The notes beneath the pieces are model-generated. The model did no database searches. It saw only the letters and a list, made by a program, of their open reading frames with translations, and had not been told where the DNA came from. The position numbers and the translations under genes were made by a program. From contig JAFIFZ010000009.1 in assembly GCA_020831775.1 (NCBI GenBank), forward strand, positions 1 to 64,000: 64,000 nucleotides of DNA, written 5' to 3'. Numbering within the stretch: the stretch's first letter is position 1; every line of letters begins with the position of its first letter. The DNA comes from Phycisphaerales bacterium. Lineage in GTDB: Bacteria > Planctomycetota > Phycisphaerae > Phycisphaerales > UBA1924. Positions 1-64,000 of the stretch are shown here, piece after piece.

Positions 1-107
1 CAGCGCCCCGCGCCCCACACCCCGCGCCCCTCCGTCGCACTGCATCCGCGTTCGCCCCACGCCGAACCCGATTGCGGGCCGGACAGCCGGCCGGAAACGG
101 AGCACCC

Positions 108-881
108 TTGTCACAGCACACAATCGACGGCGTCGTCGTCCTCTTTGGGGCGACGGGCGGGATCGGCTCGCCACTCTCCAAGGCCCTCGCCGAGCGCGGG
201 GCCTCGCTGGTCGTCTCCGCCCGGAGCGAAGACAAACTCAAGGAGCTCGCCTCCCCGCTCGAAGCGCTGGCGGTCCCCGCCGACGCGACGGACTTCGACG
301 AGGTCGCGAAGGTCTTCGAGAAAGCCGCCGAGCACGCCGAATCGATGGGCAAAAAGGTGGTGGGAGCCGCGAACCTCGTCGGCTCGATCCTGCTCAAGCC
401 AGCTCAGTCCACCTCGCGCGACGAGTACGACACGACGATGGCCCTCAATGTCGCCAGCGCCTTCGGCGTGGTGCGATCGGGGGCAAAGGCGATGCGTCAG
501 GGCGGCTCGATCGTGCTGATGTCCTCGTGCGCCGCCCAGGTCGGGTTGCCGAACCACGAGGCGATCGCCGCGGCCAAGGGCGCCGTGATCGGGCTGACCC
601 GCTCGGCCGCCGCGACGCTGGCGCCGAAGGTCAGGGTCAACTGCATCGCCCCGGGCCTGGTCGACACGCCCATGGCCAAGGCGATCACTTCGTCAAAGCC
701 CGCGATGGACGCCTCGATCGCCATGCACCCGATGGAACGCATCGGCGAGCCGGCGGACATCGTCCCCGTCCTCTCGTGGCTCCTTGGCCCCGAGAGCGCC
801 TGGGTCACCGGGCAGGTCATCGGGGTGGACGGGGGCATGGCGTCTGTGCGAGGTCGCGTCAAGGCCCCGGCCAAGGGCTGA
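108..881 (+). CDS. SDR-family protein lacking the catalytic Tyr
   Basis: A Rossmann-fold short-chain dehydrogenase/reductase-like protein of about 257 residues. The nucleotide-binding glycine motif GATGGIG lies near the N-terminus. The Asn (ALNVASAF) and Ser (LMSSCAA) of the usual SDR tetrad are visible, and Lys is present (residue 157), but the Tyr four residues before it is Ile153 (AIAAAK). NAD(P) binding is therefore likely, while classical SDR catalysis is doubtful. I chose the TTG at 108 because GGAG lies five bases upstream; an in-frame TTG at 72 is possible but has no such site. It starts a run of three same-strand genes, the next 22 bp downstream. The substrate is unknown. Confidence 0.8.
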   Translation: MSQHTIDGVVVLFGATGGIGSPLSKALAERGASLVVSARSEDKLKELASPLEALAVPADATDFDEVAKVFEKAAEHAESMGKKVVGAANLVGSILLKPAQSTSRDEYDTTMALNVASAFGVVRSGAKAMRQGGSIVLMSSCAAQVGLPNHEAIAAAKGAVIGLTRSAAATLAPKVRVNCIAPGLVDTPMAKAITSSKPAMDASIAMHPMERIGEPADIVPVLSWLLGPESAWVTGQVIGVDGGMASVRGRVKAPAKG

Positions 882-903
882 GGTTTCTGGAGCAACTGCC
901 AAG

Positions 904-1887
904 ATGAACCAAAACGCAGGCGTCCGCCGACCCTACCCCGCCCCGGGCTGGATGACCGTCGTGCTGCTGCTCGCGGCTGCGTACAACATCGTCTGGGGCG
1001 CCTCGGTCGTCCTCTTCCCCAACTGGCTCTTCGACCTCACGGGCATGGACCGCCCCGCCTACCCGCAGATCTGGCAGTGCGTGGGCATGATCGTGGGGGT
1101 CTACGGCGTCGGCTACGCCATCGCGGCGTTCGACCCCGTCCGCCACTGGCCGATCGTGCTGGTCGGCCTCCTCGGCAAGATCTTCGGCCCGATCGGGTTC
1201 ATCCAGAGCGCGATCGCCGATTCTTCGACGCTCGGCTTCGGCGCGACGATCCCGACCAATGATCTGATCTGGTGGATCCCCTTCGTGCTGATCCTCCGCC
1301 ACGCCTACCTGACCCACGCCGGAGCCCACGCGATGAGCGATACCCAGACACCCACCCAATCGCCCGACGCCCAAACCGCGATGCGCGAGGCGAAGGCCCA
1401 CCATGGTCGCAGCCTCGACGAGCTCTCGCGTGAGCGGGCGCAGCTCGTCGTCTTCCTCCGCCACCTCGGTTGCACCTTCTGCAAAGAAGCGATGACGGAC
1501 ATCGCCTCCAAGCGAGAGAAGCTCAACCAGGAAAGCGTCGGCATGGTGCTGGTGCACATGGCGACGCAGGAGGAAGCCGCCGCGTTCGCTTCAAAGTACG
1601 GCCTCTCCGACGCCTCGCTGATCGCCGACCCTGAGAAGAAGCTCTACGGGGCCTTCGGTCTGCAGCGGGGCACGCTCGGCCAGCTCTTCGGACCCAAAGT
1701 CTGGCTGCGGGGCATCGCCGCGACGCTGAAGGGGCACATCGTCGGCAAGCTCGTCGGCGACGGGTTCCAGATGCCGGGCGTCTTCCTCGTGCAGGACGGG
1801 CGGATCGTCAAGGCCTTCCGCCACGAGACCGCCGGCGACCGCCCCGACTACGACGCCCTCTCCACCTGCCCGATCCCGCAGGGCTGA
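904..1887 (+). CDS. Membrane protein fused to SelL/AhpC-TSA-like redox domain
   Basis: About 327 residues in two parts. Residues 1 to about 140 carry four hydrophobic segments (for example from VVLLLAAAYN and IVLVGLLGKI). Residues from about 165 form a thioredoxin-fold domain of the SelL-related/AhpC-TSA type, with a CxxC-type active site in the segment LGCTFCKEA and the late motif GVFLVQDGRIVKAFRH. A membrane-bound thiol peroxidase or disulfide reductase is the likely role; the reductant is not evident. An internal ATG (about 1333, MSDTQ) falls at the domain junction, so separate translation of the redox part is possible. It lies between the SDR and a small membrane protein and is probably co-transcribed with both. 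Confidence 0.75.
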   Translation: MNQNAGVRRPYPAPGWMTVVLLLAAAYNIVWGASVVLFPNWLFDLTGMDRPAYPQIWQCVGMIVGVYGVGYAIAAFDPVRHWPIVLVGLLGKIFGPIGFIQSAIADSSTLGFGATIPTNDLIWWIPFVLILRHAYLTHAGAHAMSDTQTPTQSPDAQTAMREAKAHHGRSLDELSRERAQLVVFLRHLGCTFCKEAMTDIASKREKLNQESVGMVLVHMATQEEAAAFASKYGLSDASLIADPEKKLYGAFGLQRGTLGQLFGPKVWLRGIAATLKGHIVGKLVGDGFQMPGVFLVQDGRIVKAFRHETAGDRPDYDALSTCPIPQG

Positions 1888-1900
1888 CGCCGAGTCTTTG

Positions 1901-2347
1901 ATGGCGACGCCGACGCTGGTTCTGATCGTCCACGCCCTGGCGACCTGCATGATGGCGGGGGTGATCTGGTTTGTGCAGATCGTCCACTACCCGCTCTTCG
2001 GCGCCGTCGGCGAGGAACGATTTACAGAGTACGAAACGCGCCACCAGTCCCGGACCGGCGTGATCGTCGGTCCGCTGATGCTTGTTGAACTGGCGACGGC
2101 GATCGTGCTCTTGGCGATGGTCCCCGCCGGCGTGCCGCGCTGGATGCCGCTGGTCGGGCTGGTGATGCTGGCGTTGCTCTGGCTGAGCACCTTCGGCGTG
2201 CAGGTGCCGCTACATCAGAAACTGTCGCGCGGGTTCGACGCGCGGGCACATGGGTTGCTTGTCGCCACGAACTGGGGAAGAACTTTCCTCTGGACCGCCA
2301 GAGCCGTGCTGGCGCTGATGATGCTCAAAGTCTCGACAAACGCCTGA
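1901..2347 (+). CDS. Small four-helix membrane protein, unknown function
   Basis: About 148 residues, almost entirely hydrophobic, with four predicted transmembrane helices separated by short loops. A loop after helix 1 holds HYPLFGAVG and ERFTEYETRH. I recognise no enzymatic motif. The ATG at 1901 is preferred over the TTG immediately before it. It follows the membrane-SelL fusion by 13 bp, so the three genes from 108 are probably one transcript, and this protein may be a membrane partner of the redox protein. An inverted repeat follows the stop. Confidence 0.65.
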   Translation: MATPTLVLIVHALATCMMAGVIWFVQIVHYPLFGAVGEERFTEYETRHQSRTGVIVGPLMLVELATAIVLLAMVPAGVPRWMPLVGLVMLALLWLSTFGVQVPLHQKLSRGFDARAHGLLVATNWGRTFLWTARAVLALMMLKVSTNA

Positions 2348-2355
2348 GCGATGTC

Positions 2356-2376
2356 GCCGGAACACCGTTTTCCGGC
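2356..2376 (+). terminator. Hairpin after the small membrane gene
   Basis: Arms GCCGGAA and TTCCGGC flank a seven-base loop beginning nine bases after the stop codon. There is no clear T-run, so termination is inferred from position only. Confidence 0.4.
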
Positions 2377-2449
2377 TCCGCGCTGCCGACAAGGCTTGTC
2401 CGGGCCCGGACCATCTGCCGATACACTGCGCCGGGCCCGCGAACGAAGC

Positions 2450-2469
2450 TTTCCGGACGGATCCGGAAA
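2450..2469. promoter_or_regulatory. Palindrome upstream of the Exb/Tol-like operon
   Basis: Perfect inverted repeat TTTCCGGA / TCCGGAAA with a four-base centre, about 90 bp before the TPR lipoprotein start. It could be an operator or a leader hairpin for the six-gene operon; no promoter hexamers were identified with confidence. Confidence 0.35.
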
Positions 2470-2561
2470 AATACCACGCTGCGTGCCCCGCCCCCGGAGT
2501 CCGGTCGCATGCCCCTGCGACCGCGTCACCCGGGCCCTTTGGCGGCCACGGAGGAAGAGCC

Positions 2562-3206
2562 ATGCCGACCATCCAGCGTTCCCGTCCCGTCCGTTTCGCC
2601 CGCGTCGGCGGCCTCTGCGTCCTGCTCGGCGTCGCGGCCATGTCCGGCTGCGCCAGCCAGAACAACCGGTCGCAGTCGATGAAGACCGCCGCGAACGAGA
2701 CCCTCGCCGCCCACCAGGAGCTCTCGCAGGGCAATCCCGACGCGGCGATGCGTTGGCTCAGCCGCTCGCAGTACACCGAGCTCGACGATGTCGGCCTGGC
2801 CAGGCGTGCCGTCGCCGGCGAGGTCGCCATCGCGATGGGCGACACCGAGCGGGCGCTCGAGATCGTCGAATCCGCCGGCGCCAAGGCCGAGACCCACCCG
2901 CACCTCTTGGAGGTCCGGGGCAAGGCCTTCCTGAGGGCCGGCCGCTACAAGGACGCCAAGGACAGCTTCGAGCGTGCCCGCGGGCTCTACGGCTCCGGCG
3001 ACGACCGCGCCCGCGTCGGCGATCTGGCCGTCACCGCCGAGGGGCTCGATCTGTACGCCCAGGGCCGACGCTCGGCCGCGATGGAACAGTGGCAAAGCAT
3101 CCAGGACCCGGGCCTGCGTGCGTCGCTGAGCGTCTACGCCCAGCCGCGCGAGCAGTACGACCCCGGCGCCCTGGGGCTGACCAGCTCGGCAGAGAGAGGA
3201 AGGTAA
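2562..3206 (+). CDS. TPR-like lipoprotein, first gene of Exb/Tol-like operon
   Basis: About 214 residues. The N-terminus has basic residues, a hydrophobic stretch and a lipobox ending AAMSGC, so it should be a lipoprotein. The remainder is helical with TPR-like spacing (for example LLEVRGKAFLRAGRYKDAKD), suggesting a protein-interaction scaffold facing the periplasm. An AGGA-type ribosome site precedes the ATG. It is followed three bases later by the next gene, and context ties it to the downstream ExbB/ExbD/TonB-like genes. The specific function is unknown. Confidence 0.7.
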   Translation: MPTIQRSRPVRFARVGGLCVLLGVAAMSGCASQNNRSQSMKTAANETLAAHQELSQGNPDAAMRWLSRSQYTELDDVGLARRAVAGEVAIAMGDTERALEIVESAGAKAETHPHLLEVRGKAFLRAGRYKDAKDSFERARGLYGSGDDRARVGDLAVTAEGLDLYAQGRRSAAMEQWQSIQDPGLRASLSVYAQPREQYDPGALGLTSSAERGR

Positions 3207-3209
3207 GCC

Positions 3210-4334
3210 ATGCGAACCGCACCGACGAACAATCTTTGCCATGGGCTTTGCCGCGCCGCGCTCGGGCTCGCGCTGGCCTCGGGGCTCTGCCTGACACCGA
3301 TGGCGTTTGCCCAGTCCCAGCAGCAGGACCCGCCGCCGGTCATCGTCGAGGGGCCCGAAGAGGCCTCGCCCGAAGACAGCCGCGTTCGCCGCGCCGTGGA
3401 TGTGCGCGAGCTGATCCGCATCGTCGACGACGCGACGGTCGCGGTCGCCGAGCCGCTTGTGCGCTCGCGCCTCAGCGAGCGCTTTGAGGAAGTGAGCCAG
3501 GAGCTGCGCCGCGGGCGGATCGACAAGCGCCGTCTGCGTGCCGCGATGTCGCGCCTGGAAAACGAATTGGGCCGGTTCACAGACGATCTGGACAGCATGC
3601 CGCTGTTCGACGCTCAAGACGCGATCGGCCAGTCGATCGACCGCGTGCGGATGCTGATCGCCACCGGCCCCAGCGGCACGACCAACCAAGAGATGATGGA
3701 GCAGGTCGAGCGCCACGAGGAGCAGCTCCGCCAGCTCGTCGCCGCGATCGACCGCGAGGCCGACGAGGGACGCAAAGAACGCCTGAAGATCATGTTCGCC
3801 CACCACCTGCGCCTCAAGAGGCTCAAGGAGTCGATGGCGACGGTGGACATGAACAACACGCAGATGCGAGTCTTCGCCAAGACGGTGCAGGCGCTGGACA
3901 TGCTCTCGACGCAGCTCGTCTCGGCGGGCTTCAAGGTCGAAGAGGCGCGGGCCATCCTCGCCCAGCAGCGCGACTTCATCAACTCCTACCTCGCCGTCGT
4001 CGACGGGCTGATCGAGGCCGAAGAACTCAGCGCCCTGCTCAGGGGCTTGGGCGGCACCGGCGACAAGCTCCGCCCGATGATCGGCGACCTCGCCGGCCTC
4101 GCCCAGCAGGCGGCCGATTTCAGCGTCCTGATGAACGAGGTCGGCGATCAGCTCATCTTTGAGATCGACGACACGGCCGACCAGCTCACCGCCGACCTCG
4201 ACGAGACCCGCGCCGGCCTCAACCTCAACATCGAGGCCGAGATGGCCCGCTACCGCAACCCGCCCCAATCCGGAAACAGGTCTGGGAACGGGTCGGGCAG
4301 TAACGAGAACAACAACCGCTCCGGCGGCAACTGA
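3210..4334 (+). CDS. Exported long coiled-coil protein
   Basis: About 374 residues with a signal peptide (hydrophobic core ALGLALASGL, likely cleavage after AFA-QSQ). The mature part is almost wholly helical and rich in Glu, Arg, Leu and Asp, consistent with extended coiled coils (for example QVERHEEQLRQLVAAIDRE). The C-terminal tail is low-complexity Asn/Gly/Ser (NRSGNGSGSNENNN). It starts three bases after the TPR lipoprotein. It is probably a periplasmic partner of the downstream motor proteins. No known family was recognised. Confidence 0.7.
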   Translation: MRTAPTNNLCHGLCRAALGLALASGLCLTPMAFAQSQQQDPPPVIVEGPEEASPEDSRVRRAVDVRELIRIVDDATVAVAEPLVRSRLSERFEEVSQELRRGRIDKRRLRAAMSRLENELGRFTDDLDSMPLFDAQDAIGQSIDRVRMLIATGPSGTTNQEMMEQVERHEEQLRQLVAAIDREADEGRKERLKIMFAHHLRLKRLKESMATVDMNNTQMRVFAKTVQALDMLSTQLVSAGFKVEEARAILAQQRDFINSYLAVVDGLIEAEELSALLRGLGGTGDKLRPMIGDLAGLAQQAADFSVLMNEVGDQLIFEIDDTADQLTADLDETRAGLNLNIEAEMARYRNPPQSGNRSGNGSGSNENNNRSGGN

Positions 4335-4412
4335 CACAACCGCGACGCGCCACGCGCGTCGATCAGGAAAGGCACGGCGCGGCCGTCCGCGTCGGGCAGG
4401 AGGAACAGCATC

Positions 4413-4919
4413 ATGCGCACCGCGATCGCGACACTCGCCTTGGCCGCCGCCTGCACGCTCGGCGTCAACGAGGCCCGCGCCGCCGTGACGGAGTACGCCG
4501 TCAGCGAGCAACAGCCCTCGGGAGAGAACGACCGGGCCCGCGAGGATTTCAACGCCCTCGTCGGCGAGCTCCGGCGTCTGGACCGCAACATCGGGCGCAC
4601 CGGCGCCAAGGCGATGGAAGAGGCCCGCGAGCAGGGGGGCGAGGCCAAGGGCGAGACCGTCGCCGAACTGCTCTCCTTGAGAGACCGGCGCGACCGCGTC
4701 TTCGCCCGCCTGCTGGTTCTCAGCACCCGCCACGGCTGGGCGATCCCCGATGTCGACCCCGACGAGGAAAGTGCGCGCCCGAGGCGCGAAGTCGAGTCCC
4801 CGTTCGACCCGATCCAGCAGTCGCTGCGCTCGCGCGTGCGCGCCGAGGCGATGCAGATCGCGGCCGACATCCCGCTGCCGATCATCAGCGTGCCCCCGGC
4901 GCTGCGGGCCGCACGCTAA
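4413..4919 (+). CDS. Exported helical protein, unknown
   Basis: About 168 residues with a signal peptide (IATLALAAACTLG, likely cut after ARA-AVT). The mature part is charged and helical, beginning EDFNALVGELRRLDRNIGR, and ends in a Pro-containing segment. A GCAGGAGG-like site lies about ten bases before the ATG. It sits between the coiled-coil protein and the ExbB-like gene (17 bp spacing), indicating a shared operon. No named family recognised. Confidence 0.65.
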   Translation: MRTAIATLALAAACTLGVNEARAAVTEYAVSEQQPSGENDRAREDFNALVGELRRLDRNIGRTGAKAMEEAREQGGEAKGETVAELLSLRDRRDRVFARLLVLSTRHGWAIPDVDPDEESARPRREVESPFDPIQQSLRSRVRAEAMQIAADIPLPIISVPPALRAAR

Positions 4920-4936
4920 CGCACGGACTGTGAGTC

Positions 4937-5353
4937 ATGCGCACCCTCGTTGAATCGCTGGGGTACTTCCTCATCCCGCAGCTTACGCTTTCGGTCCTGA
5001 CACTCGGGATCGTGCTGGGCTACTTCTTGGCGATGATGGGGGGGCGGCGCAAGAAGATGCTCGACCGGCCCTGGACGCGCCCGCTCGAAACGCTGGCGAA
5101 CATCGCCGTGTCGATCGGGCTGCTCGGGTCAGTGGTCGCGTTCGTGCGCGCGTTCTCGGGCTTCAGCGGGGCGATCGACACCGAGAAGATCGTCTCGGGT
5201 CTGGGCACCGCGTACACGACCACGGGCGTCGGGCTGGTGACCGCGATCGTCGCCTCGCTGGGCATTTTCGTGCTGGACATCTTCGCCAAGCGCCCGCCGA
5301 CGCCGGCAGTGACACCCACTTCGTCGCAGCCACCCGGAAAGGCGCCGGCATGA
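4937..5353 (+). CDS. Minimal ExbB/TolQ/MotA-like proton-channel protein
   Basis: About 138 residues, compared with roughly 220-245 for usual ExbB/TolQ. There are three transmembrane segments: around residues 10-35, 48-75 and 90-115. The conserved Thr-rich third helix (GTAYTTTGVGLVTA) matches the proton-channel region of the MotA/TolQ/ExbB family. The large cytoplasmic domain normally found between helices 1 and 2 is reduced to about 18 residues. The C-terminal tail is Pro/Thr rich. It overlaps the ExbD-like gene by four bases (ATGA), indicating translational coupling and a paired complex. Confidence 0.75.
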   Translation: MRTLVESLGYFLIPQLTLSVLTLGIVLGYFLAMMGGRRKKMLDRPWTRPLETLANIAVSIGLLGSVVAFVRAFSGFSGAIDTEKIVSGLGTAYTTTGVGLVTAIVASLGIFVLDIFAKRPPTPAVTPTSSQPPGKAPA

Positions 5354-5718
5354 CGCTCCGCAGCATGCTGCCGCTGATCGATCTGGGGTTCCTCACCCTC
5401 GGGGCTGTCGTGGCGATCCTCTCGCAGACGACACGGATCGACGCGATGCCGGTCGACCTCGCCGAGGTCGGGCCCGGCGTGACCTCTGCCGTTTCGGACA
5501 ACCCGCCGGTGGTGACGGTGCGTGCCGACGGGGTCTTCCTCGGCGACCGCCCGATCGGACGGGGCGAACTCGCGCTGCTCCTGGACCCCAGCGAGACGGT
5601 GCTGGTGCGGGCCGACCGCGAGGCCGCTTCGGGACGCCTGCTCGGCGTGCTCGCGGAGATCACGGCCGCGGGCGTCGACGCACGCCTTGAGGTCGAGACT
5701 TCGGAGGGCGCGCGATGA
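5350..5718 (+). CDS. ExbD/TolR-like protein
   Basis: About 122 residues. A single N-terminal transmembrane helix contains the family's essential acidic residue (PLIDLGFLTLG; Asp11). A periplasmic domain follows, with the ExbD-like order VVTVRADGVFLGDRPI then VLVRADREA. It overlaps its neighbours by four bases on both sides. With the ExbB-like protein it should form an inner-membrane proton-driven motor; the energised partner is probably the adjacent TonB-like protein. Confidence 0.8.
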   Translation: MTLRSMLPLIDLGFLTLGAVVAILSQTTRIDAMPVDLAEVGPGVTSAVSDNPPVVTVRADGVFLGDRPIGRGELALLLDPSETVLVRADREAASGRLLGVLAEITAAGVDARLEVETSEGAR

Positions 5719-6572
5719 AGGCTGTACACGCGGTCGCCGGGTTGTTTTTCTCGCTGGCGCTCCACGCCTTGGTGATCGGGGCGTTCTGGCTCTTCAGCGC
5801 CGAGAAGCCCGAAGAGGAACAGCCCGACCCCGGGCTGCTGTCGCTCGCCCTGGCCGAGCCGCCCGAGCAGGAGGCGATCGAGGAAGAGGCGGTTGAAGAA
5901 GCAGCGATCGAGGAAGAAGCGGTCGAAGAAGAGCTACCCCAGCCCGAACCGATCGAAGAAACACTCGTCGAGGCCGAGCCCGAGCCGGTTCAAGAAGAAC
6001 TCGTCGCCGAGGCGGAGCCGGAGCCTGCGGCCCCGATCGAGGAGGTCGCGGAGGTCTTCGATGAGGACGTCTTCGGAGATGATCAGGCAGAGCCCGAGCG
6101 GGCGATTCTGCAAGAAGGCTCGCGGTTGGCGAGTGGCCAGATCAGAGCGCCAGAAATCATTCTTGAATTCGGCTCATCGCAGGAGTTGTTCGAAGCGGCA
6201 ACACGGCGCGGGCTCCTGCTCTACGGATACGACTCGGTGGAAAGGCCGATCATTCGCATCAGCAGCGACGGCAAAAACATCACCGAACATCGGGGGCCGC
6301 TCGATGTCACCGGAGGTTGGAGCCGTCTCGCCGTTGAGGTGCGCATCACCGGGGCGCGGGATCTTCGCAACCATTTCGGTGTTTCATGGAATCCGCGCGT
6401 CCGGCGTGTGGTTGCGGTGACCCGCAATTCATTGGCTCACCAGATCGGAAGCGTGCAGGAGCATCAACTCGCGACCCTCGGTCTGGAACCCGAGCAGGTC
6501 GACACGATCCACATCAGCGTCTCGCCCGACCCGGCACAGCCCGTGTGGGTGGTCCGGGTCATCAGACGCTGA
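5715..6572 (+). CDS. TonB-like energy-transducing protein with novel C-terminal domain
   Basis: About 285 residues. A short cytoplasmic start and one membrane anchor (residues about 7-28, LFFSLALHALVIGAFWLF) precede a long Glu/Pro-rich spacer (about 35-125). TonB spacers are usually Pro-rich with Lys and Glu blocks; this one is almost purely acidic. The C-terminal 150 residues do not show the classical TonB fold motifs and may be a different partner-binding domain. The gene overlaps the ExbD-like stop by four bases and ends the operon. Codon use is less GC-biased in the C-terminal half. Confidence 0.65.
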   Translation: MKAVHAVAGLFFSLALHALVIGAFWLFSAEKPEEEQPDPGLLSLALAEPPEQEAIEEEAVEEAAIEEEAVEEELPQPEPIEETLVEAEPEPVQEELVAEAEPEPAAPIEEVAEVFDEDVFGDDQAEPERAILQEGSRLASGQIRAPEIILEFGSSQELFEAATRRGLLLYGYDSVERPIIRISSDGKNITEHRGPLDVTGGWSRLAVEVRITGARDLRNHFGVSWNPRVRRVVAVTRNSLAHQIGSVQEHQLATLGLEPEQVDTIHISVSPDPAQPVWVVRVIRR

Positions 6573-6604
6573 CGCCCTCGCGGCCACCCTAAACTTCGGC
6601 CCCG

Positions 6605-7753
6605 ATGGCCGAACGCCCCAATCCATCCCCTCCCGCATCCTCGCCGCCCTCGCGGCTGCCTTCACGGCTTCCCTCGCGGCTACCTTCACCCCTGGGCCTG
6701 ACCCACGCGGGGTTTGTCGAGGCGTGCCGCGGCGAAGGTGTCGGGTCCGGACGGGCCGATGCGATGTACAGGGCGTTCTTCGCGGGGCGTCCCGAAGGCG
6801 AGCTAGAGGGCTGTTCGCCACCCGCGCCGACGCGGGTGCTCGAATCCGAGAGCCCCGAGGGCGTCGTCCGCAAGTTCCTGCTGCCCGTTCCCCCGCCAGA
6901 ACGTCTGTCCGGACGGGAGCTGCCCGAGGCCCTGGAGACCGAGTCGGTCGTCATCCCCATGCGGGGGCGTCACGCCACCACCCACACGCTCTGCGTCTCC
7001 TCCCAGGTCGGCTGCGCGATGGGCTGCGGCTTCTGCGAGACGGCGCAGATGGGGCTCATCCGCTCGCTCAGCCCCGCCGAGATCGTCGCCCAGTGGTGGG
7101 CCGCGACACACAGCCTCGGCGCGACCATCAAGAACATCGTCTTCATGGGCATGGGCGAGCCTCTGGACAACCCTGGCGGCGTCATCGGCGCGATCGCGGC
7201 GCTGACCGACCGGCGGGGCGCCGCGGTCGCGATGAAGAACATCACCGTCTCGACCGTGGGGCGGATCGACGGGCTGCTGAAGCTCCGTGAGCGCGTTGTG
7301 ACCGACGGGTGGAAGCGGCTGAATCTCGCTGTGTCGATCAACGCGCCCAACGACGAGATCCGCGACTCGATCATGCCGATCAACCGGGCGATGCCGCTGG
7401 GCGAGTTGGTGCGTGTGCTGGAGGAGTGGCCGCTGCGCCCGTCTGGAGCGATCTGCGCCGAGTATGTGCTGATCCCGGGCGTCAACGACAAGCCTGAGCA
7501 CGCCGACGAGCTGGCCGAGCTCCTGAAGAACATCCGCTGCTGCGTCAATGTGATCCCGTACAACCCGAGGCGCAACTCGCCCTGGCCCGCCCCCGAGGAG
7601 GCGTCGGTCGACTCGTTTTTGGCGAGGCTGGAGGCCCGGGGCCAGTTCTGCAAGCGCCGGCGGACAAAGGGCCGGGACACCATGGCCGCCTGCGGCCAGC
7701 TCGGCAACGAGCAGATCCGCGGTCGAAAGCTCGTGCAGGTGGGGCTCGGCTGA
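6605..7753 (+). CDS. rlmN: Radical SAM 23S rRNA/tRNA adenine C2-methyltransferase
   Basis: RlmN family, about 382 residues. It methylates C2 of an adenosine in 23S rRNA (A2503 in E. coli) and in some tRNAs, using two SAM molecules. The 4Fe-4S motif CAMGCGFC is present, preceded by the resolving Cys of TLCVSSQVGC. The methyl-carrying Cys lies near the C-terminus (AACGQL), and FMGMGEPLDN is typical. The N-terminus has an unusual Pro/Ser-rich stretch with SRLP repeated three times, encoded by short direct repeats, so the true start could lie downstream. It follows the TonB-like gene by 32 bp. Confidence 0.93.
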   Translation: MAERPNPSPPASSPPSRLPSRLPSRLPSPLGLTHAGFVEACRGEGVGSGRADAMYRAFFAGRPEGELEGCSPPAPTRVLESESPEGVVRKFLLPVPPPERLSGRELPEALETESVVIPMRGRHATTHTLCVSSQVGCAMGCGFCETAQMGLIRSLSPAEIVAQWWAATHSLGATIKNIVFMGMGEPLDNPGGVIGAIAALTDRRGAAVAMKNITVSTVGRIDGLLKLRERVVTDGWKRLNLAVSINAPNDEIRDSIMPINRAMPLGELVRVLEEWPLRPSGAICAEYVLIPGVNDKPEHADELAELLKNIRCCVNVIPYNPRRNSPWPAPEEASVDSFLARLEARGQFCKRRRTKGRDTMAACGQLGNEQIRGRKLVQVGLG

Positions 7754-7755
7754 GG

Positions 7756-7801
7756 CTGTCGGCAACCGACAGGTGCTGTTAGTAACCTGTCTCTCGACAG
7801 G
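7756..7801 (+). terminator. Two tandem hairpins after rlmN
   Basis: Stem CTGTCGG/CCGACAG (7756-7772) is followed by CCTGTC/GACAGG (7786-7801). They begin two bases after the stop codon. There is no strong T-run, so a terminator or 3'-end stabiliser is inferred. Confidence 0.4.
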
Positions 7802-7942
7802 CGTCGTGCCCCGTTGTGCGCAAACCCTCGGCGTTCACGGCGTTTTGGCGTGTTTGTGCGGGCGACGGGGGCGGGGCGGGGCTGTACGATCGCCGCCCGG
7901 GCGAGAGCCGCCCGCAGCGCAAAGCGAAAAGGACAGTCCCGC

Positions 7943-9268
7943 ATGCCCTTTCTTGGTGGACAGGTCGGTTTCTGCCGTCTCCGTGCGTCGCTCCCCGCGT
8001 CTGAGACGCTCCAGCGCGAGCATCTGGACAAGTGCGCCGAGCACACCATCGCCAAAAACCCGACCGACGCGGGCGAACGCCCCGGCGAGGTCGAGTTCGG
8101 GTGGACCGGGGGCGAGCACATCGAGGACAACCAGTTCTCGCTGGACAAGAACGCCTGGCTCGACGGGCAACTCGCCCACCTGGGCGTCCGCGTCGACACC
8201 AACAAGGTGCCCGCCGAGGTCGCGCGGGCGATCCGGGCCCGCGAGGCCGGGGCCCTCAAGGACGCCATGCCGGGCATGCGCGAGAGCAAGAAGCTTGTGC
8301 GCGAGGCGGTCGAGCGAGCCATCGACGACGAGCGGGCGACCGGCAAGCACAAGAGAAGCAAGATGGTCCCGCTGCTCTGGGACCTGCCCCGCAAGGTCGT
8401 CCTGTGCGCCACCGGGGCCCAGGCGTTCACCGAGCGGCTGGCCAACCACTGGCGCGTCTCGTTCGGCGCAGGGCTCTCGCCGATGAGCTCGGGCGCCCTC
8501 GCGGCCGACTACTACGCCTCAAAGGGCCTCGACCGACGCTTCGAGGACATGCGCCCCACGCGCTTTGTCGATCCCCCCGCCGGGCGCTCGCCGGGCGAGG
8601 ACGCGATCGACCCCGACCGCCCGGAGGTCCCCTGGGCGAGCGTTGAGCCGGCGGACTTTCTGGGCAACGAGTTTTTGCTCTGGCTCTGGTGCCGCTGCGA
8701 GAACGGGGGCGGCAGGTTCGAGGTCGTCGACGAATCGGGGGCGGTGACCGAGGTGGCCCTCGCGATGGACCGCCTGCTGGAGATGGAGTGCGCCTGGGGC
8801 TTTACCGGCAAGCAGGCGCTCACCTCGACCGAGGAGGGGATCGCCCCGGTCCGCATGCCCGAGGCGGCCAGAGCCCTGCAGGTTGGCAAGTGGCCCCGGC
8901 GGGCCGGGCTGATCCTCGCCGAGCACGACCGCCAGTACACGCTGAGCTTCCAGGCCGACCGGTGGCTGGTCTCGGGCGTCACGCTGCCCCGCCCGACCGA
9001 GGAAGAAGAAGCGACGATGACCGAGGCGGGCGATCGGCTCGAAGCGCGCCTCGCGATGATCCGGCGTCTGGACGAACTGCTCTTGGCGATGTTCCGGAGC
9101 TTCCTGGCGCTTCGGGCCTCGGACGCGTGGGGGGGCGAGCGGGAGCGCATCAGCGGTTGGATCCGCCAGCGGTCGAGCGCAGAAAAACAGCGACGCGCTG
9201 TCGCGCCCGCCGAGCCGGTGGAGGTCCACCTGCCCGAGGACGCACATGACGCGTCGCTGACCTCGTGA
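7943..9268 (+). CDS. rdgC: RdgC-like recombination-associated protein
   Basis: About 441 residues. The N-terminal half resembles RdgC: a short opening strand, EFGWTGG, then VPAEVARAI, a charged helix region and a second strand set with AQAFTERLANHW. E. coli RdgC (303 residues) forms a DNA-encircling dimer and restrains RecA; a similar role is inferred. This protein is longer, with an added C-terminal helical region (from about residue 340). The ATG at 7943 is chosen because an AAGGA-type site precedes it and upstream residues do not fit the family. Assignment rests on pattern recognition and needs a profile search. Confidence 0.65.
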   Translation: MPFLGGQVGFCRLRASLPASETLQREHLDKCAEHTIAKNPTDAGERPGEVEFGWTGGEHIEDNQFSLDKNAWLDGQLAHLGVRVDTNKVPAEVARAIRAREAGALKDAMPGMRESKKLVREAVERAIDDERATGKHKRSKMVPLLWDLPRKVVLCATGAQAFTERLANHWRVSFGAGLSPMSSGALAADYYASKGLDRRFEDMRPTRFVDPPAGRSPGEDAIDPDRPEVPWASVEPADFLGNEFLLWLWCRCENGGGRFEVVDESGAVTEVALAMDRLLEMECAWGFTGKQALTSTEEGIAPVRMPEAARALQVGKWPRRAGLILAEHDRQYTLSFQADRWLVSGVTLPRPTEEEEATMTEAGDRLEARLAMIRRLDELLLAMFRSFLALRASDAWGGERERISGWIRQRSSAEKQRRAVAPAEPVEVHLPEDAHDASLTS

Positions 9269-9319
9269 CGGGATGTTATCGCCGGGGCTTGCGCCCGCGG
9301 CTCTACGCTGCCAACCCGC

Positions 9320-9529
9320 TCAGGCGACCTTGGCGGGGGTGAAGCCTTGGCAGCCGCTGATCGGCGTGACCTTCAGGTTCAGTCCCGCGTGCTGTGGGTG
9401 CCCGCAGTCCTCGACGAGGTCCTCTGGGGCCTTGCCGCTGACGCGGATCTGCACGAGCTTGGGGTCTTGCGGGTGGTCTTCGCCGAAGTGGGCGCATTTG
9501 CCGCACTGGCCGTCGGTGATCTGCATCAT
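9320..9529 (-). CDS. Small four-Cys protein, putative metal binding
   Basis: About 69 residues. Four Cys occur as CGKC near the N-terminus, one in DCGHP and one in GCQGF, with nearby His residues; a zinc- or iron-binding fold is plausible. GGAGG lies six bases before the ATG at 9529, strongly supporting translation from here rather than from a longer frame upstream. It stands alone, convergent with the rdgC-like gene. No family name recognised. Confidence 0.7.
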   Translation of the reverse strand: MMQITDGQCGKCAHFGEDHPQDPKLVQIRVSGKAPEDLVEDCGHPQHAGLNLKVTPISGCQGFTPAKVA

Positions 9530-9725
9530 GGTGGACCTCCTTGCGAAATCCGTGGCGCTTCGGTCTGCGCCGCTACACATACAGTTTCGCACCGAAGCGG
9601 TCGCAAGTTTGCGAGAACGGGTCTCAGTTGCAAACTGAGACAGAGACGCAATTGCATAACGACGCGTCGGCCCCGGGGCCGACGCGTGTGCGTCCGGGAA
9701 AATCGCGGTGGGCGCGTGTGTCCGG

Positions 9726-11036
9726 TCAGTACGAGGAGATTGTCTCGGCCTCGGCTTCGGCTTCCTCGCGGTCGCCGCGCTGGTGTTCCAGCAGGGCATC
9801 AAGCAGGGCAAGTGCGTACTGACGGCCGATAGCCTGCAATTCCTCGCTGGTGCGTCCTGAGCGTGGGGCGAACTCGGGGGTGTACGCCTCGCGGAGGCCG
9901 AGCCTGTCGTCGCGGGCGAAGTAGATGCGGGCCATGCCGGGGTGGCCTTCCGATGGTCGGGGGCCGATGCCCGTGCGGGCCTCCAGCGCCTGCATGAATG
10001 GGGTCTCGGCGAAGGCTTCGAGCGTGAAGACGAAGTCGTTGCCTTGGTTGGAGATGCCGTGGAAGTCGAAGAGGATGTCCGCGTGCCCGCCGGTGTCGGT
10101 GAGGATCGCCTGGCGGATCTTGCGGAGGTTGGTGAAGGTTTCTGGCTGATGCCAGTGGCGGTTCATGTCTTCGGTGGGGGCCTCGTGGCTGTTGCGGAAG
10201 CGGCCGCCGTAACGCCCGTCGGGGTCGACCAGCGGGTAGACGAAGAACTCCGCGATCGATCGGAGGCGTGCGGCCTCGGGCTCGTCTGAGACCAGGAACT
10301 TGAGGAAGCCTTCCAGAGCGTGGTTGCCGACCGTCTCGCTGGAGTGGACGCCGCTGATGAGGACGATCGTCTGGCGTTCGGTCCCCTCTGCCGGTCCCTC
10401 GTCGTCGGCGAGGCGGAAGCCGTAGAGGGGCAGTTGGGGGATCTCCCGCCCGAACTCGTCTTTGCCGCCAAGCGACTTGCCGACGATCAGGCGTTGATCG
10501 GAGGAGGGCGTCGGCGAGACGAAGCGTGTGCGGTTGAGCTCTTCGACCAGCGAGCTCGCTCGGGAGACGGGGTAGGTGACCGACCAGGCGACCTCGACCT
10601 CGTCTGCTGTGAAGGGCCGATCGTTGGTGAAGGTGTAGAGGTCGTTGTCGCGGTCGACATCGCCACGATCGAAGAACCGCCACTCGCTTTCGGGGTCGGT
10701 GGGGTTCTCGCGATACAGGAAGCGGTGGCCACGGAGCGAGCCGAGGAAGTCCGAGGCGGTCACGCGGAACTCGGGCGTGCGGCCCTCGACACCGCTGATC
10801 CGGAAGCTCACCCAGCGATAGCGGCTGGCGTAGCGGTGGATCGTCCAGGTCGCCCTCGGGGCGAGGTGAATGACATCGCCATCGATGGTGGTCGCCTCGA
10901 CATCGAGGGCGCCGCCATCGAACGACTCGCTGAGGGTGTACTGGGTCTGGGCCTGACAGGGGGCGGGGGGCGCGATTGCCAGCACGAGGGCGAAGAGCGC
11001 GGCCAACAGCACAGAACGGAACTTCATCTGGTGCAT
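9726..11036 (-). CDS. Secreted M14-family zinc carboxypeptidase
   Basis: About 436 residues with a signal peptide (LLAALFALVLAIA, cut near CQA-QTQ). Zinc-ligand motif HSSE, substrate Arg in NRHWH, the later DFHG (third zinc ligand) and the likely catalytic Glu in YTPEF are all visible, as expected for M14 peptidases. An N-terminal beta-rich domain of about 150 residues precedes the catalytic part, as in the AGBL/cytosolic carboxypeptidase-like group. The ATG at 11036 has GGAGG four bases upstream; a second ATG at 11027 is less well placed. It should cleave C-terminal residues of peptides outside the cytoplasm. Confidence 0.85.
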   Translation of the reverse strand: MHQMKFRSVLLAALFALVLAIAPPAPCQAQTQYTLSESFDGGALDVEATTIDGDVIHLAPRATWTIHRYASRYRWVSFRISGVEGRTPEFRVTASDFLGSLRGHRFLYRENPTDPESEWRFFDRGDVDRDNDLYTFTNDRPFTADEVEVAWSVTYPVSRASSLVEELNRTRFVSPTPSSDQRLIVGKSLGGKDEFGREIPQLPLYGFRLADDEGPAEGTERQTIVLISGVHSSETVGNHALEGFLKFLVSDEPEAARLRSIAEFFVYPLVDPDGRYGGRFRNSHEAPTEDMNRHWHQPETFTNLRKIRQAILTDTGGHADILFDFHGISNQGNDFVFTLEAFAETPFMQALEARTGIGPRPSEGHPGMARIYFARDDRLGLREAYTPEFAPRSGRTSEELQAIGRQYALALLDALLEHQRGDREEAEAEAETISSY

Positions 11037-11369
11037 GATTCCTCCGGGGCCCGGGGCGTACGCCCGGCCGGTCTCGGGGTCATCGTACCACGAGCACATG
11101 CATTCTTTTGTGGGACGCCCCGAACATGTCCTTCCAGCGGACGCGGCAGAGGTCTGGTTCGAGGTCGGTCGGGTGCAGAAGACGCTCATTTGCGCTGGTC
11201 CGATTTGCGATGCGGTTATCCGCTGGGCGCTGGCTCCACCCCTGTGCGAACGAATAATCCCGGAGTCAGGGTGATTTACGGCGGTATCGAGTCGGTGAAC
11301 CAGCAAGACTCCGTAGCATCCCTGAGCGGATCTCGGCATCCGACCCGGCATGGAAGCGAAGGATTGAGC
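11037..11369. other. Divergent intergenic region between peptidase and acylase
   Basis: Holds the leaders and presumably promoters of both divergent genes. I see no convincing sigma-70 hexamers, strong hairpin or small ORF. Confidence 0.5.
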
Positions 11370-13730
11370 GTGAAGCAGAAACCATCGAAGGGGCGTTTCA
11401 GGAAGGCCCTCGGGCTGATGACGGGCGTGCTCGTTGTCGGGCCGGTGCTCACGGGCGTCGGGCTTGTCGTCGGGCTGTCGAGCTGCGCGAGCGTGCCGCC
11501 GATCGGCATGAGCGCCGCTCCGGCCGAGCGGGTCCGGGAACTGCCCAACGGCGAGTACGATCTGCGGGGTGAGGCGACGCTCTGGTTCGACGAATACCAG
11601 CACCCGTTCATCGAGGCCTCGCACGACGAAGATGTGCCGTACCTGATGGGTGTGGTGCACGCCCACCAGCGGATGGGGCAGATGGAGCTGATGCGCCACC
11701 TGTCGCAGGGGCGGCTGGCGGAGCTCTTCGGCCCTCCGGCGGTTTTTCTCGACGCGTCGATCCGGGCGATCGGCCTGACGACGGCGGTCCCCGAGATCGA
11801 AAAGACGATGGACCCCGAGACCCGCGCCTGGGCGCAGCGGTATGTTGAGGGGATCAACGACTACCGGCGCCGGTTCGCGACGGCGCCGATCGAGCTGCGG
11901 ATCATCGGCCTTTCGGGCACCGAGGACTGGACGGTCGCCGATGTGCTCTCTATTGGGCGCCTGGGCTCGGCGGATGTCTCTCTGGCGCTCTGGTACAGCA
12001 TGGCGGCGCTGCGCGACCGCCCGGGCTTCGAGGAGTACAGCGCCCGGCTGCGGGGCTTCCACGACGCGGGGCGGGCCAGCTTCGGGCCGATGGACGCGAC
12101 GCCGCTGGACGCGATCATGGGCGTCTCCCGCGTCGGGAGCAACGCGTTTGCGGTCGCCGGCTCGCGCACGGCGTCGGGCGCCGGGATGCTCGCGAGCGAC
12201 CCGCATGTGGGGATGCAGATCCCGCCGCTCTGGTCGGTGATCGGCTACAGCTCGCCGGGCGGCTCGGCCGTCGGTTTTTCGATCCCGGGCGTGCCCGCGA
12301 TCGTGATCGGGCGCAACGAGAACATCGCCTGGGGCGGGACAAACATGCTCGGGTTGAGCAGCGCGATGTACGATGTCTCGTCGCTGCCGGCCGAAGAGTT
12401 CACCACGCGCACCGAGACGATCCGCGTGCGCTGGTGGAACGACCGTGAGATCACGATCACCGAGTCGCCGTTCGGGCCGGTTGTCTCCGATGCCCCGCTG
12501 TTCGGCTCGCTGAACCTCCCCAAGACGGCGCTGAAGTGGCGCGGGCACGAGCCCAGCGACGAGCTGACGGCGTTTCTCAAGGTCATGCGGGCGAGCGACT
12601 TCGAGGAGTTCCGCACCGCCTGGGAGAGCTATGCCGTCAGCGGGCAGAACTTCCTCTACGCCGACAAGGCGGGCAACATCGGGCAGGTGCTGGCGATGTC
12701 GTTCTCGCCCGCGGCCGGACGGATCGCCGAGAACGGGCTTTTCGCCGACCCCTCCGACCCGGACCACGCGTGGAACGGCGAGATCCTCTCGACGGAACTG
12801 CCGCACGCAATCAACCCGGACCTGGGCTACCTCGTCTCGGCCAACAACACGCCCGTGCGGACCTCGCCCAGAGTGAGCGTATCGGGCAACGCCAACGACC
12901 GGTTCGACCGGATCTCCGACCGCCTGTGGAATGGCTCGGCGATCACGCTCGACGAACTCGCCGACATCCAGCTCGACACCTATTCTGAGGCGTCGCACAA
13001 GGCTGCGCAGGAACTGCTGACGCTGATCAAGAAGATGCCCAGCGAGGGCAGGCTTGATGCCCAGCGGACACGCCTCGTCGATGCGCTGGAGGCATGGGAC
13101 GGGTGGTACCGGGCCGACTCTTCGGGTGCCGCGGCGTACCAACTCCTCCTGCACCACATCATCGAGATGGTCTACGAGCCCCGCTACGGCACGGAGATCA
13201 CCCAGCACCTGCGCCGTTCGGTCGCGGTGCACGACTGGGTCGCCGAAGACGCCGAGGACGGGTACATCGACGATTCGGTGATGACGCGTGCGCTGGTCCG
13301 CGCGTCGCGCGACATGCGCGACGGGATGGTCTGGGGCGACATGCACCGCTTCGTGATGGGCCACCCGATGCGCAGGCTGCCGCTTGTGGGCGGGCAGTTC
13401 CGTTTCGGGGATTACCCGATCGACGGCTCGTCGTCGACGGTCCTCAAGAGCGCCCACAGCATCACGAACAAGGTGCACGAGACGACCTTCGGCGCCAACG
13501 CCCGCTTCGTGACCGACCTCGCCGATGAGGACGAGAACTACTTCGTGATGGTCGGCGGGCAGGACGGCTGGCTGGGCAGCGAGAACGCGACCGACCAGTG
13601 GCCGCTGTTCAGAGAGGGGCGTCTGATCCGGGTGCCGCTGCGGGTCGAGTCTGTCCGCGAATCCTTCCCCCACAAGGTCGAGCTGCGGCCGCGGGCCGGA
13701 GTGGTATCAGGTGAGCGGGAGGACAGGTGA
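11370..13730 (+). CDS. Penicillin-acylase-family Ntn hydrolase, lipoprotein-like
   Basis: About 786 residues. Family traits are the propeptide/alpha part, then the autocatalytic junction before SNAFAVAG, whose Ser becomes the N-terminal nucleophile, and ASDPH shortly after. Such enzymes hydrolyse amides, for example beta-lactam side chains or N-acyl-homoserine lactones; the substrate here is unknown. The N-terminus has a hydrophobic segment ending LSSC, a plausible lipobox, so it is probably tethered in the periplasm. GTG at 11370 is chosen (AAGGA upstream); TTG at 11364 is an alternative. Its last bases overlap the next gene (GTGA). Confidence 0.88.
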   Translation: MKQKPSKGRFRKALGLMTGVLVVGPVLTGVGLVVGLSSCASVPPIGMSAAPAERVRELPNGEYDLRGEATLWFDEYQHPFIEASHDEDVPYLMGVVHAHQRMGQMELMRHLSQGRLAELFGPPAVFLDASIRAIGLTTAVPEIEKTMDPETRAWAQRYVEGINDYRRRFATAPIELRIIGLSGTEDWTVADVLSIGRLGSADVSLALWYSMAALRDRPGFEEYSARLRGFHDAGRASFGPMDATPLDAIMGVSRVGSNAFAVAGSRTASGAGMLASDPHVGMQIPPLWSVIGYSSPGGSAVGFSIPGVPAIVIGRNENIAWGGTNMLGLSSAMYDVSSLPAEEFTTRTETIRVRWWNDREITITESPFGPVVSDAPLFGSLNLPKTALKWRGHEPSDELTAFLKVMRASDFEEFRTAWESYAVSGQNFLYADKAGNIGQVLAMSFSPAAGRIAENGLFADPSDPDHAWNGEILSTELPHAINPDLGYLVSANNTPVRTSPRVSVSGNANDRFDRISDRLWNGSAITLDELADIQLDTYSEASHKAAQELLTLIKKMPSEGRLDAQRTRLVDALEAWDGWYRADSSGAAAYQLLLHHIIEMVYEPRYGTEITQHLRRSVAVHDWVAEDAEDGYIDDSVMTRALVRASRDMRDGMVWGDMHRFVMGHPMRRLPLVGGQFRFGDYPIDGSSSTVLKSAHSITNKVHETTFGANARFVTDLADEDENYFVMVGGQDGWLGSENATDQWPLFREGRLIRVPLRVESVRESFPHKVELRPRAGVVSGEREDR

Positions 13731-14083
13731 ACGAGCAAACCTTGGCGTGGTCGCTCGTTGCCGGCGGCGTGGTCTGGTGTCTTTGGGCTTGCTGGCGCGT
13801 CGGCGGGTGGCGCAAGAAGTGGCTGTGGCGCTTCGGTCTGACCGGCTGCTTCGTGCTCCTGGCGGCGCCGATGCTCATGGGCGTTGACGACGGCAACCTG
13901 AACCGTTCGCCCGGATCGCTGCCGATCGCGGGGGCCATCTGGCTCGCGTTGATCGTGCCTTTGGCGCTTCTGGGTGTGCTGCTCGTGGAGGGACTCCGCC
14001 TTGCGGGGTGGGCGGCGGGGACGATTACGGGCGGTCGGCGTCGTTCTGAGCTTCAGGAACCAGACGGATCGCCGCGGAGTTGA
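13727..14083 (+). CDS. Small three-helix membrane protein
   Basis: About 118 residues with three hydrophobic segments (near residues 5-20, 33-52 and 65-90) and a basic/polar tail. GTG start overlaps the acylase stop by four bases with a GGGAGGA site upstream, so it is translationally coupled. Its 3' end runs 59 bp into the convergent msrB gene. Function unknown. Confidence 0.6.
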   Translation: MNEQTLAWSLVAGGVVWCLWACWRVGGWRKKWLWRFGLTGCFVLLAAPMLMGVDDGNLNRSPGSLPIAGAIWLALIVPLALLGVLLVEGLRLAGWAAGTITGGRRRSELQEPDGSPRS

Positions 14084-14510
14084 TGCAGTAGCGCAGGCCG
14101 GTCGGGGGCGGGCCATCGTTGAAAACATGGCCGAGGTGGGCGCCGCAGCGGCTGCAGAGGACCTCGGTGCGGACCATCCCGTGGGAGCTGTCGGTTTTCG
14201 CGGCGATGTTCTTCTCGCCGGCCGCGGCGGAGAACGAGGGCCATCCGCAGGCGGAGTGAAACTTCTCACCGGCCCCGAAGAGCACCTGATCGCAACAGAC
14301 GCAGCGGTACTCGCCCGGGGTCTCGGTGTCGGTGTACTCGCCGGTGAAGGGGGCCTCGGTACCGCCTTTGCGGGTGATGCGGTAGGCCTCGGGGGAGAGC
14401 TCTTTCCGCCACGCGTCGTCCGGTTTTTCGAACTCGAAGCGGTCTGGGGGCGGCGGGTGCGGGGTGTTGGTGTCCATGTGTCTGTTCTTGCGTTGGGGAT
14501 CGAAGGGCAT
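14025..14510 (-). CDS. msrB: Peptide-methionine (R)-S-oxide reductase
   Basis: MsrB family; reduces methionine-R-sulfoxide in proteins. Two CxxC zinc sites are visible (CVCC and CSRC), with the signature GWPSF, GHVFNDGP and the catalytic Cys in RYCINSAAI. Length is about 161 residues from the ATG at 14510, or 150 from the ATG at 14477. The upstream start has GGAAAGG near it. No signal peptide is evident, so it is probably cytoplasmic. It overlaps the convergent small membrane gene at its 3' end. Confidence 0.92.
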   Translation of the reverse strand: MPFDPQRKNRHMDTNTPHPPPPDRFEFEKPDDAWRKELSPEAYRITRKGGTEAPFTGEYTDTETPGEYRCVCCDQVLFGAGEKFHSACGWPSFSAAAGEKNIAAKTDSSHGMVRTEVLCSRCGAHLGHVFNDGPPPTGLRYCINSAAIRLVPEAQNDADRP

Positions 14511-14620
14511 CGCGGGCCTTTCCGGAGCGTCGGGCGTTGAATCGGGGGATTGTTGCCGCCCGGAATGGGTTTCGGGTCCCGACGCCCCCCGGATTGACAG
14601 GCCGCACGCCAGAGGCGAGA

Positions 14621-16099
14621 GTGACGCGGTTGGAGCGTGCGTCCGCGAACGGGGCGTGTCCGGAGCGAGCGTTGGCCGAAGGTCATCAACAGGACGGCGT
14701 CGGAGCGAAGGCGATCACGCGTCGGGCGGCGATCGGGCTGCTCGCCGCGGCGGGGCTCGGGTACGCCGTGCTGTACCGACCCAGGCCCGACCCGGCCGCT
14801 CGCGGGCGAACGATCGTCGACTACTGGGAGAAGTGGACGGGGCACGAAGCTTCGGCGATGCAGGCGGTCGTCGATGAGTTCAACGGGACGGTCGGGGCGG
14901 AGAAGAACATCTTCGTCCGCTACTTCACGATGAGCGGGATCGACCAGAAATCGATGGTCGCGATCGCGGGGGGCGACCCGCCGGACCTGATCGGGCTGTG
15001 GAACCACGCGCTCCCGCTGTTCGGCGAGACGGGGGCGATCCAGCCGCTCGATGGATTCCTTGAGGAATGGGAGATCGATGGCCGGGCGTACGCGCCGCGC
15101 GTTTGGGACCTCTGCCGGCACACCGGGCGCGTGTGGGGCCTGCCCTCGACGACCTCGACGATCGCGTTCTACTACAACCGGGGCCTGTTCCGCGAAGCGA
15201 GGAGCGCAGGGCTGCCCGTCGACCCCGACCGTCCGCCAAGAACAATCGAGGAGCTCGATCGCGTCGCCGATGCGCTGACCGTTGTTGAGGGGGAGGGCGC
15301 TTCGCGGCGTGTGGTGCGGTCGGGATTCCTGCCGACCGAGCCGGGCTGGTGGCCGTTCATCTGGGGGCACATGTTCGGCGGCAGGCTCTACGACGAGAGC
15401 ACCGACCGTGCGACCGCGGCCTCGCGCGAGAATGTCCGGGCGTACCAGTGGGTGCGGAGCTATCCGGAGCAGTGGGGGCCGGGGCGGCTCTCGACTTTTC
15501 AGTCGGGCTTCGGCAACTACTTCTCGCAGGAGCAGCCGCTGCTCATGGGCCGGGTGGCGAGCTCGCTGCACGGATCGTTTCTGTCCAATGTGATCAACCG
15601 GTTCAGGCCCGAGTTCGATTACGCGGCGGTCCCGCTGCCCATGGACGGTCCGCTCGTCGACGACGCGCAGCCGGTCGGCATGATCGAGGCGGACATGCTC
15701 GTGGTGCCCTCGGGGGCGAAGCATCCGAGAGAGGCGTTCGAGTTTGTCGCGTTCACGCAGCGCCGCGAGGTGCAGCGCCGCCTCGCCGCCGCCCACGGCA
15801 AGAGCCTGCCCTTCCGGCGCATCGCCGAAGACGAACAGTTCATCGCCGAGCATCCGAACCGCATGATCCGCGTGCACGAGGCGATCGCAAACTCTGAGCG
15901 GGCGTTCGCCAAGCCGCGGACGAGGCTGTGGCCCGAGTATCGGGCGGAGTTCCAGGCCGGGTTCGACCGCATCTGGCGGCTGACCGACACGCCCGAGCGT
16001 GTGCTGCAAGGAATCGAACGACGGATGCAGGCGGCGTTGGACCGTGCCGCCGAAAACCGCGAGCGCCGGGGCCTGCCCCCGCTGGAGGGCCGGGCGTGA
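14621..16099 (+). CDS. ABC transporter extracellular solute-binding protein, family 1
   Basis: About 492 residues; resembles sugar-binding proteins of carbohydrate ABC importers (opening IVDYWEKWTGHE, then AGGDPPDLIGLWN). A membrane segment after ITRRAAIGLLAAAGLGYAVL follows twin Arg, so it may be a Tat-type signal or uncleaved anchor; there is no lipobox. The GTG at 14621 with GAGG upstream is my choice, with TTG at 14537 or 14672 as alternatives. Its stop overlaps the permease start (GTGA). Substrate unknown, likely a sugar. Confidence 0.85.
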   Translation: MTRLERASANGACPERALAEGHQQDGVGAKAITRRAAIGLLAAAGLGYAVLYRPRPDPAARGRTIVDYWEKWTGHEASAMQAVVDEFNGTVGAEKNIFVRYFTMSGIDQKSMVAIAGGDPPDLIGLWNHALPLFGETGAIQPLDGFLEEWEIDGRAYAPRVWDLCRHTGRVWGLPSTTSTIAFYYNRGLFREARSAGLPVDPDRPPRTIEELDRVADALTVVEGEGASRRVVRSGFLPTEPGWWPFIWGHMFGGRLYDESTDRATAASRENVRAYQWVRSYPEQWGPGRLSTFQSGFGNYFSQEQPLLMGRVASSLHGSFLSNVINRFRPEFDYAAVPLPMDGPLVDDAQPVGMIEADMLVVPSGAKHPREAFEFVAFTQRREVQRRLAAAHGKSLPFRRIAEDEQFIAEHPNRMIRVHEAIANSERAFAKPRTRLWPEYRAEFQAGFDRIWRLTDTPERVLQGIERRMQAALDRAAENRERRGLPPLEGRA

Positions 16100-17031
16100 G
16101 CGACGACCTGCAACGGGCGCGTGCCGCACAACGCCGCGACGATCTGACGGGGTACCTGTGGATCTCGCCGTGGGTCTTCGGGTTCCTGGCGTTCATGGTG
16201 CTGCCGGTCTCGATGAGCCTGTTCTACAGCCTCACGCAGTACCCGCTGATCGAGAAGCCGGTCTTCATCGGGCTGGAGAACTATCGGCGGCTGATGGCCG
16301 ACGAGGTCTTCTGGAAGGTCGTGTTTAACACGGTGATCTACGCCGTGTTCGCGGTGCCGATCGGGACGGTGCTCGCCCTGCTGATTGCGTGGCTGCTGAA
16401 CCAGAATGTGAGGTTTCTGGGGTTGTGGCGTGCTGCGGTGTTTGTGCCGACGCTGGTGCCGATCGTTGCCGCGGCGATGATCTGGCTCTGGCTCTTCAAC
16501 GCCGAGCACGGGCTGATCAACCGCGTGCTGATGCCGGCGCTGGCGACGGTGAACCTGCTGCCCGGCGTCGAGCTGTCCACCCCGGCGTGGCTGACCGATC
16601 CTGGCTGGGCGATGCCGGCGCTGATCCTGATGAGTTTCTGGGGCGTGGGGCAGGCGGTGGTGATCTATCTAGCGGCGATGCAGGACGTGCCCGAGAGCCT
16701 GTACGAAGCCGCGGAGCTCGACGGCGTATCGCCCTGGGGAAGGTTCATCCATGTGACGGTGCCGATGATCAGCCCGATGATCCTGTTTACGGTCATCACG
16801 GCGATCATCGGGGCGTGGCAGGTCTTCGCGGTGCCCTACATCATGACAGGGGGAGGGCCGGACCGGGCGACCTACTTCTACACAATGTACCTGTACGACA
16901 AGGCGTTTCTGCTGGGCCCGGAGATGGGCTACGCCTCGGCGATGGCGTGGATCCAACTCCTGATCATCATGTTCTTCACGGCGCTGGTGTTCCTCGCGAG
17001 CCGACGCCTGGTCTTCTACAGGGCGGGGTGA
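16096..17031 (+). CDS. Sugar ABC transporter permease, MalF/UgpA type
   Basis: About 311 residues with six transmembrane helices and the EAA loop (EAAELDGVSPWGRF) that contacts the ATPase. GTG start overlaps the binding-protein stop by four bases, so the two are coupled. The partner permease lies 482 bp downstream, separated by a large palindromic repeat. No ATP-binding subunit is encoded nearby; a shared MsmX-like ATPase elsewhere is inferred. Confidence 0.92.
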   Translation: MSDDLQRARAAQRRDDLTGYLWISPWVFGFLAFMVLPVSMSLFYSLTQYPLIEKPVFIGLENYRRLMADEVFWKVVFNTVIYAVFAVPIGTVLALLIAWLLNQNVRFLGLWRAAVFVPTLVPIVAAAMIWLWLFNAEHGLINRVLMPALATVNLLPGVELSTPAWLTDPGWAMPALILMSFWGVGQAVVIYLAAMQDVPESLYEAAELDGVSPWGRFIHVTVPMISPMILFTVITAIIGAWQVFAVPYIMTGGGPDRATYFYTMYLYDKAFLLGPEMGYASAMAWIQLLIIMFFTALVFLASRRLVFYRAG

Positions 17032-17140
17032 GGGATGGGGAGTGCAAGGAGAATCTGTGTTCCTGTTTCGCCCGAGGTGGTGGTGATCTCTGCCGAGTGC
17101 TCATGGAGCGATGGGTGTCGCCCCGAGGGGGCGCAGGATG

Positions 17141-17346
17141 CTTGCCACGGGTGGAGCGGTGGCGGACGCGCAGCGGACGACAACGCGGAACCCGTGGATT
17201 TCGTCTCCACAGACGAAGCCGCCCTGAAGGGGTGTAGGAACTCCGGAGCATTCCTCCGCCCCTTCAGGGCGGCTTTGATTTCCCTGCTTTCCACGGGTTC
17301 GGCTCGGCCTTGCGGCCTCGCCTCACCCGTGGCAAGGATCCGTTGC
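17141..17346. repeat. Three-hairpin palindromic repeat, copy A
   Basis: Left hairpin arms CCACGGGT (17145-17152) and ACCCGTGG (17190-17197). The middle hairpin has a perfect 15-bp stem (17218-17232 with 17259-17273). Right hairpin arms CCACGGGT (17291-17298) and ACCCGTGG (17335-17342). The whole unit opens with CTTG and closes with CAAG. It lies between the two permease genes of one ABC operon. Related copies occur at 38.4, 47.6, 58.9 and 63.1 kb. Confidence 0.85.
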
Positions 17347-17459
17347 CCCTTCGGGGCTCACGGAAGCGTGCGACTCGGACGAAGGACCCGAGGCCGAGCA
17401 ACTTCACGAAACACTGCTCGACTCGGTGCATCGAGCGCTGTTCGACACTGCGTGAGAGA

Positions 17460-17478
17460 CACGGCTCGGCGAGCCGTG
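17460..17478. repeat. CACGGCTCG palindrome
   Basis: Perfect 9-bp stem CACGGCTCG/CGAGCCGTG around one base, 36 bp before permease 2. The same stem, in reverse orientation, occurs at 38261-38279, and a degenerate form near 47826. Confidence 0.75.
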
Positions 17479-17513
17479 CCACCTTACGGATCGCTGTTCC
17501 CGGAGGCCTCGCA

Positions 17514-18413
17514 ATGAAACGAGCGCCGGGCGAGACCGTCCTGACGAAACGCACCGGCAGGCCCCGCGCGCCCTTCTCTCGTGCTGCGCTCTACGCGATG
17601 CTGATCCTTGTCTCGCTCGTCTTTGCCGCGCCGCTCATCTGGATGGTCTCGACCTCGCTCAAGCCCGCCGAGGAGACGCTCTCAACCGAGCTACGCCTGC
17701 TGCCGTCCGAGCCCGCGAAGATCCCCGAGTACGCCGTGCGCCACTACACCGAGGCGTGGACCGACCCGATCGTCGACTTCCCGCTCTACCTGCGCAACAC
17801 GCTGATCGTCGCGGCGCTCTCGGTCTCGGGCGTGGTCGTCTCGAGCACGATCGCGGCGTACGGCTTCGCCCGCCTGCGATTCAGAGGCCGCAAGATCTGC
17901 TTCGTCGTTGTGCTCGCCACCATGATGATCCCCTTTCCGGTGCTCATGGCGCCGCTCTATGTGATCTTCAAGGAGTTGGGCTGGATCGGCTCGTTCCGTC
18001 CGCTGTGGGTGCCCGCGTGGTTCGGGCACGCCTTCAGCATCTTCCTGCTGCGCCAGTACTTCATGACGATCCCCAAGGAGCTCGACGAGGCGGCACGCAT
18101 CGACGGGTGCGGGCACATCGGCATCTTCACGCGGATCATCCTGCCGTTGAGCCGACCGGCGATCGCGGTGGTGGCCCTCTTCTACTTCATCTTCGTCTGG
18201 AACGACTTCCTCGGCCCCCTGATCTTCCTGCAGCACCGCGACCAGTTCACGCTCGCCCTCGGGCTGCAGGCGTACCAGTCGCAGGCCGGCGCGACCTCGT
18301 GGAACCTGCTCATGGCGGCCAGCGTGATGGTGATTCTGCCGGTTCTGGTGCTCTTCTTCCTGACCCAGCGTACCTTTGTCGAGGGCATCGCCACGCAGGG
18401 GCTCAAGGAATGA
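17514..18413 (+). CDS. Sugar ABC transporter permease, MalG/UgpE type
   Basis: About 299 residues, six transmembrane helices, EAA-type loop (DEAARIDGCGHIGIF) and the typical end TFVEGIATQGLKE. GGAGG lies seven bases before the ATG. It should pair with the permease at 16096 and the binding protein at 14621. The palindromic repeats upstream may separate its expression from the first two genes, or simply be inserted there. ppc follows after 33 bp. Confidence 0.92.
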   Translation: MKRAPGETVLTKRTGRPRAPFSRAALYAMLILVSLVFAAPLIWMVSTSLKPAEETLSTELRLLPSEPAKIPEYAVRHYTEAWTDPIVDFPLYLRNTLIVAALSVSGVVVSSTIAAYGFARLRFRGRKICFVVVLATMMIPFPVLMAPLYVIFKELGWIGSFRPLWVPAWFGHAFSIFLLRQYFMTIPKELDEAARIDGCGHIGIFTRIILPLSRPAIAVVALFYFIFVWNDFLGPLIFLQHRDQFTLALGLQAYQSQAGATSWNLLMAASVMVILPVLVLFFLTQRTFVEGIATQGLKE

Positions 18414-18446
18414 GCCCGGGCGAACGCCCCTCTAGGAGCACCGCCG

Positions 18447-21167
18447 ATGCGAACGCTGCAACAGAATCTTGAACTGCTCGACACCCTGCTCGACGAGGCG
18501 ATCGCAGACGCCTTCGGCCCCGAACTCGCCGCTGCGATCGCCGAGCTGCGCCGGGCGGCGACCTCCGAAGACGACGAGGGCTCGCGTCTGAGCGCCCTGG
18601 CCGAACGCCTCAAAGAGGCCGAGCTCGAAACCATCGAGCGGACGCTCAACGCCCAGACTTTCCGCTTCCACCTGCGCAACAACGCCGAGCGGCTCGAGAT
18701 CGAACGCGTCAACCGCGATCGCGCGATGAAGGCGACGCCCGAGACCCCCCGCCACGAATCGGTCCGCGAGGCCGTCAACCGCGTGATGAACCTCGGCGTC
18801 AGCCGCGATCGATTCATCGAGCGCCTCTCGCGGATCGAGATCGAGCCGACGCTGACCGCCCACCCGACCGAGTCGCGGCGCAGAACGATCCTGCACAAGC
18901 AGCGGGAGATCGGCGACTCGCTCCGCCGCCTCTCGCAGGAGCTGACGCCCCAGGAGCGCGAGGGCGAGACGCAGCGTCTCCGCCACCTGCTCCGCCTGCT
19001 CCTGGCGACCGACGAGGTGCGTTCCCAGAAGCTGAGGGTCGACGAGGAGGTCAACAACGGGCTGTACTTCCTTTCCGGGGCGATCTGGACGGTCGTGCCA
19101 CGCCTGCAGCGCGACATCGCCTCGGCGATCGTCGACTGTTTCGGCGGCGATCCGGTCAGCCCCGCCGACCTGCCCCCGCTCTTGCGCTACCGCACCTGGA
19201 TCGGTGGCGACCGCGACGGCAACCCGCTGGTCACGCCCGAAGCGACCGAGCGGGCGTTGGCGAAGCTGCGAGAGGCCGCGGTGGACCTGCACTGCGAGGC
19301 GCTGATGCGTCTGCGCCACGAGCTCTCGGTCTCGACGCGCCGCGTGCCCGCCCCGACGCGCCTGCTCGAATCGATCGAGGCGGACCGGCGGCTGGGCCTG
19401 GTCGAGGAGGACGCGACGCGCCACCTGGCGCACGAGCCCTACCGCGTCCGCCTGCACCAGATCATGGCCCGCCTGCAACGCTGGAAGGACGACCCGGGGA
19501 TCTACCACGCCGACGCGTTCGTGGCCGACCTGGAGCTGGTCCGCGAGGCCCTGCACGAATCAGGCCTCGGCGAGGTCGCAGACTACGGCGTGCTCGCCGA
19601 CGAAATCGTCCGCGCACGCGCCTTCGGCCTGCACCTGGCCTCGATGGACATCCGCCAGCACTCGAAGGTCCACGAGGAGGCGGTGGGGGAGTTCCTGCGT
19701 CTGGCGGGCGTCGAGGGCTCGTACGCCTCGCTCGACGAATCCGCTCGGGTCGAACTGCTCCGGCGCGAGCTGGCCAGCCCGCGCCCGCTCCTCCCGCGCG
19801 ACGCGGCGCTGGGCGAGGCGGCCCGCGGCGTGCTCGACTGCTACCGCGTCGTGCGCGAGGCGATCCGGCGCGACCGCCGGAGCATCGGCGCCACGATCAT
19901 CAGCATGACCCACACCCTCAGCGACATGCTGGAAGTGCTGGTGATCATGAAAGAGGCGGGGCTGTTCAACGCGGGCGTGGGCGAGCTCGATGTCGTGCCG
20001 CTGTTCGAGACGGTCGACGATCTGGAAGCCGCCGGCCCGCTCCTCGGCGAGTTGTTCACCGACCCCGTCTACCGCAAACACCTGCAGGGGCGTGGGCAGT
20101 CGCAGGAGATCATGCTCGGCTACTCCGACTCGAACAAGGACGGCGGCTACTGGGTCGCCAACTGGTCGCTGCACAAGGCCGAAGAACGCCTCGCGAAGGT
20201 CTGTCGCGAGCACGGCGTCAGATTCCGATTCTTCCACGGTCGCGGGGGAACGGTCGGGCGTGGCGGGGGACGTGCCAACCGGGCGATCCTGGCGGCGCCG
20301 CCCGTCAGCCGCAACGGACGCATCCGCTTCACCGAGCAGGGCGAGGTCATCAGCTTCCGCTACGGCCAGCCGGCGCTGGCGCACCGCCACATCGAGCAGA
20401 TTGTCGGCGCGATGATCCTCACCGCCGACGATTCGCAGGTCGACAAGGGTCCCGACGACGCGATCGGACCCGACGACATCAAAGCCATGGACACACTCGC
20501 GGCCGACTCGCGCAGGGCGTACCGCGAACTGGTCGACAACGAGCGCTTCTGGGACTTCTACACCGCGGCCAGCCCGATCGCGTTCATCGGCGACCTGCCG
20601 ATCGCCAGCCGCCCGGTCTCGCGTTCGGGCGGGAAGGTCAACCTCGACAACCTCCGCGCGATCCCGTGGGTTTTCGCGTGGACGCAGATGCGCGCGATCG
20701 TGCCGGGCTGGTTCGGGATCGGCGCCTCGCTCGGTCGCCAGATCGAAAGCGACGACGCGCTGGCCGAGCGGCTGTCGCAGTGGTACCGCTCGTGGCCGAT
20801 CTTCCGCGCCATGCTCGACAACGCCCAGCAGGAGATGGCCCGTGCCAGGCTGGTAATCGCCCGGCGCTACGCCGATCGCGTGGGGGGCGACGCCTGCGAG
20901 CGCGTGCTGCAGACGCTCGAAGAAGACTTCCGCCTCGCCGAGCGGGCCGTCCTCCGCATCACCGGCCAGAAGCGCCTTCTGGACAACAACCCCGTCATCC
21001 AGAGGTCGATCGCGGAACGCAACCCCGACACCGACCTGCTGAACCTCGCGCAGATCGAGCTCCTGCGCCGGGCGGCGGGGGCCGACGAGGGCTCGATGAT
21101 CCGCCTCAGATCGGTGCTCTTTACCAGCATCAACGGGATCGCCGCCGCGATGCAGGCCACCGGCTGA
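18447..21167 (+). CDS. ppc: Phosphoenolpyruvate carboxylase
   Basis: About 906 residues, the usual length. It carboxylates PEP with bicarbonate to oxaloacetate, replenishing the TCA cycle. Diagnostic motifs are TAHPTES with the catalytic His, GGDRDGNP, YSDSNKDGGY and the glycine-rich FHGRGGTVGRGGG; QGEVISFRYG follows. The C-terminus is MQATG, close to the usual NTG ending needed for activity. AGGAG precedes the ATG. It follows the ABC permease by 33 bp and may be co-transcribed with it. Confidence 0.96.
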   Translation: MRTLQQNLELLDTLLDEAIADAFGPELAAAIAELRRAATSEDDEGSRLSALAERLKEAELETIERTLNAQTFRFHLRNNAERLEIERVNRDRAMKATPETPRHESVREAVNRVMNLGVSRDRFIERLSRIEIEPTLTAHPTESRRRTILHKQREIGDSLRRLSQELTPQEREGETQRLRHLLRLLLATDEVRSQKLRVDEEVNNGLYFLSGAIWTVVPRLQRDIASAIVDCFGGDPVSPADLPPLLRYRTWIGGDRDGNPLVTPEATERALAKLREAAVDLHCEALMRLRHELSVSTRRVPAPTRLLESIEADRRLGLVEEDATRHLAHEPYRVRLHQIMARLQRWKDDPGIYHADAFVADLELVREALHESGLGEVADYGVLADEIVRARAFGLHLASMDIRQHSKVHEEAVGEFLRLAGVEGSYASLDESARVELLRRELASPRPLLPRDAALGEAARGVLDCYRVVREAIRRDRRSIGATIISMTHTLSDMLEVLVIMKEAGLFNAGVGELDVVPLFETVDDLEAAGPLLGELFTDPVYRKHLQGRGQSQEIMLGYSDSNKDGGYWVANWSLHKAEERLAKVCREHGVRFRFFHGRGGTVGRGGGRANRAILAAPPVSRNGRIRFTEQGEVISFRYGQPALAHRHIEQIVGAMILTADDSQVDKGPDDAIGPDDIKAMDTLAADSRRAYRELVDNERFWDFYTAASPIAFIGDLPIASRPVSRSGGKVNLDNLRAIPWVFAWTQMRAIVPGWFGIGASLGRQIESDDALAERLSQWYRSWPIFRAMLDNAQQEMARARLVIARRYADRVGGDACERVLQTLEEDFRLAERAVLRITGQKRLLDNNPVIQRSIAERNPDTDLLNLAQIELLRRAAGADEGSMIRLRSVLFTSINGIAAAMQATG

Positions 21168-21291
21168 AAATTCCGACGGTCGGACGCCCGTTCGCGGGTC
21201 GTCGCGCTTGTTCCGGTACACGCTGGGGGATTCAATACTGCGGCGTCCGGCGACGGGCGTCCACAACACCCACACCACCGGAGGTGACGCG

Positions 21292-21861
21292 ATGTCCGTG
21301 ATGAAGGCCTTCAACCTGATGAAGTGGATCGAGGATCACAAGGAGCAGCTCCAGCCCCCGGTCTCCAACAAGCAGATGTTCAAGGGCGAGGCCGAGGATG
21401 TGATCGTCTTCGTCTCCGGCGGGCCCAACACCCGCAACGACTACCATGTCAACCCGACAGAAGAGCTCTTCTACCAGCTCAAGGGCGACATCGCCGTCCG
21501 CGTCCGCCCGCTCGACGGCTCCGACCCGTACGACGTGGTCATCAAGGAAGGCGAGCTCTTCCTGCTCCCCCGCTGGGTCCCGCACCGCCCCCAGCGCCCC
21601 AAGGACACGCTCGGCCTCATCGTTGAGTTCCCGCGCAAGCTGGGCGAACTCGACCACCTGCAGTGGTATTGCGACAACTGCGGCGAGCTCGTCCACGACG
21701 CCCAGTGGCAGCTCGAAGACATCGACAAGGACCTCAAGGTCATCATGGAGAACTTCTGGTCCGACGACGAGCTGCGCACCTGCAAGAACTGCAACACCAA
21801 GATCGAGCACGCCGGCGAGTTCGATTTCTCCAAGACCATCCCCGCACCAGCCCACTCGTAA
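21292..21861 (+). CDS. nbaC: 3-hydroxyanthranilate 3,4-dioxygenase
   Basis: About 189 residues, cupin fold. It opens the ring of 3-hydroxyanthranilate to 2-amino-3-carboxymuconate semialdehyde using ferrous iron and O2. Probable iron ligands are in YHVNPTEE (His and Glu) and VPHRPQR (His). A C-terminal rubredoxin-like site with two CxxC pairs (CDNC, CKNC) is typical of the bacterial enzymes. GGAGGTGA precedes the ATG. The next gene acts on its product, 45 bp downstream. Confidence 0.94.
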   Translation: MSVMKAFNLMKWIEDHKEQLQPPVSNKQMFKGEAEDVIVFVSGGPNTRNDYHVNPTEELFYQLKGDIAVRVRPLDGSDPYDVVIKEGELFLLPRWVPHRPQRPKDTLGLIVEFPRKLGELDHLQWYCDNCGELVHDAQWQLEDIDKDLKVIMENFWSDDELRTCKNCNTKIEHAGEFDFSKTIPAPAHS

Positions 21862-21906
21862 CGCCCCGCACGCCACTCCAGCCGCCACGCCGGGAGAATC
21901 GACGCG

Positions 21907-23061
21907 ATGTACAAGATCGACATGCACACCCACCTGCTCCCGGCGGGCTGGCCGGACCTCACCGAAAAGTTCGGCTACAACGGGTTCGTCAACTTCGGCC
22001 TCAAGCAGGACGACGCGGGCCAAACCACGGGCGCGAGCCTCACCATCGACGGCCGCCACTTCCGAGACATCAAGCCCAACTGCTTCGACCCCGAAGCGGT
22101 GCTGGCCGACATGGCCGAGAACAGGGTCGATGTGCAGGTCGTCTGCACCGTGCCGGTGATGTTCAGCTACTGGGCCAGGCCCGAGCACACGCTCTGGCTG
22201 TCGAGGTTCCTCAACGACAACCTCGCCGAGGTCACCCGCAAGCACCCCGACAAGTTCATCGCCCTCGGCACGCTACCCATGCAGGCGCCCGACCTCGCCG
22301 TCAAAGAGCTCGAACGCTGCGTGAAGGAACTCGGCTTCCCGGGCGTGCAGATCGGCAGCCATGTCGAGCAACCCGGCAAGCGCGACTGGAACCTGTCGGA
22401 ACCGAAACTCTTCCCGATCTTCGAGGCCGCCCAGGACCTCGGCGCAAGCGTCTTCGTCCACCCGTGGGACATGATGGGCCACGAGGACATGGGCAAGTAC
22501 TGGCTGCCATGGCTTGTCGGCATGCCCGCAGAGACGGCACGCGCCGTCTGCTCATTGATCTTCGGCGGCGTCTTTGATCGTCTGCCCAATCTCCGCGTCG
22601 GCTTCGCCCACGGCGGGGGCTCGTTCCCCTACACCATCGGCCGGATCGAGCACGGGTACAACTGCCGCCCCGACCTCGTCGCGGTCGATTGCTCGCACAA
22701 CCCGTGGAGCTACCTCGCCGACTACGGGCGTCCGGCCCGCTTCTGGGTCGACTCGGGCGTGCACAGCCGCAACGCCCTGCGGTACCTCATCGCGATGATG
22801 GGCGAGGAGCGGATCTTCATGGGCTCTGACTACCCCTTCCCCCTCGGCGAGGAACGCCCCGGCTCGATGATCGACTCGATGTACGACCTGACAGACAAAA
22901 CCAAGCAGCGCCTCCTCGCAGGCACCGCACTCGAGTTCCTCGACATCGACCCCGCACGCTACGGCATGGAAGACATGTACCGCCCCCACCGAGACCGCGG
23001 CCCTTCGGCCGAAAACCCGGCGCCGCGCGACGCCACCCCCTCAGAAGGGGCCCGTCTGTGA
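21907..23061 (+). CDS. nbaD: Aminocarboxymuconate-semialdehyde decarboxylase (ACMSD)
   Basis: About 384 residues, amidohydrolase superfamily. It decarboxylates 2-amino-3-carboxymuconate semialdehyde, steering flux away from spontaneous quinolinate formation. Zinc-site motifs are MHTH at the N-terminus, VFVHPWDM, FAHGGGSFP and GSDYPFP. A charged tail of about 35 residues follows the core. It lies between the dioxygenase and kynureninase and overlaps the latter by four bases (GTGA). Confidence 0.93.
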   Translation: MYKIDMHTHLLPAGWPDLTEKFGYNGFVNFGLKQDDAGQTTGASLTIDGRHFRDIKPNCFDPEAVLADMAENRVDVQVVCTVPVMFSYWARPEHTLWLSRFLNDNLAEVTRKHPDKFIALGTLPMQAPDLAVKELERCVKELGFPGVQIGSHVEQPGKRDWNLSEPKLFPIFEAAQDLGASVFVHPWDMMGHEDMGKYWLPWLVGMPAETARAVCSLIFGGVFDRLPNLRVGFAHGGGSFPYTIGRIEHGYNCRPDLVAVDCSHNPWSYLADYGRPARFWVDSGVHSRNALRYLIAMMGEERIFMGSDYPFPLGEERPGSMIDSMYDLTDKTKQRLLAGTALEFLDIDPARYGMEDMYRPHRDRGPSAENPAPRDATPSEGARL

Positions 23062-24356
23062 ATCCGGCAACATCGCAGGGGACACGCTTCGAGGCGACCG
23101 AAGCCTTCGCACGCGAACTCGACGCGGGCGACCCGCTCGCCAAGGAACGCGACAACTTCCTCATCCCCCCGCACCCGCAGCTCCCCAAAGAGCCCTCGAT
23201 CTATCTCGTGGGCAACTCGCTGGGCTGCCAGCCCAGGCGCGTGCGCGAACTGCTGAACGAGGAGCTGGACGACTGGGCGCACTTCGGCGTCGAGGGGCAC
23301 ATCGAGAGCCGCCGCCCCTGGTTCAGCTACCACGAGCAGTTCCGGGACACGGGCGCGAGGCTGGTGGGGGCGAGGCCGGGCGAGGTCGTCATGATGAACG
23401 GCCTGACGCCCAACCTCCACCTCATGATGGTCAGCTTCTACCGGCCGACAAAGAGCCGCTACAAGATCGTCATCGAAGACACGGCCTTCCCGTCAGACTC
23501 CTACGCCGTGCAGAGCCAGGCCGACTTCCATGGCTTCGACCCCTCTGGCGCGATCATCCGCCTCCGCCCACGACCGAGCGAGCACACCCTGCGAGACGAG
23601 GACATTCTCGACACCATCCGGCGCGAGGGTGATTCGATCGCGCTGGTCATGCTCGGGGGCGTCAACTACCTCACCGGCCAGCTCTTCGACATGGAATCGA
23701 TCACGAAGGCCGGGCACGAGGCCGGGGCCGTCGTCGGCTGGGACCTCGCCCACGCGGCCGGCAATGTCCCTCTCCGCCTGCACGACTGGAACGCCGACTT
23801 CGCCTGCTGGTGCAGCTACAAGTACCTCAACGCCGGCCCCGGCGCGATCGCGGGTTGCTTCGTCCACGAACGACACGGGAGCAACCCCGACCTCAAACGC
23901 TTCGCGGGCTGGTGGGGCAACGACCCCGAGTCGCGCTTCCAGATGAAGCCCGGCTTCGTACCCAGAGCGGGCGCCGACGGCTGGCAGCTCTGCAATCCGC
24001 CGATCTTCGCCATGGCGCCCCTGCTCGCCTCGCTGGAGATCTTCGACCGCGTCGGCATGGACGCGATCAGGGCCAAGTCCCAGCGCCTCACCGGCTTCAT
24101 GGAGTTCCTCATCGACGAGCTCTGCCAGGGACGCGTGAAGATCCGCACGCCCAGAGAGCCCCACCGGCGCGGCGCACAACTCTCCCTCGTCGTGCCAGGC
24201 AGCGCGAAGGAACTCCAGCAAACCCTGCACGCCCAAGGCGTCTTCGCCGACTTCCGAGAGCCCGACATCATCCGCGTCGCCCCCGCCCCGCTCTACAACT
24301 CCTTCACAGATGTCTACCGCTTCGCAACGATCCTCGCTGAACTGACCGCCAAGTAG
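23058..24356 (+). CDS. kynU: Kynureninase
   Basis: About 432 residues, PLP-dependent fold type I. It cleaves 3-hydroxykynurenine (and kynurenine) to 3-hydroxyanthranilate (anthranilate) plus alanine. The PLP Lys is Lys255 in CSYKYLN, and GNSLG near the N-terminus and GWDLAHAAGN are characteristic. GTG start overlaps the decarboxylase stop. With nbaC and nbaD it forms a three-gene operon whose order is the reverse of the pathway. A weak GC hairpin lies at about 24380-24410. Confidence 0.95.
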   Translation: MNPATSQGTRFEATEAFARELDAGDPLAKERDNFLIPPHPQLPKEPSIYLVGNSLGCQPRRVRELLNEELDDWAHFGVEGHIESRRPWFSYHEQFRDTGARLVGARPGEVVMMNGLTPNLHLMMVSFYRPTKSRYKIVIEDTAFPSDSYAVQSQADFHGFDPSGAIIRLRPRPSEHTLRDEDILDTIRREGDSIALVMLGGVNYLTGQLFDMESITKAGHEAGAVVGWDLAHAAGNVPLRLHDWNADFACWCSYKYLNAGPGAIAGCFVHERHGSNPDLKRFAGWWGNDPESRFQMKPGFVPRAGADGWQLCNPPIFAMAPLLASLEIFDRVGMDAIRAKSQRLTGFMEFLIDELCQGRVKIRTPREPHRRGAQLSLVVPGSAKELQQTLHAQGVFADFREPDIIRVAPAPLYNSFTDVYRFATILAELTAK

Positions 24357-24434
24357 GGGAGCAACAGAAATCCCCGAGAGAGGCGCTCGGCCTTTCCCGG
24401 GGACCCGTTCATCATTTGAGGTCGCACGCCGTCT

Positions 24435-26402
24435 TCAGCACCCCGCCGCAAACGCGCTGAGGAACGCGAAGAAGTCGTCGGCGTCGATCACGCCGTCGCC
24501 GTTGAAGTCCGCACGCGCGTCTCCGGCGGCAAAGAGCGACAGGAACTCGAAGAAGTCGTCTGCGTCGACCACGCCGTCGCCGTTGATGTCCGGGGCGCAG
24601 AAGTACTCGACCGATCCGATGTCGCAGGCCGAGCCTTTGGGCCGCTCCTCGCCACGCTGGTCCTCGCTCACGGGGCTGATGTTGCCCCCGGCGCTGACCG
24701 AGCAGTCGCCCGCGTCCACGGCGATGCTGTTGAATGCCGGGGCGTGGGTGAGGGTGGGGCCGCCGTTGTCTTCCAGCGGCCCGAGCGTCGGGTCGCCGCT
24801 CATGCTCGTCGGGTTCGTCAGGCCCACGCCGTCCTGGACGATGTTGTAGATGACATCGACATACAGGCCGACGATGTCGCCGCCGGTGCTCCCCGCGACG
24901 ATGCTGTTGCTTATCTGGACGCCCGACTGCCAGCCGGTGTTGCGGATGCCGCCGCCCTCGTTGGCGCTGTTGGCGTAGACGGTGCTGTTGACGAGGACGA
25001 GGACCTCGGCGCCGGACTTGAAATTGCTGATCCCGCCTCCGTGGCCCAGAGCGCTGTTGCCGCTGACAGTGCTGTTGATCAGCTCGGTGCGTCCGAAGTT
25101 CAGGCCGTAGATGTGGATGCCGCCGCCGTCGCCATCGGCGTGGTTGCCGCTGATGGTGGACTGTTCAACGGTGACGGAGCCGCCGCTGCCGTTGGAGAGC
25201 CCGCCGCCGTTCGTGCCCGCGGCGTTGTCTCGCACCGTGCTGCGAAGAAGTTGCAATGAGTTGTTGTCGTGGGCGATGCCCCCGCCGTCGGCGTCAGCGA
25301 TGTTGTCCTCGATCAGGCTGTCCTCGATCGTCATAGGTCTGCGGGTGAAGATCCCGCCCCCGCGGTCGGCGCTGTTGCCCGAGACAAAGACTCCCGAAAG
25401 CGCCATGGTCGAGCCGGTCGAGGTGCCGGTGTGATGCAGGCCCCCGCCGAGCGAGTCCGCGCTGTTGCCGGTGATCTCGCCGCCCGTGATGGTGACCTGG
25501 CCGATCGAGTTGTACACGCCGCCGCCGTTGTTCGCGGAATTGTCCGCGATGACCGAATCGACGATGTCGAGCGTTCTGGTTGAGCTGATGCCGCCGCCGG
25601 TGCCGCTCGTCTCGTTTCCGGAGATCGTCGTCCCGCTGATGGTGACATAGCCCGAGTTGCTGATGCCGCCGCCGTGCCCGTTGACGCCCATCGCGGAGTT
25701 GTTGCTGATTACACTGTCGATGATTGTCAGCAGGCCGCCGGTGGCGGTGGCGCTCGGCTGGTTGCGGACGCCCCCGCCCGAGCTCGATGCGGCGGTGTTC
25801 CCGCTGATGACGCTGCCGATGATAGTGAGATCGGCGTTTGCGCCCTGACTGAAGATCCCGCCGCCCCCGTTGCTCGCTTCGCGGTTGTCGGTGACAACGC
25901 AGTCGATCAGCGTGAGCGGTCCGGTGTTGGCGATGCCGCCGCCGCTGGGGCCCTCGTTCGCTGTGACGGTCACATTGTTCAGTGTCATCATTCCGTCGTT
26001 GTAGATGCCGGCGCCCTGGCGGTTGAGCCCGTTGGTGATGGTCAGATCGTTGATCGTGACCTCGGCGGCCGACGACGCGATGAAAATCCGGAAGTCCGGT
26101 GTGCCCGTCGCGAAGCTCCGCATCACAGTCGAGCCGTTGCCGTTGATCGTGATCTCGCTGGTCATCTGCGGGGTGCCGGTCGACGAGGAGCCGTGCTGAA
26201 CGGAAGTCAGCACATAGTTTCCGTTGCTCGCCAGATGGATCGTCGCCGGCGCCGGATCCGCGTTCGCGTCGTTGATCGCGGCGATCAGTGCAGCGCTGTC
26301 GCCGTTGGCGATGAAAAACTCCTGCCCAGAGGCAGCCGAAATCGGCAGCGCGACCGCCGCCGCCATCAGATACCGCGCACTTGTCATGATTCTGTTCTGC
26401 AT
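24435..26402 (-). CDS. Secreted beta-helix protein with dockerin-like EF-hands
   Basis: About 655 residues. A signal peptide (YLMAAAVALPISAASG, cut near ASG-QEF) precedes a long right-handed beta-helix built from repeats of the form NSA..GGGI, roughly residues 35-520. The C-terminus has two calcium-binding loops, DINGDGVVDADDF and DFNGDGVIDADDF, then ends AAGC. This dockerin-like pair with a terminal Gly-Cys recurs in Phycisphaerae secreted proteins and is probably a sorting or anchoring tail. GGAGGG lies about eight bases before the ATG at 26402. It is divergent from the sigma factor/kinase pair, a possible regulatory target. Confidence 0.8.
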   Translation of the reverse strand: MQNRIMTSARYLMAAAVALPISAASGQEFFIANGDSAALIAAINDANADPAPATIHLASNGNYVLTSVQHGSSSTGTPQMTSEITINGNGSTVMRSFATGTPDFRIFIASSAAEVTINDLTITNGLNRQGAGIYNDGMMTLNNVTVTANEGPSGGGIANTGPLTLIDCVVTDNREASNGGGGIFSQGANADLTIIGSVISGNTAASSSGGGVRNQPSATATGGLLTIIDSVISNNSAMGVNGHGGGISNSGYVTISGTTISGNETSGTGGGISSTRTLDIVDSVIADNSANNGGGVYNSIGQVTITGGEITGNSADSLGGGLHHTGTSTGSTMALSGVFVSGNSADRGGGIFTRRPMTIEDSLIEDNIADADGGGIAHDNNSLQLLRSTVRDNAAGTNGGGLSNGSGGSVTVEQSTISGNHADGDGGGIHIYGLNFGRTELINSTVSGNSALGHGGGISNFKSGAEVLVLVNSTVYANSANEGGGIRNTGWQSGVQISNSIVAGSTGGDIVGLYVDVIYNIVQDGVGLTNPTSMSGDPTLGPLEDNGGPTLTHAPAFNSIAVDAGDCSVSAGGNISPVSEDQRGEERPKGSACDIGSVEYFCAPDINGDGVVDADDFFEFLSLFAAGDARADFNGDGVIDADDFFAFLSAFAAGC

Positions 26403-26544
26403 TGTGTCAACCCTCCCAGCCCCGGCGCCGATACAACATTGCCCAGCGCACTGCGGCGTGTTCGTTACAATCCGTTCTCTAAACGAGGATGCGAAAACCG
26501 GCCTCCGAGTCCACAAGATTTTCTGAGATTTTCCCGCCAAGGCC
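26403..26544. other. Divergent promoter region, beta-helix / sigma factor
   Basis: A 142-bp gap between divergent genes. AT-rich stretches occur near 26465-26530, where promoters for the sigma-kinase operon would lie. No consensus could be fixed. Confidence 0.4.
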
Positions 26545-27162
26545 ATGCCCGCCCCCAGCCAGCCTCAGAACGAAGACCGCCATCCGGACCGCCCGGATCG
26601 GCACGCCCCGCCCGATGAGGCACAGACGCCCGTCACGGAGCGCTTCTACACCGAACTGCACGAACTGGCGGGGCGGATTTTCGCCGCCGAGCGCGGTGGC
26701 CACACGCTCCAGCCGACCGCCGTCGTCAACGAGGCCTGCCTGCGGCTGCTCACGAGCTCGAAGCTCCCCGAAGACCTCCCGCGCGCCGAACGCCTCGCGC
26801 TGGCCGCACGCGTCCTCCGCCAGGTGCTCGTCGATCACGCCCGCTCCCGCGACGCGCTGAAGCGTGGCGGCGGGGCCGTCCGCGTCGAGCTCGGCCCCGA
26901 CCTCGCCGCCCCCGACGACACGCCCCCCGAATTCACGGAGGTGCACGCCGCGCTCGACCGGCTCAGAGCCCTGCACCCGCGTCGGGCGGAGGTCGTCACG
27001 CTCCGCGTCTTCGGCGGGCTCACGATGGCCCAGGTCTCCAGCGTACTGGGCGTCTCCAAGAGAACCGCCGAGGACGACTGGGCCGTCGCCCGCGCATGGC
27101 TGCGCCGCGAACTGCAGCAGCCGTCCGAACCGCCGTACACCTCAGGCGAGCCCGCGTCGTGA
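26545..27162 (+). CDS. ECF-type RNA polymerase sigma factor
   Basis: About 205 residues. Region 2 resembles the planctomycete ECF group (YTELHELAGRIFAAERGGHT, then QPTAVVNEACLRLL), and region 4 has a helix-turn-helix (GLTMAQVSSVLGVSKRTAEDDW). It redirects RNA polymerase to target promoters. There is no adjacent anti-sigma factor; instead its stop overlaps a Ser/Thr kinase gene (GTGA), the arrangement in which kinase signalling is thought to control such sigma factors. A Pro/Asp/His-rich N-terminal tail is present. Confidence 0.9.
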   Translation: MPAPSQPQNEDRHPDRPDRHAPPDEAQTPVTERFYTELHELAGRIFAAERGGHTLQPTAVVNEACLRLLTSSKLPEDLPRAERLALAARVLRQVLVDHARSRDALKRGGGAVRVELGPDLAAPDDTPPEFTEVHAALDRLRALHPRRAEVVTLRVFGGLTMAQVSSVLGVSKRTAEDDWAVARAWLRRELQQPSEPPYTSGEPAS

Positions 27163-29630
27163 ACGAAGCCCAACTGCACCAGCGTGCGTCGGAGATCTTC
27201 CTCGCGGTGCGCTCGCTGCCCGACCCGCAGCGGGCCGAGGCGATCGAACGCGACGCCGAGAGCGACCCGCGCCTCATCGCCGAGGTGCAAAGCCTCCTCG
27301 CCTTCGACCACGCCGAACCGCCCGAAGACGACACCACGCCCTCGGGACACCAAGTCCCGCCGTACGACGCGCCGCCCAGCATCGGTCCGTACCGCATCCT
27401 CGCCCCGATCGGGCGCGGGGGCTCCGGACGCGTCTACCTCGCAGAGCAAGACACACCGATCCGCAGGCGCGTCGCGATCAAGGTCGTGCCCATGGCGGCC
27501 GGTTCCGGCGAGCTCGCCGCCCGCTTCGAGGTCGAACGGCGCGCCCTCGAAGCGGCCGACCACCCCAACATCGCGCGCGTGCTCGACGCCGGACGCACCG
27601 CCGACGGCTCGCCCTACCTCGTCATGGACCTCGTCGAGGGCGTCCCGATCACAGACTTCTGCAACGCCAAGGGCCTCGGCGTGCCCGAACGCGTCGGCCT
27701 CATGCTCAAGGTCGCCGGCGCGATCGAGCATGTCCACCGCCTCGGCGTGATCCACCGAGACCTCAAGCCCGCCAACATCCTCGTCGCAGAGACAGACACC
27801 GGCCCAGAGCCCAAGGTGCTCGACTTCGGCATCGCAAAGCCCGTCGCCGGAACCCTCGCCGAAGACTCGCCGCAGACCTCCGGCCTGCCCATCGGCACGC
27901 CCTCCTACATGGCCCCTGAGCAGACCCTCATCGGCGGCGGCGGCAAGCCCATCGACACCCGCGCCGATGTCTACGGCCTCGGCGCCGTCCTCTACGAACT
28001 CATCGCCGGACACCCGCCCATCGAAGCCGGGGGCGACCCCATCGAAGTCCTCCGCCGAATCCGCGAGCAGGTCCCGCCCCCCGCCGGCCGATCTTCAGAA
28101 GGCGTCCGAGCGTCCGCATCGATGATGGCCGACCTCGACCGAATCCTCGCCCGCTCGCTGGAGAAGTCGCCCGAACGCCGCTACTCCGGAGCGGGCGCCT
28201 GGGCCGCGGACCTCGCCCGCTGTCTCCGCTGCGAACCGATCGAAGCCCGCAGCCCGACCGTTGCCTACAGGCTGATGCGCTTCAGCCAGCGAAACCGCGC
28301 CGGCGTCGCCGCCGCGATCGTGGTGTGTTTCGCGGCCGCGCTCGCCATCGCCGGGCTGATCGCGGGCCGGATCGAGGCGGACCGCCAGCGAGCGATCGCC
28401 GTCGAGCACGCCGCGGCCCAGGAAGAGATCAACCGCTTCCTCACCGAAGACCTGCTCGGCGCCGCCTCGCCAAACGAGATGGGCGGCGATGTCTCGGCCC
28501 TCGACCTCGTGCGCCGCGCCAGCGCCCTCGTCCCCGGCCGCTTCCCGCAACGCCCGGTGATCGCCGCCTCGATCCACCACACCCTCGGCGCGACATTCGC
28601 GCAGCTCGGCGACCACGAAAGCGCCGAACGTCATCTCTCCGAAGCCTTCCAGCTCCGCCGAGCCTCGCTCGGGCCCGACGCGCCCGAAACCGTCCGAACC
28701 GAAATCGCCCGGGCCAACCTCCTCATCCGGCGTCAGCAGATGCAGGAGGCGGCCGAGGCCTCCCGCGCCGCGACAGATCGCGCCCGGCGCATCCTCGGCC
28801 CCGACGACCCGAGCCTGTACACCGCGATCAACGACCTGGGCATCCTGCTGTCCGACACCGGCGAGCACGCTGAAGCGATCGAGCTCCTCACCGATGCACT
28901 CAAGCACCGGCGAAGGCTCCTCGGCGACCGCCACCACGCCGTGCTGGCCACAGCCTCGAACCTCGCGATCGCCTACGACAACGCGGGCGAGACCCGGCGC
29001 TCGCTGGCCATGCTCAAGGAGGCGCTCACGATCGCCGAGTCGCTCCCCGCCCCGCCCAGGTTCTCGCTGCTCGGCCTGCACAACAACATCGGCGCGACCT
29101 ACCAGGGCCTCGGCGAGCCCCGGGCCGCGGCCCCGCACCTCCGGCGCGCCGTCGAACTCGCCGAAGAGGTCCTCAGCCCCGACCACCCCGCGACACTCAT
29201 CATCATGGGCAACCTCGCCGGACTCGAATCCGACACCGGCGACCCCGAGACCGCCGCAGAGCTCTACCGGGGCATCGTCGAACGAACGACCGAGCTCTAC
29301 GGCGGCGACACGCCCGACACCCTCAACGCCCGCTACGGCATGTACAACGCGGTCTGGAAAGCGGGCAGAGCCAAAGAAGCCGCGGACGGCTTCAGGGCGC
29401 TCCTGCCCGACATCCTCCGCGTCTTCGGCGAGGGGCACAGGATGGACGCGATGACCCGCATCTCGCTCGGCGTCGCGCTCATCGACGCGGGCGATCCACG
29501 TGCGGCCATCGATCTCGCCGAGCACGCCCATGCGATCTTGCTGAACCTCTACGGTCCCGACAACGACGATACCGTGAGCGCCGCAAGACTCGCCGAACGG
29601 GCCAGGACCGCCGCGAACAGCCGGCCCTGA
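27159..29630 (+). CDS. Transmembrane Ser/Thr protein kinase with TPR sensor domain
   Basis: About 823 residues. An N-terminal linker leads to a Hanks-type kinase domain (about 75-350) with IGRGGSGRVY, the ATP Lys in VAIKVV, HRDLKPANI, DFG and MAPEQ. One transmembrane helix (about 390-412) follows, then at least six TPRs in kinesin-light-chain-like spacing to the end. The TPR part should lie outside the cytoplasm. It overlaps the sigma factor gene by four bases, so the pair is co-expressed and probably one signalling module. Confidence 0.94.
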   Translation: MNEAQLHQRASEIFLAVRSLPDPQRAEAIERDAESDPRLIAEVQSLLAFDHAEPPEDDTTPSGHQVPPYDAPPSIGPYRILAPIGRGGSGRVYLAEQDTPIRRRVAIKVVPMAAGSGELAARFEVERRALEAADHPNIARVLDAGRTADGSPYLVMDLVEGVPITDFCNAKGLGVPERVGLMLKVAGAIEHVHRLGVIHRDLKPANILVAETDTGPEPKVLDFGIAKPVAGTLAEDSPQTSGLPIGTPSYMAPEQTLIGGGGKPIDTRADVYGLGAVLYELIAGHPPIEAGGDPIEVLRRIREQVPPPAGRSSEGVRASASMMADLDRILARSLEKSPERRYSGAGAWAADLARCLRCEPIEARSPTVAYRLMRFSQRNRAGVAAAIVVCFAAALAIAGLIAGRIEADRQRAIAVEHAAAQEEINRFLTEDLLGAASPNEMGGDVSALDLVRRASALVPGRFPQRPVIAASIHHTLGATFAQLGDHESAERHLSEAFQLRRASLGPDAPETVRTEIARANLLIRRQQMQEAAEASRAATDRARRILGPDDPSLYTAINDLGILLSDTGEHAEAIELLTDALKHRRRLLGDRHHAVLATASNLAIAYDNAGETRRSLAMLKEALTIAESLPAPPRFSLLGLHNNIGATYQGLGEPRAAAPHLRRAVELAEEVLSPDHPATLIIMGNLAGLESDTGDPETAAELYRGIVERTTELYGGDTPDTLNARYGMYNAVWKAGRAKEAADGFRALLPDILRVFGEGHRMDAMTRISLGVALIDAGDPRAAIDLAEHAHAILLNLYGPDNDDTVSAARLAERARTAANSRP

Positions 29631-29644
29631 CCGCAAGCCGATCG

Positions 29645-30349
29645 TCAAAACCCGTACCAGGTCCGCAGCACCTCGTCGGCCCGCTGTCGCACGCGGTCGT
29701 CCGGGTCGTTCGACGCCGCGTCGATCAGCCTGAGCACGACCGGTGTCTCCTCCAGAAACACCGGGCTGTGTCGCCCGATCCATGTCACCGCCGTGAGCCG
29801 GATCCTCGCGTCGCGTTCGTCGGAGAGCCCGCGGTACACGACATCCATCATCCGCTCGCGAGCGTCGGCGGACATCGGCGTGGTCTCCAGCCGCTCGGCG
29901 GCGAACGAGATCGCCATCGCCTGTGCGCGAAACTCTGTACCGAACTCGTAGAACAATCCGACCATCTCCGCGCCTTCATCGCAGAGCGTCTCGCCTTTCA
30001 GCCGCTCGTCGTACTCAAGAAGGAAGCGAACCCGATGGCTCCGCAGATTTCCAATGCCGACAATTTCGTGCGGCGAGAGTTTCCGGTATGACTCGGCTCG
30101 TCGGCGTTCTCGGTCAAGCAGATGATCGCCGGCCGGTGGCTCACTCGCTTCGGGCTCGGCCTCCGATTGCCCGCCGAGCACCAGCGCGAGCTCTTCGGGG
30201 CTCAGCGGCCCGCCTCCAGTGCTGCAGTGGTGCGGAGCGCCGCACACAACCGACGCGATCAGCATCGCCTGCATCGCGGCGGCTCCGACAATCGAACGCC
30301 TCAGCGTCCCGTCCCGACGACCGTTCACCTCTGCAGCTTCGCCCCGCAT
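29645..30349 (-). CDS. Exported HEAT-like repeat protein
   Basis: About 234 residues from the ATG at 30349, which has GGAGG five bases upstream. A basic N-terminus and hydrophobic stretch (IVGAAAMQAMLIASVVCG) look like a signal peptide or anchor. The C-terminal 80 residues have HEAT-like helical pairs (IRLTAVTWIGRHS, then RVRQRADEVLRTW). It is convergent with the kinase gene (14 bp apart) and divergent from kmo. Function unknown; a protein-binding scaffold is plausible. Confidence 0.6.
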   Translation of the reverse strand: MRGEAAEVNGRRDGTLRRSIVGAAAMQAMLIASVVCGAPHHCSTGGGPLSPEELALVLGGQSEAEPEASEPPAGDHLLDRERRRAESYRKLSPHEIVGIGNLRSHRVRFLLEYDERLKGETLCDEGAEMVGLFYEFGTEFRAQAMAISFAAERLETTPMSADARERMMDVVYRGLSDERDARIRLTAVTWIGRHSPVFLEETPVVLRLIDAASNDPDDRVRQRADEVLRTWYGF

Positions 30350-30470
30350 CTCGCCTCCAATCACAGAGCCGCCTCGACACACCGGCCCTTCAGGCATTTG
30401 ATCGGATCCGGACCGGGGTGTCAACCCCTTTGCCCGAGATACAGTTGCTCGAACCCACCAGAGCCGATCC

Positions 30471-31880
30471 ATGCCAAACCACACCAGCATTCTCAAGGAC
30501 AAAACAATCCTCATCGCCGGCGCCGGCCTCGCCGGCTCCCTCCTCGCCTGCTACTTCGCACCGCTGGGCTGCCGCGTGCTCGTGCTCGAACGCAGGGGCG
30601 ACCCGCGCGCCAAGGGCTTTGTCGGCGGGCGGTCGATCAACCTCGCCCTCTCCGCACGAGGGATCGACGGGCTCGAAGGCGTCGGCCTCGCCGACCGCGT
30701 CCTCGCCGGCGCCATCCCGATGCGCAAGCGCGTCATGCACTCGACCTCGGGCGAACTCACCGACCAGCCCTACAGCGCCAACCCCGAAGACGCCATCAAC
30801 TCCGTCAGCCGCTCGGGCCTGAACCTCACCCTGCTCGAAGCCGCCGACGAGCACCCCGGCGTCGAGATCCGCTTCAACCAGCGCGTCCTCGAATGCGACT
30901 TCGACGCCCCGTCGGTCACCACGCTCGACGAGGCCTCCGGGCAGCAGAGCGTCGAACGGGCCGACCTCGTCATCGGCGCAGACGGCGCATTCTCCGCCAT
31001 CCGCATGGCCATGCAGGTCTCGGGGCGCTTCAACTTCAGCCAGGACTATCTCGAACACGGCTATAAGGAACTCATGATCCCGCCCGCCGCAGACTGCGGC
31101 GTCGACCCCGATCTCCACGACGGTTTCGCCCTCGAACCCAACGCCCTGCACATCTGGCCCCGCGGCGGCTCGATGATGATCGCCCTGCCCAACCTCGACA
31201 AAACCTTCACCTGCACGCTCTTCTGGCCCTACCAGGGCGAGCACGCCTTCGACGCCGTCAGCGAAAGCAAGAAGGACATCCGCGCGTTCTTCGAGCGGCA
31301 CTACCCCGACGCCGTGCCGCTGATGCCCACGCTCGCCGACGATTACCTCGCAAACCCGATCGGCTCCCTAGTCACCGTCCGCTGCTGGCCCTGGCAGCGT
31401 GGGGGCAAGGTGGCGCTCGTGGGCGACGCCGCCCACGCCATCGTCCCGTTCTATGGCCAGGGCATGAACGCCGCCTTCGAGGACTGCCGTGTCCTGCACC
31501 GCTGCATCGTCGAGCAAGATGGCGATATCCCCGCCGCCCTCGACGAGTACCAGCGCCTCCGCAAGCCCGAGGCCGAGGCCATCGCCGACATGGCCCTGGA
31601 AAACTTCGTCGAGATGCGCGACAAGGTCGGCCGCCCCGAGTTCCTCTACCGCAAAAAGATCGAGCAGACACTCCACAAGGCCTTCCCGGGTAAGGTCGAG
31701 CCGCAGTACAACCTCGTCAGCTTCTCGACCGTCCCCTACACCAGGGCCCAGCAGCGGGGGCGCGACCTCGCCGGCGTCATTGAAACCATCGCAGAGCAAC
31801 TGCCCGCCAACGGGAACAGCGACGAACCCGGATGGAGCGAAGCCGTCCGACGTCTGGGCAAAGACCTGCTCGACGCGTAA
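30471..31880 (+). CDS. kmo: Kynurenine 3-monooxygenase
   Basis: About 469 residues, FAD-dependent aromatic hydroxylase. It converts L-kynurenine to 3-hydroxykynurenine with NADPH and O2. The FAD motif AGAGLAGS is near the N-terminus, and GDAAHAIVPFYGQGMNAAFED is the second FAD motif characteristic of KMO. R/S-rich FVGGRSINLALSARG matches the substrate-side loop. It precedes the formamidase by 34 bp and supplies the substrate for kynU, located 6 kb away. Confidence 0.95.
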   Translation: MPNHTSILKDKTILIAGAGLAGSLLACYFAPLGCRVLVLERRGDPRAKGFVGGRSINLALSARGIDGLEGVGLADRVLAGAIPMRKRVMHSTSGELTDQPYSANPEDAINSVSRSGLNLTLLEAADEHPGVEIRFNQRVLECDFDAPSVTTLDEASGQQSVERADLVIGADGAFSAIRMAMQVSGRFNFSQDYLEHGYKELMIPPAADCGVDPDLHDGFALEPNALHIWPRGGSMMIALPNLDKTFTCTLFWPYQGEHAFDAVSESKKDIRAFFERHYPDAVPLMPTLADDYLANPIGSLVTVRCWPWQRGGKVALVGDAAHAIVPFYGQGMNAAFEDCRVLHRCIVEQDGDIPAALDEYQRLRKPEAEAIADMALENFVEMRDKVGRPEFLYRKKIEQTLHKAFPGKVEPQYNLVSFSTVPYTRAQQRGRDLAGVIETIAEQLPANGNSDEPGWSEAVRRLGKDLLDA

Positions 31881-31914
31881 ACGCCAAGCCGCACGGCGAA
31901 CAGACAGGACATCG

Positions 31915-32580
31915 ATGAACCAGTCAAGCTCGGCAGAGAACAACGCCCCGCTCATCGACATCTCCCCGCCCATCACGCCCGACCTCGCCGTCTTCCCGGG
32001 CGACACGCCCCCCACGCGCGAGGTCCTCCTCGACATGGCCAAGGGCGACAACCTCACCCTCTCGACACTCCGCACAACGGTCCATTTGGGCAGCCACGCC
32101 GACGGCATCAACCACTACGCCGTCGACGGCGCCTCGATCGACGAGATGCCGCTGGAACGCTACATCGGCCCGTGCACGCTCGTGCGCGTCTCGGGCACGC
32201 GGGGCAGACGCGTCGCCAACGCCGACCTCCCGATCGACCGGCGCCTCCGACGCCTCCTCATCGCCACGGGCACGCAGCCCGACAAACGCGTCTTCAACCC
32301 CGACTTCAGTGGCCTCGAACCCACCCTCATCCACCGCCTCGCCGACCTCGGTGTCCGCACCATCGGCATCGACACCCCCAGCGTCGACATGGCGGACTCG
32401 AAGGACCTGCCGGCGCACGGCGCGTGCCTCGAACGAGGCATCGCCATCATCGAGGGCCTCGTCCTCGACGAGATCCCCGAGGGTGAATACGAACTCATCG
32501 CCCAGCCCCTCAAGCTCGTGGGATTCGACGCCAGCCCCGTCCGCGCTGTGCTCCGTCCTGTGCCTGTTGTTGAAGACTGA
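31915..32580 (+). CDS. kynB: Kynurenine formamidase (KynB-type cyclase family)
   Basis: About 221 residues. It hydrolyses N-formylkynurenine to kynurenine. Family signs are the start LIDISPPITPDLAVFPGD and the metal motif HLGSHADGINHY (usual form HxGTHxDxxxH). GIDTPSVD and the late acidic region match KynB. It is 34 bp after kmo. Tryptophan dioxygenase, which would make the substrate, is not in the window. Confidence 0.9.
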   Translation: MNQSSSAENNAPLIDISPPITPDLAVFPGDTPPTREVLLDMAKGDNLTLSTLRTTVHLGSHADGINHYAVDGASIDEMPLERYIGPCTLVRVSGTRGRRVANADLPIDRRLRRLLIATGTQPDKRVFNPDFSGLEPTLIHRLADLGVRTIGIDTPSVDMADSKDLPAHGACLERGIAIIEGLVLDEIPEGEYELIAQPLKLVGFDASPVRAVLRPVPVVED

Positions 32581-32595
32581 CCGCCCGCCGCCCCG

Positions 32596-33549
32596 TCACG
32601 CACCCGACGGCTTCCGCACCACCGGCACGACACCGATCAGGCGTCCGAGCATCCCCATCGCCTCCTTCAGGCTCGGGCGGGCCGGATCGGCGTTGTTGGC
32701 GTGCAGCATCATCACCGTCGCGTCGTCCTGAAAGTCGGTGACCCTCTGCCGCTCGCGCACCAGGCTCACAAACCGGTCCACGAAGTGTTCCGGCTCGTTC
32801 GGATCGATCTCCCCGGCCAGCTTCAAAAGCCCGTGCTCGCCGAGCTGCTCGCCCCCGGGGGGCGCTGCCTCAAGGATCGAGTCCGTGTACACCACAACAA
32901 GATCTCCGACATCGAGCCGCAGCGCAAACTGCTCGTAGTCCGTCGGCTCGACCACGCCCAAGGGCAGGTTCCGAACGCCCACCTCCGAGGCATCGCTCGC
33001 GAGCAGGTCCATCGGCATTTCCGGGCCCAGGTGCATCCACTCTCCTATCGACGCCCTGTAAAACAACGGCCTCGGATGCCCCGCGTTCGACACGATCAGG
33101 TGGTCCGTCGGCGCGTAGTAGGTCATCAGGACCGCCGTCGCAAACCGTCCCTCCTCGGAGATGCGGTTGAACTCCGCGTTCAGCGCCCGCGTGAACTTCG
33201 CCTGGTTCGGCGTGTTGATGTGCTTGCGGATCAGTTTCTTCAGCGAGGTCGCAAAGTGGTCGGCCCCCGCCCCGTGCCCCGAAACATCCGCCACCGCGAA
33301 ACGGCTGATGTTCCCAGACCCGCAAAGCGAGACATAGTACAGATCGCCACCGGTCGCGTCCCCGTTGTGCGGGCGGCTGTACACCACCGCGTCGATCCCC
33401 GGCACGCTGATCCGGTCCGTCGCCTCGCTGTTGCCGCCCCAGACCTCCAGGCAGCGCAGAAAATCGTCACGCGCGTAGTCCGCGTCGTGATCGTCCGGGC
33501 GAAGCCCTTCGGCCCCGTCCGAGGTCTGCTCTTGCGCGTGTCTGCTCAT
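32596..33549 (-). CDS. SpoIIE/RsbU-type PP2C-like phosphatase
   Basis: About 317 residues, soluble. The phosphatase domain (about 50-270) shows GGDLYYV, ADVSGHGAGAD and the late DDATVM, the metal-binding Asp positions of the SpoIIE family. An uncharacteristic N-terminal 45 residues lack a recognisable sensor. Such enzymes usually dephosphorylate anti-sigma-factor antagonists in partner-switching pathways; no partner is encoded next to it. It is convergent with kynB. Confidence 0.88.
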   Translation of the reverse strand: MSRHAQEQTSDGAEGLRPDDHDADYARDDFLRCLEVWGGNSEATDRISVPGIDAVVYSRPHNGDATGGDLYYVSLCGSGNISRFAVADVSGHGAGADHFATSLKKLIRKHINTPNQAKFTRALNAEFNRISEEGRFATAVLMTYYAPTDHLIVSNAGHPRPLFYRASIGEWMHLGPEMPMDLLASDASEVGVRNLPLGVVEPTDYEQFALRLDVGDLVVVYTDSILEAAPPGGEQLGEHGLLKLAGEIDPNEPEHFVDRFVSLVRERQRVTDFQDDATVMMLHANNADPARPSLKEAMGMLGRLIGVVPVVRKPSGA

Positions 33550-33662
33550 GAGGCCTTTGACCGGTGCGCCCGGTCTGTGAAGAGATCTTCATCGTTCAGA
33601 TCCGGGCAAAGCACCCGGCCCAACCAACGCAACCGGCTGACCGCGGCGCTTATGCCCGCCGT

Positions 33663-34535
33663 TCAGCCCTCAGACCCGTCCCGCAGCTTCGGGGCCGCCG
33701 CCCAGTGCAGCTTATCCATCACCGTCGCCCAGTAATCCCGCCCCGGATTGGTCACAAACCGAACAGGCGCGTCGTCCCGACCGATCCGCACCACATCCCC
33801 CGTCCGCAGCCCGCAAACCCGGCGACCGTCCAGTACGAGCGCCGTTCCCTCCCCGTTCGCCTCGTTGGCCCGCAGCACCCGCAATTCGATCGGCGTCGAG
33901 TTGTCCACAACGATCGGCCGGAACGCCAGCGTGTGCGCCGCGATCGCCGCGATCGCCAGGGCGTCCACGCCCGGCTCGATGATCGGGCCCCCGGCGCTCA
34001 GGTTGTACGCCGTAGAGCCGGTCGGCGTCGAAACGACCAGCCCGTCACCGTTCACTTTCGCGCCCGGACCCCCCGCGATCGACAGCGAGAGCTCGATCAT
34101 CCGGAAAGGAGGCCCCGCCGTCACCACCGCGTCGTTCAGACCAACCCCCTGATACACCGCCGACCGGCCCCGGCGAACCTCCGCCGTCAGCCGACGGTGC
34201 TCACGCACCAAGAGCTCATCGCCGCCCAGAAGTTCCGCGGCGGACCGCTCGAACGCCGCAAGGTCAAACTCGGCCATGAACCCCAGCTTCCCGAGGTTCA
34301 CGCCCAACAGCGGCACGCCGAGATCCGCAAACCGCCTCGCCTGGCTCAGCAGCGTCCCGTCCCCGCCCAGAACGACCACAAGCTCCGCTCCCTCGGCCGC
34401 CGAGGCGTCCTCCCGCTCCGTATCGGTCTCGCCAACCAGCGTCCCGTGGGCCGAGATCAGCTCACGCACACGCTCGGCCGCCCCGACGGCGTCGGCTTTG
34501 CGACGGTTCACCACAAGCAGCACAGACCTGCCCAC
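33663..34535 (-). CDS. nadK: NAD kinase
   Basis: About 290 residues. It phosphorylates NAD to NADP with ATP or polyphosphate. The motifs GGDGTLL and NGDGLVVSTPTGSTAYNLS are diagnostic. The GTG at 34535 is chosen: GGAGGTGA lies about five bases upstream and the sequence then enters the first strand (SVLLVVNRRKA) directly. It is 20 bp after dxs and probably in the same transcript, which fits since isoprenoid synthesis uses NADPH. Confidence 0.95.
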   Translation of the reverse strand: MGRSVLLVVNRRKADAVGAAERVRELISAHGTLVGETDTEREDASAAEGAELVVVLGGDGTLLSQARRFADLGVPLLGVNLGKLGFMAEFDLAAFERSAAELLGGDELLVREHRRLTAEVRRGRSAVYQGVGLNDAVVTAGPPFRMIELSLSIAGGPGAKVNGDGLVVSTPTGSTAYNLSAGGPIIEPGVDALAIAAIAAHTLAFRPIVVDNSTPIELRVLRANEANGEGTALVLDGRRVCGLRTGDVVRIGRDDAPVRFVTNPGRDYWATVMDKLHWAAAPKLRDGSEG

Positions 34536-34555
34536 CCGGTCACCTCCGGCTTCGA

Positions 34556-36568
34556 TCAGCGTCCGGCCGGAGAGCCCCGGCCGGGCGTCGGGGAGGGGTT
34601 GGCACGGCGTCCCGCCGCAGCGAGCACCGCACGCTCGATCCCGTCGGCGTCGATCCCCGCTTCGGCGAGCTGGTTCTTCCGCGAATCCTGATAGATCCAG
34701 CGGTCCGGCAAGCCGATCCGCGTGATCTTCGAGGTGTCGAGCCCCATTTCCTGCGCCGCCTCCAGCACCGCCGAACCGAAGCCCCCGACCACCGAGTGGT
34801 CCTCGACCGTCACGATCGGCGTCGATTTCTCGATCAGCGAGCGCAACAGCCCCCTGTCGACAGGCTTGGCAAACCTCGCGTCCCAGACCGCGACGCGCAG
34901 CTTCCCCTCCAGCCGCTCGCGGGCGTCCAGCGCCGCCATCGCGGGCGTCCCGAACGCCAGCACCGCGACATCCGGGGTGTCGTCGCCCGACCAAAGCTCG
35001 GGCGTCAGGCAGCGGGCCTTGCCGATCTCGAACGCCGGGCAACGCCCGCCCATGCGAGGATCGACATCGTCCCGCGGGTAGCGCACCGCCGAAAGCCCCG
35101 TGTCGTGCTCGCGCATGAACTCCAGCGCCGCGACCAGCGAGGGCTCGTCGATCGCCGCCATGATGCACGCGCCCGGCAGCGTCCGCAGGAGCGAGATGTC
35201 GCAGAAGCCGTGGTGCACCGCACCGTCGCCGCCCACAAGCCCCGCCCGGTCGAGGCACAGCCGCACCGGCAGCCCCTGCAGCGCAACCTCCTGAAACGCC
35301 TGGTCGAACGCGCGCTGCATGAAGGTCGAATACACCGCAAAGAACGGCTTCCACCCCGTCTTGGCAAGCCCCGCCATCATGTCCAGCGCGTGGCTCTCGC
35401 AGATCCCCGTGTCCCACACGCGGTCCGGGAACGCCTGCATCGGCCGAGTCAGCCCCGTCCCGTCGGGCATCGCCGCCGTGCACGCAACCACACGATCGTC
35501 ACGCTGCAGCAGATCCAGCATCGCCTCACCGAACGCGCCGGTGAACGAACGCCCGGCGCTCTTGACCTCGATGCGGCAGCCCTCGTCCTCCATATCGCCC
35601 GTCAGGTTGAACGACGGGGGCGAATGGAAGCTCGTCGCGTCGTTCTCCGCCGCATTGAGCCCCTTGCCCTTGACCGTCTTGACATGCAGCACCATCGGCC
35701 GGTCGAACTCGCGCGCCTCGGCGAGAAACTCGATCAGCGCCGGGATGTCGTGCCCGTCGATCGGCCCGACCGTCACCAGCCCGAACTTCTCGAACCACGA
35801 GTCCTCCGCCAGCATCGCCTTGGCAGCCTCGCCCATGCGGTGGTACGACTCGGTCAACGCCTCGCCACCGGGCATGTGGCTCAGCAGCTTCTTCGCCGTC
35901 TTCTTGAAGCCCCCGTAGGTGTGGCTCAGGCGAACGCGGTCGAAGTACTGCGACACGGCGCCCTGCGGCTTGGAGATCGACATCCCGTTGTCGTTCAGCA
36001 CCACCAAAAACTGTCGCTTCAGCGTCCCCGCGTTGTTCAGCCCCTCCATCGCCACGCCGTTGACGATCGACGCGTCGCCGATCAGCGTCACCACGCGCCG
36101 CCCGTCGGGGTTGTTCTTCGGGTCGAAGTGCTCGCGGTTGAGCTGGTCCCCGCGCGCCATGCCGACCGCCGTCGAGATCCCCGTCCCCGCGTGCCCGACG
36201 CTGAACAGGTCGTACGACGACTCACGCGGCTCAGGAAACCCCGCCATCCCCTCGCGCGTCCGCAGCTTCGAGAGCTGCTCCAGCCGCCCGGTGAGCAGCT
36301 TGTGCGGATAGCACTGGTGCCCCACATCAAAGAGCAGCCGGTCGCGCCCGAAGTCGAAGACATAGTGCATCGCCAAGGTCAGCTCGACGACGCCCAGGTT
36401 CGGCGCCAGATGCCCGCCCGTCTTGGAGACCTGGTCGATGATCGCCGCCCGGATCTCCGCCGCGACCTCGGGCAGACGCTCGGGCGGGATCGCCTTGAGG
36501 TCCTCGGGCCCGGCGATCGTCTTGAGCAGGCTGTAGGGCTGTCGATCCAAACTGGACGCTCCGGGCAT
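34556..36568 (-). CDS. dxs: 1-deoxy-D-xylulose-5-phosphate synthase
   Basis: About 670 residues, slightly longer than the usual 620-640. It joins pyruvate and glyceraldehyde 3-phosphate, using thiamine diphosphate, in the first step of the MEP isoprenoid route. Motifs are DVGHQCYPHKLLTGR, GDASIVNGVAMEGLN with LNDNGMSIS for ThDP/Mg, GPIDGHD, and the catalytic Glu in TGICESHAL. The extra length is a Gly/Pro/Arg-rich C-terminal tail. The prenyl synthase gene lies upstream on the same strand, nadK downstream. Confidence 0.96.
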   Translation of the reverse strand: MPGASSLDRQPYSLLKTIAGPEDLKAIPPERLPEVAAEIRAAIIDQVSKTGGHLAPNLGVVELTLAMHYVFDFGRDRLLFDVGHQCYPHKLLTGRLEQLSKLRTREGMAGFPEPRESSYDLFSVGHAGTGISTAVGMARGDQLNREHFDPKNNPDGRRVVTLIGDASIVNGVAMEGLNNAGTLKRQFLVVLNDNGMSISKPQGAVSQYFDRVRLSHTYGGFKKTAKKLLSHMPGGEALTESYHRMGEAAKAMLAEDSWFEKFGLVTVGPIDGHDIPALIEFLAEAREFDRPMVLHVKTVKGKGLNAAENDATSFHSPPSFNLTGDMEDEGCRIEVKSAGRSFTGAFGEAMLDLLQRDDRVVACTAAMPDGTGLTRPMQAFPDRVWDTGICESHALDMMAGLAKTGWKPFFAVYSTFMQRAFDQAFQEVALQGLPVRLCLDRAGLVGGDGAVHHGFCDISLLRTLPGACIMAAIDEPSLVAALEFMREHDTGLSAVRYPRDDVDPRMGGRCPAFEIGKARCLTPELWSGDDTPDVAVLAFGTPAMAALDARERLEGKLRVAVWDARFAKPVDRGLLRSLIEKSTPIVTVEDHSVVGGFGSAVLEAAQEMGLDTSKITRIGLPDRWIYQDSRKNQLAEAGIDADGIERAVLAAAGRRANPSPTPGRGSPAGR

Positions 36569-36613
36569 TCGATCTTCTTGACGAACGCGTACTCAAACCA
36601 CTTCGGATGCTAG

Positions 36614-36633
36614 CTTTCAATAGCTTTTGAAAG
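36614..36633. promoter_or_regulatory. AT-rich palindrome upstream of dxs
   Basis: CTTTCAA / TTGAAAG around a six-base centre, about 45 bp upstream of the dxs start in an unusually AT-rich patch. Probably part of the dxs promoter or operator; not resolved further. Confidence 0.4.
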
Positions 36634-36711
36634 AACCCGAAATTCTACCGCCGCGGCCGATGCCCCGACGGGGATCTTTGGCCCCCGGAGGCCAGGGATC
36701 GATCCGGCCGC

Positions 36712-37599
36712 CTACCGATCCCGGACGACCAGCCACGCCGCCAGTTCCCGCAGCGGATCCGCCTCCGGGCCGAATGGGGCCAGCAGACCGATCGCCTCCT
36801 CCGATAACCGCTCGGCCTCCCCCCGGGCCGCCGCGACACCCATGACCCCCGGATAGGTCAGCTTCCCAGCCGCGGCGTCCTTGCCCGTTTTCTTGCCGAC
36901 CTCCTCGGCGCTCCTCTCGACATCCAGCAGATCGTCGACGATCTGGAACACCAGCCCGACCGTCCGCCCGAATGCACCAAGCCGCTCGGCCGCCTCGCCC
37001 CCATCCGGCTCGGGAGCCCCCAGCACCGCCCCGATGCGGCAAGACGCCTCCAGCAGCGCCCCGGTCTTGCCCGTGTGGATCGTCTCCAGCCGCGACAAAT
37101 CGTCGAGCCCTTCGGGCAGTCCCCCCAGCGTGTCGTAGACCTGTCCGCCGATCATCCGGCCCGTTCCCGTTGCCAGCACGCGGCAGGCCGCCGAAGCCCT
37201 CGCCTGATCGACCACCTCGCCCGCCAGCAGCCCGAACGCGTGCGTGAGCATCGCGTCCCCCGCCAGAATCGCCATCGCCTCCCCCTTGGCGATGTGCAGT
37301 GTCGGGCGGCCCCGGCGCAGCTCGTCGTCGTCCATCGCGGGCAAATCGTCGTGCACGAGGCTGAAGCAGTGCACCAGCTCGATCGCCGCGCCACCGGGCA
37401 GGCTGTCGGTTCCCGTCCCCCCCGCGCACACGCACGCGTGCCACGCCAACGCCGGACGCACACGCTTGCCCTCAGAGAGCAGCGCGTACCCGACCGCCTC
37501 ACGCAGCGACTCTGGCGCATCCATCGACGAGACAACCCGCTCCAGATACGCATCGATCTGGGCGCGGGGCGACACGAGCGCTTCGGGGAAGGCGGACAT
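36712..37599 (-). CDS. ispA: Polyprenyl (farnesyl/geranylgeranyl) diphosphate synthase
   Basis: About 295 residues, trans-prenyltransferase. The first Asp-rich motif (DDLPAMDDD) and the second (DDLLD in FQIVDDLLDV) bind Mg-diphosphate. GKRVRPAL near the N-terminus is typical. The product chain length cannot be fixed by eye; IspA-like farnesyl diphosphate synthase is most likely given the two-residue insertion in the first motif. It lies 143 bp upstream of dxs on the same strand, and is divergent from the ExbB/MotA-like gene. Confidence 0.92.
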   Translation of the reverse strand: MSAFPEALVSPRAQIDAYLERVVSSMDAPESLREAVGYALLSEGKRVRPALAWHACVCAGGTGTDSLPGGAAIELVHCFSLVHDDLPAMDDDELRRGRPTLHIAKGEAMAILAGDAMLTHAFGLLAGEVVDQARASAACRVLATGTGRMIGGQVYDTLGGLPEGLDDLSRLETIHTGKTGALLEASCRIGAVLGAPEPDGGEAAERLGAFGRTVGLVFQIVDDLLDVERSAEEVGKKTGKDAAAGKLTYPGVMGVAAARGEAERLSEEAIGLLAPFGPEADPLRELAAWLVVRDR

Positions 37600-37646
37600 C
37601 GTCCGATCGTACGGCCGCCGCCCGAGGGCCGTACCATCGCCTCCCG

Positions 37647-38249
37647 ATGGACGCGATCGCAGACATCATCGTGCGCGGCGGGTGGGTCATGCTCCCCCTG
37701 CTCGTCCTCAGCGTGATCTCCCTCGCCCTCTCGTTCGAGCGGGCCCTCTTCTGGATCACCACGCACAACGCCCCGCGCCGGGCCCGCATCAACGCCTTCA
37801 CCCGCGCCCTCCGAGAGGGCGATGCAGACAAAGCCCGCTCGGTCATGAAGTCCGACCGCAGCGTCTACGGCAAGTTCTCCAGAGCCCTCCTCAACGAACG
37901 CGACCGGCCCGAGGCCTTCGCCGCCGCGGCAGCCGCCTCCGTCGAATCCCTCCGCACCGCGATCGAACGCTGGAGCGTCACGCTCTCAACGATCATCACC
38001 GCCGCCCCGATGCTCGGCATCCTGGGCACCGTCACGGGGATCATCCGCAGCTTCGGCGCCCTGGGCGAAGCAACAACCCCCGACCCCGCCCGCGTCGCCT
38101 CGGGCATCTCCGAAGCGCTGGTGACCACGGCCCTCGGACTGGCGATCGCCCTCATCACGCTCTTTCCCTACATGATCTTCCGGGGACAGGCCGAACGCTG
38201 CCTCAGCCGCTTCGAAGTGATGATCGCCTCGGCCGAAACGCGCAAGTAG
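37647..38249 (+). CDS. MotA/TolQ/ExbB-family proton channel protein
   Basis: About 200 residues with three transmembrane segments (about 10-35, 112-135 and 150-175). The conserved region APMLGILGTVTGIIRSF and the Thr-containing last helix (EALVTTALGLAIAL) are typical. A normal-size cytoplasmic domain lies between helices 1 and 2, unlike the short relative at 4937. No ExbD-like gene follows; the downstream 600 bp are repeats. Partner unknown. Confidence 0.88.
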   Translation: MDAIADIIVRGGWVMLPLLVLSVISLALSFERALFWITTHNAPRRARINAFTRALREGDADKARSVMKSDRSVYGKFSRALLNERDRPEAFAAAAAASVESLRTAIERWSVTLSTIITAAPMLGILGTVTGIIRSFGALGEATTPDPARVASGISEALVTTALGLAIALITLFPYMIFRGQAERCLSRFEVMIASAETRK

Positions 38250-38260
38250 CTCGGTCGTGG

Positions 38261-38364
38261 CACGGCTCGCCGAGCCGTGTTCGCGTCTCACCTGCTCCCC
38301 GGTGGCACTGATCTCCGAGCTGTGCTTCTATCCGATCTCGTGGCACAGGCGTCTCGCCTGTGGC
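38261..38364. repeat. Three tandem short hairpins after ExbB-like gene
   Basis: CACGGCTCG/CGAGCCGTG (38261-38279, perfect), a degenerate GCAC...GTGC copy at about 38305-38327, and ACAGGCG/CGCCTGT at about 38345-38361. Each is preceded by GTGG, so they look like variants of one unit with different stems. The first begins 11 bases after the stop and may also terminate transcription. Confidence 0.65.
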
Positions 38365-38376
38365 TACCGCCTTCTC

Positions 38377-38391
38377 GCTCGCAAAGCGAGC
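38377..38391. repeat. Short palindromic repeat, GCTCGC stem
   Basis: GCTCGC-AAA-GCGAGC preceded by a C/T-rich tract. One of about ten such units in the window with the same layout and different stems. Confidence 0.65.
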
Positions 38392-38398
38392 GCGGAAC

Positions 38399-38584
38399 CT
38401 TGCCACGAGTGAGTTGATCAAGACGCGAAGCGTCGAAGATCGGCGAACTCGTGGACAAGTGCGGCTGGCCTTCCCGCCCCGTGAGGGGCGGAGGACCTCC
38501 CTCCGCCGTCCCTTCAGGACGGCCGATGTTTGATCTCTACCCACGAGTTCAGCTCGGCTTCCGCCTCGCTTCACTCGTGGCAAG
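38399..38584. repeat. Three-hairpin palindromic repeat, copy B
   Basis: Left hairpin CCACGAGT (38403-38410) with ACTCGTGG (38447-38454). The middle part contains CCGCCCC/GGGGCGG around GTGA (38475-38491). Right hairpin CCACGAGT (38541-38548) with ACTCGTGG (38573-38580). Opens CTTG, closes CAAG. Both stems use A-T where copy A uses G-C, with both arms changed. Confidence 0.85.
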
Positions 38585-38723
38585 GTTCAACCGCTCCTAC
38601 GGAGCGGCAAACGGCACAGATCAATTGTGACTTATCCCGTTCCCCGCTCGCCGAATGGCAAGCACCCCGCGTTGGTGTCGCTACCACGCCTACCCAAACT
38701 CTGCTCGCCTGCTCGATCCTCTC

Positions 38724-38832
38724 GCTCGCCAAAGGCGAGCGCAACCCGACTCTTCGCTGCGATCAGAGATCGGCGTCAGTTCCCCAGCATGGATTGTGGT
38801 CTAACCCGTTCACCGCTCGCCGACAGGCGAGC
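38724..38832. repeat. Two short palindromic repeats, GCTCGCC stems
   Basis: GCTCGCC-AAA-GGCGAGC (38724-38740) and GCTCGCC-GACA-GGCGAGC (38815-38832). The intervening sequence and 38585-38723 hold C/T-rich tracts and degenerate copies only. I see no gene between 38250 and 38867. Confidence 0.65.
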
Positions 38833-38867
38833 GCCCCGCGCCCAACTCCCCGCGCCCTGCGCCCAGC

Positions 38868-39323
38868 TCAGCCTTCTGTCTCTTCCAGCAGCTTGTAGAT
38901 CTCCTCGGCCGTATCGGCCGCGTAGATCCGCTTGCGGAAGTCTTCCATCGAGATCAGCCGGCTGATCCGCGCCAGCGCCTGGATGTGCTCGGAGTAATGG
39001 TCCGGCGGGCTCGCAAGCAGCACCACCAGCTTTACCGGCTGCGCGTCGATCGCCTCGAAATCAACAGGCACCGCCGGCTTACCGATCGCCATCGCCAGCC
39101 GCGGCATCCCGGGGCACTTCCCGTGCGGGATCGCCAGCCCATGACCGATGCCCGTCGTCCGGGTCTGCTCTCTCACCCACACCGCGTCGCGGAGCGCATC
39201 GGGATCGGGGATCTGTTCGTGCTCGGCCAGCAGGTTCACCAGCTCATCGATCACGCCACGCTTGTCCGTCGCTTGCAGCGGGACACGGATGCACGAGGGC
39301 GAGAGGATCTGAAGCAGGTTCAT
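38868..39323 (-). CDS. ptsN: PTS IIA-type (PtsN-like) phosphotransfer protein
   Basis: About 151 residues, EIIA-nitrogen/fructose fold. The phosphoacceptor His is probably His67 in GLAIPHGKC; His61 lies in GIGHG. Regulatory PtsN proteins control potassium transport and stress responses rather than sugar uptake. No EIIB/EIIC or HPr genes are adjacent, which favours a regulatory role. An alternative is the IIA of a fructose-type system encoded elsewhere. Confidence 0.85.
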   Translation of the reverse strand: MNLLQILSPSCIRVPLQATDKRGVIDELVNLLAEHEQIPDPDALRDAVWVREQTRTTGIGHGLAIPHGKCPGMPRLAMAIGKPAVPVDFEAIDAQPVKLVVLLASPPDHYSEHIQALARISRLISMEDFRKRIYAADTAEEIYKLLEETEG

Positions 39324-39409
39324 CGGGCCGGACTCCGCAACGATTTAAGTAGCTCCGGGCTGATCGGGTGTGGCGGGGAGTGTAGCCGCACACCAACGCG
39401 CCGGGCGCG

Positions 39410-40828
39410 TCACGAACGCCCCAAGAGGACACCAAACGATCCGTCGCGGTACACCTCGGGACCCTCGCCGGGCAGCCCGGCCGGCGTCAGACACTCGGTC
39501 GCCTCCACCTTGAAGCCGTGCCACTTGCCCGCCCAAGCCGCCATCGCCTCGTTCTCCTCGCTCTCGAGGCTGCAGGTCGCGTAGAGGATTCTTCCCTTTG
39601 GCGCAAGCAGGGGGATCGAGTCGGCGATCAGTTGCCGCTGCGTGTCGCCCAGGCGTTCTAGCAGATCGGGCCCGAAGCGGTACTTCGCCTCGACACGCCT
39701 CGCCAGCACGCCCGTGTTCGAGCAGGGGACATCCAGCACCACAAGGTCCACCTTCTCCAGCCACGCCTCCCGCAGCTCATCTGGAGAGACCGCCTCGACC
39801 TGCCCGTCGCCCTCAAAGACGCCCCGCAGCGTCTGCAGGCGATCTTTGTCGATGTCCGAGGCAACGATCTTCGCATCGGGGAAGAGCCTGCGGAGCTGCC
39901 GAGTCTTCGTCCCCTGCCCGGCGCACAGATCGGCGATCACCGCCGGCTTCAGGTGCGACGCGAGCATCGCCGGCGCCGACGACGCCGAATCCTGCACCCA
40001 GACATCGCGCCGACCCGCAAGCAGCCCGCCCAGCGATCCCCGCTCGCCCGCGAATACGAAATGCCCCGCCGAGCGGTGGGGGGTCGCCACTTCAGGATCG
40101 ATCGGCGCTTCGGCGTGCACCGCGTTGATGACCACCGGCGGATGCACCAGCGAGTGCAGCGCCAGATCCCTCGCCGCCCGCGCTCCGGCCGCCAGCGCCC
40201 ACCGCTCGCACAGCCGCTTGGGCATCCCAGTCGCGACCGCGAGCCGGAAGTCGTCGTCTTCGGGCAGGATCGGCTGGGCCAGCATCAGCGAGCCGCCGCC
40301 AGAGAGCGGGATCTCGTCCCGCCCGCCCCCGTACCGCTCCGCCTTCTCCGGCCCCTCCGGGCCGCCTCGAAGCATCTCCGACAGCCGCCTCAGCACCGCG
40401 TTGACCAGCCCCGCGCCCCCTCTGCCCGCAGACCGCTTCGCCCATTCGACGGAGGTATCGATCGCCGCGTGCACCGGGATCCGGTCCATGAACAGGATCT
40501 GCGCCCCGCCCACCAGCAGCGACGCCTGCAACGCCGGATGCAACTCCGGGAACGGACGCTCCAGACGCTGCTCAAGCAGCCAGCGGATCGTCAGCCAGCG
40601 GCGGAGCACGCTCTCGTGCAGCGCGTGGGCGAGGGCCGAATCCCTCGGGTCGAGCGCCGAGGTGTCCGGCTCCAGAATCTTGATCGAAGGAAACCCCGTC
40701 GCCTGCGTCCCGACCACCCGCAGCACCGCCTCGCGGGCGTCGGCGGGGGGGCCCGGGCGATGGCGAGGAGGGTCCCGCCTTGCTCGACGGCCCTTCGAGC
40801 CCGATGATGACTGCTGTCTGCCCTTCAA
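39410..40828 (-). CDS. rsmB: RsmB-like 16S rRNA cytosine C5-methyltransferase
   Basis: About 472 residues. An N-terminal NusB-like helical domain (about 30-170) precedes a SAM-binding methyltransferase domain with LCAGQGTKTRQL, the nucleophile/partner Cys in DVPCSNTG and ATCSLE. This fits RsmB, which makes m5C967 in 16S rRNA. The start is uncertain: TTG at 40828 is the last reasonable site before the divergent histidine kinase; longer upstream residues are low complexity. Divergent spacing is 33 bp. Confidence 0.88.
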   Translation of the reverse strand: MKGRQQSSSGSKGRRARRDPPRHRPGPPADAREAVLRVVGTQATGFPSIKILEPDTSALDPRDSALAHALHESVLRRWLTIRWLLEQRLERPFPELHPALQASLLVGGAQILFMDRIPVHAAIDTSVEWAKRSAGRGGAGLVNAVLRRLSEMLRGGPEGPEKAERYGGGRDEIPLSGGGSLMLAQPILPEDDDFRLAVATGMPKRLCERWALAAGARAARDLALHSLVHPPVVINAVHAEAPIDPEVATPHRSAGHFVFAGERGSLGGLLAGRRDVWVQDSASSAPAMLASHLKPAVIADLCAGQGTKTRQLRRLFPDAKIVASDIDKDRLQTLRGVFEGDGQVEAVSPDELREAWLEKVDLVVLDVPCSNTGVLARRVEAKYRFGPDLLERLGDTQRQLIADSIPLLAPKGRILYATCSLESEENEAMAAWAGKWHGFKVEATECLTPAGLPGEGPEVYRDGSFGVLLGRS

Positions 40829-40861
40829 GACCCGACTGTATCCGCCGCCGGTCTCCGAACC

Positions 40862-42451
40862 ATGCCCCCAGCCAACACCCCCAACACCCCGCAGCAACCG
40901 CCCCCGCGCAGAACCCGCGCCGAGGACGCCCCGGCCCGCGGCCTCCTCGCGGGCATGCGCATCCGCAAGAAGCTCATCTTCCTCCACACCCTCTTCTCCT
41001 TCGCCCTCACCCTGATTCTCCTCGTCGCCCTCCGTCCGGCGATCACCCAGATCCTCGACAGGGCCGAACGCACCAGCGCCACCCTTGTCCTCGAGCAGGC
41101 CCTCCGCCAGAGTCCCGCCGACGCCGAGAGCTGGGCCTCAGGGCGCGGCGCCTCCTGGCGGGTCGGCACGCCCGAGACCCTCGATATTCCCGCAGCGATC
41201 GCCCAAGACGCCGCGGACAACCCCCTCACCCCGATCGACGCCGGACGCAGGGGCGTCCACGCCACAGTCGTCGCGGCGATCCCCGGCCCCCAGCCCCGCT
41301 ACATCCTCGCCGAGGCCAGCCTGATCGAGGTCCGCGAGGTCGTCACCCGCTTCTACCTCCTGCTCGTCATCGCCGTGCTCACCGCCTACGGGCTCGTCGT
41401 CGTCGCCCTCGAGCTCTTCGTCCTCCCCCAGCATGTCTACGGCCCCATCCGGCGCATGCTCCGCGCCGACCTGGCCGTCCAGGCCGGCGAGACTGAAAAC
41501 GAGCTCATCCCCGACGCCTCGATCCCCGCCGACGAGCTCGGCGAGATCATGAAAAGCCGCAACGAATCCATCCGCAAAATCCGCTCCCAGGAACGCGCCC
41601 TCGCCGAGGCCTTCGACCGCCTGGAGCTCAACGCCAACGACCTCAAGCTCAAAAACCACCTCCTCGAACGCGCCCGCCAGAACCTCGCCGACGCCGACCG
41701 CCTCGCCAGCCTCGGCATGATGTCCGCCGGCCTCGCCCACGAGCTGAACACCCCCCTGGCCGTCCTCAAGGGCCTCACCGAGCGCCTCAGGCAAGACCCC
41801 GCCGGCCTCAGCGACGACCAGGCCGAGCTCATGCACCGCGTCGTCCTTCGCCTCGAACGCCTCGGCGAGAGCTTGCTCGACTTCGCCCGCGTCCGCCCGC
41901 CGCAGAGCAGCGAGACCGACCTCTCCCGCATCGTCGACGACGCAATGACCCTCGTCCGCATCGACCGCGAGGCCCGCCAGATCGACCTGGTGAATCTTGT
42001 CCCCAAGAACACCCGCGCCGTCTGCGACGAGGACCGCTTCGTGCAGGTCTTCGTCAATCTCATCAGGAACGCCGTCGACGCCCTCCGCGAGAGCGGCAAA
42101 GGCTCCCGCGTCCAGGTCTCCACCGAGACCATCGAACGCGACGGTGCACAGTGGTTCAGCGTCGCCGTCGCCGACGACGGCCCCGGCATCGCCCCCGATG
42201 TCCTCAGCACCCTCTTCGAGCCCTTCGTCAGCACACGCATGGACGCCCGGGGCACCGGCCTCGGCCTCGCCGTCGCAGAGGGCATCGTCCGGGAACACGG
42301 CGGCGTCCTTCTGGCACGCAATAATCCAGAGCGAACCGGGGCGGTGTTCGAGATCCTGTTCCCTGCCGACCCCGGCGGCGAGGTCGTTCCGGGGCTGGGC
42401 CCCGCCGGCCGCACGGACAACCCCCGGCCGGAGGATGAGACCCATGGCTGA
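40862..42451 (+). CDS. Membrane sensor histidine kinase
   Basis: About 529 residues. Two transmembrane helices (about 38-60 and 162-185) bracket a periplasmic sensor domain of about 100 residues. A HAMP-like and coiled-coil linker follows, then the H-box (GLAHELNTP; His293), N-box (NLIRNAVDAL), DDGPGI and GTGLGLAV. It autophosphorylates on His293 and passes phosphate to a regulator, surely the one encoded next, whose start overlaps its last eight bases. The signal is unknown. Confidence 0.93.
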   Translation: MPPANTPNTPQQPPPRRTRAEDAPARGLLAGMRIRKKLIFLHTLFSFALTLILLVALRPAITQILDRAERTSATLVLEQALRQSPADAESWASGRGASWRVGTPETLDIPAAIAQDAADNPLTPIDAGRRGVHATVVAAIPGPQPRYILAEASLIEVREVVTRFYLLLVIAVLTAYGLVVVALELFVLPQHVYGPIRRMLRADLAVQAGETENELIPDASIPADELGEIMKSRNESIRKIRSQERALAEAFDRLELNANDLKLKNHLLERARQNLADADRLASLGMMSAGLAHELNTPLAVLKGLTERLRQDPAGLSDDQAELMHRVVLRLERLGESLLDFARVRPPQSSETDLSRIVDDAMTLVRIDREARQIDLVNLVPKNTRAVCDEDRFVQVFVNLIRNAVDALRESGKGSRVQVSTETIERDGAQWFSVAVADDGPGIAPDVLSTLFEPFVSTRMDARGTGLGLAVAEGIVREHGGVLLARNNPERTGAVFEILFPADPGGEVVPGLGPAGRTDNPRPEDETHG

Positions 42452-43085
42452 CACCGCGACCAAGCCCGCCGAGACCGGGGCCGTCCCGCCAATGTCGATC
42501 GTCACCCTCGACGACGATCCAGATTTCCGCCAGTACCTCTCCGGCGTGCTGGAGGCCGACGGCCACGAGGTCCGCGCCGTCGCCTCACCCGACGAGCTCT
42601 ACGCCGCAAACGAGCACCAGCTCCCCGACCTCGTCCTCCTGGACATGAAGATGGGGCGCCACTCGGGCGACCAGGTCCTCGCGGAGATCCGCAAACGCTG
42701 GCCCAAGCTCTGCGTCGTCGTCGTCACCGGCTACCCCTCGCTCGACAACATGCGCCAGACATTCAAGCAGGATGTCTTCGACTACCTCGCCAAACCCTTC
42801 TCCATCAACGAGCTGCGACGGGTGCTCGGGCAGGCCGCGGAGGTCTACGGCCTCGGCTCCGGCCCCCAGGACCGCCTCAAGCAGGCCCTCGGACGCCAGA
42901 TCCGCCTCTCCCGCACCGAACGGGGCTGGACCCTCAAAGACCTCTCCGAACATTCGGGAGTCAGCGTCAGCCAGCTCAGCTCGATCGAGCGGGGCGCCCA
43001 CCTCCCGAGCCTCGAATCCATGCTCTCTGTCGCCCACGCCTTGGGCGCCCGCCCCAGCGACTGGCTCGCCGCCTCCGGGTTCTGA
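42444..43085 (+). CDS. Response regulator with REC and XRE-type HTH domains
   Basis: About 213 residues. The receiver domain (about 17-135) has the DDD acidic cluster, phosphoacceptor Asp67 (VLLDMKM), Thr in VVVTGYPS and Lys117 in YLAKPF. The C-terminal domain (about 150-210) is a Cro/C1-type helix-turn-helix (GWTLKDLSEHSGVSVSQLS). REC-XRE is a rare output architecture compared with OmpR, NarL or Fis types. Start overlaps the kinase stop (ATGGCTGA). Confidence 0.9.
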   Translation: MADTATKPAETGAVPPMSIVTLDDDPDFRQYLSGVLEADGHEVRAVASPDELYAANEHQLPDLVLLDMKMGRHSGDQVLAEIRKRWPKLCVVVVTGYPSLDNMRQTFKQDVFDYLAKPFSINELRRVLGQAAEVYGLGSGPQDRLKQALGRQIRLSRTERGWTLKDLSEHSGVSVSQLSSIERGAHLPSLESMLSVAHALGARPSDWLAASGF

Positions 43086-43133
43086 ATCAGCACAAGCCGA
43101 CGCCGAATCATCCGCCTCGGGCCGCGCCACGCG

Positions 43134-44348
43134 TTGACACCGGCGGCCCCCGAGACTTCACTCCACCCCTTGAGCCAGACACGCAACAACTCCGGGCGCA
43201 CCACGCTCCTCTTCACGGCCTTCGAGCCCAGCGGCGACGAGCACGCCGCCACCGTCATCGAACGCCTCAAGGAACGCCACCCCGAGATCGCCATCTACGC
43301 GTGGGGCGGCCCCAAAATGGAGGCCGCCGGCGCACGCGTCGTAGAACGCACCGGCGACGACGCCGTTATGGGCCTGCCCGGCCTCGCAAAGATCCGCGAG
43401 CACAAGAAGATCAACGCCCGCATCGATCAGTGGCTCGAAAAGCACCCTGTCACCCTCCACATCCCCGTCGACTCGCCCGGCGCGAATTTCCCGATCTGCA
43501 AAATCGCCCAGAAGCACGGCGTCCGCGTCGTCCACCTCGTCGCCCCCCAGCTCTGGGCGTGGGGGGCCTGGCGCGTCAAGAAGCTCCGGCGCCTGACCAG
43601 CCTCGTCCTCTGCCTGCTCCCCTTCGAAGAAGAGTGGTTCAAGGCCCGCGATGTCGAGGCCCGCTTCGTCGGACACCCCCTCTTCGACAAGCCGCTCAAC
43701 CACGACCGGCTCAAGACCGACGCCGCCGACCTGCCCGGGGGCCAGCCGAGGATCGCCCTCCTGCCCGGCTCCCGCCCCGGCGAGATCGAGAAAAACTTCC
43801 CCCTTCTCCTCGCCGCGTTCTCCGGCATACGCCGCAAGTTCTCGGGCGCGTCAGCCGTCATCGCCGCCACCACAGAACCCGTCGCCGCCCGCCTCCGCGA
43901 GATCGCCGAGGCCAACGGCGGCATGCCCGAGAACGCCGAGATCGTCGTCGGCAGGACAGACTCGGCCCTCTCCTGGTGCGACCTCGCCCTCGTCGTCAGC
44001 GGCACCGTCACCCTCCAGGTCGCACGCCACAGCAAGCCGATGGTCATCGTCTACAAGTCCAACCCCTTCATGTACGCGATGCTCGGCTGGTGGCTCATCG
44101 ATACCGAGCTCTTCACCCTGCCCAACCTGATCGCCGGCAGAGAGATCGTGCCCGAGCTCGTCCCGCACTTCGGCGACGAAAAGGCCATCGTCGAGGCCGC
44201 CCTCGCCCTCCTCGAATCGCCCGAAAGGGCCGAGGCGCAGCGAAGCGAACTCCGCAGCGTCGTCGACGAGTTCAAGGGCCTCTCCGCGGGCGAAGCCGCG
44301 GCGGACGAGATCGCCCGCGTTCTCGGCCTGGAAACTTCCGGCAACTGA
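43134..44348 (+). CDS. lpxB: Lipid-A-disaccharide synthase
   Basis: About 404 residues, glycosyltransferase family 19. It condenses UDP-diacylglucosamine with lipid X in lipid A synthesis, so the organism probably makes a lipid-A-containing outer membrane. Motifs are FEPSGDEHAA, VAPQLWAWG, FVGHPLFD and LLPGSRPGEIEKNFP. The TTG at 43134 lacks a clear ribosome site; TTG at 43170 is an alternative. It follows the two-component genes by 48 bp. Confidence 0.93.
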   Translation: MTPAAPETSLHPLSQTRNNSGRTTLLFTAFEPSGDEHAATVIERLKERHPEIAIYAWGGPKMEAAGARVVERTGDDAVMGLPGLAKIREHKKINARIDQWLEKHPVTLHIPVDSPGANFPICKIAQKHGVRVVHLVAPQLWAWGAWRVKKLRRLTSLVLCLLPFEEEWFKARDVEARFVGHPLFDKPLNHDRLKTDAADLPGGQPRIALLPGSRPGEIEKNFPLLLAAFSGIRRKFSGASAVIAATTEPVAARLREIAEANGGMPENAEIVVGRTDSALSWCDLALVVSGTVTLQVARHSKPMVIVYKSNPFMYAMLGWWLIDTELFTLPNLIAGREIVPELVPHFGDEKAIVEAALALLESPERAEAQRSELRSVVDEFKGLSAGEAAADEIARVLGLETSGN

Positions 44349-44355
44349 CCCGCAC

Positions 44356-45132
44356 TCACGCCCGCAGCGGCGCCAGCACCACGCCGCAGCAGGTGTTGCC
44401 GATCCGCTCGACGATCGGCACACAGCGGATCGCCGGCGACCCCGCGGGCAGGCCCCGATCCAGACACGCGTGCACGAACCGCACCCCGTCGTGCCGCACC
44501 GTTTCCTCGTCGGCCGCAAACAGCAACAGCAGCAGGGCCCCGCGCGAGATCACCCCGTCCGCACCGAGCTTGCCCAGATCCTCCCCTGCCGCGACCAGTT
44601 CCGTGGAATACGCCCGGTTCGCATCGGGCGCCCCCGCCCTGAACGCGAACTGCCCGACCGTCTTCACCTCCAGCCAGTACGCCTCGGCAGGGTCGGTCCA
44701 CCGTCGCCCGGGATCGGTGTGCTCACGCTCGATCGCCTCGCGGACATGCGATCCGAACAGGGTCCTGTCCGCCTCGTCCCGCTCGCGTAGCGTCGCGACC
44801 GGGTCCGCCGGGGGCAGGTCGGCAGACGGCGTCAGCACCAGGTCGCAGCGATCTCGGGCGTTGCGGCCCGGACGCCGCCCGCCTTCGTCATCCCACACCC
44901 GCCCGGGGTACGGAAACTCGGGGAAGACGCCCAGCTTGGCTCCTTCGAGCCCCTCGGCGAGCACCCGGTGCAGGGGGAGCTCGTCCATAGCGTCCAGCCC
45001 CCGCACCGCCTGCTCAGACGCCAGCTCCGCCTCGCGATCCGCCAGAATCCGGGCCAAGAGGTCCGCCAGAAGCGAGGGCGAGGCGAGCGTGTCGGCGTTG
45101 TCGTTGTCGGGCTGGTTTGCATCCTCGGGCAC
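44356..45132 (-). CDS. Unknown protein, possible PD-(D/E)xK nuclease fold
   Basis: About 258 residues, soluble, from a GTG at 45132. A segment with RCDLVLTPS, then later AYWLEVKTVGQF, resembles the Asp...Glu-x-Lys spacing of PD-(D/E)xK nucleases, although the gap is long. C-terminal strands hold GALLLLLFAADEETV and a Cys pair (NTCCG). It is convergent with lpxB (7 bp apart) and divergent from the symporter. The nuclease idea is weak; no family was recognised. Confidence 0.55.
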   Translation of the reverse strand: MPEDANQPDNDNADTLASPSLLADLLARILADREAELASEQAVRGLDAMDELPLHRVLAEGLEGAKLGVFPEFPYPGRVWDDEGGRRPGRNARDRCDLVLTPSADLPPADPVATLRERDEADRTLFGSHVREAIEREHTDPGRRWTDPAEAYWLEVKTVGQFAFRAGAPDANRAYSTELVAAGEDLGKLGADGVISRGALLLLLFAADEETVRHDGVRFVHACLDRGLPAGSPAIRCVPIVERIGNTCCGVVLAPLRA

Positions 45133-45213
45133 TTTCCGCCATGATCTCGCCTTCCCGGGCCGGCAGCAAGCGCGCCGCCAAACGCCAGGAGCCCTCACAG
45201 GAGCCCTGATCAG

Positions 45214-47427
45214 ATGGAAAGCATCAACAACTTCGTCAACACACTCAACGGGTACCTCTTCAGCGACTTCACCGTCTACGCACTCCTCTTCACCGGTGTC
45301 CTCTTCACCATCTGGAGCGGCTTCGGCCAGTACCGCGCCCTCACCCACGGCGTCGGCGTCGTCAGAGGCAAGTACGACGACGGCAAGGACCCCGGCGCCA
45401 TCAACCACTTCCAGGCGCTCTCGGCCGCGCTCTCAGCGACCGTCGGTCTCGGCAACATCGCGGGCGTCGCTGTCGCGGTGGCGATCGGCGGGCCCGGCGC
45501 GATCCTCTGGATGTGGCTGATCGGCGTCCTCGGCATGGGCCTCAAGATGACCGAGGTCACCCAGTCCATGCTCTACCGCAACACCGACGACCCGGACAAC
45601 CCCCACGGCGGGCCGATGTTCGTCGTCAAGAACGGTTTCAAGAAGTGGGGCCTCGGCCCCCTCGGCGCAGCCATCGGCGCCGTCTTCGTCGTCACGCTCA
45701 TCACCTCGGCGATCACCGGCGGCAACATGTTCCAGGCCTGGAATGTCGCCGATGTCACCGCAACGAACTTCCAGATCCCGCAGATCGTGTCGGGGATCAT
45801 TCTGGCCATCGTCGTGGGCTTGGTCATCATCGGGGGCATCAAGCGCATCGGCGCCGTCGCCGGACGCATCGTCCCCTTCATGTGCGTCATCTACCTGATG
45901 GCCGCGGCGTATGTGCTGATCGTCCACTTCGCCGACATCCCCGGGATGCTCGCCCTGATCGTCAAGAGCGGCCTGCCCACATGGATGGGCGGCGAATCCG
46001 CCGACGCCACGGGCGCCTTCCTCGGCGGCACCTTCGGCTTCGCCGCGCTCTGGGGCATCAAGCGGGCCCTCTTCAGCTCCGAGGCCGGACAGGGCTCGGC
46101 CCCGATCGCCCACTCGGCCGCCAAGACCGACGAGCCCGCACGCGAAGGCGTCGTCGCCGGCCTCGAGCCCTTCATCGACACCATCGTCGTCTGCACCATG
46201 ACCGCCCTGGTCATCCTCGCAAGCGGCGCGTACAACCGAGGGCCGGAGACCGATTTCTCAACGGAAGCCCTACCAACGATTGTCTCCGCAACCGAGCGTG
46301 CCGGCGAGTTGGACCAGGCCCCGACCGCAACTCTCGAAGACGGTGACTGGACACTGGGCGAGCTCCGAGCGCCCCCTCGCACCGCCACCGCTTCGGAGAC
46401 AAGGGCCGCCGAGAACGAGGGCAAGGCTCTCCCGGACTGGCAGCGCCGCGACCAGGTCTTCGTCTACGCGACCGCCTCCCCGGGCGATCGGCAGATCGTC
46501 GTTTCGGGCAGTGTGACCAGCGTCCGTCCCGAACCCGTGATCCGGTTCAACCCGATTAAACAGCCGGAGGACCAACCGGCGTACGAGTCGATCACCGTCG
46601 ATACTGTCATCAACCACGGCTCGGCACCGTCCTGGACGATCCGGTCCGAAGGCCTTCCGACAATGTCGGCCGAGGGCAGGCGGATCCGCCAGACACGAGA
46701 GGGCGAGTCCGGATGGCGTGCGGACGAGAATGTGTTCATGGTCGTTCACGCCGACCATAATCGCGACAGGGGGGGAGATCTCACCCGCATCCTCGGACGC
46801 GTTGTACGCGACGCCGACAACGGCTGGACGGTCGCGTGGCGAACCACCGAGTCCGTCACCGAGCCTCGCTTCCGCACGCTCGACGACGGGTCAACCGACT
46901 ACGGCGTCTACGGCGACTACGCCGGCGCATCGCTCACCGCGCACGCCTTCGACCGCGTCCAGCCCGGTCTTGGCAAGTGGCTCGTCACCATCGCCGCGTG
47001 GCTCTTCGCCGTCTCCACCATGATCTCGTGGTCCTACTACGGCGAGCAGGGCGTCTACTACTTCTGTCTGAAACTCAACAAGGCGACGACCAATGCGGTC
47101 GTTTTGGTGTACAAATTCATCTACTGCGCGCTGATCTTCCTCACGACGGTCGCGGCGATGAACATCTTCACCGCATCCGACGGCTCAAAGCAGCCGCTCA
47201 TCGGCACCGACGAGCAGCTCGACATGTGGACGACACTCGGCCTCGGCGTCATGCTCGTCGTCAACATCCCGATCATGCTCATCTTCGGCGCACAGGCCAT
47301 GAAGTCCTACCACGAGTACATCGGGCGCCTCAAGCGCGGCGAGCTCGACCCACACCCCGCCCCGCCCATCACCGATGTCGCCGAAGGCAAGGACGTCCGC
47401 CCCGATAAGGACAACGACAAGGCCTAA
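45214..47427 (+). CDS. AGCS-family sodium:amino-acid symporter with inserted domain
   Basis: About 737 residues, versus about 450-500 for the alanine/glycine:cation symporter family. The family signature SALSATVGLGNIAGVAVAVA and GGPGAILWMW are present, as is MISWSYYGEQGVYY in the late helices. Between residues about 340 and 575 a hydrophilic insert of about 235 residues interrupts the membrane core, between GAYNRGP and YAGASLTAHAF. It looks like a beta-rich extracytoplasmic domain, and its codon use is less GC-biased than the flanks. A strong terminator follows. Confidence 0.92.
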   Translation: MESINNFVNTLNGYLFSDFTVYALLFTGVLFTIWSGFGQYRALTHGVGVVRGKYDDGKDPGAINHFQALSAALSATVGLGNIAGVAVAVAIGGPGAILWMWLIGVLGMGLKMTEVTQSMLYRNTDDPDNPHGGPMFVVKNGFKKWGLGPLGAAIGAVFVVTLITSAITGGNMFQAWNVADVTATNFQIPQIVSGIILAIVVGLVIIGGIKRIGAVAGRIVPFMCVIYLMAAAYVLIVHFADIPGMLALIVKSGLPTWMGGESADATGAFLGGTFGFAALWGIKRALFSSEAGQGSAPIAHSAAKTDEPAREGVVAGLEPFIDTIVVCTMTALVILASGAYNRGPETDFSTEALPTIVSATERAGELDQAPTATLEDGDWTLGELRAPPRTATASETRAAENEGKALPDWQRRDQVFVYATASPGDRQIVVSGSVTSVRPEPVIRFNPIKQPEDQPAYESITVDTVINHGSAPSWTIRSEGLPTMSAEGRRIRQTREGESGWRADENVFMVVHADHNRDRGGDLTRILGRVVRDADNGWTVAWRTTESVTEPRFRTLDDGSTDYGVYGDYAGASLTAHAFDRVQPGLGKWLVTIAAWLFAVSTMISWSYYGEQGVYYFCLKLNKATTNAVVLVYKFIYCALIFLTTVAAMNIFTASDGSKQPLIGTDEQLDMWTTLGLGVMLVVNIPIMLIFGAQAMKSYHEYIGRLKRGELDPHPAPPITDVAEGKDVRPDKDNDKA

Positions 47428-47457
47428 CCGCCGACATCCAAGCCAAAGTCCCCTCTT

Positions 47458-47492
47458 GCAGCACTGGCGGCTCGCCCGCCAGTGCTGCTTTT
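47458..47492 (+). terminator. Rho-independent terminator after symporter
   Basis: Thirteen-bp stem GCAGCACTGGCGG/CCGCCAGTGCTGC with a five-base loop followed by TTTT, 30 bp after the stop codon. The best terminator in the window. Confidence 0.9.
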
Positions 47493-47537
47493 CCCTACCC
47501 TTCCTCCGGCCCGCTTGCTCGACGCTCACCCGCTCTC

Positions 47538-47552
47538 GCCCGCAACGCGGGC
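47538..47552. repeat. Short palindromic repeat, GCCCGC stem
   Basis: GCCCGC-AAC-GCGGGC after CGCTCTC. Member of the short C/T-tract-hairpin family; it precedes three-hairpin copy C by eight bases, as the related unit does at 38377 and 58877. Confidence 0.65.
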
Positions 47553-47559
47553 ACGGAGC

Positions 47560-47750
47560 CTTGCCACGGGTGAGTCGATCAAAGACGCGAAGCGTCGAAG
47601 ATCGGCGAACCCGTGGAGAGCAAGTCAAAGGCCCCCGCACTGAAGGTGCGGCGGAAACAAACTGAAACTCCGCCGTCCCTTCAGGACGGGCTCTCTATCC
47701 CCGCCAACCACGAGTTCAGCTCGGCTCCGCCTCGCTTCACTCGTGGCAAG
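47560..47750. repeat. Three-hairpin palindromic repeat, copy C
   Basis: Left hairpin CCACGGGT (47564-47571) with ACCCGTGG (47609-47616). Right hairpin CCACGAGT (47708-47715) with ACTCGTGG (47739-47746). The two hairpins inside one copy therefore differ at one base pair, each internally complementary. The middle contains GTCCCTTCAGGAC. It shares a block GACGCGAAGCGTCGAAGATC with copy B. No gene is seen from 47428 to 47903. Confidence 0.85.
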
Positions 47751-47897
47751 GCTCATCCGCTCCTTCGGAGCGGTCAAAGTCCATCGCGTTCTTCACTCTC
47801 TCGCCCGAAGCCAGACGCACTGCGTGTCACGGCTCGCCAAACCGTGTCTCTACCACTCCTACTCACCTGCTCACCTGCTCGCCTCTCTCCCGCTCTC

Positions 47898-47914
47898 GCC
47901 CGGCTACGCCGGGC
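47898..47914. repeat. Short palindromic repeat, GCCCGGC stem
   Basis: GCCCGGC-TAC-GCCGGGC. It covers the stop codon (TAG) and last codons of the minus-strand membrane gene at 47904. Confidence 0.65.
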
Positions 47915-48431
47915 GCGCCAGCGCCTTCCGCACCTTCTCGATCTGCTCCCGCGCATGCTTGCACGCGCTCTCGCGCGACTTCCGCACACAGGTCCGCCAC
48001 ACGAACGGCAGCGGGATGATCGTCAGCGGGTAGTACCACAGCCGCGTATCGATCCAGCCCCATCGCCCCGGGATCAGTTTGTCGGTGAAGTACCGCCCCG
48101 GCTCGACAGTCAGCAGCAGCACCACCACAAACAAGATCGGCAGCCCCCGCCGGATCGCAATCGAGAACGAAACAACTGTCCGCTCCCCCTCGCGCCTCGC
48201 CCTCGCCAGCAGGTCATACTCAAACGGCGTGCCCAACGCGTCGAGCTTAAAACCCTCGTCGTTCTTCTCGTACCCGTCCAGCCGCCCGCGCCTCGCCTCC
48301 GTCAGCAGACGCTCCTGCACCGCCTCGGGCGAGAGCTCCGTCTCCACAGGCTCGAACTCCGGAGGCCAGGTGATGGCCCGCTCGGCGCTCGACTTCTCAG
48401 CTGCGGCAGGGGCGGCGTCTGTGGCGCTCAA
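47904..48431 (-). CDS. Two-helix membrane protein, unknown
   Basis: About 175 residues from a TTG at 48431 with GAGGAG about nine bases upstream. A cytoplasmic charged N-terminal half (YEKNDEGFKLDALG) is followed by hydrophobic segments around residues 95-112 and 132-150, then a basic helix. The final residues (ALARPA) are encoded within a short palindromic repeat. Function unknown. Confidence 0.6.
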   Translation of the reverse strand: MSATDAAPAAAEKSSAERAITWPPEFEPVETELSPEAVQERLLTEARRGRLDGYEKNDEGFKLDALGTPFEYDLLARARREGERTVVSFSIAIRRGLPILFVVVLLLTVEPGRYFTDKLIPGRWGWIDTRLWYYPLTIIPLPFVWRTCVRKSRESACKHAREQIEKVRKALARPA

Positions 48432-48674
48432 GGGCTCTGCTCCTCACAATCCCGCTGAGCATCGCGCCGGGGTCGTGGTGGGGGGCTCGTGGGGTCCCGT
48501 GGTGGGACTCGCGGGGTCTCGGGCGGCATGGTATCGGGCCATCGGGAATCGTCGATCCGTCCCCAGAGTTGATTCTCTGAACCATCGGCCGCAGCGGGCG
48601 CCGGGTTTGGCCGTACCCTCTGACGAAGGCCCCCCAAACCGCCGAAGGACGATCCACCGAGCCTCGCACCTCCG

Positions 48675-49181
48675 ATGACCGACCTCAGCCAGCCCAACCC
48701 CGCCCTCCGCCTCGTGCGTCCGCCCAGCGACGCCCCGAGACGCCCCCTGCTCAGGGTGGAAGAGGGCCGCCCCGCCCCCAGATCGAAGACAGCCGCCAGG
48801 GCCGCCGAGGTCGCCGCCGAAAACAAGGCCGCCTCGACCCTCTCCGCCTCCGACGCCCGCTGGATCTTCGCCGTCCGCGTCTCCGAGCTCCTCGACGGCG
48901 GCAAGGCCGGCGTCCTCACCCCCGACCGGCGCCAACGCCTCCTCCGCCTCGCGACAAACATGGGCCTCCGCCCATTCGACGCCAATCTCATCATCGCCAT
49001 CGTGCAGGACGAGGCCCGCCACGGCGTCTCCCCCTCCCCGCTCAACACCGACACCGAGCAACGCCTCGCCCTCGTCCGCCCCGCCGAGCACGCACGCCCC
49101 TCGCCCTGGATCTCCATCGCGCTGGCCGTCCTGCTCGCCGGGCTGCTCTTCTTCGCGCTCGTCGGCTGGGTTGTCGGCTGA
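48675..49181 (+). CDS. Tail-anchored protein, unknown
   Basis: About 168 residues. The N-terminal part is rich in Pro, Arg and Ala and probably unstructured (residues 1-50). A helical domain (about 58-115, SDARWIFAVRVSELL) follows, and a single C-terminal transmembrane helix (WISIALAVLLAGLLFFALVG) ends two residues from the terminus. It is divergent from the two-helix membrane protein and upstream of bcp. Function unknown. Confidence 0.6.
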   Translation: MTDLSQPNPALRLVRPPSDAPRRPLLRVEEGRPAPRSKTAARAAEVAAENKAASTLSASDARWIFAVRVSELLDGGKAGVLTPDRRQRLLRLATNMGLRPFDANLIIAIVQDEARHGVSPSPLNTDTEQRLALVRPAEHARPSPWISIALAVLLAGLLFFALVGWVVG

Positions 49182-49288
49182 CGCCGAGGCAAACGCGTCC
49201 GCCAAATCCCGACTCCACACACCCCTCTCGTGCGAAGCTACGCTCGACGATTCCATCTCCGCGCACACGAAACCACCAGGAGCACACC

Positions 49289-49780
49289 ATGCCCCCCGTC
49301 GAGCCCGGCAAGAAAGCCCCCGCCTTCACCCTCAAAGACCAGGAGGGCAAGACCCACAAACTCGCCGACTACGCCGGCTCACCCCTCATCCTCTACTTCT
49401 ACCCCAAGGACGACACCAGCGGCTGCACCGACCAGGCCTGCCAGTTCCGCGACACCCTCCCCAAGTTCAACAAGCTCAAGGCCAAAGTCCTCGGCGTCTC
49501 CATCATGGACACCAAGAGCAAGGCCAAGTTCGCCGCAAAGAACGACCTCAACTTCCCCATCCTCGCCGACGACGCGGTCAACGACGAAGGCAAGCCCGAC
49601 CCCAAAGTCGCCCAGAAGTACGGCGTGTGGGCCGAAAAGTCAATGTACGGCCGCCAGTACATGGGCATAGAACGCACAACCTTCCTCATCGGCCCCGACG
49701 GCAAAGTCGCAAAGCGCTGGGACAAGGTCAAAGTCCCCGGCCACGCCGAAGAAGTGCTCGAAGCGCTTAAGCAACTCTGA
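49289..49780 (+). CDS. bcp: Peroxiredoxin, BCP/PrxQ type
   Basis: About 163 residues, cytoplasmic thiol peroxidase reducing hydroperoxides. The peroxidatic Cys is in DDTSGCTDQAC, with the resolving Cys five residues later as in PrxQ. FYPKDDTSGCT and ERTTFLIGPDGKV are family hallmarks. An ACCAGGAGC-type site precedes the ATG. It is followed by a strong hairpin and convergent with the ABC-F gene. Confidence 0.95.
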   Translation: MPPVEPGKKAPAFTLKDQEGKTHKLADYAGSPLILYFYPKDDTSGCTDQACQFRDTLPKFNKLKAKVLGVSIMDTKSKAKFAAKNDLNFPILADDAVNDEGKPDPKVAQKYGVWAEKSMYGRQYMGIERTTFLIGPDGKVAKRWDKVKVPGHAEEVLEALKQL

Positions 49781-49798
49781 ATAAATGCAAAATCGTGC

Positions 49799-49825
49799 CA
49801 CCGACCTCGGTCGCCGAGGTCGGTG
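49799..49825. terminator. Bidirectional hairpin between bcp and ABC-F gene
   Basis: Perfect 12-bp stem CACCGACCTCGG/CCGAGGTCGGTG with a TCG loop, between convergent genes. On the minus strand a T-rich stretch (GATTTTGCATTT) follows, supporting termination of the ABC-F transcript; on the plus strand there is only CTTC. Confidence 0.75.
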
Positions 49826-49850
49826 CTTCACACCACAATGCATCCCCGCC

Positions 49851-51809
49851 CTACACCGACTTCCGCAACCACTCCTCCTCCAACTGCTCCAACTCCCCCT
49901 TCAGCTCATCCCGCTTGTCGGTCAGCTTCCCCGCCCGCTCGACCTCGCGCCACACATCCGGATCGTTCAACTCCGAATCGATCTTCGAGATCGCAGACTC
50001 CAGCTCGGCCATCTTCTCCTCGACCTGCTCCAGCCGCATCCACGAATACTTGCTCTTCTTGGAACCCCGCGAGCCGTCCGACCTCGCCTCCGCTGGCTTC
50101 GCATCGGCGCTCGGCGCCGCGTTCCTGGGCGAGGACCTGGCCGCCTGGTCAGCCTTCTGCTTCAACGACTCGGTGTACATCGCCCAGTTGCCGAAAAACA
50201 CCTTCGCGCCGCCTTGCCCGTCCATCACCAGCAGGTGATCGCACACGCCGTCGATCAACGCGCGATCGTGGCTGATGAGCAGCACCGTCCCGTCGTACCC
50301 GTTCTCCGACGACAGCGCGTCTTCCAGCCGCTCCGCCGACGGGATGTCCAAGTGATTCGTCGGCTCGTCGAGCACCAACACATTCTTCGCGCTCGCCAAA
50401 AGCGCCGCCAGCCGCATCCGCGCCCGCTCACCCCCCGACAGCAGCCCGACCTCCTTCTCCTGATCGCGCCCCGAGAACAGGAACGCACCCGCAAGGTCGC
50501 GCAGCTCCTGCTCGCTCATCGTCATCTCCGGGTTTTCCTGCTGGATCAACCGGTACAGCGCCCGCACCATCGGCCGCTCAGGATCGTGCTCGGCGTGCAC
50601 CTGCCGGAAGTACCCGATGCTCAGCCGCGACCCGTGCCGCACCACGCCCGCGTCCGGCTCAAGATCGCCCAGGAGCGCCCGCACCAGCGTCGTCTTGCCC
50701 GCCCCGTTCGGCCCGATGATCCCCCAGCGCTCGCCGCGGCTGATCTTCAGCGACAGATCCCGAAACAACACCTTCTCCCCGCCCGAATCAGTCGGGTACG
50801 CCTTGCTCAGGCCCTGGCAGGTCAGCACGATGTCGCCAGTCCGCTCCGCCTCGGGCAGGCGGAACTTCATCGAGCCCAATTCCAACGGCCGCTCAAGCTC
50901 GCTCGACGCCTTCGCCCGCTCCAGGCGGCTCTCCCGCCCCCGCGCCTGCTTCGCCCGCTGCCCCGCCTTGTACTTGCGGATGAACGCCTCTTCCCGCTTG
51001 AACTGCGTCTGCTCCTTCTCGAACGCGCGGAGCATCGCCTCCCGCCGCTCCGCCCTGAGCTGGCGAAACTTCGTGTAGTTGCCCGGATACTCCACAAGCC
51101 TCGACCGCTCGACCTCGACGATCCGGTCCGCCACACGATCCAGCAGATACCGGTCGTGGGCGATCATGACCACCGCCCCCTGATACTGCTCGGCCAGAAA
51201 GTCCTCAAGCCACAGCCGCCCGTCGATGTCCAGGTGGTTCGTCGGCTCGTCCAGCAGGATCACATCGGGGCTCTCAAGCAGCAGGATCGCCAGCGCCAGC
51301 CTCGCCCGCTGCCCGCCAGACAGCCCCTCGACCGGCGTCGAAAACTGCTCGTCAGAAAACCCCAGCCCGTGCAGGATCGCATCGATCTTGTGGTCGACCG
51401 CAAAGCCCCCGCCCGTCTCGACCCGCTTCTCAAGCTCCACCTGCCGCGCCAGCAGCCGCTCCAGCTCCGCCCCTTGAGCCGACGCCATCTGCTCAAACAA
51501 CCCCTCAAGCTCCGCGTGCAGCCGCCGCAGGTCCGCAAACGCCTCCGCCGCGGCCTGCCTCAGCGTCCTTCCCTCGCCGAACGCCGGGTCCTGCCGCAGA
51601 TACCCCCGCCTCGCCCCCGCCCGCAGCGCCACCTGCCCGAGGTCGGGCGAAAGGTCGCCCGCCAGCACCCGCAGCATCGTCGTCTTGCCCGCCCCGTTCC
51701 GCCCGACAAGCCCTACTCGCTCGCCCGCCTCGACGCTGAGCGTGCACGCATCGAGGATGCGATGATCGCCGTAGTTGTGGGTGATGTTGGTCGCGCTGAG
51801 CAGAGGCAT
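49851..51809 (-). CDS. ABC-F family ATPase
   Basis: About 652 residues with two ABC domains and no membrane segments. Walker A GRNGAGKTT and GPNGAGKTT, signatures LSGGQRAR and LSGGERAR, and Walker B LLDEPTNHLD and VLDEPTNHLD are visible. A charged linker between domains and a C-terminal coiled coil (from about residue 590, VEEKMAELESAISK) resemble Uup/YheS-type proteins that act on the ribosome or on DNA. The ATG at 51809 begins the first strand directly. Confidence 0.93.
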   Translation of the reverse strand: MPLLSATNITHNYGDHRILDACTLSVEAGERVGLVGRNGAGKTTMLRVLAGDLSPDLGQVALRAGARRGYLRQDPAFGEGRTLRQAAAEAFADLRRLHAELEGLFEQMASAQGAELERLLARQVELEKRVETGGGFAVDHKIDAILHGLGFSDEQFSTPVEGLSGGQRARLALAILLLESPDVILLDEPTNHLDIDGRLWLEDFLAEQYQGAVVMIAHDRYLLDRVADRIVEVERSRLVEYPGNYTKFRQLRAERREAMLRAFEKEQTQFKREEAFIRKYKAGQRAKQARGRESRLERAKASSELERPLELGSMKFRLPEAERTGDIVLTCQGLSKAYPTDSGGEKVLFRDLSLKISRGERWGIIGPNGAGKTTLVRALLGDLEPDAGVVRHGSRLSIGYFRQVHAEHDPERPMVRALYRLIQQENPEMTMSEQELRDLAGAFLFSGRDQEKEVGLLSGGERARMRLAALLASAKNVLVLDEPTNHLDIPSAERLEDALSSENGYDGTVLLISHDRALIDGVCDHLLVMDGQGGAKVFFGNWAMYTESLKQKADQAARSSPRNAAPSADAKPAEARSDGSRGSKKSKYSWMRLEQVEEKMAELESAISKIDSELNDPDVWREVERAGKLTDKRDELKGELEQLEEEWLRKSV

Positions 51810-51866
51810 GGGCCACGATTGTAGAGGCCCGCCCATCCGCGGCACCGGCGCTTAGCCCGTCAGTGT

Positions 51867-52529
51867 CTACCCGCTCTTCCCCTTCTCTCGACTCTCGCCT
51901 CTCGACGCTCTCCCCTCTCGCCCGGCAAAGCCGGGCGCCCGCCCCCGTAGCGAAACCAACCCAACACCCACGACCGAGTACACCACGAGATTCCCCGCCA
52001 ACCCGCCCCACAGCGGCGTCAGCGGCACCGCCAGCCAGTTGTCAACCACCCTCAACTCGCCCCGATCGATATCCCCCAGCGACAAGCCGCCCCGCAGATG
52101 CTCAGACTCGATCGTGTCCGGCACGAGCCGCCCATCCTCATACGCCTCGTTGTACCCCCACACGCAGTACACGCTCCGAAACGGAAACCCCGCGGCATCA
52201 ACAAACCGAGCCCGAGGCTCCTCCGTACCCGCCGGCAGGTTCCTCCACCACGCCTGAGCCCGCGGATCGATCTGATGCAGCAGACGCTGCAGATCAACAT
52301 TCTCTGGCGCAAGCCCGACCCGCTCACCACCCCAGAACGACACCCGGAACAGCACGCGGCTGTCCGTCGGCGACGCCATGAAGTAACGGATGCTGTCGTG
52401 CCCGGGCGACCACCACACAAGCGCCGCGCCGATCACCGCCAACTGCAACACAACACCCACAACAACGCCGCCAGCGAAAAGCTTCACCAACCCCTTCGCC
52501 GCATCCGTTCCATCTTGCGTCCTCTTCAC
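51867..52529 (-). CDS. Membrane protein with repeat-derived C-terminus
   Basis: About 220 residues. One N-terminal helix (about 18-42), a soluble domain with FWGGERVGLAPENV and WWRNLPAGTEEPR, and a second helix near residues 172-192. The last 24 residues (from GRAPGFAGREG) are basic and encoded by the short palindromic repeat at 51920-51936 plus its C/T-rich flank, so the original stop was probably upstream. Function unknown. Confidence 0.6.
   Translation of the reverse strand: MKRTQDGTDAAKGLVKLFAGGVVVGVVLQLAVIGAALVWWSPGHDSIRYFMASPTDSRVLFRVSFWGGERVGLAPENVDLQRLLHQIDPRAQAWWRNLPAGTEEPRARFVDAAGFPFRSVYCVWGYNEAYEDGRLVPDTIESEHLRGGLSLGDIDRGELRVVDNWLAVPLTPLWGGLAGNLVVYSVVGVGLVSLRGRAPGFAGREGRASRGESREKGKSG
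51920..51936. repeat. Short palindromic repeat, GCCCGGC stem
   Basis: GCCCGGC-AAA-GCCGGGC after CTCTCG. It lies inside the 3' end of the minus-strand membrane gene. Confidence 0.65.
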
Positions 52530-52662
52530 ACACCACCACCTTCAGAAGCAATCCTCGAGCAATCGCGCCGCAGGACAACGGTATGCTCCGCTCAATGCTT
52601 TCGAGGCCAGCCCGCCAGTGTCTACCCCTCTCGGCTCACGTGCTCGACTCTCTCCTGCTCTC

Positions 52663-52679
52663 GACTGGCAAAGCCGGTC
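52663..52679. repeat. Short palindromic repeat, GACTGGC stem
   Basis: GACTGGC-AAA-GCCGGTC (one G-T pair) after CTGCTCTC, in the 299-bp gap between two minus-strand genes. A further C/T-rich tract precedes it. Confidence 0.6.
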
Positions 52680-52828
52680 GCCCTGTATGCATGAAAAAGA
52701 ACAGACGCTCCGGATAGGAACGCCTGCCCTGACTCGGTGAACATGTCCCGTCAGGCCGGCCAAGCCGAGTGCCTCGGCCGGCCTCGTATCCCGAAACAAC
52801 CCGCCCCTCCTAGCAAACCATCGCCGTC

Positions 52829-54328
52829 TTACCTCGCCTGTGTAGTGATGCGATCGGTCATGACGAGGACTTCGATGCGTCCGCTGCGCTGGGTGCGGCT
52901 GTCGCCGTACTCGCCGATGCTGACCCGTGAGCGATCAACGCCACCGTCGATGAGAGCGTCGCGAACAATGTTGCTGCGCCGTGTGGTGAGGTTGCGGTCC
53001 GAGGACTCCTGCGAGCCGGAGATGCCCAGACGCCAGTTGGGGTTGTTCTCCATGAACGCCACGATCTCGTCGAGCCGTTCACGGTCGGCCGCATGGATGC
53101 TCGTCTGATCTCCATCGAACGAGAATGTGTGGTATGTGGTCCAGTCGTCCAGCGTGCCCTGCCCGCGTTCGGATCGGTTGCGGTCGGAGGAGGATCGGTC
53201 AGTAGAGGATCGGTCTGAGGAACGGTCGGAGGCAGAGCGGTCAGTAGAGGATCGATCTGAGGAACGGTCCGAGGAAGAACGGTCTGAAGAGGATCGGTCA
53301 GCAGATCGGTCGGAGGAGGAGTTGTTGTCCTCCACATAGCCTTCCTTGGTGCGGAGCATCACCGCGACTCGACCTTCCCGGCGATGATCCGGGTTCGCGA
53401 TCGTTGCGTTGCTGATCCTGTTGTCCTGCACGCCCGCGTCGACCAGCCCGCTGCGGACTGCGCGGACACGGTTCTCGGTCATACCCTGATTGCGCCGCGC
53501 TGCGGTGCCCGAGGTCGCCGGGCCGCCGAGACCCAGCTCGAGGGACGGATTGTTCCGCATGTAGGTTGCGATCTGCTCGAACTGGTGCTCATCAGAGTTG
53601 TGGATCGTGGCCTGGTCCTGGTCGAACCAGAACTCACGGTAGAACGCCCAGCGTTCGATCGTGCCGGTCGGGCCGACCGGGCCGATCTGCCCCGTCTCGC
53701 CCCTGGGCCCAGCCACTCCGGCCGGGCCTGCTTCGCCCGCGACGCCAGCGGTCATAGCACCAGCTTCGCCGCTCCGCCCGGCCTCGCCACGCTCACCAGC
53801 CTGACCCGCGCGGCCGGCGGCTCCGGCCGGGCCGACGAGTCTCTCGCCCCGCTCACCGACGCCTCCGGTGGGCCCACGGGCGCCAGCGGGTCCTGCCGGT
53901 CCTGTTGGTCCGGCAGTGCCCTCGCCGCTTCCTCCTCGTTCGCCGGTCGGCCCGGCCTCGCCGCGAGCGCCTGCCTCGCCCGCACGCCCTCTCTCGCCCG
54001 CGGGGCCACGCTGAAACTCACCCGCCGCACCCCTGCTCCCCGCGGCGCCCTCCGGGCCCGCCCGTCCTGCCGGCCCTGCCTCGCCGCGCGGTCCCGCCAT
54101 GGCATAGCCCGCCGGGCCGGTCTCGCCAGCAGGCCCACGCTCTCCGCGGGCGCCCGCAGGTCCGTCCGGACCGCGAGGACCCGACAGATCGCTCTGGGCG
54201 TACGCCTGCCCGCTCTGCCTCGACATCTCCGAAGTTCGCGATTCGCGCTGCGACTCGTTGCACTGGCAGCCGGCGGCGAACAACGCCGTCGTTCCAAGCG
54301 CGAGGGTCATAGTAAGTGTTCTTGGCAT
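52829..54328 (-). CDS. Lipoprotein with collagen-like repeats and two OmpA-like domains
   Basis: About 499 residues. A lipobox (LFAAGC, Cys21) is followed by a collagen-type Gly-x-y region, about residues 50-222 with few interruptions. An OmpA-like domain (about 225-330) follows, then a Ser/Asp/Arg repeat linker (about 335-388), then a second OmpA-like domain (about 390-495, with NNPNWRLGISGSQES). OmpA-C domains bind peptidoglycan, while collagen-like segments trimerise into rods; a stalked envelope protein is inferred. The ATG at 54328 gives a clean lipoprotein signal with AAGGA upstream. Confidence 0.8.
   Translation of the reverse strand: MPRTLTMTLALGTTALFAAGCQCNESQRESRTSEMSRQSGQAYAQSDLSGPRGPDGPAGARGERGPAGETGPAGYAMAGPRGEAGPAGRAGPEGAAGSRGAAGEFQRGPAGERGRAGEAGARGEAGPTGERGGSGEGTAGPTGPAGPAGARGPTGGVGERGERLVGPAGAAGRAGQAGERGEAGRSGEAGAMTAGVAGEAGPAGVAGPRGETGQIGPVGPTGTIERWAFYREFWFDQDQATIHNSDEHQFEQIATYMRNNPSLELGLGGPATSGTAARRNQGMTENRVRAVRSGLVDAGVQDNRISNATIANPDHRREGRVAVMLRTKEGYVEDNNSSSDRSADRSSSDRSSSDRSSDRSSTDRSASDRSSDRSSTDRSSSDRNRSERGQGTLDDWTTYHTFSFDGDQTSIHAADRERLDEIVAFMENNPNWRLGISGSQESSDRNLTTRRSNIVRDALIDGGVDRSRVSIGEYGDSRTQRSGRIEVLVMTDRITTQAR
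53166..53330 (-). repeat. Coding microrepeat for Ser-Asp-Arg linker
   Basis: Near-tandem copies of a unit encoding SSDRS/SSTDRS inside the collagen-like lipoprotein gene, in frame throughout. Likely length-variable by slippage. Confidence 0.75.
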
Positions 54329-55106
54329 TGTGCACATCCTTAACTTGTTGAGACTGACCACAACTCGAAATGGCTCGCCGCGCGTGCGGCGCCGCCGTCG
54401 ATTGCGCTGGAACGGCACAGAGCCGCAGCGGGCCGCCCGGGGCGGTCACCAACCGACTTGAGGGTCATCTGTTCCATAGACAAAGTGTACGGCGTGCTAT
54501 CGACAGAGCAAGAGACATCAAAGCGCGCTTGAGTACATCACAATGGCTACAAAGTGCGTTTTAAGTCACTTGCGGCGGTTCCAACGGAGATCAATCGCCC
54601 TGCCTACAGCACATCGACTCCCTCGGGTACATGAGGGCGGATGCAATGCATCAGTGGGTTCAGGACACTTCCTGCCCTGGTCGGCTTCGTTGTGCCAACT
54701 GTTCCTGATCCGGATTGGGCAGCGAGATCCGGCGATGGGTCCGCCGACGGATCTCGCATCTGGGATGCGCTGTATCCACACGCTGCGATCGTGAATCTCA
54801 TCACTTATGGATACCCACGCGCGCCGGATGCGCACAGTGTCACCAGGGCCTCTAAGGGCAACGATGCCGACTCAGCAAGTGCAAGTCCCGATACCTCCTC
54901 CATCTCGGCATGGTTATATTTAGTCTGATGAACGCAGGCCGTCAGGCGGTATGGGGTCGGGAGCACCGGAGCGTTCAAAGAGGAGCAGGTCAGGATGGCC
55001 ATCCGCACCAACGCAGCGATTCGGCAGTCAGTGTAAGCCGCGCAACAGCCCGCGCCGACCCCGTACAACGAACGGCTGGCAGACAGCGAGAAGAAAGCGA
55101 TCTCCC
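54329..55106. other. Long intergenic region upstream of stress cluster
   Basis: No gene is supported here; short open frames lack ribosome sites and family signals. It has lower GC than its neighbours. An inverted repeat GCGAGATCCG/CGGATCTCGC occurs at 54722-54757, and a TATATT at 54915-54920 could be a -10 element for the cluster starting at 55107. Confidence 0.45.
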
Positions 55107-55598
55107 ATGAACATCAACACCCTCGCCGATCTCTATCTGGAACAGATCCGCGACATGCACAGCTGCGAGCGGCAGATCATCAAGGCCCTGCCGAAGATGG
55201 CCAAGGCCGCGAGCCACCCGAAGCTCAAGAAGGCCTTCGAGGGACACCTCGATCAAACCAAGGTGCACCTGGAGCGCCTGGAACAGATCCTCGGAGATCT
55301 CGGCAAGACCTCCGGACGACAGGTCTGCGCCGCGGCGGCGGGACTGATCGAAGAGGCCGATGAAGTCATCGGGAACGATGGCACAGAAGAAGCCCGCGAC
55401 GCCGGCCTCATCTGCGCCGCCCAGAAGTGCGAGCACTACGAGATCGCCTCCTACGGCTGCCTCCGGACATACGCGTCCAGCCTCGACCGCGGCAATGATG
55501 TCAAACTCATCGAGAAAACATTGGAAGAAGAAAAGAAGTCAGATGTTACACTGACCAAGCTCGCCATGAGCGTCATCAACGACGCCGCGATGGCGTAA
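55107..55598 (+). CDS. DUF892/YciE-like ferritin-fold stress protein
   Basis: About 163 residues, all helical. The opening ADLYLEQIRDMHSCERQIIKALPKMAKAAS and HLERLEQILGDLGK are characteristic of the YciE/YciF (DUF892) ferritin-like family. Members are induced by osmotic and general stress; some bind iron. It heads a same-strand cluster of envelope/stress genes running to 58751. There is no strong ribosome site (AGAAAG about 13 bases before the ATG). Confidence 0.9.
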   Translation: MNINTLADLYLEQIRDMHSCERQIIKALPKMAKAASHPKLKKAFEGHLDQTKVHLERLEQILGDLGKTSGRQVCAAAAGLIEEADEVIGNDGTEEARDAGLICAAQKCEHYEIASYGCLRTYASSLDRGNDVKLIEKTLEEEKKSDVTLTKLAMSVINDAAMA

Positions 55599-55697
55599 CC
55601 GCCATCGCCGGGCAGCGCTTGCAATCACCACCGCTGAGCCTTTCAGCAGCCCCCTTGGTCGCGACACGACCCGTTGCGACGACAAACGAGAAACACC

Positions 55698-56132
55698 ATG
55701 AAAAACATTACGGCTTACATCGCTTTGATCGCCGCCGGCTGCGCAGTCAGTCTGGGCGGATGCGACTCGAGAAACGATTCCTCAGCGGCTCGCGACTCAC
55801 AGACCACGCCGACCCGAACCGCTTCGACAACGCAAGCCGACAACACCGGCAGGAACCGGGCCGACGCAGATCGCGACGCCAAGACGCCCATGGATCAGTC
55901 CCAGTCAAGCGAGCATGTCCAGCTCACGGCCGATGTCCGGCGGGCGGTTCTCGCAGAGGACTCGCTGTCGATGGGCGCCAAAAACTGCAAGATCATCACC
56001 GACAAGTCGGGCAGGGTCTGGCTCCGCGGAGCAGTGAACACGCAGACCGAGAAGGAAATGATCGAGCGGATCGCCAGGCGGATCGCCGGCGAAGACACCG
56101 TGACCAACGAGTTGGAAGTCAAGACCGACTGA
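55698..56132 (+). CDS. BON-domain lipoprotein
   Basis: About 144 residues. Lipobox near residue 22 (SLGGC), then a Thr/Asp-rich linker (about 25-70) and a single BON domain (about 75-142) with VRRAVLAEDSLS and VWLRGAVNTQTEKEMIERIA. BON domains bind phospholipid or envelope surfaces, as in OsmY and DolP. It lies 100 bp after the DUF892 gene and should act in the periplasm or on the outer membrane. Confidence 0.85.
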   Translation: MKNITAYIALIAAGCAVSLGGCDSRNDSSAARDSQTTPTRTASTTQADNTGRNRADADRDAKTPMDQSQSSEHVQLTADVRRAVLAEDSLSMGAKNCKIITDKSGRVWLRGAVNTQTEKEMIERIARRIAGEDTVTNELEVKTD

Positions 56133-56254
56133 CCGAGTGTCGCGTCCGTCAACGGCTTGGCTCTGTGCCGTTCACAGGTCCATACCCGACCATCCCACCC
56201 CAAAGGGTCCTGCAACGACTGTTGCATCGAACCCATCAAAACTGGAGTTCATAA

Positions 56255-56959
56255 ATGAGTACCTCAGTATTCTGCATCGCACCGACCGAGACAATCGCCG
56301 AAGCGATCGTTGCCCGTCTGAAACGCGACAAGTTCGCGGACAACGACATCTCGGTGCTCTTCCCCGACAAGTCCACATCCCGTGACTTCGCGCACGAGAA
56401 GAACACCAAGGCCCCCGAAGGCGCTGTCGCCGGCGCAGGCGCCGGAGGCGTCATCGGCGGCACCGTCGGTCTCCTCGCAGGCATCGGCCTCCTCGCCATC
56501 CCCGGTCTCGGCCCGTTCATCGCCGCAGGCCCCATCATGGCCTCACTCAGCGGCATCGCGGCCGGCGCCGCGCTCGGCGGAGTCACCGGCGCGCTCATCG
56601 GCATGGGCATCCCGGAGATCGAAGCCAAACGCTACGAAGGCAAGATAAAGGACGGCAACATCCTCATCGCCGTGCACGCCGAAGACTCCGATCGCGTCAA
56701 GCACGCCAAGGACATCTTCGAGAGCGAAGGCGCCGAAGACATCACCACCGGCTCCACCGCGAGCGCTCCCAAGTCCGACGACAAGGACAACAAGGACAAC
56801 CGCTCGCCCGACACGCGCAGGGACCGAAAGGCTCCGGCCGCGGCGAGCGCCCCCGGCGGCGCCCATGGGAACCGAGACCACACCGATCCCTACGCAGCAC
56901 CCGCGAGGATGCCCGGCGAGCGGGAAACCGGCGAGATCCGACCCACACCCATGCATTGA
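56255..56959 (+). CDS. Glycine-zipper stress protein (YflT/Gsp17M-like)
   Basis: About 234 residues. An N-terminal alpha/beta part (ETIAEAIVARLKRDKF) and a later strand (GNILIAVHAEDSDRV) bracket a Gly/Ala-rich hydrophobic zipper (about 55-120). The C-terminal 70 residues are hydrophilic and disordered. This layout resembles general stress proteins that associate with membranes. A small hairpin TGCAAC/GTTGCA lies at 56211-56226 upstream. The molecular role is unknown. Confidence 0.75.
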   Translation: MSTSVFCIAPTETIAEAIVARLKRDKFADNDISVLFPDKSTSRDFAHEKNTKAPEGAVAGAGAGGVIGGTVGLLAGIGLLAIPGLGPFIAAGPIMASLSGIAAGAALGGVTGALIGMGIPEIEAKRYEGKIKDGNILIAVHAEDSDRVKHAKDIFESEGAEDITTGSTASAPKSDDKDNKDNRSPDTRRDRKAPAAASAPGGAHGNRDHTDPYAAPARMPGERETGEIRPTPMH

Positions 56960-57016
56960 TCGACGCCCCCGCATGCCGCGGTCAAATCACCGGACGCGAC
57001 GCGGGGACAACGATCC

Positions 57017-57068
57017 GGCGGGTCTTTCCGAAAGGAAAGATCCCGCCCTTTGCAGCCGCCATCCGCGG
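57017..57068 (+). promoter_or_regulatory. Structured leader hairpins, copy 1 (GNRA loop)
   Basis: Main hairpin 57017-57047: GGCGGG-T-CTTTCC, GAAA loop, GGAAAG-AT-CCCGCC. A second small stem CCGC/GCGG follows (57056-57068). It lies about 80 bp before the YqjD-like gene. The same two-hairpin leader recurs before its paralogue, with compensatory changes. Confidence 0.75.
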
Positions 57069-57129
57069 GTGCCCAACAGCAGATGCCAGCACCATTCGGC
57101 GGCATCGTGCGCAAAGGAGTTTGTGAATC

Positions 57130-57495
57130 ATGGCAACCGAAGTGAAAACAACGGGCATTGGCAACACCTCTCGCTCAGACTACCAGAAGAGCAGCGACCG
57201 CACCGGCATGTCGGGTGTCGCAGACACCGACCAGCACGACAGGCGTGACTTCGGCGACAAGGTCTCCGACAAGGCCGACGACTTCGCCCACAAGGCCAAG
57301 GAAGCCGGCGAAACAATGAAGGAGAAGGCCAGCGATGTCGGGCATTCCATGCAGGATGCCGGTCACAACATCGCCGAGAAGTCCAAGCACGGCCACCAGG
57401 CCATCTGCAGTTTCACCAGGGACAACCCGACCGCCGCAGTGCTGATGGCCTTCGGCATCGGCGCAATCCTGGCTCGCATCCTGCCCAAGTGGTAA
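57130..57495 (+). CDS. YqjD/ElaB-like (DUF883-type) tail-anchored protein, LEA-like
   Basis: About 121 residues. The middle is an amphipathic Lys/Asp/Ala-rich helix with LEA-like repeats (KVSDKADDFAHKAKEAG, then KEKASDVG). The C-terminus has one membrane helix (NPTAAVLMAFGIGAILARIL). YqjD-type proteins are stress-induced and in E. coli bind ribosomes at the inner membrane; this role is inferred only. AAAGGAG precedes the ATG. A shorter paralogue follows. Confidence 0.82.
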   Translation: MATEVKTTGIGNTSRSDYQKSSDRTGMSGVADTDQHDRRDFGDKVSDKADDFAHKAKEAGETMKEKASDVGHSMQDAGHNIAEKSKHGHQAICSFTRDNPTAAVLMAFGIGAILARILPKW

Positions 57496-57739
57496 TCCAA
57501 CCAGAGCCGCCCCGCCGTCGCTCAACGCAGAACGCCGCGACGCGCTGACACACACCACCAACCGGCACGGCCCAGCCGATACAGGGCGGGGGAAGGGGCC
57601 AGGCGATCGTGGGCGGCCACCTCTCGGGGTTCGGGACGATACGACCCCCAGGGACAGCCGCGGCAAAGGGCTGCGTCCCCGCTCGGTGCAAAGCCCGGCG
57701 AGATCGGCAACGCCGAGCGTGACGCAAGCACCACGATCA

Positions 57740-57791
57740 GACGGGTCTTTCTGAGAAGAAAGATCCCGTCCTTCAGAGCCGCCACCGGCGG
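57740..57791 (+). promoter_or_regulatory. Structured leader hairpins, copy 2 (GNRA loop)
   Basis: Main hairpin 57740-57770: GACGGG-T-CTTTCT, GAGA loop, AGAAAG-AT-CCCGTC. A second stem CCGCC/GGCGG follows (57779-57791). Compared with copy 1, two stem pairs have changed on both arms and the loop keeps the GNRA form. It lies about 83 bp before the second YqjD-like gene. Confidence 0.75.
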
Positions 57792-57853
57792 ATGCTCACG
57801 CACAGACGCCTCACGCCATTCCAAGGCAGCGCTTCCCAAAGGGGTAATCAATC

Positions 57854-58081
57854 ATGGAAACCGAAGTCAAACCAGCGGGAATCGGCAACGCCGCTCGCTC
57901 TCAACACCACAGCACCAGCGACGCCGCACGCGCCATGGAAGAGGCCGGCCACCACATCTCCGAGAAGGCCACGCAAACCCACCAAGTGATCTGCGATTTC
58001 ACCAAAGAGAACCCGACCGCCGCCCTGGTAATGGCGTTCGCTCTCGGCGTGGTCCTGTCACGCTTCCTGTCGGGGCGGTAA
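57854..58081 (+). CDS. Short YqjD/ElaB-like paralogue
   Basis: About 75 residues. N-terminus (METEVKPAGIGNAARS) and C-terminus (CDFTKENPTAALVMAFALG) closely match the protein at 57130, but the LEA-like middle is missing. The pair therefore arose by duplication with an internal length difference. It ends in a membrane anchor. AAAGGGG lies upstream of the ATG. The YqjE-like gene begins four bases after its stop. Confidence 0.82.
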   Translation: METEVKPAGIGNAARSQHHSTSDAARAMEEAGHHISEKATQTHQVICDFTKENPTAALVMAFALGVVLSRFLSGR

Positions 58082-58085
58082 TCCA

Positions 58086-58751
58086 ATGCTCACCCGCGCG
58101 TTCAATGTCATAGGCCTGGTCGTTCGAAACGCCGAGTGGAAGGCCCACCTCGCCGCCTTCGCCGCAAAGAGATCCGTCATCGCCATGCTCGGCTACCTCA
58201 TCGCCGCAATCGTGGCCCTCGGCGGCCTGTCGATCCTCCTCGGCGCCGGCTATGTCACGCTCGTGCCGATCGTCGGCGTCCCCTACGCGATGGCGGCAGT
58301 CGGCGTCTTCCTCCTGCTCATCGCATCGCTCATCTGGCTCGTCGCAAGCCAGAAGGGCAAAGGCACGGACGACACGCTCACCGAACACCAAGCACGCGAA
58401 AACGCCGAGCGAGACGCCGAACAGCTCCGCTCAGCGCTCGGGCTGACCGACGACGAACCCGACGCCAAGCCCGGCGGGCCGCCCACTCAGACATCAGAAC
58501 AATCCGATGTCACCAAGGCCCTCAAGGACCCAAAGGTCGCCATCGCCGCGGCAGTCGCAACGCTCGGCCTCGTCGGGCCCGGCCGCCTCTTCAGAACCGT
58601 CCGAATCGCCGCCGGCATCGCCAGCATCGCGGCAATCGCCAATCGCGTGATCAGCGACAACGAGAAGAAAAGCAAAGCACAACGCAAAACACCCATCGAA
58701 CACTCAAGAAACTCCACGCCCCCAAAACGCCACCCCGTGCACAGCAGATAG
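58086..58751 (+). CDS. YqjE-like/holin-superfamily membrane protein
   Basis: About 221 residues. Two adjacent transmembrane helices (about 32-58 and 65-90) match the YqjE/holin III-like pattern. A cytoplasmic acidic linker follows, then another Ala-rich hydrophobic stretch (about 155-185) and a basic tail. The YqjD-YqjE order is conserved in many bacteria, supporting the pair. It closes the stress cluster. Confidence 0.78.
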   Translation: MLTRAFNVIGLVVRNAEWKAHLAAFAAKRSVIAMLGYLIAAIVALGGLSILLGAGYVTLVPIVGVPYAMAAVGVFLLLIASLIWLVASQKGKGTDDTLTEHQARENAERDAEQLRSALGLTDDEPDAKPGGPPTQTSEQSDVTKALKDPKVAIAAAVATLGLVGPGRLFRTVRIAAGIASIAAIANRVISDNEKKSKAQRKTPIEHSRNSTPPKRHPVHSR

Positions 58752-58876
58752 AACCGGGCCAAAGCCTGTCCTTGGCAGCCCCTCGTGCCAGCCGCCCCGG
58801 GCGGCACAGTTCTCCGCCCTGCGCTCTTCCCCGTCTACCCAATCTCTGCTCTCCTGTTCTCCTGCTCTACCCTCTC

Positions 58877-59006
58877 GCTCGCACAGCGAGCGCCCCCGCT
58901 CCGAAGGAGCGCACGAACCTTGCCACGGGCGCGGCAAGGCGCAGCCGAGCAAGCCCGTGGAAACCGACCAAAAACAACACCGTCCTGAAGGGACGGAGGA
59001 ACACCG
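58877..59006. repeat. Short palindrome plus repeat copy D
   Basis: GCTCGC-ACA-GCGAGC (58877-58891), then CTTG and hairpin CCACGGGC (58923-58930)/GCCCGTGG (58953-58960), then CCGTCC/GGACGG (58980-58996). From 58919 for nearly 90 bp it matches copy E (63061 on) with a single substitution. No gene is seen between 58752 and 59136. Confidence 0.85.
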
Positions 59007-59136
59007 CCAAGCTCCACAACACAGACAACCAGGCCCAGCCCAACGCCCAACCCTTCGCCTTGTTGTAGACCGCACAGCGCCTCGGGCAACCCGCAACTGG
59101 TACGAGAACAGGGACAAGCACAGCGCAAGCAGCGCT

Positions 59137-59502
59137 TCATTCTCGTTTCATCTTCAAGGCCGCTCTCGCGTACCGACCGAGCAGGCCCCGTTCACTGTTG
59201 TAGACTGCAGGCTCGGTGAGTACCCCAGCACACACACCACTGGCGGACAGAACGAACAGTATCAATAGTCCAATCACTACTTCGATCGAATGCTGCAAGG
59301 GAGGCGGGGCGGCGGTCGGATAGATGATCGCGGGCGTCGCCATCAACAGCGCGACAACGACGCCAAAGGGAATCGTCATCGCTAAGAGCCTACCAAAGGT
59401 GGGCATCAAACGCATCGCCCTCATGCGAGCGATGACAACCGGCCATGTCCACGCCGCGACACCCGCCAGGAGAACTCCGAGGGCAATCGTGTCGCTATCC
59501 AT
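59137..59502 (-). CDS. Small membrane protein, unknown
   Basis: About 121 residues from the ATG at 59502 with a GGGGA site about eight bases upstream. Hydrophobic segments near residues 7-25, 38-60 and 75-97 give three helices, with a basic tail (RYARAALKMKRE). First of several minus-strand orphan genes in the accessory tail. No family recognised. Confidence 0.55.
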   Translation of the reverse strand: MDSDTIALGVLLAGVAAWTWPVVIARMRAMRLMPTFGRLLAMTIPFGVVVALLMATPAIIYPTAAPPPLQHSIEVVIGLLILFVLSASGVCAGVLTEPAVYNSERGLLGRYARAALKMKRE

Positions 59503-59547
59503 CAGATCATCCCCGCCGCCGCCGCATCGAGCCAAAAGAACGCATCA

Positions 59548-60258
59548 CTACCGTGAGTCTGGACTCCGATCGACAGTCACAGGAAGCTGAAGACGGAGCA
59601 GCAAGTGCGCCGAGTCGCCTGCAAGAGCAGCGGACGGATCAAGCCGCACAACACTATCCACAAACTCACGAGGCAACCGATACAGATCAAACTCGACAAT
59701 GTCACCTTCCGAGACGGATGACAGCGCATACTCCTTCACCCAGGGATTGTCTCCCGGCCCAGAGGGGGTCAATTCTGCTCTGTAGTCCCCCCAGAGCACC
59801 CAAGGCCCGCCCGCCGCGGCTCTTGAGCCGTCGGGCTTCGCCGCCCACACCCTGCCGATGTACCAGAACGCATCATCGCCGGTGTCCCAAGTGTTGAGAC
59901 GAAGCGAGATCTCGTCGCCGTCGCCGACAAACAGTTGCCCCGCCGCCGCTTGTCGAATGAGCTCCGCAGCGAGCCACGCGGGGTACGGATCTTACACGAG
60001 CACCGCCCCTTCGAAGACGGCGTCGGTGCGATCCTGCATCATGTCTCTGAAGACTTCACCGCCGGTGTGTCCGCTGAGCAGTTCCTTGATGGCCGAAGCC
60101 GCAACTGCACCGGGCGACTCAGACCGGGAAAACACAAGTCCTCCAGCCTGGGCGGCGATCAATGTTGCGCCAAGAACCATCACGGCCGCGACCGGGACGC
60201 TGAGCAGCCGCCAGCCGCAACGACTCCCGCACCGTCGGTCGCTCCGATCGCTTGTCAT
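59548..60258 (-). pseudogene. Signal-anchored ORF interrupted by one in-frame TAA
   Basis: Reading from the ATG at 60258 (GGAG seven bases upstream), a membrane anchor (LLSVPVAAVMVLGATLI) and 65 further residues run to a TAA at 59992-59994. The same frame then stays open for 147 codons to 59548, with coherent sequence (YPAWLAAELI, then GDGDEISLRLNTWDTGDD). No start codon with a ribosome site lies just after the TAA. I read it as one gene of about 236 codons broken by a nonsense mutation. Two separate genes or readthrough remain possible. Function unknown. Confidence 0.6.
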
Positions 60259-60271
60259 GCGCATTCTCCTT

Positions 60272-60405
60272 CGCCGCCAATGTACGAGGAAACCTCGCAG
60301 CCCGCAAGCCCAAACCCACGAAGCACACAAGGACCGCCACCAACACCCGACACACCCTCAGCCTCACCTGCTCAACTCTCTCCCGCTCTCGCCCTCAAAG
60401 CGGGC
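60272..60405. repeat. Repeat fragment shared with 62.9 kb plus short palindrome
   Basis: Bases 60272-60328 match 62912-62968 with five mismatches in 57 positions. A C/T-rich tract and GCCC/GGGC hairpin (60391-60405) follow. It overlaps or abuts the start of the interrupted gene. Confidence 0.7.
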
Positions 60406-60439
60406 GCCCCGTGCCACCGACCTCACTCGAGTACCCCCC

Positions 60440-61036
60440 TCACGGCAACTCCAGCCTGCGCAACCCGCCCCCGTACGCTTCAAGCTCCTCCTCCGTGAGC
60501 ATGGCCTGGCCCGCGTCGTATGTCGTACCACTAACTCCGCGCACCAAATACGCCGGATATCCCGTCCTGCCATCCCGCAACACCACGGGCGTTTTGTTCA
60601 GCAACAGGATGTACGGCTCGTCCGCCGGAGCAGGGCGCGCCCATCGCTCAAGATCGTCATTGAAGTAAAACGCGTCGGCATCGAGCGGATCCAGCCCTCG
60701 CGCTCTCCGCGCCTTGGTCGACAGTACAGCGTCAGCCAGAAAGTGCTCGACTGAAAGGCCGGCTTCTTCCGGCGACCCGCCGCCGTCGATGATCTCGTAG
60801 TACGCATCAACCATGCCGAAATACGCATGGCCCCAGGTCGCCGAAAACACAGTAACCGCCCGCGACACCAGCCGACGCTGGCGCTCTTCCTCTGTCGGAG
60901 GCCGGTTCGTCACCCACCAGCCGATACCGAACCACACAACAATAACAACCATGAGCACGCGAACCACCGAAGCCGAAATCGGCCTCCAGGTGGACTTCCG
61001 CTCCTCCGCACGACCGCCCCGCGTGAACCATCGCAT
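60440..61036 (-). CDS. Signal-anchored protein, unknown
   Basis: About 198 residues. A basic N-terminus (MRWFTRGGRAEERKS) and one membrane helix (about 24-43) anchor a mostly hydrophilic domain containing YFGMVDAYYEIIDGGG and YILLLNKTPVVLRDG. AAGGAG lies eight bases before the ATG. It is on the same strand as its orphan neighbours. No family recognised. Confidence 0.6.
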   Translation of the reverse strand: MRWFTRGGRAEERKSTWRPISASVVRVLMVVIVVWFGIGWWVTNRPPTEEERQRRLVSRAVTVFSATWGHAYFGMVDAYYEIIDGGGSPEEAGLSVEHFLADAVLSTKARRARGLDPLDADAFYFNDDLERWARPAPADEPYILLLNKTPVVLRDGRTGYPAYLVRGVSGTTYDAGQAMLTEEELEAYGGGLRRLELP

Positions 61037-61164
61037 TTACACGCTCCTTCCCAACCCGCCAAACGCCGCCGTCGCGTGAACCGCCAACAAAGCTCCATCC
61101 GCACCACAACGGTCTAAGGTTTCGTCACATCGCCCCAACCAACTCCAAGTTCGCCGGCCGCTCG

Positions 61165-61400
61165 CGCTGCCGACCTGGGCCCGCCCGAGGCCTTATTGTG
61201 GATGCGATCTGTCGCGCTGAGGATGTTCGAGTCGTGGTCGTACGCGATGTCAACGCGGTAGAAGTCGCGCTGGCCGGTCCCCTTGTAGCGCTCCAGCGGC
61301 TGGAGGCGATCCGGTTGAACCGGTCGAGCATCCGGTAGTGGTCGCCCGACGAGGCGAGACTGGCCGCGAGAATGTTTGGTGAGAAGCAAGTTCAATGCGG
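61165..61400 (-). pseudogene. Frameshifted RHS-repeat remnant
   Basis: Read on the minus strand, one frame gives SSGDHYRMLDRFNRIASSRW and the next frame continues ERYKGTGQRDFYRVDIAYD, then NILSATDRIHNKASG. Joined, they form a typical RHS/YD-repeat core segment. A single missing base near 61291-61296 (expected GG before GAGCGC) explains the shift. No start or stop fits an intact gene. Confidence 0.65.
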
Positions 61401-61497
61401 CGCAATCTAAAAGACAACCATACTTTGCAAGGCACGAGCATCAACCGGAGTTCGGTTTTCGTGATTGGCGCCAGCGCCACACTCGGCTGCTCAGCTT

Positions 61498-62499
61498 TCA
61501 CTTTTCAAGCGAACGAAGATACTCCACAGCTTCCTTTTCTAGTTCGCTTTCCGCGTAGTCAATCGCGGTCATGCCTAAATGATCCTTCATGGAAGCGTCC
61601 GCCCCCATCGAACGGAGTCGTTCAATTGTCGTAATGTCGCCGACTTGCGAAGCGGCCATCAAGGGCGTTGCCCCCCATTCGGTACTAGCATTAACATCAA
61701 CGCCAGCATCAAGCAATTGACGCACAATCGCGGCCTTTCCATTCACAATCGCCCAGGTCAATGAGGTCCATCGCGACTCGTGAGCATTATTAAAGTCAAG
61801 ACCCGCACGGTCAAGGTCTATATCTTCACCCGAGAGAATCCGCGCAAAGTGGTCGTCTGGGTTCGCATCGCTCTGGCGAATCAACTCCAGAAGGTACTCG
61901 TTGTAAAACACATTGCTCGGAGTATCGCTATGTCCAACCCGTGCGTTCCGGTGCTCGACCGCCTCGACGAGCAATCGCCGGTCTGTCCGCGGATCAATCT
62001 TGCTTGAGAGCATGACGAGCAGCTTAAACCGTCCTCGTTCAAGAGCCCACAAGTAGATCGGCCTGTCCGTTGGAGGGGTCCGAGTGCGAATGGATGCGCC
62101 CGCCTCAAGCAGCAACGCAGCAGCAACGGCATTGTTCTTTCTAATGGCGAAGAACAAAGCCGGATAAGCCTCCCGATCCGGAGTCATATTCGGGTCCGCA
62201 CCATACCGGATAAGCACAGCCACAATTTCGGAATGGTCGTGCCGAACGGCCTCGATCAATGGCGTAAACCGCACGATTCTTCCCGCGAGCAGCAATGTTT
62301 CTATACTGAAGTCTGTAACAATGGCGTTGGGGCTGACGCCTCGATCGAGTATTTCGACAACCCGTTGGCAATTGCCTGATCGAATGTCCTTGATGAGTGT
62401 CCCGGGCTCTGACTCATGGCCGGAACTCATCGCAACGCCTGTGACAGCTATGGCAGCTACGGTAGCGATCGCTAAAACAAAGCACATCCGATACGACAT
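61498..62499 (-). CDS. Exported ankyrin-repeat protein
   Basis: About 333 residues. N-terminal hydrophobic segment (CFVLAIATVAAIAVTGVAM) suggests export or anchoring. At least four ankyrin repeats follow (TPLIEAVRHDHSEIVAVLI, ALFFAIRKNNAVAAALLLE, SLTWAIVNGKAAIVRQLLD, TPLMAASQVGDITTIERL). The ATG at 62499 has AGGA about nine bases upstream; an ATG at 62508 is too close to it. Base composition is lower in GC than most of the window, consistent with transfer. Lying between two RHS remnants, it could be a former immunity gene; this is inference. Confidence 0.8.
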   Translation of the reverse strand: MSYRMCFVLAIATVAAIAVTGVAMSSGHESEPGTLIKDIRSGNCQRVVEILDRGVSPNAIVTDFSIETLLLAGRIVRFTPLIEAVRHDHSEIVAVLIRYGADPNMTPDREAYPALFFAIRKNNAVAAALLLEAGASIRTRTPPTDRPIYLWALERGRFKLLVMLSSKIDPRTDRRLLVEAVEHRNARVGHSDTPSNVFYNEYLLELIRQSDANPDDHFARILSGEDIDLDRAGLDFNNAHESRWTSLTWAIVNGKAAIVRQLLDAGVDVNASTEWGATPLMAASQVGDITTIERLRSMGADASMKDHLGMTAIDYAESELEKEAVEYLRSLEK

Positions 62500-62613
62500 C
62501 TTATTCATCCTGTCTCGCAACACCCTTTGCTCCGGCTAGGATTGAGCCCGTACAAACATAACGCAGGCCTGCGATGCTGAGGCTTAAAGTCTTTCTCTGT
62601 TTGGCTTGGATCA

Positions 62614-62930
62614 TCATTCAAACGCGTTCCCCGCAGGGCAATCTGTATTCTCACCACAGTCTTCGACCGCGCTTGCGATCCGGTCGTTGTCCGCCGCGTC
62701 CCACGAGCCGTCCGAGTCGGTGTCGCCCGCGAGCAGCGCGTTCGGCGCCCCGTACGCCGAGCACTCGACCCACTCGATCATCGAGCCGGTGTCGGTGAGC
62801 AGGGCCGAGACATCGCCGCGACAGTCCTGCGCGTAGTACACGCGCGTTTCGCGCAGATTCTCCTCGATCTCTTCGTACCAGCCGGCCAAGCTGTCGCGGT
62901 CTCGCAGAATCACGCCGCCAAGGTACGAGA
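62614..62930 (-). pseudogene. RHS-repeat C-terminal core fragment
   Basis: About 100 residues with SYLGGVILRDRDSL, then RVYYAQDCRGDVSALLTDTG and CSAYGAPNALLAGDTDSDG, the late RHS-core pattern found in planctomycete RHS proteins. The upstream side ends abruptly where repeat copy E begins, so the gene's large N-terminal part is missing. The stop is at 62614. A remnant is far more likely than a functional gene. Confidence 0.7.
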
Positions 62931-63150
62931 AATCCCCGCAGCCCGCAAGCCCAAACCCACGAAACACACCGGGGCCCACAGCCTCCCCCCCTCCGGCTCG
63001 CGCGATCGCCCCTCTCCCGCCCGCAAAGCGTGCGCCCGCGCTCCGAAGGAGCGAACGAACCTTGCCACGGGCGCGGCAAGGCGCAGCCGAGCAAGCCCGT
63101 GGAAACCGACCAAAAACAACGCCGTCCTGAAGGGACGGAGGAACACCGCA
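62931..63150. repeat. Composite repeat with copy E
   Basis: The start of the shared 57-bp block with 60.3 kb (from 62912), a short palindrome (GCCCGC-AAA-GCGTGC, one mismatch, about 63019), GCTCC/GGAGC at about 63040-63052, then copy E: CCACGGGC (63065-63072)/GCCCGTGG (63095-63102) and CCGTCC/GGACGG (63122-63138). Confidence 0.8.
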
Positions 63151-63187
63151 AGGCACCGCCGCAAAGACAATCAGGCCCAGCCCAAAG

Positions 63188-63904
63188 CTATTTTTCCGAC
63201 AAGCCCTCTGCAGGTTGTGTCGTGGCCACTTCTTGCTCGATGATTCGTGAAATCGCAGTGGTAAGCAAGAGCATTTCGAGCTTCGACGATGGATAGCGAC
63301 GAAGCCGACGTCGCGGCACATCGAACTTGGCCATTGCATATAAGTCGAGGATCAGGTTGGTGCGATCAGTTGCTGGAAACGCGTCGCGGAGCGATGGGAC
63401 AACAGTGTTTAGTATGAAACTGGACTGCAAGTCAGTCGAGATGCTTGAATCGTGTAGCTGTGTGCCGACTGGCGACTCTTCTTGAATGCGATGCAGCTCC
63501 TCTTGATGGCGAAGAAATATCTTGCGGACGGCATCGTACAGCATGTGGTCTTGGGGCACTGATATGTAGACCTTAGGATCTTTCATCCGATGATCTGGGG
63601 GGCCGTACAAGCGCGACTCACGCCAAATAAATATGCCTAGCAGAACGCCACACATGCCGATTGCACCATGAAGCACGGTGGAGGCAAGGGACGACATGAC
63701 TAGCTCACGGGTGTCGGGTGATCCCAAAGCCCCAGTGAACAGAACTCCAAGTGCGGATCTCGCCAGTAGATCGACGCCAACGATGAGAAAGACGATGGCA
63801 CCGATCTTGCATATGACATTCAGTAGCATCACAACTTTCTTGGTGGGCAGTGGTGCTGTATGGTCAGCCCAAAGGTTATCCCGAAACCATTCGCGCTCCG
63901 GCAC
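63188..63904 (-). CDS. Membrane protein with helical cytoplasmic domain, unknown
   Basis: About 238 residues from a GTG at 63904 without a clear ribosome site; the ATG in VVMLLNV is an alternative start. Two hydrophobic segments (around residues 25-48 and 72-92, HGAIGMCGVLLGIFIW) precede a helical soluble domain rich in Arg, Asp and Leu (HMLYDAVRKIFLRHQEEL). GC content and codon use are clearly lower than in the core of the window, suggesting acquisition. No family recognised. Confidence 0.6.
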   Translation of the reverse strand: MPEREWFRDNLWADHTAPLPTKKVVMLLNVICKIGAIVFLIVGVDLLARSALGVLFTGALGSPDTRELVMSSLASTVLHGAIGMCGVLLGIFIWRESRLYGPPDHRMKDPKVYISVPQDHMLYDAVRKIFLRHQEELHRIQEESPVGTQLHDSSISTDLQSSFILNTVVPSLRDAFPATDRTNLILDLYAMAKFDVPRRRLRRYPSSKLEMLLLTTAISRIIEQEVATTQPAEGLSEK

Positions 63905-64000
63905 AAATGAGTTGCCATCATGACGCGAATCACATACGCCGAAGTTGAATGAGTCGCATCGAAGATCTCGATTCTACCTCGTGGCCCATGGCCAGAGAAG

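Follow-up and report, generated by a model that had tools for sequence, protein, structure and literature searches.

A covarying, GNRA-capped hairpin in the intergenic spacers of a small stress-gene cluster in Phycisphaerales

Two genes for small YqjD-like proteins lie in tandem in the genome of a Phycisphaerales bacterium (assembly GCA_020831775.1, contig JAFIFZ010000009.1), and each is preceded by the same pair of potential RNA hairpins. Are these hairpins an RNA structure under selection and, if so, do they belong to the gene that follows or to the message that ends before them? We addressed this in the surrounding 64,000-nucleotide stretch (hereafter the window), in which every feature of the locus lies on the plus strand. 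The larger hairpin, P1 (copy 1, 57017–57047; copy 2, 57740–57770), is a 13 bp stem in both copies, with six lower pairs, seven upper pairs and one bulged U between them on the 3′ side; the copies read GGCGGGUCUUUCC-GAAA-GGAAAGA-U-CCCGCC and GACGGGUCUUUCU-GAGA-AGAAAGA-U-CCCGUC, giving GAAA and GAGA tetraloops. The smaller hairpin, P2, starts 4 nt 3′ of P1 in each case (57052–57072, GCA.CCGC.....GCGG.TGC; 57775–57795, core CCGCC.ACC.GGCGG). Shine–Dalgarno-like motifs, read from the sequence, follow at 57113–57119 (AAAGGAG) and 57838–57844 (AAAGGGG), and then come gene 1 (57130–57495, 121 aa, with a hydrophobic C-terminal tail), whose orthologues are described below, and its paralogue gene 2 (57854–58081, 75 aa). 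A gene for a YqjE-like membrane protein (58086–58751, weak PF07332 match) is next.

As the original prediction held, both paralogues carry the same two-hairpin leader, in sequence and in position, with P1 ending 82 nt (copy 1) and 83 nt (copy 2) 5′ of the ATGs at 57130 and 57854. The four stem positions that differ between the copies make up two fully compensated pairs, and the GNRA loop is preserved. What had been described as a T/AT bulge is an internal irregularity that is indeed kept, but it is better read as a U–A pair plus one unpaired U in the 3′ arm. As claimed, P2 is paired in copy 1 and copy 2 alike, but its outer part differs. Leader and gene together form a tandem duplication (74% identity over a 98-nt leader segment; E 4e-22 for a protein BLAST of YqjD1 against YqjD2). 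Compared with shuffled sequences, the leader folds far better in copy 1 (z −4.5) and modestly better in copy 2 (z −2.1). The strength of the P1 stem by itself means little, since strong hairpins are common in DNA of 67% GC: the plus strand of the window contains 73 at −19 kcal/mol or below.

The name YqjD-like is itself provisional. It rests on the C-terminal tail and the gene order; neither protein reaches any Pfam or NCBIfam cut-off that would assign it to DUF883/YqjD, as originally proposed. A profile comparison with an approximate E. coli YqjD sequence gave 91% probability over the C-terminal 48 residues only, and serves as a lead, not a test. Upstream, a run of stress-type genes (55107–56959) encodes DUF892/YciF, BON-domain and YflT/ActD-like proteins. 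The YflT/ActD-like gene (56255–56959, weak PF11181 and PF11821 matches) stops 57 nt 5′ of P1 copy 1; a YflT-like gene is present in genomes G140 and G019 and absent from the two other species of the genus to which the window belongs, where the YqjD-like gene is missing as well.

A protein search across 163 genomes of the family returned close orthologues of gene 1 in three, G019, G140 and G141, and no relative was found on a plasmid or virus. G140 and G141 belong to two other genera of the family. In both, P1 and P2 precede the orthologous gene, the YqjE-like gene follows it, as in the window, and P1 shows further compensated pairs; its loops are GGAA and GAAA, and it ends 81 nt and 80 nt before the ATG, respectively. 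P2 of G140 is nearly identical to that of copy 1 (86%), and P1 of G141 includes G–U pairs and one mismatch. Between P1 and the ATG the sequence has diverged to 33–57% identity across the yqjD loci, while the spacing is constant at 80–83 nt. In G019 no P1 lies upstream of the orthologue; leader parts near the ribosome site are shared, and the gene upstream is not the PRC-barrel gene described below. More distant YqjD-like genes (in G043, G055, G013 and others) likewise have no P1 upstream.

We then turned the four hairpins (both window copies, G140 and G141) into a covariance model, R1. In the window's genome it finds only the two known copies (83 bits for copy 1, a training sequence, and 72 bits for copy 2). 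Wider searches took in 400 genomes sampled from the larger order and 397 from the larger class; because these are samples, the five genomes in which we found P1 are a lower bound on its distribution. Order-wide, R1 gives several matches of 30–34 bits in another family, f2, and two of these, in G398 and G355 of a single genus, are true P1 homologues with GAAA loops, that of G398 having the exact shape of the window hairpins (13 pairs and a one-U bulge). They were the only low-scoring matches retained, because they adjoin a PRC-barrel gene orthologous (44–56% identical) to the one found upstream of P1 in G140 and G141, lying 64 nt and 67 nt past its stop codon. True homologues score 67–83 bits, every one of them a training sequence, and the two that gene order confirms come next at 32–34 bits. 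When a model is trained on the window pair alone, the test that bears on the original prediction, it also matches G140 (55 bits) and G398 (35 bits) and misses G141; the link to G398 is therefore independent of circular training. Recurrence outside the locus thus takes two forms, P1 with P2 before the orthologous gene in G140 and G141, and P1 alone in G398 and G355.

The PRC-barrel gene stands 5′ of P1 in four genomes (L005 147–1295, L006 66–938, L107 1430–2743 and L108 2084–3346), and a YqjD-like gene follows P1 in two of them. Three of the four proteins have a long, repeat-rich N-terminal region. The 0.72 Mb sampled from the window's genome yielded no PRC-barrel homologue, and the interval between gene 1 and copy 2 showed no remnant of either a PRC-barrel gene or yqjE. 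Beside P1 in G398 and G355 there is no P2 and no YqjD-like gene; P1 is followed instead by a convergent neighbour in G398 and by a BrkB/YihY-type membrane protein gene in G355. P1 and P2 occur together only at the four yqjD-like loci. The remaining low-scoring matches that we read individually resembled gene-end, coding or otherwise unrelated hairpins. One unrelated hairpin of similar form, in G367 (L109 1844–1875, GACGGCCCCCTGCCGAATGGCAGGGGGCCGTC), lies about 30 nt past a stop codon and has no U-run, which suggests that U-poor gene-end hairpins exist in the order.

Taken alone, the two window copies provide modest evidence of selection on RNA (P about 0.03 when the base changes are redistributed at random over the stem). 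Across the six P1 sequences, pairing holds in 97.4% of pair cells, and 7 of the 13 pairs, 13 cells in all, carry double changes. Their covariation score is 0.554, against 0.209 when shuffled and at most 0.205 when slid; none of 500 shuffles reaches the observed score, and slid versions give one or two such pairs. All six loops are GNRA. Covariation, homologous hairpins and loop conservation together establish P1 as a real RNA structure under selection, very narrowly distributed. The earlier claim of selection on RNA structure is thereby strengthened, by recurrence in two other genera and a second family, by further covariation and by the loops. Rfam 15 has no match for the window region or for loci L005, L006 and L067, and P1 is absent from that catalogue.

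The same data bear on two explanations that do without RNA function. A DNA-level feature, either an operator with dyad symmetry or an inverted repeat that template-switch (quasipalindrome) correction keeps perfect, could in principle mimic the signal, as correction between hairpin arms can yield paired changes and the window copies alone would be weak evidence. We regard it as improbable: the single-U bulge is kept, not corrected away, in copies 1 and 2 and in G398, a GNRA sequence in six of six loops matters only in RNA, and G141, with its G–U pairs and mismatch, is no perfect palindrome. Chance recurrence of an ordinary strong hairpin in GC-rich DNA is the least probable account of all and is already contradicted. 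Equally strong hairpins are common in the window, and low-scoring model matches are mostly unrelated hairpins; P1, however, is found next to orthologous genes, at homologous positions, in five genomes, its homologues either score 67–83 bits (all training sequences) or are confirmed by gene order, and its covariation exceeds every shuffled and slid control.

Which transcript, then, does P1 serve? The original prediction took it for a possible cis-regulatory element of a membrane-stress regulon. The regulon is ruled out, since the window's genome carries only two copies, and weaker matches elsewhere resemble ordinary hairpins, in several cases terminators at gene ends. P1 and P2 could form a dedicated 5′ leader of yqjD–yqjE, through which a protein, a small RNA or a tertiary contact of the GNRA loop would control stability or translation under stress. 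The pairing of P1 with P2 only at yqjD-like loci, the distances of 82, 83, 81 and 80 nt to the ATG despite the divergence between, and the retention of the structure in both halves of the duplication, with GNRA loops throughout, are what such a leader would predict, and in E. coli CsrA represses yqjD through a structured leader (PMC10746276). Yet G398 and G355 have P1 but no yqjD gene, and G019, like the more distantly related G043 and G055, has yqjD but no P1; the mutual absences in G398, G355 and G019 weaken a gene-specific leader. Other target genes are absent from the window's genome, and a search on the same strand 5′ of P1 found no sigma-70-like promoter. Of the predicted leader, then, the fixed spacing in four loci stands and the exclusive tie to the gene does not. 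We consider a dedicated riboregulator possible, if rather doubtful, and rank it second to the reading that follows.

We tentatively favour a different assignment, to which we give somewhat less than an even chance: P1 as a spacer or end-of-message hairpin, a weak U-poor terminator and/or a 3′-protecting element that acts on the upstream message. P1 is intergenic, and five of the six copies lie 57 (copy 1), 86, 73, 64 and 67 nt past a stop codon, copy 2 being the exception at 244 nt. In four genomes the gene that ends before P1 is the PRC-barrel gene, two of them having no YqjD-like gene downstream, and in G019, where yqjD has no PRC-barrel gene before it, P1 is missing too. A message-end or spacer hairpin is more likely than a dedicated yqjD switch. 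We infer that P1 is transcribed and that it works at the 3′ end of the preceding message. Retained by selection as RNA between the genes of a small stress cluster, it would mark the end of that message as a leaky, U-poor terminator and/or as a block to 3′–5′ exonucleases; at the yqjD-like loci, where it sits 4 nt before P2, the resulting two-hairpin cluster may also separate or tune the downstream yqjD–yqjE unit. Against this stands the retention of P2 and of the 80–83 nt ATG spacing in four of four yqjD loci that have P1.

How ordinary such a gene-end hairpin would be was gauged from 40 stretches of the window's genome (0.72 Mb), with genes called crudely. Hairpins of −18 kcal/mol or below are present at 30 of 41 convergent gene ends (mean best −22.0) and in 33 of 67 divergent spacers (mean best −18.5). 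Convergent ends thus exceed divergent spacers in hairpin strength, and gene-end hairpins are normal in this genome. Many of them have few U residues 3′ of the stem, although convergent spacers were scored on both strands and the U counts are rough. The six P1 stems are followed by CUUUG, CUUCA, AUUUG, UUCGG, AUUCA and AUUUG, U-poorer than many gene-end hairpins; none has a U-run directly 3′ of the stem, and a terminator scan did not pick P1 up. No GNRA loop caps any of the 30 strong convergent-end hairpins, so that P1 is unlike the terminators usual in this genome, and among the 158 strong intergenic hairpins of the sample only the two P1 copies have one.

Two further mechanisms bear on the downstream genes. 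CsrA could bind GGA in the leader hairpins, as it does at E. coli yqjD, which it represses through GGA sites in the structured leader (PMC10746276); two CsrA homologues are encoded in each of the six genomes checked. The GGA motifs, however, fall at non-matching places (the P1 3′ arm in copy 1, a P2 arm in copy 2, the P1 loop in G140, and none in P1 of G141), and the ribosome site of copy 2, AAAGGGG, has no GGA. A CsrA mechanism is therefore not supported, and we hold it to be very improbable. A bolder proposal, unlikely in our estimate, is that P1 and P2 form a new riboregulator of narrow distribution within Phycisphaerales, in which the bulged hairpin with its GNRA cap, recognised by a protein or docked onto another RNA, would control both the upstream PRC-barrel gene and the downstream YqjD/YqjE-like genes and so set the ratio of the two messages.

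Intrinsic terminators are often two-hairpin clusters within about 80 nt of a stop codon and do not require poly-U (PMC8355165). P1 resembles these in being GC-rich, in lying 57–86 nt past a stop between transcription units in five of six cases, and in having a second hairpin 4 nt after it in four loci; it differs in having only 2–4 U among the 8 nt that follow the stem, in its GNRA loop and in covariation traceable across families. Dar and Sorek (PMC5927463) described spacer or intra-operon hairpins that shield part of a message from degradation. These are likewise conserved RNA structures within or between co-directional genes and can act on both sides, but most of the E. coli examples are found within coding sequence, whereas P1 is intergenic. 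The E. coli yqjCDEK leader (PMC10746276) shares the order of a structured spacer, a YqjD-type gene and a YqjE-type gene; no common sequence was noted, the GGA is not conserved here and the protein family link is weak. Published candidate structured RNAs and the Rfam 15 families were found by the same logic of covariation beside a gene family, but P1 is far more narrowly distributed.

Elsewhere in the window, a 175-nt segment is repeated at 58872–59046 and 63014–63188 with 91% identity. Within it lies an inverted repeat, CCGTCCTGAAGGGACGG, of which the genome has nine occurrences when one mismatch is allowed; this contig accounts for four (38506, 47673, 58980 and 63122); this is a dispersed intergenic repeat of terminator-like form on the minus strand. 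On that strand, 52829–54418 encodes a predicted protein of 529 aa in which OmpA-type domains come after collagen-like Gly-X-Y repeats.

P1 adds a small, uncatalogued, covarying RNA element to an order in which few are known, and it offers a test case for distinguishing a message-end hairpin from a riboregulator in a leader. If P1 is regulatory, it would parallel the post-transcriptional control of yqjD in E. coli; if it is a terminator, GNRA-capped, U-poor hairpins would be kept at gene ends in this group.
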